Assembly (NCBI GenBank): GCA_031261085.1
Contig: JAISKB010000012.1
Coordinates: forward strand, 1-64,000
Source of the DNA: Christensenellaceae bacterium
GTDB lineage: Bacteria; Bacillota; Clostridia; Christensenellales; CAG-138
Length of the DNA: 64,000 nt
Direction of reading: 5' to 3'
Made by a program: the position numbers and the translations under genes. Of the stretch, positions 1 through 64,000 are shown in pieces; within the stretch, counting starts at the first letter, position 1; every line of letters begins with the position of its first letter. The notes below the pieces were generated by a model. That model worked only from the letters and a program-made list of their open reading frames with translations. It was not told where the DNA came from and did no database searches.

Positions 1-372
1 CTCTCAAGTACAATAAAATCAATGATAAAAAATAAGTTTGATTTGGATATAGCAATCTTCATTATTTCACAGAAAGAGTTGAAAGATATAATAAATAACG
101 CTCCCGATTGGTGGGGCGACGATAATAAAGAAATATATGATAATCTCATTTTTATGTTTCCGACTTTATCTTATGGTGAGTTCTACGGTGAGGTTGGAAA
201 CCCTAAAGATGAGTATGAAAAAGTGTATAACTATAAAAATGCTGTTTTCTGGTCTTTTAGCCGTAAAGATTATCAAAAGACGAATTGGTGGTCAAAGACT
301 GCTGGTTCAAATATAAGTAATAAGATTACAATCCGAACGGCAAATACGGCAAGAAAAGTAGTTGATATGTAG
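1..372 (+). CDS. DUF1697-like protein, C-terminal part (5' end outside window)
   Basis: Frame is open from base 1 (LSSTIKSMIKNKF...); C-terminus AVFWSFSRKDYQKTNWWSKTAGSNISNKITIRTANTARKVVDM resembles DUF1697 family C-termini. Confidence 0.65.
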   Translation, partial: LSSTIKSMIKNKFDLDIAIFIISQKELKDIINNAPDWWGDDNKEIYDNLIFMFPTLSYGEFYGEVGNPKDEYEKVYNYKNAVFWSFSRKDYQKTNWWSKTAGSNISNKITIRTANTARKVVDM

Positions 373-407
373 TCTGCAAATTCCAGTTTATACAGAGAGG
401 CAATCAA

Positions 408-884
408 ATGGGGAATTTAGGATTTTCATATGTTGGGCTGGTGTTTTTATTGATGCTGATAATCCCAAACCTTATATGGGCAAGGAATCAGCCGCAAAAA
501 CATGATTCGAGCAATGAAAATAGGGTATTGGCGGCATTGGAGCGTACGGGGCAAGCTTTTGTGACGGTTGGGGTGTTGATCTTTTCGGATTTTAATCCTC
601 ATCAGCTTTCGGCATGGGAAATATGGCTTCTTGCCGCAGCTGCATCCATGGTTTTATATGAATGTTGGTGGGTTCGATATTTCAAAAGCGAAAAGGAATT
701 GAAGGATTTATACAGCGGTTTTTGTGGGATACCGGTGGCGGGCGCAACATTGCCTGTCCTGGCATTTTTCTTGCTCGGAGTGTATGGTAAGGTAGTTTGG
801 CTGATAATCGCGGCTGTTATTTTTGGCATAGGGCACATTGGCATCCATTTGCAGCACCAAAAAGACATAGCGCGTATGCCATAG
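408..884 (+). CDS. Conserved membrane protein of unknown function
   Basis: 158 aa ORF with about four hydrophobic segments. Confidence 0.6.
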   Translation: MGNLGFSYVGLVFLLMLIIPNLIWARNQPQKHDSSNENRVLAALERTGQAFVTVGVLIFSDFNPHQLSAWEIWLLAAAASMVLYECWWVRYFKSEKELKDLYSGFCGIPVAGATLPVLAFFLLGVYGKVVWLIIAAVIFGIGHIGIHLQHQKDIARMP

Positions 885-961
885 CAGCAGCTTCCAGCTT
901 ATACAGCTAAGCGGATACCCCGCGCAAGGCGCTCCATTTCCTGCATTTCCCGCAAAAACCC

Positions 962-990
962 TTGCGCGGCGGGGCAAACAATGCTATAAT
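962..990 (+). promoter_or_regulatory. Predicted sigma-70-type promoter of the rpsB operon
   Basis: TTGCGC-N17-TATAAT followed by a leader of about 130 nt before rpsB. Confidence 0.6.
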
Positions 991-1123
991 GGCAAACGTA
1001 CTGGCATGCTCAATGGAAGGCGTGCAATTACACACCCTGCCGAGCGCGCGGCTCGTGCCCGCATTGCGGGTTACCGGGCGTATAGACGCAGGGGAGGATA
1101 AAAAACGAGGAGGATTATTAACC

Positions 1124-1861
1124 ATGTCTGTTATTTCCATGAAACAACTGCTCGAAGCCGGTGTGCACTTTGGCCACCAAACCCGCCGCTGGAACCCGAA
1201 GATGAAGGAATACATCTTCACCGAGCGCAACGGCATCTACATCATCGATTTGCAAAAGACCGTCAAAAAAATTGATCAGGCCTATGATTTTGTGCGCGAA
1301 GTCTCCGAAAGCGGCGACGCCGTGCTGTTTGTGGGCACCAAAAAGCAGGCGCAGGAGAGCATTGAGCAAGAGGCGAAGCGCTGCGAAATGTACTTCGTCA
1401 ACCAGCGCTGGCTGGGCGGCATGCTCACCAACTTCAAAACCATACAAACCCGTATCGCCCGCCTGCGCAGGATTGACAAAATGGAAGCCGACGGCGACTT
1501 TGCCCTGCTGCCCAAAAAGGAAGTCATCAAGCTGGTGGCCGAGCGCGACAAGCTCGAAAAGAACCTTTCCGGCATCAAGGATATGAAAAAGCTGCCCGGC
1601 GCCATATTCATCGTGGACCCCCGCAAAGAAGCCATTGCCGTACAGGAAGCGCACGCGCTGGGCATCCCGGTGGTCGCCATTGTGGATACCAACTGCGACC
1701 CGGACGAGGTCGATTACGCGATACCCGGCAACGATGACGCCATCCGCGCCGTTAAGCTGATCGCTTCCAAAATGGCCGATGCCGTGCTGGAAGGCCGTCA
1801 GGGCGAGCAGATGGAAGATGCTTCGGAGCCCCAGGCCCCCGCAGCCGACGACGAGTTTTAA
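1124..1861 (+). CDS. rpsB: 30S ribosomal protein S2
   Basis: [46 protein letters not shown]; start trimmed from the longer ORF by homology and an AGGAGG RBS. Confidence 0.97.
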
Positions 1862-1882
1862 TATTTTCGGGAGGAATAAAGC

Positions 1883-2779
1883 ATGTTTACCGCAAAAGAT
1901 GTAATGACCCTGCGCGAGATGAGCGGCGCCGGCATGATGGATTGCAAAAAGGCGCTTACCGAGTGCGAAGGCGATATGGATAAGTCCATGGAATACCTGC
2001 GCGAAAAGAGCCTGGCGGCCTCGGCCAAAAAGGCTTCCCGCATCGCGGCCGAAGGCATCGTATCCGGCTATGTGAGCGAGGATGGCAAGACAGGCGCCAT
2101 AGTGGAGGTCAACTGCGAAACCGACTTCGTGGCCAAAACCGATGATTTTAAGGCGCTGGTCGACAGCATCGCCAAGCTTATCGTAAAGACCAACCCCGCC
2201 GATGTGGATACCCTGATGGCAGCCGATACCGGCGATGGCGCCGTGGCCGAGGTCATCACCCGCGCGGTGGCCAAAATAGGCGAAAAGATCACCATCCGCC
2301 GCTTTGCGCGCAGCCAGGTCGATAACGGCTTGGTGGATAGCTATATCCACCTAGGCGGCAAAATCGGCGTGCTGGTGGATGTAGCCACCGGCAACCCCGC
2401 GGCGGCAAAGGCTGCGGCGCACGATATCGCCATGCATATCGCGGCGGCCAAGCCCACCTACCTGCGGGCCGATGAAGTGGATCAGGCCGAGATTGAGCAC
2501 GAGAAGAAAATCCTGCGCGAGCAGGCTAAAAACGAGCCCAAGCCCAAGCCGGATAACATCATCGAAAAGATGGTCGAAGGCCGCATCCAAAAGTATTATA
2601 AAGAGGTTTGCCTGCTGGAGCAGCCCTTCGTAAAGGATCAGGAAATCACGGTGAGCCAGATGGTCGCCAAGGTTGGCGATATGGAAGTTTTGCGGTTTGC
2701 CCGCTTCGAAATGGGCGAGGGACTGCAAAAACGTGAGGATAACTTTGCCGAAGAAGTACTGGGGCAAATGAAAAAGTAA
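1883..2779 (+). CDS. tsf: Elongation factor Ts
   Basis: [27 protein letters not shown]. Confidence 0.97.
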
Positions 2780-2787
2780 TCGCGTTT

Positions 2788-2821
2788 CGCCCGGGCGGCA
2801 GTGCCGCTTGGGCGTTTTTTT
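2788..2821 (+). terminator. Intrinsic terminator after tsf
   Basis: GCCCGGGCGGCAGTGCCGCTTGGGC hairpin followed by a T-run. Confidence 0.7.
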
Positions 2822-2861
2822 ACGCATTGTACGGCAGCTTATGCGCAGGGGAGGCAAACGA

Positions 2862-3569
2862 ATGCTCAAATACAAACGGGTTTCCCTCAAACTTTCCGGC
2901 GAGGCGCTGGGGGGAGATGAAACGGTGGATTTCACCAAGGTAGGGGCCGTGGCGCGGCAGGTGGCCGCGCTGCACGCGCTGGGCGTGCAGGCCGGCATTA
3001 CGCTGGGCGGCGGCAACATATGGCGCGGGCGTTCCAGCGGTGATATGGAGCGCAACCGCGCCGACCATATGGGCATGCTGGCTACGGTCATCAATTCGCT
3101 GGCGCTGCAGGATGCCTTGGAGCACCTGGGCGTGCCCAGCGTGGTGCTCACCTCGGTGGACATGCCCCGCATAGCGGATGGCTATTCTTCCCGGGCAGCG
3201 CGCGCGGCTTTGGCGGCCGGTCAGGCTGTCATATTTGCGGGGGGCAGCGGCCTGCCTTTTGTATCTACCGATACGGCGGCGGCGCTTAAGGCGGCGGAAA
3301 TCGGCGCGGATGCCATGCTGCTCGCCAAAAATGTGGATGCCGTGTATAGCGCCGACCCGAACGTGGATCCAAACGCCAAGCGCTACAGCCACCTTACCTA
3401 TGATGAAGTAATCGAGCAAAACCTGCAAGCCACGGATATGACGGCCATCGCGCTGTGCCGCGAGCGGAACATCCCCATCGTGGCGTTTGCCATGGCCGAT
3501 GCGCAAAACATATTGCGGGTGGTGCAGGGTGAAAGCGTGGGCACGCTGATAGACGGCATACGGGCATAA
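2862..3569 (+). CDS. pyrH: UMP kinase
   Basis: MLKYKRVSLKLSGEALGG...; position between tsf and frr. Confidence 0.96.
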   Translation: MLKYKRVSLKLSGEALGGDETVDFTKVGAVARQVAALHALGVQAGITLGGGNIWRGRSSGDMERNRADHMGMLATVINSLALQDALEHLGVPSVVLTSVDMPRIADGYSSRAARAALAAGQAVIFAGGSGLPFVSTDTAAALKAAEIGADAMLLAKNVDAVYSADPNVDPNAKRYSHLTYDEVIEQNLQATDMTAIALCRERNIPIVAFAMADAQNILRVVQGESVGTLIDGIRA

Positions 3570-3695
3570 AAGCGCGTTTTTGCATAAAGCACTTGTGCGC
3601 GGGAACCATTTCCATTAAAATAGTACGATAAGCATGCGTATGCGAAGGCTTATATAAACGATTTTGGTTTTTGATATAAAACAGGAGGCGCCAAC

Positions 3696-4247
3696 ATGGA
3701 TGCTGTGGAACTCGCAAAAGAAAAAATGAGCAAAACGCTCGCGGTGCTGCAACGCGAACTGGGCGCGCTTAGGGCTGGCCGCGCCAACGCGCAGCTGCTC
3801 GATCGCATCACGGCCGACTACTATGGCACGGCCACGCCCATCAACCAAATGGGCAACATATCCTCGCCCGAGCCCCGCTTGCTGGTGATTGCGCCCTATG
3901 ACCCCAGCGCCCTGAAAGAAATCGAGAAGGCGCTGCAAAAGAGCGACTTGGGCATAAACCCCAGCAACGATGGCAAGCTGATACGCTTGGTGTTCCCCGA
4001 GCTCACCGAGGAGCGCCGCAAGGAGCTGGTCAAAACCGTGCGCAAAAAGGGTGAGGATGCCAAGGTCGCCGCGCGCGCCATCCGCAGGGATGCCAACGAA
4101 AGCATCAAGAAGAGCCGGAAGGACAGCGAAATCACCGAGGATGACCAAAAGCAGATGGAAGAGGACGCCCAAAAGGCGACGGATGCCTGCATAAAGGATA
4201 TCGATAAAATCGTCGCCGATAAAGAGAAGGAGATCATGTCGGTTTGA
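3696..4247 (+). CDS. frr: Ribosome recycling factor
   Basis: [27 protein letters not shown]. Confidence 0.97.
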
Positions 4248-4462
4248 CCGAGCGCATGATAGGTTTGCCGCTGGAGCAGGCCGCCGCGCGGCTGAAGCAG
4301 GCCGGTTATAGCGTGACCTGCGTGCCGACGCAAGGCCACCGCGAGGTGGTCGGCGAGGCGCGGGTGGTGCGCGCGAGGGAAAGCGGCGCCGAGGCGGAGC
4401 TTGTGTATGCGGTGTTCCGCACCGATGTGCGCGCAGAGGGTGAATCAATAGCTGAGGGGTAA
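4244..4462 (+). CDS. Small PASTA-like protein
   Basis: Overlaps the frr stop (TTG start); [25 protein letters not shown] resembles a single PASTA repeat. Confidence 0.5.
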
Positions 4463-4490
4463 GGCAAAAGCTTATCCCTTTCGCTTTTTG

Positions 4491-4689
4491 CCCCACCCCC
4501 TAACCCCCTCACCAGGGAGGGGGAAAAGTATTAAGATGTTTTGTTTCGGGGGCTGTGCCCCCGTACCCCCGCCAAATATGTCGTTCCGAATCATTTTGGG
4601 ATGCAAAAAGGGGTCTGGGGGCTTGCCCCCGGTTGCGGCGCAGCCGCAACAAAAATCCCCCTCCCGGGGGAGGGGGCTAGGGGGTGGGG
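4491..4689. repeat. GC-rich intergenic repeat element with terminal inverted repeats of about 22 bp
   Basis: Left end ccccaccccctaaccccctcac versus the reverse complement of the right end, ccccaccccctagccccctccc. Confidence 0.75.
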
Positions 4690-4765
4690 TGCAACTCTAT
4701 CCGCCGTTTTTTTAAAACCAAAATAGCAATCAAAACCCGGATTGCAACAAAAAAGGAGAATCCGA

Positions 4766-5482
4766 ATGGCCAAGACCGCGCCCGCATCGCTGGGGCTTAC
4801 GGATGCGCTGCCCCGCCATGTGGGCATCATTATGGATGGCAACGGCCGCTGGGCCAAGGCGCGTTCCCTGCCCCGCCCCATGGGGCACCGCGCGGGCATG
4901 GAGCGGCTGCGGGGGCTTATACAGCTCTCCAGCGACATAGGCATAGGCGCGTTGTCGCTCTATGCGTTTTCCACCGAAAATTGGAAGCGCCCGCAGAGCG
5001 AAATAGAGGCGCTGTTTGGCCTGTTTATAGAATACTTCAACCGGGAACTGGATGCCCTGCACGAGGGCGGCGTGTGCATACGGGTGCTGGGCGATATGGA
5101 GGCATTTCCCGCAAACATAGGCCGCGCCATAAGCGCGGCGCAGAGCAAAACGGCAAATAACGAGGGCCTCAAGCTCAACATCGCGCTCAACTACGGTAGC
5201 CGCGCCGAGGTGCTGCGCGCGGCCAACGCGCTGATTGCGCGGGGCCAGCCGGCGGCCATGGAGGACTTGATGGCGGCGCTGTATACCGGCGGCCTGCCGG
5301 ATTTGGATTTGGTGATACGCACGGGCGGTGAGCAGCGGCTTTCCAACTTTTTGCTGCTGCAGGCCGCGTATGCCGAGCTGATGTTCGTGCCGGAATACTT
5401 TCCGGATTTTTCGGATGCGCGCTTTGTAGAGTGCCTGCGCGCTTTCGGCGCGCGAAACCGCCGCTTTGGCGATGTAGAATAG
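4766..5482 (+). CDS. uppS: Isoprenyl (undecaprenyl) diphosphate synthase
   Basis: PRHVGIIMDGNGRWAKARSLPRPMGHRAGM. Confidence 0.96.
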   Translation: MAKTAPASLGLTDALPRHVGIIMDGNGRWAKARSLPRPMGHRAGMERLRGLIQLSSDIGIGALSLYAFSTENWKRPQSEIEALFGLFIEYFNRELDALHEGGVCIRVLGDMEAFPANIGRAISAAQSKTANNEGLKLNIALNYGSRAEVLRAANALIARGQPAAMEDLMAALYTGGLPDLDLVIRTGGEQRLSNFLLLQAAYAELMFVPEYFPDFSDARFVECLRAFGARNRRFGDVE

Positions 5483-5489
5483 GGGGATC

Positions 5490-6326
5490 ATGATGCTGCG
5501 TACAAGGATACTTGTGGCGGGGGCGCTGCTTTTGCTGCTCATTGCGATGCTGATGTTTGGCGGCGTGGTGCGCATGGTTGTATTTACCGCGGCGGCCCTG
5601 CTTAGCGTATACGAAATGCGCAAGGCCTGCGCGGCCAAGGGGTATAACCCCTGCGTATGGCCGCTGTATGTGTTTGCCGCGCTCTATTATGTATGGTGCG
5701 GGGTAGGCCTCACGCCCATCCCGGGGCTGATGGGCTACCGCGTTATGGCGCCGCACCCGCTCTACCTGCTGGCGGCGTTTGGCGGGGTGGCGCTTTGCGC
5801 CGAGCGCATATTCAACGCGCGCCGAACGACCGAGGACGTCATTTGTTCGTTGTTTATTTTCATTTACCCGCTGGCATTTTATGTTACACTTATGCTGGTA
5901 GCGGAGTTTTCGCGCGCGGCGCTGCTGCTGCTGTTTGCGGGGCCGCTTATGGGGGATACGTTGGCCTATTTCGTAGGCACCGCCTTTGGCAAGCATAAGC
6001 TCTGCCCGCACATCAGCCCCAAAAAGACCGTGGAGGGCAGCGTGGCCGGCCTGTTTGGCGGCATATTGGGCGGGTATCTCACATATGTTGTGCAGCATAT
6101 GTTCTTGGCTGGCGGCGCGCAGATATCCCTGGTCAAGCTGCTGCTCATCGGCTTTTTATGCGGGGGCTTGGGGCAAATCGGCGATTTGTTCGCCTCCACC
6201 TTTAAGCGCTGGGCCGGCATTAAGGATTATGGCAGCATCTTCCCCGGCCATGGCGGCATGATGGATAGGCTGGACAGCGTGCTGATGTGCGCGCCGGTCG
6301 TATATATTTGTTTGATGTGGTTTTAA
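5490..6326 (+). CDS. cdsA: Phosphatidate cytidylyltransferase
   Basis: Multi-TM; C-terminal IKDYGSIFPGHGGMMDRLDSVL signature. Confidence 0.95.
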   Translation: MMLRTRILVAGALLLLLIAMLMFGGVVRMVVFTAAALLSVYEMRKACAAKGYNPCVWPLYVFAALYYVWCGVGLTPIPGLMGYRVMAPHPLYLLAAFGGVALCAERIFNARRTTEDVICSLFIFIYPLAFYVTLMLVAEFSRAALLLLFAGPLMGDTLAYFVGTAFGKHKLCPHISPKKTVEGSVAGLFGGILGGYLTYVVQHMFLAGGAQISLVKLLLIGFLCGGLGQIGDLFASTFKRWAGIKDYGSIFPGHGGMMDRLDSVLMCAPVVYICLMWF

Positions 6327-6373
6327 TGGGCGGCTGCCCGGCGCGTCAAACGGAATGGGTAGACTTGTAACGG

Positions 6374-7522
6374 ATGAAGAAGATTGTCGTATTGGGCAGC
6401 ACCGGCTCCATAGGCCAACAGACGTTGGATGTGGTGCGGCATATGCCAAAAGAATTTTGTGTGATAGCGCTGTGCGCGGGCAGCGACGCCGCTTTGCTGC
6501 GCGCGCAGGCGCAGGAATTTCATCCCGCGTATTTGGGGCTGTGCGATAGCGGCAATGCGGGCATGCTAAAGGATATGGGCTGCGAGGTGGTGGCGGGCGA
6601 AAATGCCGCCGCGGAGCTTAGCGCATTGCCCGAGGCGGATATCATCGTGAACGGCGTGAGCGGCTTTGCCGGCATGGCGCCGCTTATTTGCGCATTGCGC
6701 GCGGGCAAAACCGTGGCGCTCGCCAACAAGGAGAGCATCGTGTGCGGCGACGGCCTCATAAAGGATGTGCTGCGGCGGCAGGGCGGGCGCATCATACCCG
6801 TGGATAGCGAGCAGAGCGCGCTGTATCAGTGCCTTTTTGGCGGCGCGCGCGGCGAGGTAAAGCGGCTGATGCTCACGGCGTCGGGCGGGCCCTTTCGCAC
6901 CTACAGCCGGGAGCGGATGCAGAGCGTTACCCCGGCGGAGGCGTTGCGGCACCCCACCTGGAAGATGGGCAAAAAAATCACCGTGGACTGCGCCACGCTG
7001 TTTAACAAGGGGCTAGAGGTGATGGAGGCGGCCTACCTGTTCGATATGCCCTTTGATAAAATCAGCGTTGTAATACACCCGGAATCCATTGTACACTCTA
7101 TGGTAGAGTTTGTGGACAACGCCATATTGGCGCAGCTGAGCGCGCCGGATATGCGGCTGGCCATACAGTATGCGCTTACCGAAACCAGCCGTATGCCGGG
7201 CGGCTTCGGCACGCTGGACTTGGCTAAGCTGGGCGCGCTGCACTTTGAACCGCCGGATGAGGGCCGCTTCCCGGCGCTGCGCCTGGCTTATGCCGCGCTG
7301 CGGGAGGGCGGGGCGCTGCCCATCGCCTACAACGGGGCCAACGAGGTGGCGGTGCGCCTGTTTTTGCAGGAGCGGCTGGGCTTTATGGATATTGCGGCCT
7401 GTGTGGAACACGCCATGGGGCATATCCACCACGCCGCGCCAAAGGAAATCGACGAAATTTTCGATATTGACGCCCAGGCGCGAAGGCTGGCGTCCGCATT
7501 TGCAGAAAGGAACCCGGGTTGA
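6374..7522 (+). CDS. dxr: 1-deoxy-D-xylulose 5-phosphate reductoisomerase
   Basis: MKKIVVLGSTGSIGQQTLDVV; ALANKES. Confidence 0.96.
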   Translation: MKKIVVLGSTGSIGQQTLDVVRHMPKEFCVIALCAGSDAALLRAQAQEFHPAYLGLCDSGNAGMLKDMGCEVVAGENAAAELSALPEADIIVNGVSGFAGMAPLICALRAGKTVALANKESIVCGDGLIKDVLRRQGGRIIPVDSEQSALYQCLFGGARGEVKRLMLTASGGPFRTYSRERMQSVTPAEALRHPTWKMGKKITVDCATLFNKGLEVMEAAYLFDMPFDKISVVIHPESIVHSMVEFVDNAILAQLSAPDMRLAIQYALTETSRMPGGFGTLDLAKLGALHFEPPDEGRFPALRLAYAALREGGALPIAYNGANEVAVRLFLQERLGFMDIAACVEHAMGHIHHAAPKEIDEIFDIDAQARRLASAFAERNPG

Positions 7523-8556
7523 GCAATATTCTATCTATTTTGGGCGCGCTGCTGCTGCTCACGCTGTTTGTCACGGTACACGAGCTGGGGCATTTTACGG
7601 CGGGGCGGCTGCTGGGCTTTGGCATACTCGAGTTTTCGATAGGCATGGGCCCGGTGCTGGTAAAAACCCGGCGCAAGGGCACGCAATATTCCATCCGCGC
7701 GCTGCCCATGGGGGGCATGTGCCGCTTTTATGGCGAGGATGACATCGTGGAGCAGCGGGCCGATATGGTGGCCTTCCCCGACCAGCCGGTGTGGAAGCGC
7801 ATGCTCGTGGTGCTGGCGGGGCCGGTTATGAACGTGGTGCTGGCGGTGGTGCTGGCGGTCGTTGCGCTGCAGGCGTTTGGCGATTATGTGCCGCAGGTGG
7901 AATCCTTTACGATGGAGCATTCGGTGGCGCAAGAGGGCGGCATGCAGGTGGGGGATATCCTCCATTCGATAAACGGCAAACAGATACTGTATTTTGAGCA
8001 GACCGTCACGCAAATACGCGCGGTCGAGGGCGATACCATGGTGGTGGTGGTGGAGCGGCAGGGCCAAAGGGTACCCATCACGCTGCATGGCTTTTATAAT
8101 GAGGCCGCGGGGCATAATCTGCTGGGCATATCGATGGGCGCGGTGCGCAAGTCGTTTGGCTTTTTAGAGGCATGGGGGCATTCGCTGCAATATGTGTGGG
8201 CCACGATGCTGGAGATGTTCGCGTTTATAGGCGGCCTGTTCAGCAAGGGCGTGCAGCCGCAGGATGTGGTGGGCCCGGTGGGAGTCATCAGCATACTCGG
8301 CGAATCGGTGCGCCTGGGCTGGGAAGTGGTGCTGCGGGTCGCCACGCTCATCACGGTCAATTTGGCCATCATGAACATACTGCCGCTGCCTGCGCTCGAT
8401 GGCGGGCGGCTGGCGTTTATGCTGGTGGAAGCGGTGCGGGGCAAGCCCGTGCCGCCCGAAAAGGAAGGCCTGGTGCACGTCATCGGCATGGTGCTGCTGT
8501 TTGGGCTGGCGATACTGCTCACGGTCAAAGATGTGGCGGGGCTTATCGGGAGGTAA
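7519..8556 (+). CDS. rseP: RIP metalloprotease RseP
   Basis: HELGH motif, PDZ-like region, NILPLPALDGGRL. Confidence 0.95.
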   Translation: MSNILSILGALLLLTLFVTVHELGHFTAGRLLGFGILEFSIGMGPVLVKTRRKGTQYSIRALPMGGMCRFYGEDDIVEQRADMVAFPDQPVWKRMLVVLAGPVMNVVLAVVLAVVALQAFGDYVPQVESFTMEHSVAQEGGMQVGDILHSINGKQILYFEQTVTQIRAVEGDTMVVVVERQGQRVPITLHGFYNEAAGHNLLGISMGAVRKSFGFLEAWGHSLQYVWATMLEMFAFIGGLFSKGVQPQDVVGPVGVISILGESVRLGWEVVLRVATLITVNLAIMNILPLPALDGGRLAFMLVEAVRGKPVPPEKEGLVHVIGMVLLFGLAILLTVKDVAGLIGR

Positions 8557-8559
8557 ACT

Positions 8560-9621
8560 TTGGGCAAGCATACCAGGCAGGTTTTTGTGGGCGGTGTGGC
8601 CATAGGCGGCGGCGCCCCGGTTTCCATTCAATCCATGACCAATACCGATACCGCAAACGCGGCGGCTACGGCGGCGCAAATCAACGCGCTGGCCGCGGCG
8701 GGCTGCGATATAGCGCGCGTATCCGTTTATAACGGCGATTGCGCCAAGGCGCTGCGCGCAATCAAGGCGCAAACCTCCATACCGCTGGTGGCGGATATTC
8801 ACTTCGACCACCGGCTGGCTATCGAAGCTATGGAGAACGGCGCCGACAAGCTGCGCATCAATCCGGGCAATATCGGCGGGGAGGCCAAGGTGCGGCAGGT
8901 GGCGGATTGCGCCAAGGCCCACCATGCGCCCATCCGCATCGGCGTCAACGGCGGTTCGCTCGAAAAGGAACTGCTGGAGCGCTGCGGCGGCCCCACGCCG
9001 GAGGCGATGGTGGAGAGCGCGCGGCGGCATATCGCCATGCTGGAGCGGGCGGGGTTTTATGACATCGTGCTCTCGCTTAAGGCCTCCTCGGTGCGGGAGA
9101 GCGTGAAGGCATACCAGCTTATGGCGCAGCTGTGCGATTACCCGCTGCACATCGGCATCACCGAAGCGGGGGCGGAGCAGGCGGGGCTGATAAAGTCCGC
9201 CGTGGGGCTGGGGGTGCTGCTGCATGCCGGCATAGGCGATACCCTGCGGGTATCCCTCACCGGCGAGCCCGTGCAAGAGGTTGTGGCCGCGGGGCAAATA
9301 CTCCAGGCGCTGGGCCTGCGAAAGCAGGGCGTGGAAATCATCAGCTGCCCCACCTGCGGGCGCACGGGCGTGGAGCTGCTGCCTGTGGTACAGCGGGTGC
9401 GCGCCGCGCTGCAGGGCGAAAAGGGATACCTGCAGGTGGCCGTTATGGGCTGTGAGGTAAACGGCCCGGGCGAGGCGCGGGGGGCGGATATTGGCGTCGC
9501 GTTTGGCAGGGAGGGCAGCGGCGTGCTGTTTAAGCAGGGTGTACAACAAAAAAAACTGCCCGCCGAGCAGGCGGTAGAGGAGCTGATCGCGCAGGCGAAG
9601 GCCATGCTGGCGCAGCGATAG
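8560..9621 (+). CDS. ispG: 4-hydroxy-3-methylbut-2-en-1-yl diphosphate synthase
   Basis: TTG start; PVSIQSMTNTDT; SCPTCGRTGVEL; VMGCEVNGPGEA. Confidence 0.96.
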   Translation: MGKHTRQVFVGGVAIGGGAPVSIQSMTNTDTANAAATAAQINALAAAGCDIARVSVYNGDCAKALRAIKAQTSIPLVADIHFDHRLAIEAMENGADKLRINPGNIGGEAKVRQVADCAKAHHAPIRIGVNGGSLEKELLERCGGPTPEAMVESARRHIAMLERAGFYDIVLSLKASSVRESVKAYQLMAQLCDYPLHIGITEAGAEQAGLIKSAVGLGVLLHAGIGDTLRVSLTGEPVQEVVAAGQILQALGLRKQGVEIISCPTCGRTGVELLPVVQRVRAALQGEKGYLQVAVMGCEVNGPGEARGADIGVAFGREGSGVLFKQGVQQKKLPAEQAVEELIAQAKAMLAQR

Positions 9622-9638
9622 GCGGATAAGGTAAGCAT

Positions 9639-12600
9639 ATGGAAGCGGGACTTGAGGATATCTTTGCGCAAAGCGGTGTGCCGAATGCGCGGCTGCTGGG
9701 TGCAAAGCTGAATAAAGAGAAAAAGACGCTGCTGGTCACCGTGCAGGTGGGGAGCCTGCTTCGCGCGCGCTGTATGGAAGACATACGGCAGCGCCTGGCC
9801 GATACCGTAGAGGGGCTTTCGGTAGAGCTGCATTTCGAGTTTACCGAGGCGGCGCTCTCGGCGGTGGAGCAAAACGACCCGGCGGCGCTAGATGCCCTGC
9901 GGGATAGCTGGGGGGATACCATGCCCATCGTGCGGCAGGCGATCAATGGCTCACTCTGGCGGTATGAAGCCGGGGTGGTGCAGGTGCTCTGCCCGCAGGA
10001 ACGGGTGGGCCTAATCGGCGCGCGGGCGGTGCAGGCGGCGCAGGATTATTACAGCGCAGCCTACGGCTTGCAGCTGCGGCTCGACGTGCAGGGCGATGCG
10101 AGATTGACCCCGGCGGCAGCCAAAGCGGCAGAGCCCAAGGCGGCAAAGGGCGCCAAGGCCAAGGCGACGCACGCGCCCAAGGCGGCGGATACGCCCAGGG
10201 CGGGCGTGATTTATGGCACGGCCTTGCGCCGCGCGGCCATCTTAAAGCAGAGCCAGGTAGGCGAGGAGATGGGCGCCGTAACGGTGAGCGGCGAGATATT
10301 GAGCATAGAGGTTACCAAGCGCAAGGGCGGCGGGCCCATCGTCACCTTCGTCATCAGCGACCACACCAACACGATGCCCTGCAAGCTGTTTTTAAAGCCT
10401 GAGGAGGATAAAATCATAGCCCAAATCGAGGCCGTAAAAAAGCGGGGCGACTGGCTGGCGGTGCAGGGCAACTACAGTATGGATAACTGGCTTAAGCGCA
10501 TGTGCATATCTCCGCGCAGCGTGGGCAGCTTTGCCCCGCCCCGGCGGGAGGATACCGCCGGGCAAAAGCGGGTGGAGCTGCATTTGCACACCCAAATGAG
10601 TAGTATGGATGGCCTCACCAAGGTGAAGGAAGCCATCGATACCGCGGCGCGGTGGGGGCACAAGGCGCTGGCCATCACGGATCATGGCGTGGTGCATGCC
10701 TTCCCCGAGGCGGTGGCCAAGGCGGATAGCCTCGCCAAGGCGGGCAAGGAGATAAAGGTGCTGCTGGGGGTGGAGGGCTATCTGTTGCCGGATTGCGCGC
10801 TCATAGACCGACCCAGGCGGTATGTGGCCGCTTCCATCACATCGGGCGCGGCGTTTAAGCTGGATGATATATTCGAAATCGCGGCGGTGCGCTTCGATGA
10901 AAGCGGCGTTTTGGATACGCTTTCGCTCACGGTGGATAGCGGCGCGGTGCTGCCGGATGCCGTGGCCGCGCGCACGGGGCTTACGCAAGCCCGCTTGGCC
11001 GCCGGCGTGCCGCTAAAAGAGGCGCTGGAGGCTTGGCTCGCGTTCGTGGGGGAGGATGTGCAAATTTGGCACGAAGCGGCGCAGCTGCATACCCTGCGCG
11101 CCTATGCCGATAGGTTTTCCCTGCCCGTGCGCGCGCAGTATATCAATACCCAAACGCTTTCGCACTACCTGCGGCGCGAGCTGAAGCAAACCGCGCTGGC
11201 CGATTGCCTGGCGGCGGTGACGCCAGATGGCGCACCCCTGCATAGCGCGGCCGATACCGCATTGGGCACCGCGAAGCTGTTCTTAAAGCTGCTGCCCGAT
11301 ATGGCGGCGCGGGGCGCGCTGCAGCTGCCGTTGTTCGACGCGGCGCAGGAGCTGCCCGCGCATGGCAAAAAACAACCCACCTACCACATCATATTGCTTG
11401 CGCAAAACCACGCCGGGCTTGTGAACCTTTATCGGCTGGTTTCGTATGCGCATTTGGAGCACCTCAAAAAGGTGCCCCGCATACCCCGCAGCCTGCTGAC
11501 GCTGCACCGCGAGGGGCTTATCGTGGGCACGGCGTGCGAGGCGGGGGAGCTTTTTCGTGCGGTAATCGCGGGCAAAAGCGAGGAAACGCTGCGCGAAATC
11601 GCGGGCATGTACGATTATTTGGAGATACAGCCCACCGGCAACAACCAGTTTTTGGTGCGCAATGGCACCATCCCGGATGAAGAGGGGCTGCGGGAGCTCA
11701 ACCGCCGCATCGTGGGCTTGGGCGAAGCCGTGCATAAGCCCGTGGTGGCCACGGGGGATGTGCATTTTTTGGAGCCGGATGACGCGCTGTTCCGCAGCAT
11801 CATCATGCACGCGCGCGGGTTTGACGATGCCGAGGAGCAGGCGCCGCTCTATTTTAAAACCACCGATGAAATGCTGCGCGAATTCTGCTATTTGGGCGAG
11901 GAAAAGGCCCGCGAGGTGGTGGTGGATAACCCCAACGCCATCGCGGCGCGCTGCGAGCGGCTCAAGCCGTTTTTATCCGAAAAGAGCACCTATGCCCCCA
12001 CCCTGCCCGACGCGGATGAGGAACTGACGGATATGGCGTATGCCTGCGCGCACGCGCTCTATGGCAAGGTTCTGCCTCCCCTCGTGCAGGCGCGGCTCGA
12101 TAAGGAGCTCAACTCCATCGTGGGCAACGGGTATGCTTCGCTTTACCTTATGGCGCAGCGGCTGGTGCAAAAATCGCTCTCGGATGGCTACTTGGTGGGC
12201 TCGCGCGGGTCGGTCGGCTCCTCGTTTGTGGCCAATATGGCCGGCATTACCGAGGTAAACGCGCTGCAGCCGCACTATGTGTGCCCGGCCTGCCAACACA
12301 GCGAGTTCGAGGTGGACCGCGAAAAATACGCCTGCGGGGTGGATATGCCCGACAAGGCCTGCCCCCATTGCGGCGCGCCCTACCTAAAGCTGGGGTACGA
12401 AATCCCATTCGAAACATTTTTGGGCTTTGAGGGGGATAAAACGCCGGATATCGACCTGAACTTTTCGGGTGAATATCAGGCGGTGGCGCATAAGTTTACC
12501 GAGGTGATGTTTGGGGAGGGGCATGCCTTCAGGGCGGGCACCATCTCGGGCATAAAGGATAAAACCGCATACGGCTATGTGCGCGCCTACTGCGAGGCCA

Positions 12601-13865
12601 ACGGCATATTGGCCGGTAAGGATGAGATAGACCGCCTGGTATCGGGCTGCGCCGGCGTTAAAAAAACCACGGGCCAGCACCCCGGCGGCATCGTAATCGT
12701 ACCGGCGGAAAACGATATTATGGAGTTTACACCCATACAGCACCCGGCCGATAAAACCGACGGCAGCATTATCACCACGCATTTCGACTTCCACGCGATG
12801 GACGATAGGCTGGTAAAGCTGGATATACTGGGCCACGACGACCCGACCGCGCTGCGTATGCTGCAGGATATCACCGGGCTAAACCCCATTACCATCCCGC
12901 TGGATGACCCGGAAACCCTGCGCATATTCTCGGGGGTGGAGCCGCTTGGGTGCACGCTGAAGGAGCTTGATTGCGAGGTGGGCAGCATAGGCATACCCGA
13001 ATTTGGCACCTCGTTTGTGCGGCAAATGCTGATGGATACCCGTCCCACCACGATGGAGGAGCTGGTGCGCATATCCGGCTTATCCCACGGCACCGATGTG
13101 TGGGTGGGCAACGCGCAGGACCTGGTGCGCGGCGGCACGGCCACGCTTGGCGAGGTTATCTGCTGCCGGGATGACATCATGCGCTACCTCATCATGCGGG
13201 GGGCGGATTCCTCCATCTCCTTTAAAACCATGGAGAGCGTGCGCAAGGGCCGGGGTCTCACACCCGAGATGGAAGCCGCCATGCACGCGGTAAAAACCCC
13301 GCAGTGGTTCATCGATTCGTGTAAGAAGATCAAATACATGTTCCCCCGCGCGCACGCCGCGGCCTATGTGATGATGGCGTTCCGCGTGGCGTATTACAAG
13401 GTGCACCTGCCGCTGGCGTTTTATGCGGTATACTACACCGTGCGGGCCGATGCGTTCGACATCGCGGCGGCCTATGGCGGGGCGGAAACGGTGCTCAACC
13501 ACATTCGCCAGCTCAAGAAGAAGGGCACCGATATAGAGCCGAAGGAAGCCGATTTGCTGGTGATATTAGAAGTGGTGTTCGAGATGAACAAGCGCGGCAT
13601 CGAGCTGCTGCCGGTCGACCTGTATAAATCCGCCTCGCGGGAATTCCGCATAGAGGAGGGCAGGCTGCGCCCGCCGTTTTCGGCGGTGGCCGGCGTGGGC
13701 GCCAACGCCGCGGATGGCATCGCCAAGGCGAGCCGGCAGGGCGCCTACACCTCCGTGGAGGATTTTCGCACCCGCAGCGGCGCCAACAGCGCGGTGGTAA
13801 AATCCCTGCAGGAGCTGGGCGTGCTGGAGGGGCTGCCCGAAACCAACCAGCTGTCGCTGTTTTAG
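9639..13865 (+). CDS. polC: DNA polymerase III PolC-type alpha subunit
   Basis: 1408 aa; VELHLHTQMSSMDGLT PHP motif; PDIDLNFSGEYQ; GKMFPRAHAAAYV-type C-terminus. Confidence 0.96.
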   Translation: MEAGLEDIFAQSGVPNARLLGAKLNKEKKTLLVTVQVGSLLRARCMEDIRQRLADTVEGLSVELHFEFTEAALSAVEQNDPAALDALRDSWGDTMPIVRQAINGSLWRYEAGVVQVLCPQERVGLIGARAVQAAQDYYSAAYGLQLRLDVQGDARLTPAAAKAAEPKAAKGAKAKATHAPKAADTPRAGVIYGTALRRAAILKQSQVGEEMGAVTVSGEILSIEVTKRKGGGPIVTFVISDHTNTMPCKLFLKPEEDKIIAQIEAVKKRGDWLAVQGNYSMDNWLKRMCISPRSVGSFAPPRREDTAGQKRVELHLHTQMSSMDGLTKVKEAIDTAARWGHKALAITDHGVVHAFPEAVAKADSLAKAGKEIKVLLGVEGYLLPDCALIDRPRRYVAASITSGAAFKLDDIFEIAAVRFDESGVLDTLSLTVDSGAVLPDAVAARTGLTQARLAAGVPLKEALEAWLAFVGEDVQIWHEAAQLHTLRAYADRFSLPVRAQYINTQTLSHYLRRELKQTALADCLAAVTPDGAPLHSAADTALGTAKLFLKLLPDMAARGALQLPLFDAAQELPAHGKKQPTYHIILLAQNHAGLVNLYRLVSYAHLEHLKKVPRIPRSLLTLHREGLIVGTACEAGELFRAVIAGKSEETLREIAGMYDYLEIQPTGNNQFLVRNGTIPDEEGLRELNRRIVGLGEAVHKPVVATGDVHFLEPDDALFRSIIMHARGFDDAEEQAPLYFKTTDEMLREFCYLGEEKAREVVVDNPNAIAARCERLKPFLSEKSTYAPTLPDADEELTDMAYACAHALYGKVLPPLVQARLDKELNSIVGNGYASLYLMAQRLVQKSLSDGYLVGSRGSVGSSFVANMAGITEVNALQPHYVCPACQHSEFEVDREKYACGVDMPDKACPHCGAPYLKLGYEIPFETFLGFEGDKTPDIDLNFSGEYQAVAHKFTEVMFGEGHAFRAGTISGIKDKTAYGYVRAYCEANGILAGKDEIDRLVSGCAGVKKTTGQHPGGIVIVPAENDIMEFTPIQHPADKTDGSIITTHFDFHAMDDRLVKLDILGHDDPTALRMLQDITGLNPITIPLDDPETLRIFSGVEPLGCTLKELDCEVGSIGIPEFGTSFVRQMLMDTRPTTMEELVRISGLSHGTDVWVGNAQDLVRGGTATLGEVICCRDDIMRYLIMRGADSSISFKTMESVRKGRGLTPEMEAAMHAVKTPQWFIDSCKKIKYMFPRAHAAAYVMMAFRVAYYKVHLPLAFYAVYYTVRADAFDIAAAYGGAETVLNHIRQLKKKGTDIEPKEADLLVILEVVFEMNKRGIELLPVDLYKSASREFRIEEGRLRPPFSAVAGVGANAADGIAKASRQGAYTSVEDFRTRSGANSAVVKSLQELGVLEGLPETNQLSLF

Positions 13866-13894
13866 CTGATGGAGTTTTTTCTATCCTAAACCCC

Positions 13895-13955
13895 TGTTCG
13901 GGGAAAGAATGAAACATCTTTTTGTTTGCGGGGGCAAGCCCCCGCACCCCAGTTG
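13895..13955. repeat. GC-rich intergenic repeat module
   Basis: gcgggggcaagcccccgcacccc palindrome module shared with other intergenic copies. Confidence 0.5.
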
Positions 13956-14157
13956 GAGCAAATTCCCGGCTTAATGGGCAGCTGCGCGCTTCGCCTTAGC
14001 ATAATTCAACTCCCCTATTCTGCTTATTCTTTATTGATTGTATCTCGTTTTGTGATGTATGCAAAATAAATACGAACTCATTAATGCATGTTAATTAATA
14101 TTGAAACATGCTTATTTTTATGATTTTAAACTTCAATATCGTTTTTGCTCAATAATG

Positions 14158-14186
14158 TTGACATAAAAGTGAAAATAAGATAACAT
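14158..14186 (+). promoter_or_regulatory. Predicted promoter upstream of the surface protein gene
   Basis: TTGACA-N17-TAACAT in an AT-rich block. Confidence 0.5.
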
Positions 14187-14261
14187 TACAATTATATAGT
14201 AATACTATCAATATTTAGTGATATTTTTTTAAAATAAATATTAATATAGGGGTAAAATGAA

Positions 14262-15536
14262 ATGAAAAATACACAAAAGGCCTTAGCGGCGCTGTTGATC
14301 CTCACGTTGCTGTGGTGGGGCGCGCCGGCAGCGGCGCTTGCGGTGGGGATACAGGCGGGGCTGCCTGCAACGATAGATATTGGCACCACATCATCAACGC
14401 CAACCGAAATCGCTTTTGGCGGGCGGGTGTGGCAGGTGATTGGGCAGGATGGCACAGGCGTGTATTCCTCCGCAAACACCGCCACGCTGCTGCTTAAAGG
14501 CGACCAAAGCATGGCGGTAACGCCATATAACGCTGCGGATACCAACCCGGAGTATAGCATATCTACCCTAAAGGCTGTGCTGGACGGGCAATATACGGCG
14601 CTGGCAGGCTCCAACGCGAAGGAAGCCGCGCTCGTCAACGGGCGGGATATCGAGGGCTTTTCCTACGATACACAAATGGTCGATTATACGGACAGGGTCG
14701 CCGGAGCCCCCGTAACGGGCGTGAAATACTGGCCGCTATCCGAAAATGAAGCGAATGCGCTAACCTCAAATGTTCGAAGCATTGGGCAAAAGGTTTGGCT
14801 TCGCACGCTCGGCTATTATTGGTCCGTAAAAACCGTGGAGGCTGATGGCAGTATAGGGGATCGTTTTGGGAACAACGCGAGGGATAACCACAACGCCGCC
14901 CGGCCCGCTTTTAACTTGGATCTGAGGGATGTCCTGCTCACATCAGAGGCCGCCGCGAGCGGCAAAGCCTCCGCGGCTGTGGGGAACGGGCTTGTGGCCG
15001 CAACGGCAGCCGCCGGTGCAATAAAATTTACGATGCAGGATGCAGACACCGGCTTTTTGAACCTAAGCGTTGCGGATACAAGGCCCCGCACCGCTATGGC
15101 CGGGGGTACGGTGCGCATAGCTTATACTGGCGCCATTACTGGGGCGAATCAATATGTTTCCTGCGTGCTTACGGATACTGTTGACAATGTGCTGTACTAC
15201 GGCAAGCTGGCCACGGCGGCGAGCGGCACGGCAGGTATTGCCATTCCATCCGACCTGCCTGTTGGGAGCTATTTGATTAAAATATTCAACGAGCAGGCCA
15301 ACGAGGATACTTACACCGACTTTGCCAGCGCGCCTGTCACCATACCGCTGACGGTAAGCGCAAGCAACGGCGGCGGCAGCAACGACAGCGACTGGATAGG
15401 CTCCGCCGCGGCATTGCCCCTGCCCATACAGCCCCCCAAAACGGGGGAGGATGTGCGTGCGGCCTGGCTGCTTTGCATGGCGGGCAGTGCTGCCGGGGCA
15501 TTCGCATTTCGCAAAAAGCGGCAAAGCGCGAAGTGA
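14262..15536 (+). CDS. Secreted cell-wall-anchored surface protein (PPKTG sorting signal)
   Basis: Signal peptide; central WLRTLGYYWSVKTV region; C-terminal LPIQPPKTGEDVRAAWLLCMAGSAAGAFAFRKKRQSAK. Confidence 0.75.
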   Translation: MKNTQKALAALLILTLLWWGAPAAALAVGIQAGLPATIDIGTTSSTPTEIAFGGRVWQVIGQDGTGVYSSANTATLLLKGDQSMAVTPYNAADTNPEYSISTLKAVLDGQYTALAGSNAKEAALVNGRDIEGFSYDTQMVDYTDRVAGAPVTGVKYWPLSENEANALTSNVRSIGQKVWLRTLGYYWSVKTVEADGSIGDRFGNNARDNHNAARPAFNLDLRDVLLTSEAAASGKASAAVGNGLVAATAAAGAIKFTMQDADTGFLNLSVADTRPRTAMAGGTVRIAYTGAITGANQYVSCVLTDTVDNVLYYGKLATAASGTAGIAIPSDLPVGSYLIKIFNEQANEDTYTDFASAPVTIPLTVSASNGGGSNDSDWIGSAAALPLPIQPPKTGEDVRAAWLLCMAGSAAGAFAFRKKRQSAK

Positions 15537-15607
15537 GCGGCAGGCCTTGTGCTGCGGTTGCGGGGCAGGCCCCTGTCGCGGCGGGCAAAACGTTAGAATA
15601 ATATCCC

Positions 15608-15636
15608 TTGCTTAAAATGCGCGGGTATGTTATAAT
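15608..15636 (+). promoter_or_regulatory. Predicted promoter of the rimP-nusA-infB operon
   Basis: TTGCTT-N17-TATAAT. Confidence 0.65.
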
Positions 15637-15676
15637 CCAATTCGTTGGGCGGCGTATGCCGCATATGTGTGTGAAG

Positions 15677-15705
15677 GAGTGGGCAAAAACCCGCTCTTTT
15701 ATTTT
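15677..15705 (+). terminator. Leader terminator/attenuator upstream of rimP
   Basis: GAGTGGG-CAAAAA-CCCGCTC hairpin followed by TTTTATTTT, between promoter and rimP start. Confidence 0.6.
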
Positions 15706-15721
15706 GAGAAGGAGCGATTCG

Positions 15722-16183
15722 TTGAAAACGACCGATACCGTGGATGCGCTGGTGCGCCCCCTTGTAACCTCGCTCGGGTATGCGCTCTACGAGGTGGAAT
15801 ATCAAAAAGAGCAGGGCAGCTGGGTGCTCACGCTGTATATCGAGCGGGCGGATGGCGGGAGCGCCGATATAGACGACTGCGAAAAGGTGAGCCGCGCCGT
15901 GGAGCCGGCGCTCGATGAAGCCGATCCTATCGTGGAGCCCTATTATTTGAGCGTGTCCTCCATTGGGCTGGATAGGCCGCTTAAAAAGGACAGGGACTTT
16001 GCGCGCAACATCGGCAAGCAAGTGACCGTCAAACTGTATGTGCCCGTCGAAAAAAAGAAAGAATATACCGGTGTGCTCACGGCGTTTGATGCCCAAACCC
16101 TCACGTTGGAAGCACAGGGCGGCGCGCCGCTCGTCATCGCCCGCAAGGATGCGGCGCTGATACGGCCTTATATTGAATTTTGA
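15722..16183 (+). CDS. rimP: Ribosome maturation factor RimP
   Basis: TTG start with upstream GAAGGAG; VDALVRPLVTSLGYALYEVEYQKE; SSIGLDRPLKKDRDF. Confidence 0.93.
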   Translation: MKTTDTVDALVRPLVTSLGYALYEVEYQKEQGSWVLTLYIERADGGSADIDDCEKVSRAVEPALDEADPIVEPYYLSVSSIGLDRPLKKDRDFARNIGKQVTVKLYVPVEKKKEYTGVLTAFDAQTLTLEAQGGAPLVIARKDAALIRPYIEF

Positions 16184-16227
16184 GTGCCAAGCACCAATTA
16201 TTTTAGAGCGAACAAGGAGACGAAACC

Positions 16228-17325
16228 ATGAATTCCGAATTCATACAAGCGCTCAGTGCCATCGAAAAGGAACGTGGCATCAGCACAGACATACTCATCG
16301 ATGCGTTTGAATCGGCGCTGATTGCCGCATACAAGCGCAACTACGGCACCAACGGCAACGTGCGCGCCGTGGTGGATCGCGATACCGGCGAGGTGCAAAT
16401 ATTCGCCTCCAAAGCGGTGGTCGAAGAGGTTACCGATCAATATGCCGAAATCACGCTCGAAAAAGCGCGGGAAATCAACCATCTATACGAGGTGGGCGAT
16501 GTGCTCGAAGAAGAGGTGGATCCCCGCAAGTTTGGCCGCATCGCGGCGCAAACCGCCAAGCAGGTGGTGGTGCAGCGCATCCGCGAGGCCGAGCGCGGCG
16601 TTATATTCGACGAATTCGTCGAGAAGGAAAACGAGGTGCTCACCGCCATCGTGCAGCGCGTAGAAAAAAATGGCGTGCATGTGGAGCTGGGCAAAACCGA
16701 TGGCCTGCTCCCCTTGGCCGAGATGATAGCCGGGGAGGAATACAACAACAACGACCGCATCAAGGTATATGTGCTGGAGGTGCGCAAAACCAGCAAGGGC
16801 CCGCAGGTGCTGGTATCCCGCACGCACCCGGGGCTTGTCAAGCGCCTGTTTGAGCTGGAGGTGCCCGAAATCCAAAGCGGCCTCGTATATGTAAAGAGCA
16901 TCGCGCGCGAAGCCGGCAGCCGCACCAAGGTGGCCGTCTATTCGAGCGATGCGCAGGTGGATGCCGTGGGTACCTGCGTAGGGCAAAAGGGCATTCGCGT
17001 GGATCGTATCGTAGGGGAACTGCACAACGAAAAAATCGACATCATCGAGTGGGACAGCGACCCCGCCGCGTATATCGCCAAGGCCCTTAGCCCGGCGCGC
17101 GTGCTGATGGTGTATATCAACGAATCCGAAAAGGCGGCCAAGGTCGTCGTGCCGGATAATCAGCTGAGCCTGGCCATTGGCAAGGAGGGGCAAAACGTGC
17201 GCCTGGCGGCCAAGCTGACCGGGTGGAAAATCGACATCAAGTCCAACTCGCAGGCCGAGCAGGATATGGATATTTACAACGCCGATATGCGCGGGGAGGA
17301 ACCCGCGCCCGAAGCGGCCGAATAA
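16228..17325 (+). CDS. nusA: Transcription termination/antitermination factor NusA
   Basis: [19 protein letters not shown]1/KH domain motifs; [27 protein letters not shown]. Confidence 0.97.
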
Positions 17326-17336
17326 AAGGAGCAGCC

Positions 17337-17618
17337 ATGCCGCAAAAGAAAATCCCCCTGCGCATGTGCGTAGGCTGCCGCGAAATGCGGCCCAAAAAGG
17401 AATTGATTCGCATTGTGCGCGGGCAGGATGGCGCGGTGGCGGCCGACCCAACGGGCAAAGCGCAGGGGCGCGGCGCCTATTTGTGCGGCAGCGCGGCCTG
17501 CCTCGAAAAGGCGCAAAAAACCCGCGCGCTCGAGCGTGCGCTGGATAGCAAAATCGGCGCGGAGGTATTTGAGCGGCTGCGCGAACAGCTTAAGGGGGAA
17601 GACGCGGCGCATGAATGA
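17337..17618 (+). CDS. ylxR: YlxR/RnpM family RNA-binding protein
   Basis: MPQKKIPLRMCVGCREMRPKKELIRIV; GRGAYLCGSAACL. Confidence 0.93.
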   Translation: MPQKKIPLRMCVGCREMRPKKELIRIVRGQDGAVAADPTGKAQGRGAYLCGSAACLEKAQKTRALERALDSKIGAEVFERLREQLKGEDAAHE

Positions 17619-17934
17619 TGACAAGCTGCGCGGCGTGCTGGGGTTTGCCATGCGGGCAGGCAAGTGCCTAAGCGGCGATTTTGCCTGCGAGCGGGCGTTG
17701 CGCGGCGGCAAGGTATGTGCCCTGCTGCTGGATGCGGCGGCCTCGGCCAACACGAAAGATAAATATGTTTCCCTGTGCGAGCGCGAGAAGGTCCCTTGCA
17801 TATTGTTAGAGGATATGGGCGGCGCGATAGGCAAGGAAGGCCGCATGGTAGCGGCGGTTACGGATAGCGGGTTTGCCCGCATGTTAACAGAGGCGGACGC
17901 AAACCGCAACACGAATTTCTTCGGGGGTAAATAA
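17611..17934 (+). CDS. ylxQ: YlxQ-like L7Ae family ribosomal protein
   Basis: [40 protein letters not shown]; operon position. Confidence 0.88.
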
Positions 17935-17938
17935 ACAC

Positions 17939-20635
17939 ATGGCAAAAGCGAAAGTGATAGATACGGCAAAAGAGCTTGAAGGGCAGGCGCAAGTACTGTT
18001 TGAGCGCATAAAACAAACGCAGGATGCGCTGGGCGAAACGCTGGGCGCGCTGCGCAATGCCGAGGGCAGGCTGGTTCAAAAGGAACAGCAGGCCGAGCGG
18101 GAGCGCGTAGAGCGCGAAAAGGCGGAGCGCCTTCGTGAGCTGCTGGCCAGCGAGGGCGATTTGGCGTTCCATGTGGGGGAACCCGAGGAATATGTGCCGG
18201 AAGCGCCCGCTCAAACGCCCGCGCAGGCCGCCGGGGAGCCCAAACCGCAGGCCGAAGCGCCGGTGGCGGGGCAGCCCGCAGCCGCCGCCGCGGCGCCCGA
18301 GCCCGAAAAGCCCCTCCCCGCCGAAGAACCGGCAAAGCCCGCGCCCGCGCAGGCGGCGCCCGCCCCGCGCCCCACTGGCCAACAGAGCGGGTATGTGCAG
18401 CGTCCCAGCGGGCAGCAGGGCGGCTATGCGCCGCGCCCAAATAATGGGCAGCAGGGTGGCTACGCGCCGCGCCCGAATAATGGGCAGCAGGGCGGTTATG
18501 CCCCGCGCCCCAACAATGGGCAGCAGGGTGGTTACGCGCCGCGCCCCGGCGGACAGCAGGGCGGCTATGCCCCGCGTCCCGGCGGTCAGCAGCAAGGCGG
18601 GCCGCGTACCGGCGGCCAGCAGGGCAGCCGGCCCCCGCGTGCGGATGGCGCACCGACATCCGGCTATCAAGCGCGCCCGGTGACGGCCGCGGCGGGGCAT
18701 ACCGGGTATGACCCCAAAAACAATACCCGCCGCCGCGAGGACGACCGCAGGATAAAATCCAAAAAGAGCATTGTAAAAGAAGCCGCGCCGCAGATACTAT
18801 GGGATGACGATACCCCCATGGGCCGCAAGCAGCGCAGGAAGCAGCAACAGCAGATGCATAGACCCGAGCCGGTGGTGATAGAAAAGGCCATACTCACAAC
18901 AGAGCTGGTCACGGTAAAGGAGCTTTCCGTAAAAATCGGCAAGCCCGCCGCCGAAATCATCAAAAAGCTGTTTATATTGGGCATTATGGCCACCATCAAC
19001 CAAGAGGTGGACTTGGACACCTGCTCCCTCATCGCGGGGGAATATGGCATAGAGGTAGAGCAGCAGCTCACCAAAACGGCCGAGGATGCGCTGCAGGTGA
19101 GTGTGGATGAGGTGGATGTCGAAACGGATATGCAGCCCCGCCCGCCGGTCGTCACGATTATGGGCCATGTCGATCACGGCAAAACCAGCCTGCTCGACGC
19201 CATCCGCGAGAGCAGCATCACCGAAGGTGAGGCAGGCGGCATCACGCAGCATATCGGCGCCTATACGGTGGAGTGCAACGGGCGGCAAATCACGTTTATC
19301 GATACGCCGGGGCACGAAGCGTTTACCTCCATGCGCGCGCGCGGCGCCCAGGTGACGGATATCGTCATACTGGTTGTGGCGGCGGATGACGGCATCATGC
19401 CGCAAACCATCGAGGCTATCAACCATGCCAAGGCGGCGGGCGTGCCCATCGTCGTGGCCATCAATAAAATGGACCGCGAATCGGCGGATCCGGACAGGGT
19501 AAAGCAGCAGCTCACCGAGTATGGGCTGGTTACCGAGGAATGGGGCGGCGAAACCATCTGCGTGCCGGTTTCGGCAAAAACGCGGCAGGGGCTGGATACC
19601 CTGCTGGAGATGGTGCTGCTGCAGGCCGACGTGCTGGAGCTGCGCGCCAACCCCCATCGCATCGCCAAGGGTACCATTATCGAGGCGGAGCTGCATAAGG
19701 GACGCGGCCCCATCGCCACGGTGCTGGTGCAAAACGGCACGCTCAAAATCGGCGACCCCATCGTGGCGGGCACGACCTATGGCCGTGTGCGCGCCATGAT
19801 GGATGATAAGGGCCGCCGGGTAGAGGAAGCGGGCCCCAGCCAGCCTGTCGAGGTGCTGGGCTTCTCCGAAGTGCCCAGCGCGGGCGACATGATGAACGTG
19901 GCCGAAATCGACAAGCTCTCGCGCCAGGTGGCCGAGGAGCGCAGGGATAAGCAAAAGGCCGAGCAGCTTAAGGCCATGACCAAGGTGAGCCTCGACGACC
20001 TGTTCACCCAAATCGCCGAGGGCCAGGTGAAGGACTTAAACGTCATCGTAAAGGCGGATGTGCAGGGCTCGGTAGAAGCCGTGAAGCAGGCGCTCGAAAA
20101 GCTATCCAACGAAGAGGTGCGGGTTAAGTGCATACACGGCGGCGTGGGCGCCATAACGGGCAGCGATATTATGTTCGCCTCGGCCAGCAACGCCATCGTC
20201 ATCGGCTTCAACGTGCGGCCGGATAGCATGGCCCGCGAAACTGCCGAGCGCGAAAAGGTGGATGTGCGCATGTACCGCATCATCTATCAGGCCATCGAGG
20301 ATATCGAAAAGGCCATGAAGGGCATGTTCGCGCCCGTGTTCGAAGAAAACGAGCTGGGCCGCATCACCGTGCGCAGCACCTTCAAGGTGAGCGGCGTGGG
20401 CACCATTGCCGGCGCGTATGTAAACAGCGGCAAGGTCAACCGCAACGCGCAGGTGCGCGTCGTGCGGGATGGCGTGGTGGTGCACGAGGGCAAAATATCC
20501 TCCCTCAAGCGCTTTAAGGATGACGCGCGCGAGGTCGCCGCGGGCTACGAGTGCGGTATCGGCATCGAGAACTTCAACGATATCCACGAGGGCGACGTGA
20601 TAGAAGCATTTATAATGAAAGAGGTGGAGCGTTAA
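17939..20635 (+). CDS. infB: Translation initiation factor IF-2
   Basis: [22 protein letters not shown]; 898 aa with repetitive N-terminal region. Confidence 0.97.
18410..18600 (+). repeat. Coding tandem repeat (36-bp unit, [12 protein letters not shown]) inside infB
   Basis: About four 36-bp units followed by shorter degenerate units. Confidence 0.85.
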
Positions 20636-20659
20636 GCGCACCCATTATAAGGAGAAGGT

Positions 20660-21031
20660 ATGTCCATCCGTTACCAAAGAATGAATGAGGAGATCAAAAA
20701 GACGCTCAGCGAGATTTTGCGGGAGCTAAAAGACCCGCGCGTTTCGCCCCTGGCCAGCATCATGGGCGTGGAGGTCACCAACGACCTTAAGCACGCCAAG
20801 GTGAAGGTGAGCGTCTACGATAAGGAGCAGGAGCCAAGGGAGCAGACCGTGGCCGCGCTCAACAAGGCCGAGGGCTTTATTGCCCGGGAAGTGGGCCGCC
20901 GTATGCAGATACGCGCGCTGCCCAAATTTAAGTTTTTGCTGGATGATTCCATCGAATACAGCGTGCATATTTCCGGCATCCTGCGCGAGCTGCACAAGGA
21001 TGACCCGGAAGAAACAGCGCCCGAAGAATAG
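20660..21031 (+). CDS. rbfA: Ribosome-binding factor A
   Basis: RMNEEIKKTLSEILRELKDPRVSPLASIMGVEVTNDLKHAKVKVSVY. Confidence 0.95.
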   Translation: MSIRYQRMNEEIKKTLSEILRELKDPRVSPLASIMGVEVTNDLKHAKVKVSVYDKEQEPREQTVAALNKAEGFIAREVGRRMQIRALPKFKFLLDDSIEYSVHISGILRELHKDDPEETAPEE

Positions 21032-21050
21032 GGCGCGCAAAGGAGAAGCT

Positions 21051-22037
21051 ATGCTGCGCCAAGCCGAATTACAAAATATTCAAGCGTTTATCGCCGGGCA
21101 AACCGCGTTTACGGTGATTGCGCACATAGCGCCGGATGGGGATACACTAGGATCCTCCCTGGCGCTTTTATGTTTGCTGCGGGGGCTGCACAAACAGGCC
21201 GAGGTGGTGTGCGCCGAGCCGGTGCCCCAAGTGTATGCCTGCCTGCCCTTTGCGGGCGGGGTAAAGCTCCCCCGCGATGCCGCCGCTTACCCTGCCGTCA
21301 TATCGGTGGATTGCGCCGACATGGCGCGCATGGGCGATGCGCTGGCACTGTTCCAAAAGGCGGCGGTCACCTGCAATATCGATCACCACCCCACCAACGA
21401 TGCCTATGCCGCCTACAACGCGGTGGATGCCTCCGCCGCGGCCACAGGGGAGCTGATTTACAGCCTGGCGCGGGCCGTTGGCGTTGCGGTTTCGGCGGAT
21501 ATGGCCAACTGCCTGTATGCCGCGCTCATGACGGATACCGGCTGCTTCGCCTATTCCAACACCACGCCAGATACGCTTCGCATCGCGGGGGAGCTGCTCG
21601 CCTGCGGCGCCAATGGCTATGACCTAAACCTGCGCATGTTCCGCAGCATGCCCTATGCGAAGCTGCGCCTGCTGGGCGTGGCCATCGCCAACTGCCGGCT
21701 GTATTGCGATGGGCAGCTGGGCATTACGACCCTGCGCTGCGAAGAGGTGCTCTCTTGCGGCGCGCGGGAGGAGGACCGCGAGGGCATTGTGGACCATGTG
21801 CGGGATATCGACACCGTGGAGATAGCCGTATTTTTGCGCGAGAGCGAGGGCGAACCAAATACCTATACCGTGAGCCTGCGCTCCAAGCACTGGGCCGATG
21901 TGGGCGGCATGGCGGCGCGGCGGGGCGGCGGCGGGCACGCGCGCGCGGCGGGCTATACCTCGCGCGGCAGCTTCGAAGAAGTTTATGGCGATGCGCTCGC
22001 GGGCGCAAAGGAGATACTCAATTGGAAGGAATCGTAA
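21051..22037 (+). CDS. nrnA: DHH family phosphoesterase (NrnA-like oligoribonuclease)
   Basis: IAPDGDTLGSSLAL; NIDHHPTND; GGGGHARAAG. Confidence 0.9.
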   Translation: MLRQAELQNIQAFIAGQTAFTVIAHIAPDGDTLGSSLALLCLLRGLHKQAEVVCAEPVPQVYACLPFAGGVKLPRDAAAYPAVISVDCADMARMGDALALFQKAAVTCNIDHHPTNDAYAAYNAVDASAAATGELIYSLARAVGVAVSADMANCLYAALMTDTGCFAYSNTTPDTLRIAGELLACGANGYDLNLRMFRSMPYAKLRLLGVAIANCRLYCDGQLGITTLRCEEVLSCGAREEDREGIVDHVRDIDTVEIAVFLRESEGEPNTYTVSLRSKHWADVGGMAARRGGGGHARAAGYTSRGSFEEVYGDALAGAKEILNWKES

Positions 22038-22912
22038 ACCTGCTTAAACCGCCGGGCATTACCTCGAGCGACGCGGTTTGTGATATACGCCGCATATTCG
22101 GGCTCAAGCGCGTGGGGCATACGGGCACGCTGGATCCTGGCGCGGCGGGCGTGCTGCCCATCTGCATCGGCCGCGCGACCCGGCTTTTTGACTATTTGGT
22201 CGATAAAGAAAAGGAATATATAGCCGAAATCGCGTTTGGCGCGGCGACCGATACGCAGGATGCCTATGGCGCAATCGTGGAGCAGGCGCCCACCGCCATA
22301 ACGGCGGCGGAGCTAAGCGCTGTGCTGCCCCGTTTTTTTGGCGAGCAGGAACAGATCGCGCCCATGTACAGCGCGGTGCGGGTGAACGGCAGACGGCTGT
22401 ATGAGGTAGCCCGCGCCGGCGGCGAAACCATCGAAAAGCGGCGCCAAATTTGCGTATCGGCATTGGAATTGTTGGAGCAAACGGGGCGCCAAGCCTATCT
22501 GCTGCGCATGGTGTGCTCCAAGGGTACCTATGTGCGCACGCTCTGCTATGATATTGGCCGCGCGTTGGGCGTGCCCGCGCACCTGTCGTTTTTGCTGCGC
22601 ACCCAAAGCGGCGCGTTCACGCTGCGCGATTCTTACACGCTGGAGGAGCTGCGCGCATTGGCAGAGCGGGGCCAATTGCCCGCCGCGGTAATCAGCGCGG
22701 AGCAAAGCTTAAGCCGCCTTCCCGCGGCGCGGCTCACGCTGGATGACCGGGAAATCCGCTTGCTGCGCAATGGCGCGCCGGTGCGCGCGCAGGCGCAATA
22801 TGCCGCGCAAACGCCGCTGCGCGTATATGTGAACGATGGTTTTTGGGGCATAGGCAAGCTGGGGGCGGAGGGCCTGCGCATAGAGCTTTTTTTGGGAGAA
22901 GAGAATGGGTAG
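22022..22912 (+). CDS. truB: tRNA pseudouridine(55) synthase
   Basis: LEGIVNLLKPPGITSSDAVCDIRR...GHTGTLDPGAAGVLPICIGRATR; TTG start. Confidence 0.94.
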   Translation: MEGIVNLLKPPGITSSDAVCDIRRIFGLKRVGHTGTLDPGAAGVLPICIGRATRLFDYLVDKEKEYIAEIAFGAATDTQDAYGAIVEQAPTAITAAELSAVLPRFFGEQEQIAPMYSAVRVNGRRLYEVARAGGETIEKRRQICVSALELLEQTGRQAYLLRMVCSKGTYVRTLCYDIGRALGVPAHLSFLLRTQSGAFTLRDSYTLEELRALAERGQLPAAVISAEQSLSRLPAARLTLDDREIRLLRNGAPVRAQAQYAAQTPLRVYVNDGFWGIGKLGAEGLRIELFLGEENG

Positions 22913-23777
22913 TATCATTGCGCTGGGCACGTTCGATGGCGTGCATCTGGGGCATAAAAAACTGATCGATACGGCGGTGGAGTTGGCCGGGCAAAGCGGC
23001 CATACGCCCCTCATATATACGTTTGCCAACCATCCGTTGGCGGCGCTGGGGCAAACGCCCCGCCTGCTGATGACGGATGAGCGGCGCATAGAGGCGCTGC
23101 GCGTCTGCTGCGATACCGTGGCGGATGTATTCGACCCCGCGTACGCGGCGATAGAGCCCGAAGCGTTTGCGCGGCTTTTGCGCACGCGCTTCCATATCGA
23201 AGCCGCGGTGGTGGGCTTTAACTATACCTTCGGCCGCCGGGGCGCGGGGGATGTCGCCCTGCTGCGGGGCTTGGGCGCCGCGCTGGGCTTTGCGGTGCGT
23301 GAAATACCGCCCATGCTGTATGCGGGCGAACCCATCTCCAGCACCCGCATACGCGCGTGTGTGGAGCAAGGCGACATGCCCGCCGCCCGGGCCATGCTGG
23401 GGCGGAGCTACTGCCTGGAGGGCGAGGTGCTGCGCGGCCGCGCCCTTGGCCGCACGATGGGGTTCCCCACGGCCAATATTCTGCCGCCCGCCTGCCTGGC
23501 GCTGCCTGCCGCGGGGGTATATGCGACCCGCGCGCGGGTGGGGGGGCAAAGCTTCCGCGCCGTTACCAACATAGGCAAAAACCCTACGGTAGCGGGCAAA
23601 ACGCTCACGGTCGAAACCCACCTGATAGGCTTTGACAAAGAAGTATATGGCCAAACGCTGCAGCTGGAATTTGTGCAATGGCTTCGGGGCGAGGTGCGAT
23701 TTGGCTCCAAACAAGAATTGGCGGAGCAAATAGCCGAGGACACAAAAAATGCCGATGCGCTTTTGAAGAATGCCTAA
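22905..23777 (+). CDS. ribF: Bifunctional riboflavin kinase/FAD synthetase
   Basis: LGTFDGVHLGHKKL; GRTMGFPTANI. Confidence 0.95.
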   Translation: MGSIIALGTFDGVHLGHKKLIDTAVELAGQSGHTPLIYTFANHPLAALGQTPRLLMTDERRIEALRVCCDTVADVFDPAYAAIEPEAFARLLRTRFHIEAAVVGFNYTFGRRGAGDVALLRGLGAALGFAVREIPPMLYAGEPISSTRIRACVEQGDMPAARAMLGRSYCLEGEVLRGRALGRTMGFPTANILPPACLALPAAGVYATRARVGGQSFRAVTNIGKNPTVAGKTLTVETHLIGFDKEVYGQTLQLEFVQWLRGEVRFGSKQELAEQIAEDTKNADALLKNA

Positions 23778-23787
23778 TATCTGCCTA

Positions 23788-23816
23788 TTTACAACGCAAA
23801 CGGGATATGGTATAGT
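23788..23816 (+). promoter_or_regulatory. Predicted rpsO promoter
   Basis: TTTACA-N17-TATAGT. Confidence 0.6.
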
Positions 23817-23820
23817 TAAC

Positions 23821-23905
23821 AAGCCGCTTTAGCGGCAAGAACCGATCGCTGCGTTTGGCGAATCTCCAACGCCATGCTCGGTCTTCGGGGATCATTATTT
23901 TAGGA
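23821..23905 (+). promoter_or_regulatory. Possible structured rpsO 5' leader
   Basis: GCCGCTTTAGCGGC hairpin and a further ACCGA...TCGGT pairing before the S15 RBS. Confidence 0.35.
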
Positions 23906-23914
23906 GGATTACCC

Positions 23915-24172
23915 ATGAAAACCAAGGCAGAACTCATCGAAGCATTTGGCCGTCACGAAGGTGATACCGGCTCGCCCGAGGTGCAAATTGCACTGCTGAC
24001 CGAGCGTATCAACCACCTGAACGAACATCTTAAAATCAACAAGAAGGATCATCACTCCCGCCGTGGCCTGCTTAAAATGGTAGGTCAGCGCCGTGGCCTG
24101 CTCAACTACCTCAAAGAAAAGGACATCGAGCGGTACCGTGCCATTATTGCCAGCTTAAGCCTGCGCAAATAA
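23915..24172 (+). CDS. rpsO: 30S ribosomal protein S15
   Basis: [32 protein letters not shown]. Confidence 0.97.
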
Positions 24173-24200
24173 GGCGAACATACCCCATATTGCTTAAAGT

Positions 24201-24228
24201 AAAAGCGCATCGGTTTCGGTGCGCTTTT
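24201..24228 (+). terminator. Intrinsic terminator after rpsO
   Basis: AAAAGCGCATCG-GTTT-CGGTGCGCTTTT. Confidence 0.8.
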
Positions 24229-24249
24229 AAAGTTGGGTAAGCTCTACAC

Positions 24250-24362
24250 CTTCCCCGGGGAAGGGGAATTTTTTTGGGGAGCGTTTTTGCGGGGGCCGAT
24301 ACCGCTTGCGGCGCAGCCGCAAAAAATTCCCCCTCCTTGGGGAGGGGGTTAGGGGAGGGGGC
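24250..24362. repeat. GC-rich intergenic repeat element
   Basis: ttgcggcgcagccgcaa and ccccctccttggggagggggttagggg modules shared with the 4.5 kb and 30.6 kb copies. Confidence 0.7.
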
Positions 24363-24373
24363 TTCCTACCTCT

Positions 24374-25390
24374 CTACTTCTCCGTTTCCGCCTGCACCTT
24401 TTCGCCCGAAAGATAGATATGAATCGTACCGCTCTCATCGGTGCGCAGGAGCGGTATGCCCTGCTTGCGGAGCTTTTCCAGCGTTTGCGCGTGCGGATGC
24501 CCATAGCTGTTGCCCGCCCCGACCGATGCGATGACCAGCGAGGGGTTGACGGCGCGCAGGAACGCATCGGTGGTGGAGGTGGAGCTGCCGTGGTGCCCCA
24601 GGCAGAGCACGGTGGCGGCAAAGCGGGCCCGCGACAGGTTGGCGAGCATGGCTTCCTCGGCATGGGCCTCCGCATCCCCCGTGAGCAGTATAGCGGTTTT
24701 GCCATAGGTCACGCGCAGCACGATGCTCCAATCGTTCAGGTCCTCGTGCCGCACATTTTTTAGCGGCGAAAGCACATCCACCGTAACGGTGGAATCCCAG
24801 TCGAGGGAAACATCCTTGCCGCCATACGCGGCATAGGTGGGGCCGCTGCGCCTTTCGAGCGCGGCCAGCATGCTTTCGAAAGTGGAGGTGGTGTTTTCGA
24901 CATCGGGCATATAGAATGCCCCTATTTCAAAATTATCGATGATATCGGGCATGGAGCCGATATGGTCGCTGTCCGGGTGGGTAGCCACCACGACATCCAG
25001 CTTTTTGACGCCCTGCTTGCGCAAAAACGCGGCGATGGCGGGGTAATATCCGCGCTCCCCGGCATCTATCAGCATGGTGCGGCCGGCGGGAGAGCGCAAA
25101 AACGTGCAATCGCCCTGCCCAACATCCAGCACATACGCATGCAGCCCATCCTGCGCGGTGATATCCCCCGAAACGAATACCGGCCCGCCCGGCGTGGGCG
25201 AGGGGGTGGGCGCAAGCTCCAGCTGCGGCAGCTTATCCACAATGCCCAGCAGGTAGCGGAAGGCATCCAGCGGCTGCACGTTGTGCTGGGCGCAGTATAC
25301 AAAGGTGACAAAGCCCAGTATGATAAGCAGCACCAGCAGCTTAAACAGCGCTGACCTTCGCTTTTTGGCGGATTTCCTTTTCTTATCCAT
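24374..25390 (-). CDS. ComEC/Rec2-like MBL-fold hydrolase with N-terminal TM
   Basis: LDVGQGDCTFLRSPAGRTMLIDAG; ATHPDSDHIGSMPDII; LGHHGSSTSTTDAFL. Confidence 0.85.
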   Translation of the reverse strand: MDKKRKSAKKRRSALFKLLVLLIILGFVTFVYCAQHNVQPLDAFRYLLGIVDKLPQLELAPTPSPTPGGPVFVSGDITAQDGLHAYVLDVGQGDCTFLRSPAGRTMLIDAGERGYYPAIAAFLRKQGVKKLDVVVATHPDSDHIGSMPDIIDNFEIGAFYMPDVENTTSTFESMLAALERRSGPTYAAYGGKDVSLDWDSTVTVDVLSPLKNVRHEDLNDWSIVLRVTYGKTAILLTGDAEAHAEEAMLANLSRARFAATVLCLGHHGSSTSTTDAFLRAVNPSLVIASVGAGNSYGHPHAQTLEKLRKQGIPLLRTDESGTIHIYLSGEKVQAETEK

Positions 25391-25689
25391 AGCGGGCTCC
25401 TTTGCGATTATCCCATATATTGTATCATGGGCGCCGCATAAATACCATGGCGGCGTTGCCGTGGCGGCATCCCGCGCGGCGTTCCGCAAAAAACAGGAAA
25501 AATAATGGACATCCATGCGCTGCAACAGCCAGCCAAAAAACGGGATATTTGCATGTTTTTAGAAGAATTAGATATATTGGCAATAAAATAATCTAAAATC
25601 GAAATAAAAAAGTGATAAATTGAATACATTCACATCAAAAGGACTTGCGTTTACAACAAATGTGAAGTAAAATACAAATGTTATGTAGA

Positions 25690-25735
25690 ACAAAAAGTAA
25701 TACAAAGTAACATAAAACATTACTAAGTAACTTTT
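25690..25735 (+). promoter_or_regulatory. 10-bp-phased AAGTAA(C) direct repeats upstream of surface protein
   Basis: aagtaa at 25695, 25705 and 25725. Confidence 0.5.
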
Positions 25736-25814
25736 GCGGAATACATGCTGAATATACACAGTTGTACTATGCATATGGTTATAATCAAAAGTTTTTAGGT
25801 GGAGGTACCAATTT

Positions 25815-27026
25815 ATGTACAAACAAAAAAGGCTACTGGCGTGCGCCCTGGTGCTGGCAATGCTGCTGGTTTGCGCGTTCCCGATGACGGCGGCGGCGAC
25901 ACTGAATATGACATTGCCTGTGTCAGGCACACCAACGATTACGCTTTCTAAGGGCGGCTCTGCGAGTGAGAGCGACCTGCTGACGCAGGCGGATAGCCAG
26001 ATTCTCGATTTATCGTTCGAACTGGATTACAGCAACCTTAATACGCTTGTGAGTGGCGTTGTAGCCTCGGGTGGCCCAGCGGCGGCAATGTTCAGCGACG
26101 CTGCGCTCATATCGGGCACATTTACCGCCACAGTCACGTTAGATTCTAACATTACAGTAAACACGAGCGCCCTTCCTACCGGCGGGGCTGCGTTGCAGAA
26201 TTTGATTTCCAGCAACTTACAAACAATTTTTACCATCGACAGCATAACCTATAATGCTGTACCGAATACAATTACCGGTGTAGCTAGCCTAAAACCGGGA
26301 GTAACCGGGGGTGATCTTAATACTGCAGCTATGATTACGGAATTGTCGGCGATGGAATTCAACTTGCCTGGCGCGCTGACGGTGGCATCTACGGCATATG
26401 ATTCGCCGTATGCTTCTCCTGCTGTATCGCCTGCGGTCACAGTTACCTCGGAAGCTGATTGGGAGATACGTATTCCTCCTATTTTTGGCATCCTTGCTCC
26501 TACTCTTGTAGGTCAACTTCTTGACATAACCAATGATTCTTCTTCTTCGTTGCCTTATGTTACCAGCGTTACCACTGGCGGCACGATTAACGACCCAATC
26601 ATTCGAGCGCATATGAACATGAACACCGAGAACCAAGATTTATACCTGGGCGGCAGGGTCGTTACGCAGTACCAGAACGCTGCAGGCGGCACGCTTTCGG
26701 CTTCTACTACGCAAACGCTGGAGTTAGGTGCTGGTTATTCCACTACACCAAAGAATATTTCGGGCTATACTTTGAGCGCGACTCCCTCTAATGCTAGTGG
26801 CACCACAACGGCTGCTACCACGACGGTCACCTATGTATACACCAAAAACCCCGGCGGCGGCGGCGGTGGCAGCTGGACGCCCACCGCTACCCCCACCCCC
26901 CTGCCCCTGCCCGTGCAGCCCCCCAAAACAGGCGGCAACGCAAACACGGTTTGGTTGCTTTGCCTAAGCTGCGGCGCGGCCATGGCACTGGCTTGCACGG
27001 CGCTTCGCAAAAAGCAGGAAAATTAA
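25815..27026 (+). CDS. PPKTG-anchored surface protein with MucBP-like domain
   Basis: Signal peptide MYKQKRLLACALVLAMLLVCAFPMTAAA; MucBP-like VVTQYQNAAGGTLSASTTQTLELGAGY...TVTYVYTK; LPVQPPKTGGNANTVWLLCLSCGAAMALACTALRKKQEN. Confidence 0.75.
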   Translation: MYKQKRLLACALVLAMLLVCAFPMTAAATLNMTLPVSGTPTITLSKGGSASESDLLTQADSQILDLSFELDYSNLNTLVSGVVASGGPAAAMFSDAALISGTFTATVTLDSNITVNTSALPTGGAALQNLISSNLQTIFTIDSITYNAVPNTITGVASLKPGVTGGDLNTAAMITELSAMEFNLPGALTVASTAYDSPYASPAVSPAVTVTSEADWEIRIPPIFGILAPTLVGQLLDITNDSSSSLPYVTSVTTGGTINDPIIRAHMNMNTENQDLYLGGRVVTQYQNAAGGTLSASTTQTLELGAGYSTTPKNISGYTLSATPSNASGTTTAATTTVTYVYTKNPGGGGGGSWTPTATPTPLPLPVQPPKTGGNANTVWLLCLSCGAAMALACTALRKKQEN

Positions 27027-27057
27027 ATAACCAATTTGATATAGCATAGCATGTTGT

Positions 27058-27083
27058 AAAAGCCCGCCTTTGGCGGGCTTTTT
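27058..27083 (+). terminator. Intrinsic terminator
   Basis: AAAGCCCGCC-TTT-GGCGGGCTTTTT. Confidence 0.85.
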
Positions 27084-27449
27084 GCGTGCGCTCCGAAAAA
27101 AGCGCGCATGCGCCAAAAACACGCATTTCAATTCATTTACTGCAAGCTCCCGTCGTTTCGCGCCATTTACAACAAAAATACTTACGTTTATAGCGACATG
27201 GCGCAATCCTATAAGAAAAGAATATAAAATAAAAAATTATGCATATACTTCTAATAATTTAGAGTTTTTGGGTGAAGGGCGCCAAATTATACCAAAGCGG
27301 GCTGTGTGCATGGTTTTGGGAAAATAGGCTGAATGCACAGTAAAAAAAGAACGATATGGAAGAAAGGCGATAAATCGAATCATTTACATCAAAAATACTT
27401 GCATTTACAACAAATGTGAAGTAAAATACAAACGGGATATAAAATTATG

Positions 27450-27480
27450 AAAGTAACAAAAAATAACGAAAAGTAACTTT
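27450..27480 (+). promoter_or_regulatory. 10-bp-phased AAGTAAC-type direct repeats upstream of the second surface protein
   Basis: aagtaacaaa / aaataacgaa / aagtaacttt at exact 10-bp steps. Confidence 0.5.
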
Positions 27481-27549
27481 TATGGAATAGATGCGGCTGC
27501 GGTATAAATATGATTATAATTTAAAGTTTTTTGGTGGAGGTATCAAATT

Positions 27550-28590
27550 ATGTACAAACAAAAAAGGCTGCTGGCCTGCGCCCTGCTGCTGGCAATATTG
27601 CTGGTATGCGCGTTCCCGATGACGGCGTTTGCGGCGGCATTTGTAGGCGCTGAGCAAACCGTGAACGGCGTGCCGGAAATTAAACTTACCATGGTTCAGA
27701 ACAGCAATGTGAACGCTGCGGGCGGCCCGCTCCTGTGGGAGTATGGCAATAAAGCCCTCGATTTGGAATTCACGCTCAATTTCAGTGATATTGCCCCCGT
27801 TGTGCAGGGCGTTGCGAATGCTACAATACCCCTAACGCCTGATTTCTCGGCACATCCCTCCTATAGCCTGCTAACGAACTCGATAAGCGGGTTCAGCGGC
27901 GTCGCCCTCATATCGGGCACGTTTACCGCTACGGTAACGCTGAGTTCCAACCTTACCGTAAACCAAAGCGTCCTCGATTTGACAACATTACCGCCGGGAG
28001 ACCCTGGGTTGCAGGCCTTGCTTACCAGCCAAGATTTGAGGGATGTTTTTCAGGTGGAGAGCATAAGCGTTGTTACCACCGGCAACCCAACGATTACCGG
28101 CGTGGCCAGCCTTAAACCGGGTGTAACGGGGAGTACCCTTAACAACGCAAGCATATTGGGGCCGCTGACGGCGATGACCTTCAGCTTGCCCAATGCGCTC
28201 ACTGTGAAACCCGCTATGTATAATTCCGCACCGCTGGTGAACAATGCGGTTAAGGTTGATTCGAGCGCCGAATGGGGTATGAGTGTCCCGGGGAACCTTG
28301 CTCCTACTGTGGAAAATCTACTCTTCTATACATTCGGCGTTCCCCGCCCTTTAGATAATGCTCCGTTTGTAGCGCTCCCCATGAAGATGGGGGTGGGCGA
28401 AAAGGAACTGTACTTGGGCGTAAGAAACGACGACGATGATGATGACGACGATTGGACGCCTCCCACGCCCCTGCCCTATCTGCCCCCCAAGACCGGCGGC
28501 AGCGCCAACGCGGCTTGGCTGCTTTATATAGCGGGCGGCGTTGCCATGGTATTGGCTTGCACGGCGCTTCGCAAAAAGCAGGGGAATTAA
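27550..28590 (+). CDS. PPKTG-anchored surface protein, paralog of 25815..27026, with Asp-rich stalk
   Basis: Near-identical signal peptide; shared ALISGTFTATVTL...TITGVASLKPGVTG region; DDDDDDDDW then LPPKTGGSANAAWLLYIAGGVAMVLACTALRKKQGN. Confidence 0.75.
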   Translation: MYKQKRLLACALLLAILLVCAFPMTAFAAAFVGAEQTVNGVPEIKLTMVQNSNVNAAGGPLLWEYGNKALDLEFTLNFSDIAPVVQGVANATIPLTPDFSAHPSYSLLTNSISGFSGVALISGTFTATVTLSSNLTVNQSVLDLTTLPPGDPGLQALLTSQDLRDVFQVESISVVTTGNPTITGVASLKPGVTGSTLNNASILGPLTAMTFSLPNALTVKPAMYNSAPLVNNAVKVDSSAEWGMSVPGNLAPTVENLLFYTFGVPRPLDNAPFVALPMKMGVGEKELYLGVRNDDDDDDDDWTPPTPLPYLPPKTGGSANAAWLLYIAGGVAMVLACTALRKKQGN

Positions 28591-28624
28591 CACCAACTGG
28601 ATATAGCACGGTAAAGCGCGTTGT

Positions 28625-28649
28625 AAAAGCCCGCCTTGGCGGGCTTTTT
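28625..28649 (+). terminator. Intrinsic terminator (duplicate of 27058..27083)
   Basis: AAAGCCCGCC-TT-GGCGGGCTTTTT. Confidence 0.85.
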
Positions 28650-28794
28650 GCGTGCGCATAAACGGCCAAAACGGCCATTTTTTCGGGCATTGACATAAAG
28701 CGATAAAAAATATAGAATAGTGAAGTGATTTTTCTGCGATTTTTGCAGTATTATGAAAGGCGGGCATACTTTGCCGCCGGGAGGACTTATAAGC

Positions 28795-29016
28795 ATGGAT
28801 GATTTTTCGCGCTTGCGCGAGCTGGTGCACGACATCACGGGCGTGCCGACCGAGCTGATTACGCCGGAATCCACAGCGGAGCAGCTCAATATGGATATGC
28901 TGGATATCACCGAGCTGGTGATGGATATCGAAGAGGCGTTCGATGTGCTCATCGAGGATGATGTACACATTCAGGGCATGGGCGACCTGCTGGCGTGTAT
29001 AAAGGTACCGGCATAG
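28795..29016 (+). CDS. Acyl-carrier-protein-like protein lacking the phosphopantetheine serine
   Basis: MDMLDITELVMDIEEAFDVLIEDD aligns to ACP helix II, with DML where ACPs have DSL. Confidence 0.75.
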   Translation: MDDFSRLRELVHDITGVPTELITPESTAEQLNMDMLDITELVMDIEEAFDVLIEDDVHIQGMGDLLACIKVPA

Positions 29017-29019
29017 GGT

Positions 29020-29048
29020 AAAAAAAGAGTGGCTTCGGCCACTTTTTT
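29020..29048 (+). terminator. Intrinsic terminator
   Basis: AAAAAAGAGTGGC-TTCG-GCCACTTTTTT. Confidence 0.85.
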
Positions 29049-29071
29049 GCGTTTTATGGAGGTGGTTTCGC

Positions 29072-30142
29072 TTAAGCCTGCGGCCCGCTTGGCGCGGTAA
29101 TGGCGGCGCAGCGCTCGCTGAACCAAAGCGCGCCCACCGCCAGCAGCACCAAAACCCAGGGCAGCGCGGCCAAGGAAAACCGCGCGGCAAGCAACCCTAC
29201 GCAGGACGGCAGCAGCATAACGCCCACGTTGGCGGTGGCCATCTGCAGGCCAATACCGGCGCGCGCATAGGGCTTGCCAAACCGTGCGGGCGTTTCGTGC
29301 AGCATGGCGGGGAAGAAGGGCGCCACCCCCAGGCCGGTGAGCAAAAAGCCCAGCATGCCCACCGCTGTGGGCAGCGGGAGCAGCAGCAATACGATACCAG
29401 CGGCCGCAACGCAGCATCCCAAGCGGATGATGCTTTGCCCGCGCAGCTTATTCGATACCAGCCCCGCAAGCATCCTGCCCACGGTGATCGCGCCAAAGTA
29501 CAGGGCGGCCCAAGCCGCCGCCGTTGCGGAATCCAGCCCCTTTTGCGTCACCAGGTAGCTGGCTATCCAGGTACCGGCGGAGCTTTCCAAGCCCGACATA
29601 CACCCGAGCGCCAGCATGGCGTGCTTTACGCCCGGCCTTTTTAGCGCTTGCCGGTTGGTGACGAGGGGCGCGGCGCTTTCCTCTTGCTGCGCGGCGCCGA
29701 GCGCGGCATGCGGGGCTGCCTGCCATAGGCGGCGGGAGAGTATCAGCGCCAGCACGACGCCGAGCTGCAGCAAAGCGACCGTACGGTAGCCCATGCGCCA
29801 TCCGCCCAAATAGGCTATGCAGGCCGACATGATGAAGGAGCTTAGCGAGGCGCCCAAGCCCCAAAAGCAATGGAGCCAGTTTAAATGCCGGGCCTTATAA
29901 TGCAGCGCCACATAGTTGCTCAAGGCCACGTCGATGGAGCCGCCGCCCAGCCCCAAGGGTATGGCGCACAGGCACACCAGCACCGGCGAGGCCGCAAATG
30001 ATATGCCCAGCAGCGCGAGGGCTGTCATGCCAAGGCTGGCTATTGTGACCCGCACCGTGTGGAACCTGCGCACCGCGCGGGTGCTCAACAGGCTGGCTAC
30101 CACCGTGCAGGCATAAATGATGAGCGATATGTTCCCCGCCAA
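29072..30142 (-). CDS. MFS transporter (5' end uncertain; likely extends upstream, see finding)
   Basis: Multi-TM MFS-like sequence; called start is a TTG inside the transmembrane region. Confidence 0.7.
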   Translation of the reverse strand: MAGNISLIIYACTVVASLLSTRAVRRFHTVRVTIASLGMTALALLGISFAASPVLVCLCAIPLGLGGGSIDVALSNYVALHYKARHLNWLHCFWGLGASLSSFIMSACIAYLGGWRMGYRTVALLQLGVVLALILSRRLWQAAPHAALGAAQQEESAAPLVTNRQALKRPGVKHAMLALGCMSGLESSAGTWIASYLVTQKGLDSATAAAWAALYFGAITVGRMLAGLVSNKLRGQSIIRLGCCVAAAGIVLLLLPLPTAVGMLGFLLTGLGVAPFFPAMLHETPARFGKPYARAGIGLQMATANVGVMLLPSCVGLLAARFSLAALPWVLVLLAVGALWFSERCAAITAPSGPQA

Positions 30143-30399
30143 GGTTAAAGGCGCGTGTATGTCGGCGTGCAGCAGCGGCCACGCCGTGCCCAGCAGAGAA
30201 TCCTGCAGGCCATAGCCGGCAAACGTCAGGTAGATAACGAACAGCAGTGCGAAAATGGGCGGGTACCTCGTTTCATATATTTCATAAATGCAAAGCGGGT
30301 ATTTTTGGGGTGGAACTCTAGCCGTCAGTATATTCTTTTTTTGTGGGGTTTCATTTTAATTTTGTCCATCCCTTAGGCATCACTCCGAGGGAACTTTTG

Positions 30400-30720
30400 G
30401 GAGAACGTTTTCGCGGGGAGCCCGCTCCCCGCACCCCGGCTGGGGACGGGGCGCCGTCCAAAGAAACCCTTCGCATGGAGGGAATAAGTGTTTGAGGGAG
30501 CCGCTTCTCTTGCTTTGCAGGTGGAATTCATTCCACATCATCTCGAAAAAATGCAAACGGCTTGTGTCTCCAATGGGGGTGCGGGGGCAAAGCCCCCGCA
30601 AGCAGAATTCCTTAATTCTCTTCCCCCTCCTTGGGGAGGGGGTTAGGGGGTGGGGTAAGACTTATACCGTTAAGTTAAAAAGCAAAACGTGGGGGGTGCG
30701 GGGGCTTACCCCCGCAAAAA
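30400..30720. repeat. GC-rich intergenic repeat cluster, several modules
   Basis: gcggggagcccgctccccgcaccccgg, gtgcgggggcaaagcccccgc, ttccccctccttggggagggggttagggggtgggg. Confidence 0.7.
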
Positions 30721-30722
30721 AT

Positions 30723-31457
30723 CTACCCAATAAACCCGCCGTCCACGCGCAGCGTTTGCCCGGTAATAAAGCCCGCCTTTTCACCGGCGAGGAACACCAT
30801 GGCCTCGGCCACCTCTTCGGGCCGGCCAATGCGGCATAGCGCGGTACGTTCGGCCAAATCGGCAAGCTCGGCGGGGCTTAGGGCGGCGTTCATATCGGTT
30901 TGGATCACGCCGGGCGCCACGCAGTTCACGCGGATGCCGCTGGGCCCAAGCTCCTGCGCTAGCGCCTGGGTCATGCCGATGAGCGCGGCCTTGGACGCCG
31001 AATAGGCCACCTCGCAGCTGGAGCCGTTCAGGCCCCATATCGAGGCTGTGTTTACGATGGAGCCCCGCTTGCGCGAAAGCATAGCGGGCAGCACGGCGGC
31101 GGACATATTGCGCGCCCCCAGCAAGTTTACATCCAGCAGCCGCTGCCAGTCGGCGGGCGCGGTTTGGTCAAACAAGCCCACATAGGATATGCCGGCGTTG
31201 TTGATAAGCGCGTCCAGCGGGCCATATGCATCCTGCAGGGCCTCTACCATGGCGGCGCAGTCGGCCGGGTTTGCGACATCCCCCTCCAGCGCGGTGGCAA
31301 AGCCGCCAAAGTCCTCTATGGCCTCCACCACCTCATAGGCGGCATCGCGGTTGGTATGGTAGTTGACGCCCACGCGCCAGGCGGCGCGGGCAAACGCAAA
31401 CGCGGCCGCGCGGCCTATGCCGCGCGACGCGCCTGTAATGAGTACATTTTGGGGCAT
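30723..31457 (-). CDS. SDR family oxidoreductase, resembling EF-P 5-aminopentanone reductase (YmfI)
   Basis: VLITGASRGIGRAAAFAFA; NNAGIS; NTASIWGLNGSSCEVAYSASK; VNCVAPGVIQTDMN. Confidence 0.8.
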   Translation of the reverse strand: MPQNVLITGASRGIGRAAAFAFARAAWRVGVNYHTNRDAAYEVVEAIEDFGGFATALEGDVANPADCAAMVEALQDAYGPLDALINNAGISYVGLFDQTAPADWQRLLDVNLLGARNMSAAVLPAMLSRKRGSIVNTASIWGLNGSSCEVAYSASKAALIGMTQALAQELGPSGIRVNCVAPGVIQTDMNAALSPAELADLAERTALCRIGRPEEVAEAMVFLAGEKAGFITGQTLRVDGGFIG

Positions 31458-31477
31458 AGCCGTTTTACCTCGCTGCT

Positions 31478-32464
31478 TTAGTTGGCCTGTCGCTGCGATA
31501 TCCCCTTTATGGCGAATATCGCCCAGTCGTGCTCGGCCAGTGTTACGATGGCATCGCAATAGGGGCACTTGGCGCTGTGGTTGATGGAGAGCGGCGCGCC
31601 GCAGGAGGGGCAATGCACGCTGGTCATCTCGCTGGCCGCGCCCGTCACCTGGCCGGTCGGCCGCGCCATATCCCACTCATACTCCATAAACAGCTCGCGG
31701 CTGCGGTTGCCCGCCACCACCGCGCCGGTGTTGTCATCCAGCGTATAATCCACAATGCGGGTGCGCAGCGCCGCCACGATATGGTCGCTGTCCCCGCTGC
31801 GGTACCAGCCCCGCAGCAGCACGCTCAGCACCGAGATGCGCTCCACATAGTTGGTGCGGTTGGTGCGCGCGAAGTCGGATAGCTGGCGCTCCATCTGCGC
31901 ATAAAACGCATCCGTCAAATAGGGGCGGAGCGGATCGAGATCCTTGGCCTGCCAGGCGTTTTGCATCTGCACATACAGGTTGCCCAGCTTTTCCTGCAGG
32001 GCGGATGCGTTAAAGCCGGCGTCCTCCGCGGCATAGCTGTCCATGGGCTGCAGGGCGGATGCCGCGGTTAGCTGCCCGCCCGGCATCACCGGGTTATTCT
32101 TGCCCCGCCTGGAGATAAACACTATGATTAGCACCACGATGATGACCGGCACCACGAAGGAAGCGAAAGAACCGCCGGAGCTTTGCCCGGAGGGCGTCGC
32201 AACCCACCCGCTATCGCCGCCGGCCGTGCTGCCGCCTATAAAGCCTCCGCTGCCGCCGCTACCCCAGCTGTCGTCGTCATCCCAGCTGCTGCCGCTATCC
32301 CAGCTGTTGCCACTATCCCAACTGCTGCCGGAGTCCCAGCCCGAGCTTGAGCCATAATCGCTGTCGCCAGAAAAGCTGCCAAAGTCCGCCTGCGCCAACA
32401 AGGGGCACAGCAATACCGCGCAAAGCAGCAACGCGGCCAGCAGGAGCGAGGAGGATTTTTTCAT
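31478..32464 (-). CDS. Secreted/membrane Tim44-like protein with zinc-ribbon
   Basis: Signal peptide, SG/W/D-rich repeats, TM, Tim44-like middle region, CPSCGAPLSINHSAKCPYC. Confidence 0.65.
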   Translation of the reverse strand: MKKSSSLLLAALLLCAVLLCPLLAQADFGSFSGDSDYGSSSGWDSGSSWDSGNSWDSGSSWDDDDSWGSGGSGGFIGGSTAGGDSGWVATPSGQSSGGSFASFVVPVIIVVLIIVFISRRGKNNPVMPGGQLTAASALQPMDSYAAEDAGFNASALQEKLGNLYVQMQNAWQAKDLDPLRPYLTDAFYAQMERQLSDFARTNRTNYVERISVLSVLLRGWYRSGDSDHIVAALRTRIVDYTLDDNTGAVVAGNRSRELFMEYEWDMARPTGQVTGAASEMTSVHCPSCGAPLSINHSAKCPYCDAIVTLAEHDWAIFAIKGISQRQAN

Positions 32465-32717
32465 CGTGCAAAATTCCTTTCAAACCACAGCGGTATCATA
32501 ATCTTACTATAATATACATCATACCCGCCGCCAATGAAAGATGCGCCGCGCAATTCGTGGCGGAAGAAACATATATTTACAATTGCCGCGCACGGGCGGG
32601 TTTGCATTTAAAAGCAAAAAATCCCCCATCCTTGGCAAGGCGGGGGGAAGGAAGGCAAGCCTCAGCCCTCTATTTCTTTTTGCGCCTTTTTTGGCAGCCC
32701 GCGCAAAATCAAAATTT

Positions 32718-33692
32718 TTATAGGGAGGCTTGCAGTGCCGCGGGCGCGCTTTCGGCCTGCGCGGCCGGCCGCTTCGCCCTCCCGTGGCGTCCCGGGCGCG
32801 CCTTTGCAAAGGCGGCGCGCGCCGCGTCATCGGCCGGGCACAGTGCGCGGCATATGCGGTAGCCCTCGGCGGCGTTCTTTTTCACGCGGATGCGCACCAT
32901 ATATTCGCCGTGCTCCTCACACGAAGCCATGGCCATCTTGCGGTCGCCGCTGAAGGATAGCCATTTGCCGCAGGTCAGCTCCGCGCCGCATTCCGGGCAA
33001 TAAAACTGCCTTGCCGCCATATCGCAAAACGCCTGCGCGCGGGAGGCGAACCCCCGCACGGTTTCGGCGTTGGCCAGCCGCGCCCGCTTGGCCTGGCGCT
33101 TGCGGGGCTCGCGTTTGGGCGGCTCCTGATATTCGGCAAGGCCGCGGGGCATATCCAGTGCGGCGCAAATGCAGGCGGTGCTCTCGGCATCGCTCAGGGC
33201 ATCGTGCGCGCGGCCCACAAAGGGCAGGGCCAGTTTTTCCATAGCGGTGGCCAGCGCCCACTGCCTGTTTTCCTGCGCGATTTGGGCGTCGAACACGCGC
33301 TGCAGGTCATATACGGGGGGTAAAAACGCGGTATCCATGCCGTGCAGCACAAGGTTTTCCCGCAATATGGGCATATCGTCCCGTCCCCAGGTGATAAAGC
33401 AATAATCCGCCCCACCGCACCAGTCGAAAAACCGCGCCATGGCCTCGGCAAACGGGAGGCCCTCTTTAAGGCGCGCGTTGCTCAGGCCGGTCAGCCGCTT
33501 TACCAGGCTGTTCATGCGCACATAATGCACCGGCCGTATAAAAACTTCAAACGAATCGAGCGCCGCAAAGCTTTCATCCAGCATAACCGCGCCCAGCTGC
33601 ACGATTTCGCCATGCAAAAACAAGGGCGCTTTGATGATCTTTTCCTTTGTGACGGCTTGGTTCCACTCCATATCGAATACAACATATCGCAT
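32718..33692 (-). CDS. DEDD-type 3'-5' exonuclease family protein with C-terminal Cys-containing extension
   Basis: MRYVVFDMEWNQ; HDALSDAESTACICAAL; CPECGAEL. Confidence 0.8.
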   Translation of the reverse strand: MRYVVFDMEWNQAVTKEKIIKAPLFLHGEIVQLGAVMLDESFAALDSFEVFIRPVHYVRMNSLVKRLTGLSNARLKEGLPFAEAMARFFDWCGGADYCFITWGRDDMPILRENLVLHGMDTAFLPPVYDLQRVFDAQIAQENRQWALATAMEKLALPFVGRAHDALSDAESTACICAALDMPRGLAEYQEPPKREPRKRQAKRARLANAETVRGFASRAQAFCDMAARQFYCPECGAELTCGKWLSFSGDRKMAMASCEEHGEYMVRIRVKKNAAEGYRICRALCPADDAARAAFAKARPGRHGRAKRPAAQAESAPAALQASL

Positions 33693-33797
33693 GCATATAG
33701 TGTAACATACTTATATATATCAAAAAAGTAGCGCGGCGCAATTTTTCGCGATTGGGAAAATTTTTTAAACGAATGCTTCATTACTTTAATGCTTTAC

Positions 33798-33826
33798 TTG
33801 ACTAATGTGATGAAATCGGGTATACT
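33798..33826 (+). promoter_or_regulatory. Predicted promoter of his operon
   Basis: TTGACT-N17-TATACT. Confidence 0.65.
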
Positions 33827-33859
33827 GCATATAAAATGCGATTTGAGGAGAAGCGGCCA

Positions 33860-34984
33860 ATGGATATTCGTGATGTGACCGCGCCGGCGGAGCGGATAAC
33901 GATGCAGCTGTGCGCGTTGTATGCGCAGTATGGCTACCGCAAGTTCAAGCTGCGCAAGTTTGAGGAATACGACTTTTACGCCGAGTACCGCAGCTTTTTG
34001 CAGACGGAAAACATATTGATATTCCACGATTTAAGCGGCAAGCTTATGGCGCTCAAGCCCGACGTCACGCTATCCATCGTCAAAAACATACGGGATGATT
34101 CGCCTGCGCCGCAGCGCGTGTATTATAACGAGAACGTATACCGCGCATCGGGCGGCGTGCGCGCGTTTAAAGAGATGCCGCAGGTGGGGCTCGAATACAT
34201 CGGCGCGGTGGACCTGTATGCCATGGGCGAGGTGTTGCAAATGGCGGCGCGCAGCCTAAAGCTGATCGCGGCGGATTATATACTCGACATCTCCCATGTG
34301 GGCCTTGCGAGCGGCCTGCTGGGGGAAACCGGCCTGCCCGAGCACGCGCTGTCCGGCCTTTCGGCCTGCATCCGCGCAAAAAATGTGCACGGCATGCTCG
34401 AGCTGTGCGGTTCGTATGGTGTGGAAAAAGCGCTGCAGCAAAAGCTCGTGCGGCTGTGCTCGCTGTATGGCGCGTGCGGCGAGGTGCTGCCCGCGCTGCC
34501 CGAGCTGGATGTAAACGCCGCCACGCACGCAGCCATCGCGGAGCTTACGGCGGTGTGCGAGGTGCTGCGGCTGGCGGGGTGCGCCGGCAATGTGCGGCTG
34601 GACTTTTCCATGCTCAACGATTTAAGCTATTATAACGGCGTTATATTCCAGGGCTTTTTGCCCGGCATACCCAGCGCGGTGCTCTCGGGCGGGCGTTACG
34701 ACAGCCTGCTGGAGCGGTTGCACAAGCGCGGGGGCGCCATAGGCTTCGCGGTGTATATCGGCCTGCTGGAGCGTGTGGAAGAAGCGCCCGCGCCCTATGA
34801 TGTGGATACCCTGCTGCTCTACGACGAAACCGTGCCGCTAAGCGCGCTGCTCGAGGCGGTCAACACGCTTACCGAGGGCGGGCGCAGCATATCGGTGCAG
34901 AGCGCGCAGGATGGCGGCCTGCGCCCCGCGCAGACCCTGCGCATCACCAAGGAAGGGGGCGTTTGCCGTGCAGGATTGGCTTAA
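33860..34984 (+). CDS. hisZ: ATP phosphoribosyltransferase regulatory subunit
   Basis: HisRS-like fold sequence, precedes short-form HisG; ORF can start at 33836. Confidence 0.88.
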   Translation: MDIRDVTAPAERITMQLCALYAQYGYRKFKLRKFEEYDFYAEYRSFLQTENILIFHDLSGKLMALKPDVTLSIVKNIRDDSPAPQRVYYNENVYRASGGVRAFKEMPQVGLEYIGAVDLYAMGEVLQMAARSLKLIAADYILDISHVGLASGLLGETGLPEHALSGLSACIRAKNVHGMLELCGSYGVEKALQQKLVRLCSLYGACGEVLPALPELDVNAATHAAIAELTAVCEVLRLAGCAGNVRLDFSMLNDLSYYNGVIFQGFLPGIPSAVLSGGRYDSLLERLHKRGGAIGFAVYIGLLERVEEAPAPYDVDTLLLYDETVPLSALLEAVNTLTEGGRSISVQSAQDGGLRPAQTLRITKEGGVCRAGLA

Positions 34985-35606
34985 CATAGCCCTGCCCAAG
35001 GGCAGGCTGGGCGAGAAGGCGTATGGCCTGCTCGAAAGGCTGGGCTGCGGTTGCCCGCAAATGCTGGAAAACAACCGCAAGCTGATATTCGAAAATGAAG
35101 CCACCCATGTGCGCTGCTTTTGGGCAAAGCCCTCCGACGTGGCCATTTATGTGGAGCGCGGCGCGGCGGATATAGGCATCGTGGGCAAGGATATACTGCT
35201 CGAATATGAGCCGGATGTATATGAGCTGATGGACTTGGGCATAGGCAAATGCAGCATGATGGTGGCGGGGCTTGCGGGCACGCAGCTCACGGCCGATAAA
35301 ACGCTCAAGGTGGCCACCAAGTTCCCCAATATCGCCGCCCGCTATTTTGGCGGCCAAAGCCGGGAAATAGAGGTTATCAAGCTAAACGGCTCCATCGAGA
35401 TAGCCCCGCTGCTCAAGCTGTCGGACGTAATCGTCGACATTGTGGAAACCGGCGCCACCCTGCGCGAAAACAACCTAGAGGTGCTGGCGACCATACAGCC
35501 CATCAGCGCCCGGTTCATCGCCAACAAGGCGGGGTATAAGTTCCACTACGCGCAAATCGAGGCGCTGCTACAGGGCCTGCGCGCCATATTGGAGGAGAAG
35601 CTATGA
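34968..35606 (+). CDS. hisG: ATP phosphoribosyltransferase, short form
   Basis: LNIALPKGRLGEKAYGLLERLG; DIVETGATLRENNLEVL; GTG start. Confidence 0.95.
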   Translation: MQDWLNIALPKGRLGEKAYGLLERLGCGCPQMLENNRKLIFENEATHVRCFWAKPSDVAIYVERGAADIGIVGKDILLEYEPDVYELMDLGIGKCSMMVAGLAGTQLTADKTLKVATKFPNIAARYFGGQSREIEVIKLNGSIEIAPLLKLSDVIVDIVETGATLRENNLEVLATIQPISARFIANKAGYKFHYAQIEALLQGLRAILEEKL

Positions 35607-36880
35607 TTCGCATATTCGACCTGGGCGAGCTGCGGCGGGAGGATGTGCTGCGGCGGGAGGGCGCGCTGCCGGATGTGCGGGAGGCGGTGGCGCGCATCAT
35701 ACAGGATGTTCGCGCCCAAGGTGACGCGGCCCTCCTTCGTTATGCCGCCCAATTCGACGGCGCGGGCGAAGCGCCCCTGGAGGTTACACCGGCGGAGGTC
35801 GAAGCGGCCGCAAAGCGGGTGGAGCCCGCGCTGCTGGCCATCATGCGCGAGGCGGCCGAAAACATACGCGCCTATCACACCAAACAGGTGCGCGGCGGCT
35901 TTGTGATAACGCCCAAGGCCGGGGCGGTGCTGGGGCAAATCATCCGCCCGCTGGCCCGGGTGGGCGTGTATGTGCCGGGCGGCACCGCGTGCTATCCCTC
36001 CACCGTGCTGATGGACGCGCTCCCCGCAAAGATAGCGGGGGTAGAGGAAATCATCATGGTAACGCCGGCCAAGGGCGGGGTGATTCGCCCCGAAATATTG
36101 GCGGCGGCGCAAATTGCGGGGGTAAACCGCATATTCCGCACCGGCGGCGCGCAGGCCGTGGCCGCGCTGGCCTATGGCACCCAAACCATACCCGGGGTCG
36201 ATAAAATCGTGGGCCCGGGCAACGCCTTTGTGGCCGAGGCCAAGCGGCAGGTGTTTGGGCAGGTGGATATCGATATGATAGCCGGGCCCAGCGAAATACT
36301 CATCGTGGCGGAGGAGGGGTGCGAGCCCAAAAACATCGCGGCGGATATGCTGGCCCAGGCCGAGCACGATGTCTTTGCGAGCGCCGTGCTCATCACGCCC
36401 AGCCGCGCGCTGGCGCTGCGGGTGCAGGCCGAGCTGGAGCGGCAGCTGCCGCTGCTTACAAGGGCGGCCATAGCCCGGGAATCCATCGATAACAACGGCA
36501 AAATTCTGCTGTGCGGCTCGGTAACGGAGGCGATTTCCCTTTCCAACGAGCTTGCGCCGGAGCACCTGGAGCTATGCCTGCAGGAGCCTTTTGCCTGCCT
36601 GCCGCTGGTGCAAAACGCCGGCTCCATATTTTTGGGCAACCACAGCCCCGAAGCGCTGGGCGATTATTTTGCCGGGCCCAACCACACGCTGCCCACCGGC
36701 GGCACGGCCCGCTTCGCAAGCCCGCTTTCGGTGGATGATTTCATCAAAAAATCCTCCTTCACATACTACACGGCGCAGGCGCTGGGCGAGGTGGCGGCAA
36801 AGGTAGCCCGCTTTGCCCAAGCCGAGGGGCTGGACGCGCATGCGAAAAGCGTCACCATACGAATGGAGCAAGAGCAATGA
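35603..36880 (+). CDS. hisD: Histidinol dehydrogenase
   Basis: VYVPGGTACYPSTVLM; PGVDKIVGPGNAFVAEAKRQVFG; HTLPTGGTARFASPLSVDDF. Confidence 0.97.
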   Translation: MIRIFDLGELRREDVLRREGALPDVREAVARIIQDVRAQGDAALLRYAAQFDGAGEAPLEVTPAEVEAAAKRVEPALLAIMREAAENIRAYHTKQVRGGFVITPKAGAVLGQIIRPLARVGVYVPGGTACYPSTVLMDALPAKIAGVEEIIMVTPAKGGVIRPEILAAAQIAGVNRIFRTGGAQAVAALAYGTQTIPGVDKIVGPGNAFVAEAKRQVFGQVDIDMIAGPSEILIVAEEGCEPKNIAADMLAQAEHDVFASAVLITPSRALALRVQAELERQLPLLTRAAIARESIDNNGKILLCGSVTEAISLSNELAPEHLELCLQEPFACLPLVQNAGSIFLGNHSPEALGDYFAGPNHTLPTGGTARFASPLSVDDFIKKSSFTYYTAQALGEVAAKVARFAQAEGLDAHAKSVTIRMEQEQ

Positions 36881-37941
36881 GCCGGTTTTTGAGCGCACGC
36901 TTCGCCGCGCTGCAAGCCTATACGCCGGGCGAGCAGCCGCAGGATATGGCCTATACCAAGCTGAACACCAACGAGTCGCCCTACCCGCCCTCGCCGGGCG
37001 TGTTCGCGGCGCTCTCGTCCAGTGAAATCGCGCGGCTGCAGTTGTACCCCGACCCGGAGGGCAAGCGCCTTAGGGCCAAATTGGCCGCGCGCTATGGCGT
37101 GTCGCCGCAAAATGTGCTGCTGGCCAACGGCTCCGATGAAATATTGAACTTCGCCTTCATGGCATTTTGCGATAGCGCCACCCCGGTTATCTTCCCGGAT
37201 ATCAGCTATGGCTTCTACCCGGTGTATGCTAGGCTCTATGGCCTCAGCTATAAAACGGCGCCCCTCAAAGAGGATTTTACCATCGACCCAAAGCACTATG
37301 GCGGCAACGACGCCACGGTCGTTTTGGCCAACCCCAACGCGCCCACCGGCATCGCGCTTTCGCTGGAACAGATAGAGGCCATACTCAAAGCCAACCCCGA
37401 TCATATCGTGCTGGTCGATGAGGCGTATGTGGACTTTGGCGCGCAATCCGCGCTGCCGCTGCTGGGGCGGTACGACAACCTGCTCATCGCGCAGACGTTC
37501 TCCAAATCCCGCTCGTTGGCGGGCGCGCGGCTGGGCTTTGCCCTGGCGAGCGAGGATGTCATTGCCGACCTCGATACCATACGCTATTCCACCAACCCCT
37601 ATAACCTCAACCGGCTCACGCTGCTGGCGGGGGAAGCCGCGGTGGAGGATGCCGCATATTATGAGGCAAACGCGCAAACCATCATACAAACGCGGGCCTA
37701 TACGGCGGCGGCGCTGCGGGAGCTGGGCTTTGCGCTTACCAACTCCAAAGCCAACTTTTTATTCGCGTCGCATCCGGCGCTGCCGGGCGGGGCGCTGTAC
37801 CGCCGGCTCAAGGAGCTGGGCGTGCTGGTGCGCCACTTCGGCAACCCGCGCATTCAAAATTATGTGCGCATCACCGTGGGCACGCAGGGGCAAATGGATA
37901 CCCTGCTCGCCTGCGTGCGCCGCATCTTAACGGAACAATAA
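36877..37941 (+). CDS. hisC: Histidinol-phosphate aminotransferase
   Basis: KLNTNESPYPPSPGV; SKSRSLAGARLGFAL. Confidence 0.95.
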   Translation: MSRFLSARFAALQAYTPGEQPQDMAYTKLNTNESPYPPSPGVFAALSSSEIARLQLYPDPEGKRLRAKLAARYGVSPQNVLLANGSDEILNFAFMAFCDSATPVIFPDISYGFYPVYARLYGLSYKTAPLKEDFTIDPKHYGGNDATVVLANPNAPTGIALSLEQIEAILKANPDHIVLVDEAYVDFGAQSALPLLGRYDNLLIAQTFSKSRSLAGARLGFALASEDVIADLDTIRYSTNPYNLNRLTLLAGEAAVEDAAYYEANAQTIIQTRAYTAAALRELGFALTNSKANFLFASHPALPGGALYRRLKELGVLVRHFGNPRIQNYVRITVGTQGQMDTLLACVRRILTEQ

Positions 37942-37959
37942 ATCAGGGAGGGGAACATT

Positions 37960-38547
37960 ATGCGCAAAAGTACAATAGAGCGCGCTACCGCCGAAACCAA
38001 GGTAACGCTTTCGCTGGTGGTAGGGGGGGAGGGCCGCGCCATGGCCAACACCGGCGTGGGCTTTTTGGATCATATGCTGACGCTGCTTGCCGGACATGGC
38101 CGGTTTGACCTGAGCGTGACCTGCGTGGGCGACACCCAGGTGGATGCGCACCACAGCGTGGAGGATATCGCCATTTGCCTGGGGCGGGCGTTTCAAGAGG
38201 CGCTGGGCGAAAAGCGCGGCATTTGCCGCTACGGCAGCGTGCTGCTGCCTATGGATGAGGCGCTTATACTCTGCGCGGTCGATATTTCGGGCCGGGGGTT
38301 ATTGTGCTATGATTTGAACATACCCGCGCAAAGGGTGGGCGATTTCGATACCGAGCTGACCCAAGAATTTATGCAGGCCTTCGCGCGGGAAGCGAGGGTT
38401 ACGCTCCACCTAAAGCAGCTCAGCGGCGGCAATTCGCACCACATCATAGAGGGCGCGTTTAAAGCGCTGGGGCGCGCGCTTAGGCAGGCGGCTTCTTTGG
38501 ATGCGGCGCTGGGGGAGGCCATACCCTCCACCAAGGGTACGCTCTAA
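37960..38547 (+). CDS. hisB: Imidazoleglycerol-phosphate dehydratase
   Basis: GVGFLDHMLTLLAGHGRFDL; DAHHSVEDIAICLG; NSHHIIEGAFKALG. Confidence 0.97.
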   Translation: MRKSTIERATAETKVTLSLVVGGEGRAMANTGVGFLDHMLTLLAGHGRFDLSVTCVGDTQVDAHHSVEDIAICLGRAFQEALGEKRGICRYGSVLLPMDEALILCAVDISGRGLLCYDLNIPAQRVGDFDTELTQEFMQAFAREARVTLHLKQLSGGNSHHIIEGAFKALGRALRQAASLDAALGEAIPSTKGTL

Positions 38548-39164
38548 TGCTGGCGATACTCGATTATGGCGTGGGCAACCTGTTTTCGCTGCAGAGCTCG
38601 CTGCGTTATGTGGGCGCGGCGGCGGAGATAACCCGCGACGCGGCGGCCATTCGCCGTGCCGATAAGGTGATACTGCCCGGTGTGGGCGCGTTTGCCGACG
38701 CGGCGCAAAAGCTGCGCGCGAGCGGGCTGTTTGCGTTGGTGCAGGGGGAGGTGGCGGCGGGCAAGCCGCTGCTGGGCATCTGCCTGGGTATGCAGCTGCT
38801 GTTCCAAAAGAGCTATGAATATGGCGAGCACGAGGGCTTGGCGCTGCTGCCCGGTAACGTTTGCCCCATCGCGCCGGTCATCGGGGCGGGGCTGAAGGTG
38901 CCCCATATAGGCTGGAACGCCCTGCGCTTCCCGGTAAAAAAGCAAAAATCCCCCTTGTTTGCGCAGGTGGAGGAGGGGGAGTGCGTGTATTTTGTGCATT
39001 CCTACGCGGCGATGGATTGCGCCGGGGCGGTAACGGCCACCGCCGAATACGGCGTGCCGCTCACCGCGGCGGTGGGGCGGGATAACGTGCTGGGCACGCA
39101 GTTCCATCCCGAAAAGAGCGGGGATGTGGGCCTGCGTATTCTGCGCGCGTTCGCGGCGCTGTAA
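38547..39164 (+). CDS. hisH: Imidazole glycerol phosphate synthase, glutaminase subunit
   Basis: LDYGVGNLFSLQSSL; LGICLGMQLLF; GTQFHPEKSGDVGLRIL. Confidence 0.96.
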   Translation: MLAILDYGVGNLFSLQSSLRYVGAAAEITRDAAAIRRADKVILPGVGAFADAAQKLRASGLFALVQGEVAAGKPLLGICLGMQLLFQKSYEYGEHEGLALLPGNVCPIAPVIGAGLKVPHIGWNALRFPVKKQKSPLFAQVEEGECVYFVHSYAAMDCAGAVTATAEYGVPLTAAVGRDNVLGTQFHPEKSGDVGLRILRAFAAL

Positions 39165-39175
39165 GGGGGAGCGAT

Positions 39176-39901
39176 ATGCACTTGTTTCCGGCGATCGATG
39201 TTTATGACGGTAAGGCGGTGCGCCTTAAAAAGGGCGAGTATGCCGACATGACCGTATACAGCCCCGACCCGCCCGCGGTGGCAAGGTCGTTTTGCCAGGC
39301 GGGCGCGGCGTATTTGCATGTGGTGGATTTAGAGGGCGCCAAGGCGGGTGAACCCCGCAACGCGGCGGTAATCTGCCGCATATTGCGCGAGAGCGGCCTT
39401 AAGGCCGAGGTGGGCGGGGGCATACGCACGCAAAGCGACATCGCCCGCTATTTGGATGCCGGCGCGCTGCGGGTGATATTGGGTACCGCCGCGCTGACCG
39501 AGCCAAGCTTTTTGGCCCGCATGGCCGCGCAATACGGCGATGCGCTGGCCGTGGGCGTGGATGCGCGGGAGGGCCGCGTGGCCATTCGCGGCTGGGTCGA
39601 AACCTCGGATACCGACTGCTTCGCGTTTTGCCGCACGCTGCAGGGGCTGGGCATACGCACGGTAATCTGCACCGATATTTCTAAGGACGGCCTGCTGGGC
39701 GGCGCCAACCGCGCGCTCTATGCCGAGCTGTCGCAAGCCGTATCCATGGATATTATCGCCTCGGGCGGCGTCTCCACGCTGGAGGATATACGCGCGCTGG
39801 CCGATATGGGGCTGTATGGCGCCATAGTGGGCAAGGCGCTTTACACCGGGGATTTAAAGCTGCAGCAGGCGCTTGCCGCCGCCGCGGGGGTGGGCGTATG
39901 A
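39176..39901 (+). CDS. hisA: ProFAR isomerase
   Basis: LFPAIDVYDGKAVRLKKGEY; EVGGGIRT. Confidence 0.96.
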   Translation: MHLFPAIDVYDGKAVRLKKGEYADMTVYSPDPPAVARSFCQAGAAYLHVVDLEGAKAGEPRNAAVICRILRESGLKAEVGGGIRTQSDIARYLDAGALRVILGTAALTEPSFLARMAAQYGDALAVGVDAREGRVAIRGWVETSDTDCFAFCRTLQGLGIRTVICTDISKDGLLGGANRALYAELSQAVSMDIIASGGVSTLEDIRALADMGLYGAIVGKALYTGDLKLQQALAAAAGVGV

Positions 39902-40656
39902 TTACCAAGCGCATCATACCCTGCCTGGATGTGCGGGAGGGCCGGGTGGTAAAGGGCGTCCATTTCGAGGGCCTGCAGGATATATCCTCCCCGGTGGAAT
40001 TGGCGGGGTACTACAGCCGCCACGGCGCCGATGAACTGGTGTTTTACGACATCACGGCCTCGGTGGAGGGGCGCGCGCTGTTTGTGGGCGTGCTGCGCGA
40101 GGTGGCGCAAAGGGTGTTTATACCCCTCACGGTGGGGGGCGGCATAAACGGCGTGGAGGATTTTGACCGCGTGCTGCATGCCGGGGCGGATAAGGTCAGC
40201 GTAAATTCCGGCGCCATCCGCAACCCCGACCTCATCGCACAGGCGGCCAAAAAGTATGGCGACCAGTGCGTGGTGCTCTCGGTGGATGCAAAGAGGGTAA
40301 ACGGGGGCTTCCGCGTGTTTGCCAAGGGCGGGCGGGAGGATACCGGCTTGGATGCCATAGATTGGATACGCAGGGGCGTTGGCTTGGGCGCGGGGGAAAT
40401 CGTACTCAATTCCATCGATACCGATGGCGTGAAGCGCGGGTTCGATCTGGAGATGCTCTCGGCGGTTTGCGAGGCGGTGCGGGTGCCCGTCATCGCTTCG
40501 GGCGGCGCGGGGAGCATGGCGCATTTCACACAGCTGTTTCAAACCCTGCCCAAGGTGGATGCCGGGCTGGCCGCCAGCATATTCCACTTTGGCGAGGTGA
40601 AAATACCCGATTTAAAGCGGGAACTGGCCGCGCAGGGCATAAACGTGAGGCTGTAG
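39898..40656 (+). CDS. hisF: Imidazole glycerol phosphate synthase, cyclase subunit
   Basis: KRIIPCLDVREGRVVKGVHFEGL; PVIASGGAGSMAHF. Confidence 0.97.
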   Translation: MITKRIIPCLDVREGRVVKGVHFEGLQDISSPVELAGYYSRHGADELVFYDITASVEGRALFVGVLREVAQRVFIPLTVGGGINGVEDFDRVLHAGADKVSVNSGAIRNPDLIAQAAKKYGDQCVVLSVDAKRVNGGFRVFAKGGREDTGLDAIDWIRRGVGLGAGEIVLNSIDTDGVKRGFDLEMLSAVCEAVRVPVIASGGAGSMAHFTQLFQTLPKVDAGLAASIFHFGEVKIPDLKRELAAQGINVRL

Positions 40657-40670
40657 CGCAGGCCGCGGTA

Positions 40671-40722
40671 AAATAATCAATAACAATTAACAATAACAAT
40701 AACGAATAACAATAACGAAGGA
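40671..40722 (+). repeat. Degenerate AATAAC/ACGAATAAC low-complexity tract in his operon
   Basis: taaaataatcaataacaattaacaataacaataacgaataacaataacgaagg. Confidence 0.7.
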
Positions 40723-40734
40723 AGGAACCGACCG

Positions 40735-41388
40735 ATGCTGCAAGCCGATCAACTCAAATTTGACGCGCAGGGGCTTATACCTGCCATCGTGGTGGATGCC
40801 GGGAGCCGCGCCGTGCTCACACTGGCCTATATGAACCGTGAAAGCCTGGAGATTAGCCTAAAGGAGGGGCGCACCTGCTTTTGGTCCCGCTCGCGGCAGC
40901 AGCTTTGGCGCAAGGGCGAAAGCTCGGGCAACGTGCAGCATATACTCCGCATCGTGGCGGATTGCGACCGCGACGCGCTGTGCGTATACGTCCGCAAGGA
41001 GGGGCCCGCCTGCCACCTGGGCACGGATTCCTGCTTTGGCGCGCCCGTGTACGAGAGCGACACAGAGCCCGAGCCCTTCAGCCTAAGCGGGCTGGCGGCG
41101 CTGATTGAGGGCCGCAAAACCAACCCGCAGGAGGGTTCCTATACCACCTATCTGTTCGATAAGGGGCTGGATAAAATACTCAAGAAAATAGGCGAGGAAG
41201 CCACCGAGGTGGTGCTGGCGGGCAAGGCGCAGGATAAGGCCGAAACCATATACGAAATAGCCGACCTTGCCTACCATGTGCTGGTGCTCATGTGCGAGGC
41301 GGGCATTTCGCTGCAGGATATCGAGCAGGAGCTTGCGGCGCGGCATGTGATCGATAAAAAAACCAAGCAGGAGAAGATGACTCCATGA
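40735..41388 (+). CDS. hisIE: Bifunctional phosphoribosyl-AMP cyclohydrolase/phosphoribosyl-ATP pyrophosphatase
   Basis: TLAYMNRESLEISLKEGRTCFWSRSRQQLWRKGESSGN; KKIGEEATEVVLAGK. Confidence 0.96.
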   Translation: MLQADQLKFDAQGLIPAIVVDAGSRAVLTLAYMNRESLEISLKEGRTCFWSRSRQQLWRKGESSGNVQHILRIVADCDRDALCVYVRKEGPACHLGTDSCFGAPVYESDTEPEPFSLSGLAALIEGRKTNPQEGSYTTYLFDKGLDKILKKIGEEATEVVLAGKAQDKAETIYEIADLAYHVLVLMCEAGISLQDIEQELAARHVIDKKTKQEKMTP

Positions 41389-42203
41389 CCTTCTATGGTG
41401 ATTTTCATACCCACACCAGCTATAGCGATGGCGAAAACACCCCGCGCGAGATGGCGGAGAGCGCGTGTACAATGGGGTTATCCGCGCTGGGCATTACAGA
41501 CCATGCCTACGCGCTCTGCGATGAGGATTGCTGTATACCGCAAAGCGCCGTGCGGCCGCGTTACGATGCCCTGCGCGCGCTGCAGCGCGAATATGCGGAT
41601 AGGCTGGCGATAGGGTGCGGCATCGAGCAGGATGTCTGCGGCGCGTTCGACGCGCTGCCCTACGATTACCGCATCACCTCCATGCACTATTTATGCTGGG
41701 AGGGCGCCTATATTTGCGTGGAGGATACGCCGGCGCGCTTGCAAGCGGGCATACAGGCCTGCTTTGGCGGGGACGCTTACGCGTTTGTTAAGGCGTATTA
41801 CGCGCGGCTCGCCGAGGCGCTGCCCGCATTTCCCACGGATATCGTGGGGCATTTTGATGTGCTCACCAAGTTTAACGGGCAGGGCGCCTTTTTTGATGAA
41901 AGCGATGCGCGCTACCGCCGCGCTGCGCTCGAAGCGCTGCATGCCGTGCTGCAAACGCACCGCCTGTTCGAGGTGAATACCGGCGCGTGGGTGCACGGCT
42001 ACCGAAGTGAGCCGTATCCCGCCGCGTTTTTGCTGCGCGCGCTGTACCAAGCGGGCGGCGAGGTGATACTCAGCAGCGACAGCCACAGCGCCTTGGGTAT
42101 AGCGGGCGGCTTTGCCGATGCGGCGGCGCTGTGCAGGGCCTGCGGCTTCCGCTATGCCAAGGTGTTTACGCAGGCCGGTTTTAAGGATGTGCCGCTGGGG
42201 TGA
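41385..42203 (+). CDS. hisJ: PHP-type histidinol-phosphatase
   Basis: GDFHTHTSYSDGENTPREMAE; location at end of his operon. Confidence 0.88.
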   Translation: MTFYGDFHTHTSYSDGENTPREMAESACTMGLSALGITDHAYALCDEDCCIPQSAVRPRYDALRALQREYADRLAIGCGIEQDVCGAFDALPYDYRITSMHYLCWEGAYICVEDTPARLQAGIQACFGGDAYAFVKAYYARLAEALPAFPTDIVGHFDVLTKFNGQGAFFDESDARYRRAALEALHAVLQTHRLFEVNTGAWVHGYRSEPYPAAFLLRALYQAGGEVILSSDSHSALGIAGGFADAAALCRACGFRYAKVFTQAGFKDVPLG

Positions 42204-42220
42204 AATGGCTTTTAAAGCGA

Positions 42221-42252
42221 ACGGCCCCGCAAGCTGCAGCCTGCGGGGCCGT
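42221..42252 (+). terminator. Terminator after his operon
   Basis: ACGGCCCCGCA...TGCGGGGCCGT hairpin. Confidence 0.7.
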
Positions 42253-42282
42253 TGGTTTATAAGCGTAAAGAGCTGCGCATCG

Positions 42283-42555
42283 CTATAGGGCAGGCAGAAT
42301 CATGGGCAAAACGACCACTCCAAAGAGAATGATTAGAACGCTTGCGATGCCGATCAAGACCCGCCGGGTTTTGCGGCTCCCGTTGCGCAGAAAAAAACTG
42401 AACAGGCCGGCTCTCCTCGGCGCGGCGTGCTTTTCACCCACCACCCATTGCCAGTCGAAAATAGCGCCGAGCAAAAGCAGCCCGCCCAGCATCGCCAAAA
42501 CCAATCCGGGGTATGTAAAGAGGAAGGTTTCTACCTTTTGCCCGATTGCTTCCAT
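42283..42555 (-). CDS. Small two-TM membrane protein; tentatively Imm17-like
   Basis: Two hydrophobic segments with GAIFDWQWV between; family assignment from memory only. Confidence 0.45.
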   Translation of the reverse strand: MEAIGQKVETFLFTYPGLVLAMLGGLLLLGAIFDWQWVVGEKHAAPRRAGLFSFFLRNGSRKTRRVLIGIASVLIILFGVVVLPMILPAL

Positions 42556-42567
42556 AGGCGGCCCCCG

Positions 42568-43317
42568 TTACACATAATAAGGTGCGGCGATGACGGTCAA
42601 TTCCGTATCCCGGTTTACTTTCGGTTCCTGCGTCAGCAAAAACGGGACGATTTTGTCGTTGGGTAGGAACGTTTTCGGGAGCGCCTTGGCGCCTTCGAAG
42701 GTATAGGTGACGCACCATGTCCTCCCGCCGGGGGCTATGGATTCACCCACGGGGAAGCTAAAGCGGCTGGTCGAATTTTTTAGATGCGCAATAAGGTCCT
42801 TCATATCCTTTGGCACCTCCGCGCTGTTTTTAAGCGCGGCGACCTTTTCGGCTACGTCGGTTAGGTATGCGGCATCGCGCATGTGTTCGTCGAGGGCGAT
42901 GATAAACACGGCGCCCACCTTAGCCGATGGGCTAGGCTTCCCCTGCGCCGCGCCGGCCGGGCCATAATCCCAGTCGATCGGTTTCCACAGCCAGCCGTTC
43001 GCCTCCACCACCGCGCCGTAAACGAGCGGGGCGCTCATATACTTTTCTTCCCATTTCACGCGCCCAACCAGGGGCGGCTTACCGGCGCAGGCGCGCATAA
43101 AATCATCGTTTACATCGCGCGGCGTTTCGGCATAGGGCGCCAGCCTTTCTAAATGGGTGATGTTGACAAGCGCCTGCTGTTTCTTTTCCAGCAATTCAAT
43201 CATGTATTGCTTCAGCTCTTGATATTTCGGGTTGTCGTCCAACTCGTTGATTGAGTTTTCGAGCGCTTGGATGGACATAGCCTGAACACCCTTTTTTTGT
43301 AAACCACTCAGTGCCAT
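42568..43317 (-). CDS. Uncharacterised protein, translationally adjacent to 42283..42555
   Basis: RBS aggag before ATG at 43317; no recognised family. Confidence 0.5.
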   Translation of the reverse strand: MALSGLQKKGVQAMSIQALENSINELDDNPKYQELKQYMIELLEKKQQALVNITHLERLAPYAETPRDVNDDFMRACAGKPPLVGRVKWEEKYMSAPLVYGAVVEANGWLWKPIDWDYGPAGAAQGKPSPSAKVGAVFIIALDEHMRDAAYLTDVAEKVAALKNSAEVPKDMKDLIAHLKNSTSRFSFPVGESIAPGGRTWCVTYTFEGAKALPKTFLPNDKIVPFLLTQEPKVNRDTELTVIAAPYYV

Positions 43318-43480
43318 ATGTATGCAGCTCCTCATTTTATTTTTTTGTGTAATTCTCTAAAATTTGTATATAAATGTATTTTATTATTATAACAAAAAAT
43401 AACATATAACGCAATTGAAAGCGAAGCATGGTCACATATACCGGCATCAAAATCGCCTTTCCTGCTGCCAAAACGCAAAA

Positions 43481-43510
43481 GCAGGCGCGCCCCCATGGAG
43501 CGCGCCTGTT
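43481..43510 (-). terminator. Terminator of phage-derived operon
   Basis: AGGCGCGC...GCGCGCCT hairpin followed on the minus strand by gcttttgcgtttt. Confidence 0.65.
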
Positions 43511-43546
43511 TTAAGCTGTTCGTTACTATTTATTGCTATTCGTTAC

Positions 43547-43963
43547 TTACTTCGCGTCCACATCCGATTCCTGCAGCTTGGTGAGCATGCTGCGCAGCGG
43601 CGCGGGCAGGGGCAGGCCGATTTTACCCGCGTTTTCGAGTATGGAAAACCCTTCGTTTGCGATGTAGAACATGCATACCGCCGCGCGAATCGCCCCGTGG
43701 GTGCTGGGTACCAGCTGGTCGAGCAGGGCGGAGAGCGCCACCATCGCAAATATAAACACCTTTTTGAGCAGCCCCATAAACCCCACGCCGGAATCCAGGC
43801 ACTTGCACACCGCCGCGCCGATGATGCCCGTGATGTAATCGAGGCATACGACGCAGAGCAGCACCATGATGGAAGCGTCCCATGGGCCGAATAAATAGGC
43901 GAATAGGCCGCCCAGGGCGGCGGGGATACCCTTTGTCAAAAGCATAGTCATATTTTGATTCAT
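43547..43963 (-). CDS. Phage holin family protein (toxin-secretion/phage-lysis holin type)
   Basis: GPWDASIMVLLCVVCLDYITGIIGAAV...LLKKVFIFAMVALSALLDQLV; IANEGFSILENAGKIGLPLP. Confidence 0.88.
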   Translation of the reverse strand: MNQNMTMLLTKGIPAALGGLFAYLFGPWDASIMVLLCVVCLDYITGIIGAAVCKCLDSGVGFMGLLKKVFIFAMVALSALLDQLVPSTHGAIRAAVCMFYIANEGFSILENAGKIGLPLPAPLRSMLTKLQESDVDAK

Positions 43964-43981
43964 ATGCGAATTCCCTCCTTA

Positions 43982-44764
43982 TTATGCGTGTGCGGCGGAA
44001 CCCTCCGCCTTTTTTAGGTATGCATCCGTGCACCAGCCCCGGATATAGCCGCCGTCCGCCCGCTGTATCACCTCGGCCCAGCCCAGCGCAAAGCCCAGCG
44101 CGAGCACCGTTTCGCCCCTGCTTACCCGCCCGCTTATTTCCCCCTCGAGCGAGGGCTGCGCGCGCAGGTTCACATAGGTGGCGCCCGCGTAGGCATATAG
44201 CGCGGGCAGCGCGGGGGGCAAGGCGGTGGGCGGGGCGGGCGGGGCGGGCGGTGTCCCTTCGGATGCGAACAGCTTGAGCCGGCCATAGCGGTTCCAATAG
44301 CTGGGGCCAGAAGCATCGAGCGCGCGCTGTACCACGCCATCATCCCGCCCCTTGGCCTCCACAACCTGCCCCGCGCCGATGTAGGTCCCCACATGGTATA
44401 TCTTTTGCCCGTCATGGCGGAACACGAGGTCGCCCGGGCTAAGGGCATCGCGGGTGAGCAGGGGCAGGCAGGCAGCATACAGCCCCCGGCTGGATAGATC
44501 CTGCTTGGCCAAACCGCTATCCTGCAAAAAGCGCACGATCAGCCCGCTGCAATCATAGGCATATAGCGGGGATATCCCTTTGGCCGCTTGCTTCTTCCAA
44601 AACGCGATGGCGCGGCTTGCGTTTTCTTCGCTGGTTTCGCGCTTGCGTATCCATGCTTCGGAGATGTCGCTTTCGCCCTGCGCGCCCCACACATAGATGC
44701 AGCCTACGCGCGCGCGCAGGTAGTCGATAAACGCCGCGATGCGGGCAGCTCCTATATCCGCCAT
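43982..44764 (-). CDS. NlpC/P60 endolysin with C-terminal SH3-like domain
   Basis: YAYDCSGLIVRFLQDSG; DLVFRHDGQKIYHVGTYIGAGQVVEAKG; C-terminal VNLRAQPSLEGEISGRVSRGETV. Confidence 0.88.
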   Translation of the reverse strand: MADIGAARIAAFIDYLRARVGCIYVWGAQGESDISEAWIRKRETSEENASRAIAFWKKQAAKGISPLYAYDCSGLIVRFLQDSGLAKQDLSSRGLYAACLPLLTRDALSPGDLVFRHDGQKIYHVGTYIGAGQVVEAKGRDDGVVQRALDASGPSYWNRYGRLKLFASEGTPPAPPAPPTALPPALPALYAYAGATYVNLRAQPSLEGEISGRVSRGETVLALGFALGWAEVIQRADGGYIRGWCTDAYLKKAEGSAAHA

Positions 44765-44765
44765 A

Positions 44766-45914
44766 TCACACCTCCCACAGCTCCAGCGTGGTGCCGGGGT
44801 AAAAGGCGGCGGCGTCCGAAAGATACAGCGCGCCCACCTGATCGGGCAGCGATACGAACGCGCCGCCGGTGCGCTCGTAGCAGGCCTTGCCCAGGGCCGA
44901 GGAATATCCCACGCCCTGCATATAGCCCAGCGCCCTGCCCAGGCCGAAGGTCAGTTCGGCGTAATAGGCGTTTTGCGTGTAATATTGCGCGGTGGCGTCG
45001 TTCATGTAGATGTTGGGGCCCGGCGCGGTGGTGGGGCGGGTGTAGGAAAGGAAGCTGGCGGCGCTGTGCAGGCCTTCCCCCTGCATATAATCGCCCAGGG
45101 CGAGTATGGAGCGGCCTGTGGACTTGCGCCCTTCCACCACCAGCCGGTATGCTTTGCTAAGCGGGGTGAGCGCCAAATCGTACCATCCGCAGGGCGCGGC
45201 CACGATAAAATCCAGCTTGGCAAGGTCGGTATTGGCGTTGGCGGCATACGAGAGTATGTTGGACGTGCCGCTGCTGGATTTAAAGGCGAAGGTCGTTGCG
45301 CTCAGCACGCTGACGCGGGCAAGCTCATAGGCGCGCAGCTCCTGCGGCATCAGCTGGTAGCAGTCGGCGCTTAGGTACTGCTGCTTTACGAAGGGCTGCA
45401 GCAGCTGCCCCTCGGTTAGCCCGTGCGGCGCGGCGCAGGTGAATATGCCGGTGCTCGAATCCAACGTGACGGGGGGCAGCACGGCGGGGGCTAAGGTAAG
45501 GCGGCGCAGCAGCGTGCCCCGGCCATCCCGCCCATCGGGTATATCGAAGCTCTGCGTGCCGTTTTGGTCGGTCAGTGAAAGCGTGTGCCCGCCCGCCGTC
45601 TGCGCAACCGCGATGGTGGGGCTGTAGCCGTCCGCTCCGTCCGCACCATCCGCGCCATCGGCTCCGGCGGGGCCTTGCAGCGCGCCGCCGTTTAGCGCGG
45701 GCTCCAAATAATCGGCCGCGCTGTCCGCCCGGTCGGCGGCGCTTTGGGCTGCGGCGCAGGCCTCTTGCAGCGCCGCGTAAAGCGCCTCGCCGGTATCCGG
45801 CGTGAGCACCAGGTCGTGCGCGCCGATTTGCCCGTTTGCCGCGGCTTGCAGCCGGGCTTCCTCACTGGGGAACACATGCATGGTCATGTGGTGCAGGTCG
45901 TGTGTTACTGCCAT
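44766..45914 (-). CDS. Phage fiber/accessory-like protein with short collagen-like segment
   Basis: GPAGADGADGADGADGYSP; between capsid and lysis genes. Confidence 0.55.
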   Translation of the reverse strand: MAVTHDLHHMTMHVFPSEEARLQAAANGQIGAHDLVLTPDTGEALYAALQEACAAAQSAADRADSAADYLEPALNGGALQGPAGADGADGADGADGYSPTIAVAQTAGGHTLSLTDQNGTQSFDIPDGRDGRGTLLRRLTLAPAVLPPVTLDSSTGIFTCAAPHGLTEGQLLQPFVKQQYLSADCYQLMPQELRAYELARVSVLSATTFAFKSSSGTSNILSYAANANTDLAKLDFIVAAPCGWYDLALTPLSKAYRLVVEGRKSTGRSILALGDYMQGEGLHSAASFLSYTRPTTAPGPNIYMNDATAQYYTQNAYYAELTFGLGRALGYMQGVGYSSALGKACYERTGGAFVSLPDQVGALYLSDAAAFYPGTTLELWEV

Positions 45915-46246
45915 TGCTTTTTCACCCCCAATATGGTGCATTCCAGCGCGGCGGGCGCCCCGGCGCTCATGCCCTGTGCAAGCAGCACCAGCGTATCCTC
46001 CCTCAGGTCGTATAAGCGGGTTTGCGCGCTGGCGTCAAGGCTAACCCGCATCGTGAAGTCGCCGGTTTGATCCGCCCGGTAATAGGCGCAAAGCTCGGCG
46101 CCGCCGGCATAGGAGGTTCGCAAAAAAACCGCCAGCGGCTCCACGGTGAGCGGCATATATATGTATTGCGCCGCCGTAAGGTTTGGGTAGGTGTTGGATG
46201 TGATTTGCAGCTCCATTTCGGAGCCGCAGGTCATGTTGAACAGCAT
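45905..46246 (-). CDS. Phage-cluster hypothetical protein (113 aa)
   Basis: Overlapping start/stop with neighbours. Confidence 0.6.
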   Translation of the reverse strand: MLFNMTCGSEMELQITSNTYPNLTAAQYIYMPLTVEPLAVFLRTSYAGGAELCAYYRADQTGDFTMRVSLDASAQTRLYDLREDTLVLLAQGMSAGAPAALECTILGVKKQWQ

Positions 46247-46252
46247 TGTGCT

Positions 46253-46405
46253 TCACCCCATTATCAAAAGATTGACCTCCAGCTCCATAGTAGGGAGCTT
46301 TTTGGCCGAAAACGTGAGCGCGCCCCAGCCCTGCAGCGCGCAGTGCACCCGCGCGGCCAAGCCACCCTGCAGGCGGTCTATCTCCTGGTCTGTAATGTAA
46401 TGCAT
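46253..46405 (-). CDS. Phage-cluster small protein (50 aa), absent from the ORF track
   Basis: Manual minus-strand reading: MHYITDQEIDRLQGGLAARVHCALQGWGALTFSAKKLPTMELEVNLLIMG*. Confidence 0.5.
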   Translation of the reverse strand: MHYITDQEIDRLQGGLAARVHCALQGWGALTFSAKKLPTMELEVNLLIMG

Positions 46406-46476
46406 ACTATACGCTCCTTTTTGCGTTGTGCTGCCCCGCAGGCAAAGCGGGAAGCCCTGCCCGCGGGGCGCTTGCG

Positions 46477-47676
46477 TTATGCGCTTACGGCGTGCTCAAT
46501 GCGAAGCAGCCACAGGTCGTTTAGGATGGTTGCGGTGTAGGCGGCCACCTTGGCGCCCACGGTCGCGCGCTGGTTGAGCGGGTCCTGCGTGCCGGCGCTG
46601 CCGTGCGGCTTGATGATGATTTGCAGCGCGCCGCTGCCCGCCACATCCACGATGCCATAGGCATCCTTGCCGAACACCAGCGTGCTGTGCACATCCATAG
46701 CGGTTTTGGCGGCGGCGTCCACGGCGCCCGCGTCCTCGCTGTATACGATGGCGTTTGCGGCCAGGCTGGCCGTGGCCGAAAGCGTGACGGTGTTGGTGCC
46801 TGGGTTAAAGCCCGCCACGGTGAGGGAGGCGGCGCCGACCTTGATGGGGTTGCCGCTCTGGCTCAAATACGCGGCCTCGGCCTCGGTGGCGGGGCTGTTT
46901 AGCACGAAGGTGGCGCTGTTGGTGGTGGCGGTTTTTACGGTGTTGTGCACGCTCTGGCGGAACACCTTCGCTTCGGTGGATTCCACGAACACCACGCCAA
47001 ACAGGCGGCCTATTTCGCCGCTGTAGATGGCTTCGGCATTGGAATATTTGGCCACATCCTGCCACAGCGGGTCGTTCTGCAGGTCGTAGGTGGCATCCGG
47101 CGAGCAGATGCACAAAAAGTGCGGCTTGCGCTCCTCCTCGCAAAAGGGGCGGGCCTTGGCGCGCTTGAGCGTGCGCACCGCCTTGCGGATTTCGTTGACG
47201 GTGAGCTTATCCTCGGCGGTGAGCCCGGTGCGGGCGCTTTTGCCGCCCGCGCGCTGCACGTTGTTGCCCGCGTTGAGCGCATCCCGCGTCACCCATTCCA
47301 CCACGGTGCCCAGCTGCTCGCCCAGCAGCTCCGCGCTTTCAGAAATCACCTGGTCGTAGGCGGTCATGTCCAACAGGTCGCTCACCTCGACATAGGCGCC
47401 ATACTGGCTCACCAGCGCTTCCACATTGCTTTGCGAAAGCGCCTGCCCGCTGGGGGTTATGCCCTCCTCGAGCGCGGTCATGGCGTCGCCGGCGTCAAAC
47501 AGGTTCCAGCGGCGGAATTCCACCCGCTTGCCGCTGTTGCGGGGGATGGGGCGCATCTGCCCGAATTTGGCGTGCACAAAACGGGTGCGCGCGCTTTCGA
47601 GCAGCTGCCGGTCGTAAAACTTCTTATCGAGATAGGTGATGTCGGCGGTGTTGTTGGTTGTGTTGGTCATATGCAT
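46477..47676 (-). CDS. N4-gp56-family-like major capsid protein
   Basis: DKKFYDRQLLESARTRFVHAKFGQMRPIPRNSGKRVEFRRWNLFDAGDAMTALEEGITPSGQALS. Confidence 0.82.
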   Translation of the reverse strand: MHMTNTTNNTADITYLDKKFYDRQLLESARTRFVHAKFGQMRPIPRNSGKRVEFRRWNLFDAGDAMTALEEGITPSGQALSQSNVEALVSQYGAYVEVSDLLDMTAYDQVISESAELLGEQLGTVVEWVTRDALNAGNNVQRAGGKSARTGLTAEDKLTVNEIRKAVRTLKRAKARPFCEEERKPHFLCICSPDATYDLQNDPLWQDVAKYSNAEAIYSGEIGRLFGVVFVESTEAKVFRQSVHNTVKTATTNSATFVLNSPATEAEAAYLSQSGNPIKVGAASLTVAGFNPGTNTVTLSATASLAANAIVYSEDAGAVDAAAKTAMDVHSTLVFGKDAYGIVDVAGSGALQIIIKPHGSAGTQDPLNQRATVGAKVAAYTATILNDLWLLRIEHAVSA

Positions 47677-47697
47677 TTCTCCTTTCGGTCGGGTGGT

Positions 47698-48258
47698 TTA
47701 CAGGGGGGCGCGGCGCCCTTGGGCCGCCGCTTGCTCCAGCCGCTTTTTTATCTGCGCAAACTGGGAGCTGCTCATGCTCGCATAGTCGGCCGGGGCGCCG
47801 CCGGGCGTGCCGGTGCGCACAGGCAGGGGCAGGCTGCGGCGGGCACGCAGCTTTTCGAGCATATCCTCCCCGCCGATGCGGCGTTCCCGCTCGGCGGCTT
47901 CACCGGCGGCGCGCTCGGCATGATACAGGCGCACGGCGGCAGGGGCCGGCATTTCATAGAGCAGCTGTACGAAGGCGGCGTCCGCAAGGTAGCTGTCCAC
48001 ATCCGTCAGTTGCCCCTGGGCCTGCAGCGCGATAAGGTCGCTGGCCGCGCGGGCGCAAAGCGCCTCGGCCCCGCCGGGGGCATGCCCGCCCAGCAGCAGC
48101 GCCGCGGCCTGCGCCTCTTCCACCCCGGCTTCGTCGCACAGGCATTGGATCAATTGCCGCCCTATGGCATAAGCCGGCTCCTCCGTAATCAGCGAGGCCA
48201 GCATCTGCGCCAGTGGATCCGTCTCCTCGGGCGGCAAGGGGGTGTTTGTAAAATCCAT
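47698..48258 (-). CDS. Probable phage scaffold-like protein
   Basis: Acidic, Ala/Gln-rich helical sequence immediately upstream of the capsid gene. Confidence 0.45.
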   Translation of the reverse strand: MDFTNTPLPPEETDPLAQMLASLITEEPAYAIGRQLIQCLCDEAGVEEAQAAALLLGGHAPGGAEALCARAASDLIALQAQGQLTDVDSYLADAAFVQLLYEMPAPAAVRLYHAERAAGEAAERERRIGGEDMLEKLRARRSLPLPVRTGTPGGAPADYASMSSSQFAQIKKRLEQAAAQGRRAPL

Positions 48259-48451
48259 CGCTCTCCTCTCATAAAAAAACACCCCGCAAAGGGTGTTCTT
48301 CGGTTGCCTGTTTCGGCCAGGCGCGCCAAGTATTGCGCAAGGCGGCCGCGGGGTTTCACCCGCGGCCGCCTTGCCACCTATTGAGCATATCAGAACAATC
48401 GCCTGGGGTAAAGTGCAAACGCCGGGCGATATTTTTGCACGCGCCGCGCGT

Positions 48452-49813
48452 TTATTGGGCGCCGCCCAAATAGCGCGCGATCTTTTTTTCGGCCTTGGCC
48501 GCGAGCGCGGCTTCGTCGATATCGCACAAGTGCCCGCTTTGCACCCGCACGCGCCCCTGCACCACGGTGTAATCCACCGCGCCGCGCACGCCCACGGTGC
48601 TCAGCACGCTTTTTGGGTCCAGGCACGCGCCGGCAAGCTCCAGGCGGCGGCTGCTGAGCAAAAACAGGTCGGCGCACTTGCCGGGGGCGAGCTGGCCGAT
48701 ATCCTGCCGGCCCAGCAGCCTTGCGCCGCCCCGCGTGGCCAGCTTTAAGATATCATAACCGCCGGGCGCGGCGTTGCCATAGTGCAGCCGGTGCAGCAGA
48801 TAGCATACCCGCATTTCCTCCAGCAGGCTGCTGCCATCGTTGCTGGCGCTGCCATCCACGGCCAAGCCCACCGGCACGCCCAGGCGAAGCATATCGGGCA
48901 GGCGGGCTACGCCGCTTGCGAGCTTCATATTGGAGATGGGGCAATGCGCCACGCCGGTTTGGGTGGCGGCGAGCTCCCGCAGCTCGGCATCGTTCAAGTG
49001 GATGCCATGGGCATACCAAACATCCGGCCCGGCCCAGCCCAGGCTTTGCATATACGCGAAGGGCCGCAGGCCATAGCGCGCCAGCGTGTAGGCTTCTTCA
49101 TCCCGGGTTTCGCAAAGGTGGGTGTGCAGGCGCACGCCATGCTGCCGGGCGAGCAGCGCGCTTTGCTTGAGCAGCGCAGCACTCACCGAAAACGGGGAGC
49201 AGGGCGCCAGCGCGACGGTGCGCATGGAGCCGAAGCCGCCATCGTGGTAGGCGGCGATGAGCCGCTCGCTGTCGCGCAATATTTCATCCACGGTCTGCAC
49301 CACGCTATCCGGAGGCAGGCCGCCGTCCTTTTGCGAAAGATCCATGCTCCCGCGCGAAGCCGCCATGCGGATGCCCAACTCCTCCGCCGCGTCAAACTGC
49401 GCCGCAATCAGGTCGCCTCCATATTTGGGGAACACATAATGGTGGTCGAAGCAGGTCGTACAGCCCTGCTTCATCAGCTCCCCCATGGCGCACAGGGAGG
49501 AGAGCCGCACCGCCTCTTCATCCAGTCCCTTCCATATTTCATACAGCGCCCCCAGCCAGGGGAACAGCTCCATATTTTGCACATGGGGCAGGTTGCGGCT
49601 GAAATATTGATACAGATGGTGGTGGGCGTTGATAAGGCCGGGGTAGCAGAGCAGGCCCGCGCCGTTTATGGTAACGTCGGCGGCGGGCGCTTCGGCGGGG
49701 CCGATGGCCGTGATGACGCCGTTTTCGCAGTAGATGCTCGCATTTTCGTATACGGTATCGGCATCGTCACAGCTTATGATGGCTTGGCAATTTATAATGC
49801 GCAGGGTGGGCAT
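48452..49813 (-). CDS. Amidohydrolase (8-oxoguanine deaminase / AtzB / SsnA-like)
   Basis: YPGLINAHHHLYQYFSRNLP; LHTHLCETRDEE; VGLAVDGSASNDGSSLLEEMR. Confidence 0.82.
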   Translation of the reverse strand: MPTLRIINCQAIISCDDADTVYENASIYCENGVITAIGPAEAPAADVTINGAGLLCYPGLINAHHHLYQYFSRNLPHVQNMELFPWLGALYEIWKGLDEEAVRLSSLCAMGELMKQGCTTCFDHHYVFPKYGGDLIAAQFDAAEELGIRMAASRGSMDLSQKDGGLPPDSVVQTVDEILRDSERLIAAYHDGGFGSMRTVALAPCSPFSVSAALLKQSALLARQHGVRLHTHLCETRDEEAYTLARYGLRPFAYMQSLGWAGPDVWYAHGIHLNDAELRELAATQTGVAHCPISNMKLASGVARLPDMLRLGVPVGLAVDGSASNDGSSLLEEMRVCYLLHRLHYGNAAPGGYDILKLATRGGARLLGRQDIGQLAPGKCADLFLLSSRRLELAGACLDPKSVLSTVGVRGAVDYTVVQGRVRVQSGHLCDIDEAALAAKAEKKIARYLGGAQ

Positions 49814-50068
49814 AGGGTTCCCTCTCTTATTTGTAGGATATGTTTCAGTTTACATGGTTTGGGGCGGGATGGCAACCGGCAGGCGCGGGCGGGCCGATAC
49901 ACCCCGCCCTTCCTGCGCCTTGGTGAGCCGCCGCGCAAGGGGGACGGCGGGTTTTATGGGAAGATTTACAAAAACACCTCGTAATTTTGCGCAATAATGC
50001 GTATAATAACAAGTGAGGGCACAGCGGCGTTGGGCCGCACAGCCATACAAAGGGCGGGGGAGTGAACT

Positions 50069-50983
50069 ATGGATTTTAAAGAGCTGGAATCCTTCGTGAT
50101 GATCGCCAAGGTAAAGAGCTTTTCCAAAGCGGCGGACAAGCTGTTTTTAACGCAGCCCGCGCTGAGCAATCATATCTCCAAGCTCGAAAAGGAGCTGGGC
50201 GTTACGCTGCTCATGCGCAACAACAAAAAAACCGAGCTCACCCATGCCGGGCAAAAGTTTTATATCAGCGCGCTGGAAATATTAAACCAGCGTGAGTTCG
50301 CGCTGCTCAGCCTCGAAAAATTTCAGGGCAAAATCGACGGCATACTGCAAATCGCCACCAGCAGCGTGCCCGGCCAATACATTTTGCCGAACATACTAAA
50401 GGGCTTCCACGAAATATATAAAGATGTTACCTACAACCACTATTATCTAAGCTCCGGCGAGGTTATCAGCCTGCTGCTGTCCGGCGAGCTGGACTTTGGC
50501 TTTATTGGCGCCGAGCCCGAGGACAACAACATCATCTACGAGAAGATAGCCGATGATGAGCTGGTGGTTATCGCGCCCAACGTGCCGCCGTTTTCTCAAA
50601 TGGAGAGCATCACGTTTGAGCGGCTGCTCGATGAACAGATTCTGCTCCGCAAGGAAGGCAGCAGCACCCGCCGCGCGTTCGATACGGCGTACAAGCACTT
50701 TACCCACCTGGGCAAACCGGCCAAGGTGCTGGCGCATATGGATAACAACGAGATGATCGCGCTGTGCGTAAAAGCGGGGTTTGGCGTATCCATAGCCTCC
50801 CGCATCTCGGTGGAAGATAAAGTAAAGGCGGGGTTTTTGAAGGTGCTCCCGCTGGAGGACTACAGCTTCCACCACGCGTTTTACTTTGCATACCCCAAAA
50901 AGCGCACGCTGTCCCCCATGGTCACGCGGTTTAAAGAATTTGTGCTGGAGCAACGGGGTGTGTTCGACCAAAACGAAATGTAG
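50069..50983 (+). CDS. LysR family transcriptional regulator
   Basis: MDFKELESFVMIAKVKSFSKAADKLFLTQPALSNHISKLEKELG. Confidence 0.95.
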   Translation: MDFKELESFVMIAKVKSFSKAADKLFLTQPALSNHISKLEKELGVTLLMRNNKKTELTHAGQKFYISALEILNQREFALLSLEKFQGKIDGILQIATSSVPGQYILPNILKGFHEIYKDVTYNHYYLSSGEVISLLLSGELDFGFIGAEPEDNNIIYEKIADDELVVIAPNVPPFSQMESITFERLLDEQILLRKEGSSTRRAFDTAYKHFTHLGKPAKVLAHMDNNEMIALCVKAGFGVSIASRISVEDKVKAGFLKVLPLEDYSFHHAFYFAYPKKRTLSPMVTRFKEFVLEQRGVFDQNEM

Positions 50984-51085
50984 ATAAAAGCAATTTATCC
51001 AGATGCCGCATTTATTGTATTTTATCATGCATAGCTGTGTTAGCCGAGCCATAGGATAAAATAATATCAATGTGCTAGGTGCTTC

Positions 51086-51110
51086 GCGTTATCCGCGAAA
51101 GAGAATAACA
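51086..51110. promoter_or_regulatory. Proposed operator box 1 upstream of arcC
   Basis: GCGTTATCCGCGAAAGAGAATAACA. Confidence 0.55.
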
Positions 51111-51145
51111 GGTGTTTTGGGCTGTTTTTACACCGCGATGGATGA

Positions 51146-51175
51146 TTGACAACCGGCGCGGTGCTTTTTTATAAT
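51146..51175 (+). promoter_or_regulatory. Predicted promoter of arcC-pyrB-hydantoinase unit
   Basis: TTGACA-N18-TATAAT. Confidence 0.6.
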
Positions 51176-51244
51176 TAAGCTTATATACAAGTCTATCCAA
51201 GCGGTGGAACATTTCAAGTATATTAGAGTAAAGGCGGATTAAGT

Positions 51245-52183
51245 GTGAAAACGATCGTAATTGCCCTGGGTGGGAATGCCCTGCAGGAGGCCGGCAAGCC
51301 GGCAACAGCCGAAGAACAGCTGCATGTTGTGGAACAAACCTCGGAGTACATCGCGGATATCATCGAAAAGGGTTACAAAGTGGTAGTGGCGCATGGCAAC
51401 GGCCCGCAGGTGGGGCGGCTGGTGCTGCAAAACGAGTATGCATCGCCCATCACGCCGGCCATGCCGTTTGACGTATGCGGCGCGATGAGCCAGGGCATGA
51501 TAGGGTATCATATCCAGCAGGGCCTCAAGAAGGTGCTGCGGCGGCGCGGCCTAACGCCCGATGTGGTGACGGTGGTAACGCAGGTGGTCGTGGATGGCGA
51601 GGACCCGGGCTTTAAAAACCCCAGCAAGCCCATAGGCCCCTTCTATAAAGAGGACGAGGCCAAGGCGATTGCCGCGCAAAAGGGATATACCATGAAGGAA
51701 GACGCCGGCCGCGGATGGCGCCGTGTGGTGGCCAGCCCGCAGCCCATCGAAATCGTGGAGCTGGGTGCGGTCAAGCGCTTGGTGGAGGGCGGCTTTATCG
51801 TGGTAACGGTAGGCGGCGGCGGCATACCCGTGGTGCGGGATGCGGATGGAAATTTGGAAGGCACGGCGGCGGTCATCGATAAGGATTTGGCCAGCGAAAA
51901 GCTGGCGGAGGATATGGATGCCGATCAGCTGGTGATACTCACGGCGGTCGAAAAGGTTTCGCTCAACTACAACAAGCCAAATCAGCAGGATTTGAGCGCG
52001 GTAAGCGTGGCCGAAGCCAAACGGTATATGGGGGAAGGCCATTTTGCGAGCGGCTCCATGCTGCCCAAAATGGAGGCGGCGCTTAAGTTTGTGGAGAGCA
52101 AGCCGGGCCGCAAGTCCATCATCACCTCGCTCGATAAAGCGGTGGAAGCGCTGGAGGGCAAGGCCGGCACGGTGATTGCGTAA
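51245..52183 (+). CDS. arcC: Carbamate kinase
   Basis: IVIALGGNALQEAGKPATAEEQ; VVAHGNGPQVGRLVLQNE; GTG start. Confidence 0.95.
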   Translation: MKTIVIALGGNALQEAGKPATAEEQLHVVEQTSEYIADIIEKGYKVVVAHGNGPQVGRLVLQNEYASPITPAMPFDVCGAMSQGMIGYHIQQGLKKVLRRRGLTPDVVTVVTQVVVDGEDPGFKNPSKPIGPFYKEDEAKAIAAQKGYTMKEDAGRGWRRVVASPQPIEIVELGAVKRLVEGGFIVVTVGGGGIPVVRDADGNLEGTAAVIDKDLASEKLAEDMDADQLVILTAVEKVSLNYNKPNQQDLSAVSVAEAKRYMGEGHFASGSMLPKMEAALKFVESKPGRKSIITSLDKAVEALEGKAGTVIA

Positions 52184-52249
52184 CGCTTGCGCGCGGATGA
52201 ACAGCATATAAAAGAATATATATTAAGAGAATAGGGGAGGTATCGCAAG

Positions 52250-53176
52250 ATGGATTTTAAGGGTTTGGATATACTCAACGGGTATCAGTTTACCAACCAA
52301 CAGCTCAATCATATCATGAACACCGCCGCGCAATACGAAAAGCGCGTGAAGGCGGGCGAAGTGATCCGCGATTTGGAGGGCATGGTGGTAGCCACGCTGT
52401 TCTTCGAACCTTCCACCCGCACCCGTCTTTCGTTTGAGGGCGCGATCAACCGCACCGGCGCCAAGTGCATCTCGATGGCGGATGCCAAAAGCTCCTCCTC
52501 TGCCAAGGGTGAAACCACGGCGGATACCATCCGCACGGTGGATGGATATGTGGATGTTATCGTGATGCGGCACCCCGAAAAGGGCTCCGCGCAGCAGGCG
52601 GCGGATGCCGCGGTGCACCCCGTGATCAACGGCGGGGATGGCGCGGGCCAGCACCCCACGCAGGCGCTGCTGGATATATACACCATGCGCAAGGAAAAGG
52701 GGCATATCGGCGGGCAGACCATCACCTTTTTGGGCGATTTAAAGTATGGCCGCACGGTGCACAGCCTGGGATACTTCATGCAGCAGCTGGGCAACAAAAT
52801 GATATTCGCCTCGCCCGATTCGCTAAAGATGCCCGAGGAAATCACCAAGGATTTGCGTGCGCGCGGCGCCGACATCGTGGAGACCACCGATGTGAAGGCT
52901 GCGCTCAGCCAGTCCGACTTCGTATACGTTACGCGGGTACAGCGCGAGCGGTTCGACGATTTGGCGGATTATGAAAAGTGCAAGGGCAGCTATGTGGTCA
53001 ATATGGAGCTGCTCAAGTCCGCGAAGAAGGATATCACCATACTGCATCCGCTGCCCCGGGTAGATGAAATCGCCCTCGAGGTGGATGATTACGCCGGCGC
53101 CGCCTACTTCCGCCAAGCGCACAACGGCATGTATTTGCGCATGGCGCTGCTCGGCCTCGTTACCGGCAGAGCATAA
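52250..53176 (+). CDS. pyrB: Aspartate carbamoyltransferase-like catalytic subunit
   Basis: FFEPSTRTRLSFEGA; GAGQHPTQALLDIYT; VTRVQRERF; HPLPRVDEI. Confidence 0.88.
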   Translation: MDFKGLDILNGYQFTNQQLNHIMNTAAQYEKRVKAGEVIRDLEGMVVATLFFEPSTRTRLSFEGAINRTGAKCISMADAKSSSSAKGETTADTIRTVDGYVDVIVMRHPEKGSAQQAADAAVHPVINGGDGAGQHPTQALLDIYTMRKEKGHIGGQTITFLGDLKYGRTVHSLGYFMQQLGNKMIFASPDSLKMPEEITKDLRARGADIVETTDVKAALSQSDFVYVTRVQRERFDDLADYEKCKGSYVVNMELLKSAKKDITILHPLPRVDEIALEVDDYAGAAYFRQAHNGMYLRMALLGLVTGRA

Positions 53177-53216
53177 AGCAAAATACCCGCTATCGTTAGC
53201 GCGAAAGGAAATGCCT

Positions 53217-54617
53217 ATGCCTTGGGATCATATCATTAAAAACGGCACCATCGTTACGGCGGCCGATACGTTCGTAGCCGATATTTATGTGCAAAACGGC
53301 AAAATCGCCGCCATCACCAAAGAGGCTTTGCCGGGCGTTGCGCGGGAAGTGACGGATGCCGCCGGCAAGTATGTGCTGCCGGGGTTTATCGATACACATG
53401 TGCATTCGCGGGATGGCTACAAGGGCGCGCACCATAAAGAGGATTTTTTCCATTCCTCCATGGCGGGCGCGTGCGGCGGCGTTACCACGATTTATGAAAT
53501 GCCCAACTGCAACCCCGCGGTATACGATGTGCGCCGCATGAAGGAGCTCATCGAGTGCATCACGCCCAAGGCGTTTACGGACTTTGCGGTGTGGGGGCTT
53601 TGCCTGGGCGATTTAAACATGCAGGAAATTTTACCACTGCACGAGGCGGGCGTTATAGGCTTTAAGTTCTTTTGGGGCTACGCGATCGATAAAAGCACCT
53701 ATCAGCTCATCTACAACTACAAAGAGGGTATGGAAAACGTGATACCCCCCTTAGATCAGGGCGAGGTGTACAGAATCTTCCGCGAGGTGGCCAAAACGGG
53801 TCAAATGGTGGCCATCCACGCGGAGAACTTCGACATCATCAAATCGCTTACCGCCGAGGTGATGCAAAGCGGCGATAAGAGCTACGCGGCCATGCTGCGC
53901 GCGCGCCCGCCCGTGAGCGAAACCACCATCATCGAAACCGCCATTTCCCTCGCACGGGAGCTGGGCACGCATTTGCACATACTCCACCTTGCGGCGGGGG
54001 ATGGCGTGGACATCATCCGCAACGCGCAGGATGAGGGCGTGGATGTAACGGCCGAAACCTGCCCGCATTACCTATACCTCACCGATGCGGACGCGGAATC
54101 GCTGGGCGCGATGATAAAGGGATACCCGCCCGTGCGCACCCAGTACGATCAGGATAAGCTTTGGGAGGGCCTGATGGACGGCACGCTGTCCTTTGTTTGC
54201 TCCGACCACGCGCCGCACACCAAAGAAGAAAAGCGGCTTAGCCTGTGGGAAGCGCCCGCCGGCATGGCTACCATCGAAACGATGAGCATGGTGATGCTAA
54301 ACGCCGTGCATCAGGGCAAGCTCACCCTGCACGACCTCGTGCGGGTCTTAAGCGAGGAGCCTGCCCGCCTGTATAACACATATCCCCAAAAGGGCTCGCT
54401 GCTGCCGGATACCGATGCGGACATCGTGATTGTGGATATGGATGCCGAATATGTTTTCCATCAGGAGAACATGCATTCGCGCACCCAGCTTTCGCCCTAC
54501 GACAACAAAACGTTCAAGGGGAAAGTGTCGCAAACCATATTGCGCGGCCGCACTATCGCCAAGGATGGCGAAATTGTGGGCGAGCCGGGCGGCAGGTTCA
54601 TCAAGCCGGGGGAATAA
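53217..54617 (+). CDS. Cyclic amidohydrolase (dihydroorotase/allantoinase/hydantoinase superfamily)
   Basis: GFIDTHVHSRD; GVIGFKFFWGY; CSDHAPHTKEEK. Confidence 0.87.
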   Translation: MPWDHIIKNGTIVTAADTFVADIYVQNGKIAAITKEALPGVAREVTDAAGKYVLPGFIDTHVHSRDGYKGAHHKEDFFHSSMAGACGGVTTIYEMPNCNPAVYDVRRMKELIECITPKAFTDFAVWGLCLGDLNMQEILPLHEAGVIGFKFFWGYAIDKSTYQLIYNYKEGMENVIPPLDQGEVYRIFREVAKTGQMVAIHAENFDIIKSLTAEVMQSGDKSYAAMLRARPPVSETTIIETAISLARELGTHLHILHLAAGDGVDIIRNAQDEGVDVTAETCPHYLYLTDADAESLGAMIKGYPPVRTQYDQDKLWEGLMDGTLSFVCSDHAPHTKEEKRLSLWEAPAGMATIETMSMVMLNAVHQGKLTLHDLVRVLSEEPARLYNTYPQKGSLLPDTDADIVIVDMDAEYVFHQENMHSRTQLSPYDNKTFKGKVSQTILRGRTIAKDGEIVGEPGGRFIKPGE

Positions 54618-54621
54618 AGGC

Positions 54622-54702
54622 ATTCCCCAGCCCCTCCTAAAGGGAGGGGAAAGCATTAAAAATCCTTTGTTTGCGGGGGCTGTGCCCCCGCACCCCTCTC
54701 AT
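54622..54702. repeat. GC-rich intergenic repeat module
   Basis: ccccagcccctcctaaagggagggg and gcgggggctgtgcccccgcacccc. Confidence 0.6.
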
Positions 54703-54834
54703 TTACAAAACGCATATGCGGCGCCGCTTTTTTAGCGGCGGGGTTCGCATACCCAATCGGCGGCAAAATTAGAAATTTACGGCGCTGCTGTTTTTTTGCT
54801 TTGCGAAATTCTTATTTTGCGCGTGGGGCAGCGA

Positions 54835-54859
54835 GCGTTATTCTGCAAGAAGAATAACG
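54835..54859. promoter_or_regulatory. Proposed operator box 2 upstream of ABC transporter operon
   Basis: GCGTTATTCTGCAAGAAGAATAACG, perfect 9-bp dyad. Confidence 0.55.
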
Positions 54860-54937
54860 AAAGATTGCAAATTCCAATCGAGCTTTTTAATAAATGAGAA
54901 ATGTGTATTAAAAATTGTTATACGCGCACATCACGAC

Positions 54938-54966
54938 TTGTTATACGCGAATCCTTGTGATATAGT
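54938..54966 (+). promoter_or_regulatory. Predicted promoter of ABC transporter operon
   Basis: TTGTTA-N17-TATAGT; -35 overlaps the second copy of TTGTTATACGCG. Confidence 0.5.
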
Positions 54967-55279
54967 TCATTTATTCATTTTGGTTTTCTAAAACTCGTGG
55001 GAACACTTGTCTTTTTTTAAACATGAGCGGGTTGCTCGGTTTTGACAGCATCTTTAACAGCGATTTTTTGGATAGAGCGGAACGAAAATAAACGGCGGAA
55101 TAACACTGATAAAAGAGTAAAAATAATTCATACCTGGCACACGAGAATGAACCGATATGCATAAAATCCTGCATAAACAAAACGCAAACTCTGGTTAGAA
55201 ATTTTCACGAAATTCGACATAAAACATCAAAAACGGCACCGGGCATACGAAATTGCAAAGGCGGGAGGAAACGTTTTTT

Positions 55280-56056
55280 ATGGCACTGTTACAAACGAAT
55301 GCGCTTTCAATTAACTTTGGCGGCCTGTGGGCGGTAGATAAGGTCGATTTCGAAATCGACAACGGCCAAATCGTAGGTTTGATCGGCCCCAACGGTTCGG
55401 GCAAAACAACGTTCCTGAATATCGTGAGCGGCATCTACAAGGCCACACAGGGCGACGCGCATCTTGCGGGCGAAGAGATTACCGGGCTGCGCCCCTTTGA
55501 GGTATACCAAAAGGGCATTGCGCGCACCTATCAATCCAGCCGCCTTTGCTGGGATTTGAGCGTGGTCGACAACCTGCTTGTGGGCACCTATACCTCGCAA
55601 ACCTACACGCTGCTCGATACGATTTTCCGGCCCAAAAAGGTCAACAACGAAATTTACGACAACCTGCAGGCGAGCCTCGACATGCTCAGCTACTTTAACC
55701 CGGGGCTGATCGACCGCCGCTATGACCTCGCCAAGAACATACCGCATATCGACAGGCGGCGCATCGAAATCACCCGCGCGCTCATGAGCAAGCCCAAGGT
55801 GCTGCTGCTCGATGAGCCTACGGCGGGCTTAAACGATGAAGAGACCATGACCATGATGAATGACATACGCAAAATCAAAGAGAAGATGCAGAATATCGCC
55901 ATCATCATCATCGAGCACGACATGAAGGTGATGGAGGAGGTGCCCGAGCGTATCGTGGTGTTCAATGCGGGCGCGAAGATATTCGAGGGCGTATACAAAG
56001 ATATGCTGCAGGATAAAGGCGTGGTGGATGCTTATATTGGAGGTGCGGACGCATGA
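55280..56056 (+). CDS. Liv-type ABC transporter ATP-binding protein (LivG-like)
   Basis: MALLQTNALSINFGGLWAVDKVDFEI; GPNGSGKTT; LLLDEPTAGL. Confidence 0.93.
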   Translation: MALLQTNALSINFGGLWAVDKVDFEIDNGQIVGLIGPNGSGKTTFLNIVSGIYKATQGDAHLAGEEITGLRPFEVYQKGIARTYQSSRLCWDLSVVDNLLVGTYTSQTYTLLDTIFRPKKVNNEIYDNLQASLDMLSYFNPGLIDRRYDLAKNIPHIDRRRIEITRALMSKPKVLLLDEPTAGLNDEETMTMMNDIRKIKEKMQNIAIIIIEHDMKVMEEVPERIVVFNAGAKIFEGVYKDMLQDKGVVDAYIGGADA

Positions 56057-56769
56057 GTGACAATACCCTTATTTCCATCAAAAATGTACATACCCATTAT
56101 GGCCGCATCCCCATGCTGATTGACGTATCGCTGGATGTGCACAAGGGCCATGTGTGCTGCGTGCTGGGCGCAAACGGCGCGGGCAAAAGCACCCTGGTAA
56201 AGACCATACTCGGCATGGTGAACGCCGATGGCGGCAGCATCGCTTTCGAGGGGCAGGATATTACCGATTGGTCCACCCACAAGCGGATTGCGGCGGGCAT
56301 TCAGGTGGCCAGCGCGAGCATAGGCACCTTCCCCAAAATGACGGTAGAAACAAACCTGCGCTTGGGCGCTTATACCGTGCATGAGCCCAAGGTGCTGGCC
56401 GAGCGGCTGGAAGAGATATACGAATCCTTCCCCATATTAAAGAGCAGGCTTCAGCAAAAGGCGGGCACCCTTTCGGGCGGCGAGCGTACGATGCTGAGCA
56501 TTGCGCGGGCGGTCATAAACAAGCCGCACCTGCTCATTATGGATGAACCCTCGCTGGGCCTTGCGCCCATCATTGTGGATGAGGTGTTCCGCGTGGTAAA
56601 ACGGCTCAACCAGCACGACAACATATCCATCATGCTGGTGGAGCAAAACGCCAACAAGGCGCTGTCGGTTTCGCAATTCGGCTACATCATACAAAAGGGG
56701 CAGATCCTGTTTGCGGGCGAGGCCGAAGCCATACTCAAGAGCGAATTCATGCAGAACCCGATTATGTAA
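56053..56769 (+). CDS. Liv-type ABC transporter ATP-binding protein (LivF-like)
   Basis: GANGAGKSTLVKTILG; LSGGERTMLSIARA; LLIMDEPSLGLAP. Confidence 0.93.
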   Translation: MSDNTLISIKNVHTHYGRIPMLIDVSLDVHKGHVCCVLGANGAGKSTLVKTILGMVNADGGSIAFEGQDITDWSTHKRIAAGIQVASASIGTFPKMTVETNLRLGAYTVHEPKVLAERLEEIYESFPILKSRLQQKAGTLSGGERTMLSIARAVINKPHLLIMDEPSLGLAPIIVDEVFRVVKRLNQHDNISIMLVEQNANKALSVSQFGYIIQKGQILFAGEAEAILKSEFMQNPIM

Positions 56770-56872
56770 AACAAGCTATTTCCCTGTAAAGCGCCCCCCC
56801 GTTGTTATGACTGGTTTCCAATTTCCCGGCAGGGCAAAACAACATAAATCTAGTAGGAGGTAAAAACAGGCT

Positions 56873-58111
56873 ATGAAGAAAAACAGGTTAATCGCGATAC
56901 TGATGGCCATACTGATGGTGGCTATGTTCGCCGTGGGCTGCAACGCTGCGCCCAGCACAGGCGCTGAAGCGCCCAGCGCAGGCGGTGAAGCGCCCAGCGC
57001 AGGCGGAGCCAAGGGCGACAAGGTGGTTAAAATCGGCTTCCTGGCGCCTATCACGGGCGGCAACGCGGCCGAGGGCGCGGCGGCGCGCAACGCGTTTGTA
57101 TTGGCCATCGACCAGGCCAATGCTTCCGGCGAATATCCATACGCCATCGAAGTGATACAGATCGACGACCAGTCCAAGCCCGAAGTGGGCGCGGCCGGCG
57201 CGCAAAAGATCGTATCCGACCCGGATGTTGTTGTGGCTTCTGGCCACTGGAACTCGGGCGTGGCCGAAGCGACCATCCCCGTGTTTAAAGAAAATGAAAT
57301 CCCCATGCTGATTTGGGGCGCTATCCGCGAAAACCTGACCAGCGTCGAAAACTATCCGTGGATCACCCGCTCGGCGCCTACCGATGTGCAGGAGAATATC
57401 CCGCTGGCCAAAGCGGTGCTGGACGATATGGCTTACGATAAGGTGTTCATCGTATCCGACCTTACCTCGTATGGCGAGGGCAACACCACCGCTTTTACCG
57501 CCGAATTGGCGAGCCGCGGCCTAACCGCGCTGGGTGTTGAAAAGGTTCAAGAGGGCACCGTGGACTTTAGGCCCATCATCCAAAAGATTAAAGACAGCGG
57601 CGCCAACTGCGTATATTGGGGCGGCGTTGTAACCGAGGGCTCCATGCTTAAAAGCCAGATGTTTGAAGAGCAGGTAGACGCGCTGTTCTGCGGCATTTCG
57701 GGCAACTATTCGCAGGACTTCCTTAAAATCGGCGCCGAAGCCGCCGAGGGCGCGCTCATCGTGAAGCCGGGCGTTGTGCTTTCGAGCACGCCGGCGGGCT
57801 CCAAGTTCGTTGCCGATTATGAAGCCGCGGGCTTTAGCGAACCCATCGGCGCCTATACCCCTTATGCATACGAAGCTGCGCTGATACTGCTCAACTGCCT
57901 TAAGCAGTGCGGCGATGCCCCCACCCCCGAAGCTATGCGCGATGCGATTATCGCCAGCAGCACGACGGGCATAATGGGCACCACCACGTTCAACGAAATC
58001 GGCCAAACGACAAACGTCGCGGCTTACCTAAACGTTGTGCAGGATGGCGATTGGGCCGTTTATGACGATTCCGCCTATGCTTCCGGCGCAAAAGCTTTCC
58101 CCGGGAAATAA
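56873..58111 (+). CDS. Liv-type ABC substrate-binding lipoprotein
   Basis: Lipobox-like AVGC; VVKIGFLAPITGGNAAEGAAARNAFVLAIDQANASG. Confidence 0.92.
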   Translation: MKKNRLIAILMAILMVAMFAVGCNAAPSTGAEAPSAGGEAPSAGGAKGDKVVKIGFLAPITGGNAAEGAAARNAFVLAIDQANASGEYPYAIEVIQIDDQSKPEVGAAGAQKIVSDPDVVVASGHWNSGVAEATIPVFKENEIPMLIWGAIRENLTSVENYPWITRSAPTDVQENIPLAKAVLDDMAYDKVFIVSDLTSYGEGNTTAFTAELASRGLTALGVEKVQEGTVDFRPIIQKIKDSGANCVYWGGVVTEGSMLKSQMFEEQVDALFCGISGNYSQDFLKIGAEAAEGALIVKPGVVLSSTPAGSKFVADYEAAGFSEPIGAYTPYAYEAALILLNCLKQCGDAPTPEAMRDAIIASSTTGIMGTTTFNEIGQTTNVAAYLNVVQDGDWAVYDDSAYASGAKAFPGK

Positions 58112-58138
58112 AACAAAAAGTCCTTTCAACGCACAAAT

Positions 58139-58164
58139 AGGGAGCCGCCTCGCGGCGGCTTCCT
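58139..58164 (+). terminator. Hairpin between binding-protein and permease genes
   Basis: AGGGAGCCGCC-TCGC-GGCGGCTTCCT, no long T-run. Confidence 0.45.
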
Positions 58165-58284
58165 ATAATACCCCGGTACTCTACACAAAACGGATACCCG
58201 CGCGCTTTCAACCAACTACCTTAACAATCTGCTTTAACATTGAAATTTACGTCCCGGCCTTTTAGGCGGAAGGAGTTATGGAAT

Positions 58285-59256
58285 ATGGGCTTAGAGAGAG
58301 TTGTAAATCTGCTGCCCGGCGCAGTTATGATGGGATGTACCTATACGCTGGTGGCCATTGGCTATTGCCTGTTCTTCGGCGTGTTGGATGTGGTGGTGTT
58401 CTGCTGCGGCGATATCGCCATGTTTGGCGCGTTTGGCATCGTGGGCGCGTATACGATACTGTATAGCGCCGGCCTTATACAAGCGCTGCCGCTGGTCGTT
58501 ATGGTGCTGCTGCTGCTGCTGATTGCGGCGATACTATGCGCGGCGCTGGGGCTGGTTTCCTACTATGTTTCCATCAAGCCGTTTGAAAAATCCTCCACGC
58601 TTATGCCGCTGCTCTCCACCATAGCGCTGGGCACGGTCATTAAAGAGGTGCTGGGCCTGGTGTTCCAGCCCGTGGTAAACGGCATGGCGCAGGCCGCCAT
58701 CAACGTGCCGGATCCAAAAAGCGTGGTGGGCGGGCGCAATCCGCAAGGCATGCCCCACCTCATCGCCCCCACCGGCACCACCATGGAGCGCAACCTCATC
58801 ATCATAGCGATTATGGTGGTGATACTCATGGCGCTGTTCATCTTCCTCAACAAAACAAAAATGGGCCTTTCGATGCAGGCGATTTCGCAAAACAGGGAGC
58901 TTGCGTTTATGACCGGCATCGATGTAAAGCGCATCATACTCACCACCTTCCTCATCGGCGGCGTGCTGCTTTCGGTAGGCGGGTTTGTGCTGGGCAACTA
59001 TCAATCCATCATCCGTTTCGACGGCGGCACCATGTATGGCATAAAGGGCTTCTCGGCCGCGGTGGTGGGCGGGTTAAAAAGCACATGGGGCGCCGTGATA
59101 GGCGGCATGCTGCTGGGGTTTGTGGAGGTGTTTGCGGCGGGCCTGCTCAACGGCGGCACGCAGTGGCAAAACATCATCGCGTTCCTCGTGATTATCGTAT
59201 TCATCATATTTAAGCCGGAAGGCATCATCGGCGAGAAGACGGTCGAAAAGGTTTAA
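58285..59256 (+). CDS. Liv-type ABC permease (LivH-like)
   Basis: MGLERVVNLLPGAVMMGCTYTLVAIGYCLFFGVLDVVVF; FSAAVVGGLKSTWGAVIGGMLLG. Confidence 0.92.
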   Translation: MGLERVVNLLPGAVMMGCTYTLVAIGYCLFFGVLDVVVFCCGDIAMFGAFGIVGAYTILYSAGLIQALPLVVMVLLLLLIAAILCAALGLVSYYVSIKPFEKSSTLMPLLSTIALGTVIKEVLGLVFQPVVNGMAQAAINVPDPKSVVGGRNPQGMPHLIAPTGTTMERNLIIIAIMVVILMALFIFLNKTKMGLSMQAISQNRELAFMTGIDVKRIILTTFLIGGVLLSVGGFVLGNYQSIIRFDGGTMYGIKGFSAAVVGGLKSTWGAVIGGMLLGFVEVFAAGLLNGGTQWQNIIAFLVIIVFIIFKPEGIIGEKTVEKV

Positions 59257-59269
59257 GGGAGGCACAAAC

Positions 59270-60472
59270 ATGGACGGTTTTAAGAAATCACTCGATACCG
59301 CCTTGGGCGTTATCCTGTGCAATATAGTGATTGCAGTGCTTGTGCACCTGATTATCGTGATGGAGTTTGTGCCGAGCATGATCATTATGGTAGCGGTGGT
59401 GGGCATCATATTGGTGTTGGATAGGTTTGGCGTCGTCAACGCGATGTTCGATGCCTTCATACACCACAAAGCTGTGGCGATTATCAGCGGGGTCATCTTG
59501 CTGATAGCCAGCCCCATCAGCCTAGGCAGCCAAAACTACGCGGCGCACATCACGACCACCGCCATCATCTACATGATCGCCTGCCTGGGTTTGAATTTTC
59601 AAATGGGCTCCACCGATATGACCAACTTCGCGCCCGCCGCGTTTATGGGGGTTGGCGCCTATTCTGTAGCGCTTTGCACCGTGAAGCTGGGCTGGTCCCC
59701 CTGGGTGGGCATACTGATAGGCATACTGCTCTCCGTGCTGTTTGGCTTGGTTATGGGCCTGCCCACGCTTAAAACGAAGGGGTATTACCTTTCGCTGGTG
59801 ACGATGGCGATGCAGCTCGCGTTTACGCAGGTCATCAATATCATGCCCGCGCTGGGCGGCTCCAATGGCATACCGGGCGTGGGGCGGTTTACCCTGTTTG
59901 GCTTAGAGCTTTACAAGCGCTATACCGTGGCTGGCATACGCTTTGCCCCGCAAATACCCTATATGTTTATGTGCCTGGCCTTCTTGGTGGGGCTAACCTA
60001 TGTCGCCATGCGCGTATACTACTCCAAGAGCGGCTTATCGTTAAACACCATCGCGCAGGATGATATTGCGGCCAACTGCATGGGCATCAACGTTTCGCGC
60101 CAAAAGCTGTTTGCGTTCGTGATAGGCGGCATATTCTGCAGCATCGCGGGCTCGCTGTTCGCGGGGCTGGATTCCTACGTTGGGCCTGAAACCTACAGCT
60201 TCTCCAAATCCCTCATGCTGATTTGCATGCTCATATTGGGCGGTATGGATAATTCCATCGGCATCATCGCGGGCGCGTTCTTGCTGACGATTATCAGCGA
60301 AAAGCTTCGGGATGTGGCCGACTTCCAGCAGCTGGTATATGGGCTGATACTGGTTATCATGCTGATTGTGCGCCCCAACGGCATCATCCCCAAGCGTGTG
60401 CGCAACTATTGCGGCATCACCAAGCGTTCGGTCGTGCGGCCTGCGGAACCTCAAAAAAACCCGGCGGAATAA
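59270..60472 (+). CDS. Liv-type ABC permease (LivM-like)
   Basis: GLNFQMGSTDMTNFAPAAFMGVGAYSVAL; DDIAANCMGINVSRQKLFAFVIGG. Confidence 0.92.
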   Translation: MDGFKKSLDTALGVILCNIVIAVLVHLIIVMEFVPSMIIMVAVVGIILVLDRFGVVNAMFDAFIHHKAVAIISGVILLIASPISLGSQNYAAHITTTAIIYMIACLGLNFQMGSTDMTNFAPAAFMGVGAYSVALCTVKLGWSPWVGILIGILLSVLFGLVMGLPTLKTKGYYLSLVTMAMQLAFTQVINIMPALGGSNGIPGVGRFTLFGLELYKRYTVAGIRFAPQIPYMFMCLAFLVGLTYVAMRVYYSKSGLSLNTIAQDDIAANCMGINVSRQKLFAFVIGGIFCSIAGSLFAGLDSYVGPETYSFSKSLMLICMLILGGMDNSIGIIAGAFLLTIISEKLRDVADFQQLVYGLILVIMLIVRPNGIIPKRVRNYCGITKRSVVRPAEPQKNPAE

Positions 60473-60475
60473 CGC

Positions 60476-60575
60476 CGCAAGCCCGTCCTGCGGCAAGGGG
60501 CAACGCCCTCTACAATAAAAGAAGTAGCCCTCTCCTGAGGTAAGGCGGGGGCGAAGGGGTGGGGTTGGACCTCTT
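60476..60575. repeat. Degenerate GC-rich intergenic repeat
   Basis: gccgcaagcccgtcctgcggcaagg and ccctctcctgaggtaaggcgggggcgaaggggtgggg. Confidence 0.4.
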
Positions 60576-60724
60576 GCTCCATCGGGATTGACCCCTTTCG
60601 CAAACCATAGAGGCGCTGTAATGGCGTCTTTCTTATTTCGGCCGCGCCTGCGGCTGATATAAGAATTTCTTATGAGTAATTTCATCATTGGCGAGCGCCT
60701 GCTATCGAAATGCCCAAGGCGAAA

Positions 60725-60749
60725 CCGTTCGTCTTAAGCGAGAATAACG
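60725..60749. promoter_or_regulatory. Proposed operator box 3 upstream of xdh-like genes
   Basis: CCGTTCGTCTTAAGCGAGAATAACG. Confidence 0.45.
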
Positions 60750-60954
60750 CTTATTTCTCTACGTTTTTTTATACATGAACCACCGTGGATGAACATATTT
60801 TATGGCACTTTGGGGCCGGGTTGTCTTCTTTAAGCTATACGGCCGTGTTATAATTTATATAAATAAAACAGATACGCGCCGCGCGGCATAATTGGGCCGC
60901 CGATGCTTGCAGGTACTTCACATACAAAAGGAGAGGATCGTTTTGAATCAAATG

Positions 60955-63303
60955 AACGAATCGGTGATCGGTAAAAATATCCCCAGGAGCGATGGACACG
61001 CCAAGGTAACGGGCACCATGGTGTATCCTTCCGATGTCATCATCCCCGGCATGATGTATGGCGCGGTTTTGCGCAGCCCGCACCCGCATGCCGAAATCGT
61101 TAGCGTAGATACCTCCGAGGCCGAAAGGATGGGTGCGGTTTGCCTGACGTATGCCGACATCAACCCCATCATGTATAACGAGCGCAGCGTAAGCATACCG
61201 GCGGCCACCTACCGCGACCGCACCGTGCTGCCCAGCAAGGCGCGCCACTTTGGCGAGCCGCTTATGGCGGTGGCGGCGGATACCGAGGAGCTTGCCCACA
61301 AGGCGGTAAAGGCCATCAAGATAGAATATAAGGTGCTCGAGGCCGTGTATGACCCCGATGAAGCCATGAAAGAGGGCGCGCCGCAGCTATACGAAAATAT
61401 CTACTTGGGCGACAATAAGCTCACGGTCAAAAACAACATAGGCGTGGTGCGCAATATCGACGAAGGGGACTGCGCAGGCGGCTTTGCCCGCGCGGACCGC
61501 ATATTTGAGCATACCTTCGACCTGGAGCGCATCTACCACAACCAGCTCGAAACCAAGTGCGCCGTATGCAAGCCGGAGCCGGATGGTTCGCTGACCGTGT
61601 GGGCCACGGCGCAATCCATCCACGCGAACCGGCAGCTTTTGGCGCGCATACTCAACATGCCGCTATCCAAGCTCAACGTGGTAAGGCTGCCCTTTGGCGG
61701 CGCGTTTGGCTCTAGCATACAGGTAAACACCGTAACGCCCATCTGCGCCTGCCTGGCGCTGAAGGCGGGCCGCCCGGTGAAGCTTACCAGCGCCCGCGAA
61801 GAGGATTTTTACAGCCACCAAAAGTACCCGGCGCGCTTTACGGTAAAGATGGGCGTCACCAACGATGGCGTCATCACCGCCGCGCATGTGAAGGCGCTCA
61901 TCGACTTCGGCGCGCATCAGGTGCAGCCGCTGCCCTTCATGGGCTGTACGGCGGGCTGGTTTGCGTCGCTCTATAAATACGACGGCAACATCCGCTTCGA
62001 CGGCACGGCCGTATACACCAACAAAACCCCCTGCTGCGCCATGCAGGGCTATGGCAACCCGCAAATCAACTTTGCCATCGAGAGCATGATCGATATCATC
62101 TGCGAGGAGATGCGGTTTTCGGCGGTGGATTTCCGCCTTAAAAACTATCGCGGCATAGGCGATGAGTTTTGGGGACAAGGCCCCACCATCCGCTCCATCA
62201 TCAAGAGCTGCGGCGTGGAGCAAAGCCTGGTAGAAGGCCGCAAGATGACCGACTTCGAAAACCGCCAGCGGCCCGAAGACAGAACCGGCGATATTCGCCG
62301 CGGCTTGGGGCTTGCGCGGGGCTTCCACACCTCGGGCACGGCCGGCCCCAAAGAGGGCGAGGTTATCGATTACTCCAGCGCGCTGATTAAAATCAACGAG
62401 GATGGCTCGGTCGACCTGGTTACCCCGGTTACCGATCACGGCGGCGGAACCTGGGACGCGCTCAAAAAAATCACCGCCGAAACGCTGCAGGTGCCCTTCG
62501 ATATGGTGGGGCTTGCCCCGGCGGCCACCACCAACACCGGCTATGACGTGTGTACGCACGCAACCCGCGGGGTATATTGCGGCGGCGCGGCGGTATACCA
62601 TGTGGCCATGAAGGTAAAGGAACGCCTGCTGGAGTATGCGGGCCGCCTGATGGCGGAGCACGCCTACAACCTCGAGGTCGCCAGGCGGGATGAGCTGGGC
62701 CAGGGCGTGGTGCAGGTAAAGCACTTCCCCTCCAAGTTTATGACGATAGGGGATATAGCCAAGCAGGCGCAGATTATGAGCTGGGGCACCATCGCCTATA
62801 CCGACAGCTACCGCCAGCGCAACTGCCCGCCCTGCTTTACCACCCACTTTGTAGAGGTGGAGATTGATACCCGCACCGGCGTGATAACAGTGCCCAAGGT
62901 GCTCATATTTGGCGACTGCGGCGTGGCGCTCAACCCCGACCTGGTAAAGGGGCAGCTGATAGGCTCCTTCAACCGGGGCTTCGGCTACACGGTGTTCGAA
63001 ACCATGCCGCTCAACGAAAAAACCGGCGAGCTGATGAACAAGGGCTTGCTGACCGATTATAAAACGCCCACCTCCGCCGAAATGCCCAAGATAGAGGATG
63101 TAGAGGTCATCCTGTGCGATACCTACGAGCCCTCCGGCCCCTATGGCGCAAAGGGCATTGGCGAGGCGGCGCTGGCCTCGGTGCAGGCGGCCATCGCCAA
63201 CGCGGTATACAACGCGGTAGGCATACGCTTTTACAAGCTGCCCATCACGCCGGAGGTGCTGTTGGCGGCGCTCAAGAAAAAAGAGCAGGAGGCGGCGAAG
63301 TAA
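60955..63303 (+). CDS. Xanthine dehydrogenase family molybdopterin-binding subunit
   Basis: MNESVIGKNIPRSDGHAKVTGTMVYPSDVIIPGMMYGAVLRSPHPHAEI; LPFGGAFGSS; GAKGIGEAAL. Confidence 0.92.
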   Translation, partial: NESVIGKNIPRSDGHAKVTGTMVYPSDVIIPGMMYGAVLRSPHPHAEIVSVDTSEAERMGAVCLTYADINPIMYNERSVSIPAATYRDRTVLPSKARHFGEPLMAVAADTEELAHKAVKAIKIEYKVLEAVYDPDEAMKEGAPQLYENIYLGDNKLTVKNNIGVVRNIDEGDCAGGFARADRIFEHTFDLERIYHNQLETKCAVCKPEPDGSLTVWATAQSIHANRQLLARILNMPLSKLNVVRLPFGGAFGSSIQVNTVTPICACLALKAGRPVKLTSAREEDFYSHQKYPARFTVKMGVTNDGVITAAHVKALIDFGAHQVQPLPFMGCTAGWFASLYKYDGNIRFDGTAVYTNKTPCCAMQGYGNPQINFAIESMIDIICEEMRFSAVDFRLKNYRGIGDEFWGQGPTIRSIIKSCGVEQSLVEGRKMTDFENRQRPEDRTGDIRRGLGLARGFHTSGTAGPKEGEVIDYSSALIKINEDGSVDLVTPVTDHGGGTWDALKKITAETLQVPFDMVGLAPAATTNTGYDVCTHATRGVYCGGAAVYHVAMKVKERLLEYAGRLMAEHAYNLEVARRDELGQGVVQVKHFPSKFMTIGDIAKQAQIMSWGTIAYTDSYRQRNCPPCFTTHFVEVEIDTRTGVITVPKVLIFGDCGVALNPDLVKGQLIGSFNRGFGYTVFETMPLNEKTGELMNKGLLTDYKTPTSAEMPKIEDVEVILCDTYEPSGPYGAKGIGEAALASVQAAIANAVYNAVGIRFYKLPITPEVLLAALKKKEQEAAK

Positions 63304-64000
63304 ATGAACACCAAAATTTTAGAAAACGAATTTGAATACAGCAAGCCGGGTTCGCTCGAAGAGGTGCTGGAGACGCTGGCTACCAAGCAAAACGTGCGCA
63401 TATTCGCGGGCGGAACCGACCTGATCGTGAAGCTTAAGCTGGGCGCCCTGCCGGATATGGAGCATATGCTGGATATCAACGGCGTGGAGGAGCTGGGCAA
63501 AATCGAAACCCGTGCGGATGGCTTGGAGATATTTGCGGGCGCCAAGCTGTGGAGCATCGAGAGCGACCGGCGGGTCGAAGAAAATTATCCGGCCCTGCGG
63601 GAGGCGATTCAGGCCATGGCCTCGATATCGGTGCGCAATATGGCGACGCTGGGCGGCAATTTTTGCAATGCTTCCCCCGTGGCGGATGCCGTGGGGCCCG
63701 TCATGTGCTATGGCGGCAAGGTGCGCATGCAGAGCAAGCGCGGCGCGCGCGAGGTAAACGCGGTGGATTTCTTCTTGGCGCCCGGCGTTTCGGTGCTCGA
63801 GAAGGGAGAGCTGCTCACCTCGGTATACCTGCCCGCGCCCAAGGCGCATACCGGCCACGCGTTCGTTAAAATGGGCCGGGTAAAGAGCGACATCGCCAAA
63901 ATCAGCATCACGGCGGTGCTGGAGCGGGAGGGGGATAGGATCGCATCCTGCCGCCTGGCGATGGGCTCGGTGGCGGCAAGGCCGCTGTTCCTCAAAGCTA
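63304..64000 (+). CDS. Xanthine dehydrogenase family FAD-binding subunit (truncated by window end)
   Basis: MNTKILENEFEYSKPGSLEEVLETLATKQNVRIFAGGTDLIVKLKLG; SIRNMATLGGNFCNASPVADAV; manual reading, open to window end. Confidence 0.9.
   Translation, partial: MNTKILENEFEYSKPGSLEEVLETLATKQNVRIFAGGTDLIVKLKLGALPDMEHMLDINGVEELGKIETRADGLEIFAGAKLWSIESDRRVEENYPALREAIQAMASISVRNMATLGGNFCNASPVADAVGPVMCYGGKVRMQSKRGAREVNAVDFFLAPGVSVLEKGELLTSVYLPAPKAHTGHAFVKMGRVKSDIAKISITAVLEREGDRIASCRLAMGSVAARPLFLKA

Follow-up and report, generated by a model that had tools for sequence, protein, structure and literature searches.

Gene content of the locus

The window examined in the present study, a 64,000-nucleotide stretch of a Christensenellaceae contig (JAISKB010000012.1, positions 1 to 64,000, assembly GCA_031261085.1), carries on its forward strand a free-standing paralogue of acyl carrier protein (ACP), hereafter pseudo-ACP (28,795–29,016). 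The intact open reading frame runs from an ATG start codon at 28,795, preceded by a good Shine-Dalgarno sequence (GGGAGGAC), to a TAG stop codon at 29,014–29,016, and specifies 73 amino acids (MDDFSRLRELVHDITGVPTELITPESTAEQLNMDMLDITELVMDIEEAFDVLIEDDVHIQGMGDLLACIKVPA). A reverse-strand gene upstream (24,374–25,390) encodes a metallo-beta-lactamase-fold (MBL) protein resembling the C-terminus of ComEC, with a hydrophobic N-terminal segment, and is the divergent neighbour of the pseudo-ACP gene in many relatives. Downstream, also on the reverse strand, lies an SDR of the FabG/YmfI (EF-P 5-aminopentanone reductase) type (30,723–31,457), which scores 237.7 bits against a FabG subfamily (cut-off 222) and 232.5 bits against YmfI (cut-off 238). 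It is 1.7 kb from the pseudo-ACP gene in the window and its direct convergent neighbour in several relatives. The first-pass annotation had noted no fatty-acid genes alongside; this holds in that there is no fab cluster, but has to be qualified for the FabG/YmfI-like SDR.

The congeners and several other genera have the pseudo-ACP gene flanked by the divergent MBL gene and, often, by the convergent SDR gene. These neighbours are set apart in the window by an MFS-type transporter, which lies between the pseudo-ACP and SDR genes, and by two duplicated surface-type proteins. The transporter gene (29,072–30,142, reverse strand), assigned by sequence character, is absent from that site in the congeners. 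The signal peptides of the two tandem paralogous secreted proteins (25,815–27,026 and 27,550–28,590, forward strand) are nearly identical (MYKQKRLLACAL...), and the C-terminus carries a sortase-like PPKTGG motif with a hydrophobic tail. The two genes are inserted between the MBL and pseudo-ACP genes relative to congeners G001 and G002. A functional link between pseudo-ACP and the MBL protein was considered and rejected: the MBL gene is found in most genomes of the taxonomic family irrespective of the ACP paralogue, so the adjacency is ancestral and provides no evidence for joint function.

A small P-loop protein of ~135 amino acids is encoded upstream of the pseudo-ACP gene in genus g25 (loci L069, L070, L071, L072 and L073) and in G012 (L079). 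Its motif reads GVGKS in G012 and GDGKT in the genome of the window (G000). At the g25 loci read it has become GEGM, without the Walker lysine, and the protein there adjoins an often Ser-less ACP, so that two neighbouring genes lack their key residue. A link between the two was likewise rejected, as the P-loop protein is nearly universal in the taxonomic family and unlinked elsewhere. The window further contains an exonuclease-like (DEDD-type) reading frame with a basic C-terminal tail (32,718–33,692, reverse strand). Judged by its gene content, the organism would belong to the Bacillota and probably to the Clostridia.

An ACP homologue without the phosphopantetheine serine

The predicted protein matches the PP-binding domain PF00550 with 29.2 bits, above the gathering score of 20.8, and by this measure is related to ACP well beyond what chance would give. 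Its best match to an NCBIfam ACP subfamily reaches 42 bits (E = 7e-11) against cut-offs of at least 66, and every ACP-specific NCBIfam cut-off is missed (for TIGR00517, 36.6 vs 70.45 bits). The structure predicted from the single sequence was of low confidence (pLDDT 58) and was not taken into a fold search, although its helices fell at the expected places.

The DSL motif of the window protein reads D-M-L, the codon at the phosphopantetheine-serine position being ATG (Met35; 28,897–28,899, forward strand), as read from the sequence and from the aligned codons of relatives. The initial description of an ACP-like protein with methionine in place of the phosphopantetheine serine is thus confirmed, and the DSL serine that characterises a functional carrier ACP is missing. 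The genome is a draft in 28 contigs, which leaves some room for Met35 to be a sequencing or assembly error, or for the reading frame to be no gene. A sequencing error is nevertheless very unlikely because no serine codon lies closer to ATG than two base changes and the same position in a congener of the window is leucine (TTG). Furthermore, a second, independent methionine occupies the position in family member G110, and the ribosome-binding site, promoter and terminator are all conserved. We consider the probability of this explanation to be negligible.

Replacement of the DSL serine by threonine is already sufficient to prevent modification of ACP by both AcpS and Sfp (PMC9542644), so no group should be attachable to the replaced residue, in support of the earlier claim that the protein cannot be a normal phosphopantetheine carrier. 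A carrier bearing its group on a residue other than position 35 could be envisaged from the presence of Ser26, Thr27 and Thr39, but none of these stands in a D-S-L context, the failure of the threonine substitution argues against it, and the members with Arg, Gln or Leu have no substitute serine at the start of helix II. Such a carrier is therefore highly improbable.

One further PF00550 domain was detected in the 2.2-Mb draft genome and belongs to a canonical ACP (LKADSLD), whose gene is flanked by plsX and rnc, with smc and ftsY coming next (names from reading translations). The genome also encodes one holo-ACP synthase (AcpS). With a canonical ACP and AcpS present, the carrier job is covered elsewhere and the window protein is a second, dispensable-looking ACP.

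Distribution of the family and repeated serine loss

A search of relatives, extended with an alignment to the whole taxonomic family, gave a bimodal score distribution, in which ~30 loci reached at least 73 bits and most ordinary ACPs stayed under 60 bits. Family members share a loop after helix II that is two residues shorter. At order level (347 genomes) and class level (391 genomes), profile searches recovered no comparable members beyond the taxonomic family of the window, and the outside matches, among the sequences read, were only ordinary Ser-bearing ACPs. A scan of genome contigs returned only two distant ACP-like sequences, both in planctomycete records. On the evidence of these searches, pseudo-ACP represents a free-standing ACP paralogue family confined to the window's taxonomic family. 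Its presence there is patchy, the gene being absent from many genera, which indicates that, at that scale, what it does can be dispensed with. A literature search for Ser-less ACPs, with subscription papers largely outside its coverage, returned no directly relevant report.

The serine position was read in 32 family members and is occupied by Ser in 18, Leu in eight, Met and Arg in two each, and Gln and Thr in one each. The methionine, whose conservation among orthologues had been put forward for checking, is therefore not conserved (2/32). Even the three species of the window's genus differ, with Met (ATG), Leu (TTG) and Ser (TCC), and a path from TCG through TTG to ATG would take one base change per step. 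At least six changes at this position are needed (five if Thr is grouped with Ser) on a gene tree that was built without the serine column and is short, with many forks unresolved. If the ancestor had serine, the genus labels alone demand at least one loss each in g1, g9, g20, g21 (to Thr) and g25. Serine was most likely present in the family ancestor; as reconstructed from these alignments, it has been repeatedly lost and the position is free to vary. The short tree does not decide on one origin of the family, because the long-branch member G063 groups with canonical ACPs.

Selection after serine loss

Every family member read has an open, intact reading frame. Pairs of Ser-less members gave dN/dS ratios of 0.075 for G111–G114 (six nonsynonymous and 16 synonymous differences; p = 3e-7), 0.14 for G117–G107 (10.5 nonsynonymous, 15.5 synonymous; p = 8e-6) and 0.20 for the window protein and its congener (G000–G001; p = 6e-5). 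Open frames and Ser-less pairs at 0.075–0.20 are not the pattern of pseudogenes. The acidic recognition residues of helix II (E. coli D38, E41 and E47) are also present as D37, E40 and E46: D37 and E46 are invariant in Ser-bearing and Ser-less members alike, and E40 has changed in a single member, to D. Nearly all members retain D50 and F/Y49. The purifying selection after serine loss suggests that the gene is functional without phosphopantetheine.

These observations bear on a simpler account, namely that the family is an ordinary secondary carrier whose Ser-bearing members still serve a side pathway and whose Ser-less members are relics heading for loss. About half of the members do keep serine, presence across genera is patchy, and the dN/dS values of the window's genus (0.20–0.34) lie somewhat above those of g21 (0.03–0.07), whose members mostly keep the serine. 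Relics would, however, not be expected to show the strong purifying selection seen in Ser-less pairs, or to keep their frames intact and their promoters and C-termini conserved, and a search for degenerate ACP-gene copies at the divergent-neighbour (MBL) locus of genomes without the gene found none. On this evidence we judge the relic account unlikely.

Transcription unit and C-terminus

A predicted sigma-70 promoter (TTGACA-N17-TAGAAT, 11/12 matches; 28,690–28,718, forward strand) lies ~105 nt before the start codon, at the same position as in most relatives. Most members, Ser-less ones included, have a near-perfect TTGACA-N17-TATAAT ~103 nt before the start codon; the position is usually about -95 to -109, and -58 in genus g16. 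All positions match (12/12) in G033, in G012 and in almost every g25 member shown, again including Ser-less ones; the window and its two congeners each score 11/12, and the spacer is 16 in G107. No recognisable promoter was found upstream of the G031 and G116 genes. Promoters of this quality suggest high expression of pseudo-ACP.

The 5′ leader of ~70 nt (28,719–28,794, forward strand) may form two small hairpins, although a comparison of three sequences makes this weak. The Shine-Dalgarno-proximal hairpin (28,759–28,778) keeps its pairing in the two congeners despite changed sequence, three species being too few to weigh heavily, and the window leader alone folds no more stably than shuffled sequences. 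The g25 transcripts would start with a strong hairpin, whose stability was equalled by 0–1 of 200 shuffled sequences. Five of its pairs are compensated, which none of 500 shuffles matched; this pattern fits an RNA hairpin and a DNA palindrome equally. In the g25 upstream regions L051–L062, the perfect-consensus promoter runs straight into a T-rich tract and a GC-rich hairpin that shows compensatory changes. The element resembles an attenuator in the leader, a stabilising hairpin at the 5′ end or an operator palindrome. Rfam returned only sub-threshold, chance-like matches at the pseudo-ACP locus.

Directly 3′ of the stop codon is an intrinsic terminator with an 11-bp stem and T-tract (29,023–29,048, forward strand), so the strong terminator of its own attributed to the gene on first reading is real; most relatives have a hairpin/T-tract-like sequence after the stop codon, judged by reading the sequences. 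Promoter and terminator thus bracket pseudo-ACP as a predicted single-gene transcript.

The last codon of the window gene is an alanine codon (GCA; 29,011–29,013, forward strand). Alanine is C-terminal in 28 of 30 members, the remaining two (g16) ending in Cys; all four alanine codons are used and the preceding residues are variable. As background, 9.9% of long reading frames nearby end in Ala, and the relatives' ordinary ACPs that were read mostly end in K, E or N. The tmRNA tag of the genome is GKSNFALAA. Speculatively, the terminal alanine could mark the protein for rapid turnover by a C-terminus-reading protease.

The C-terminus would take on particular meaning if pseudo-ACP were a decoy, that is, an unmodifiable ACP occupying AcpS, acyltransferases or SpoT-like regulators, thereby tuning fatty-acid synthesis, and quickly removed via its Ala tail. 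Partner-recognition residues kept while the attachment residue is gone, a near-consensus promoter, the excess of terminal alanine over background and the ...ALAA ending of the cell's own tmRNA tag would all suit such a protein. Against this, half of the members keep the serine and would be modified, and both turnover and binding to the named partners are purely conjectural. We regard the decoy as decidedly unlikely; it would in any case be a special case of the adaptor or regulator explanation set out below.

Proposed role of pseudo-ACP

Our preferred reading, to which we assign a probability of roughly 60%, is that pseudo-ACP works as an adaptor or regulator by docking the helix-II face on a partner, with no involvement of phosphopantetheine. 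The gene would be transcribed alone from its near-consensus promoter, and the protein would fold as an ACP and stay unphosphopantetheinylated. Its acidic helix-II face would then dock on a partner protein, which would be regulated or scaffolded as a result. The ancestral serine, being unneeded for the retained job, would have been lost repeatedly. That the protein stays unmodified in vivo, and that it acts as an adaptor or regulator, we infer from sequence data of this kind. The proposal of a repurposed regulatory or scaffolding protein is accordingly upheld as regards repurposing, which the selection after serine loss supports, while a regulatory or scaffolding action is suggested by that selection together with the retained helix-II face. 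The adaptor or regulator reading has its limits, since around half of the family keeps the serine and a carrier role may persist in those lineages. A more specific extension, which we offer only tentatively, is that the family is obligately or facultatively unmodified, comparable to pseudokinases, and might regulate the acyl-carrier network as a protein that is abundant and rapidly turned over, with serine loss tolerated or favoured several times since the prosthetic group would have become irrelevant.

In a protein family as well known as this one, pseudo-ACP is a somewhat surprising variant, and a real one; repeated loss combined with continued selection is the best evidence. A practical consequence is that PF00550 matches should not be annotated as carriers unless the serine has been checked.

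Comparison with known systems

Pseudo-ACP resembles type II ACP (AcpP; PF00550) in sequence, length, acidity (net charge about -13), the residues D37, E40 and E46, and helix pattern. It differs in having no phosphopantetheine serine, in the two-residue shortening of the loop after helix II, in its location outside a fatty-acid operon, in its C-terminal alanine and in missing the ACP-specific NCBIfam cut-offs. The D-alanyl carrier protein DltC is likewise a small stand-alone carrier protein in Gram-positive bacteria. Its LDSFGTVELL signature is probably lacking in the pseudo-ACP family. No dlt genes (dltABD) were recognised near the window copy; in G012, a neighbour of the ACP gene has a weak, below-cut-off match to DltB.

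Acp3 of Pseudomonas aeruginosa, likewise an additional ACP with a role apart from fatty-acid synthesis, binds the catalase KatA and inhibits it (PMC6158461), and is similar to pseudo-ACP in outline; organism and partner differ, and Acp3 is not known to have lost the serine. A phosphopantetheine-independent ACP function is that of E. coli AcpP with MdoH, as the synthesis of osmoregulated glucan (MDO) is reported to need ACP but not phosphopantetheine (Therisod and Kennedy 1987, cited in PMC6158461), and pseudo-ACP may be likened to it. Unlike pseudo-ACP, E. coli AcpP also carries acyl groups, and no glucan glucosyltransferase is linked to the window gene. Functions of this type have so far mainly been known as side activities of essential AcpP, where they are hard to part from fatty-acid synthesis. 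ACP is usually characterised by its phosphopantetheine serine, and the pseudo-ACP family offers a clean natural experiment for functions that are free of the prosthetic group.
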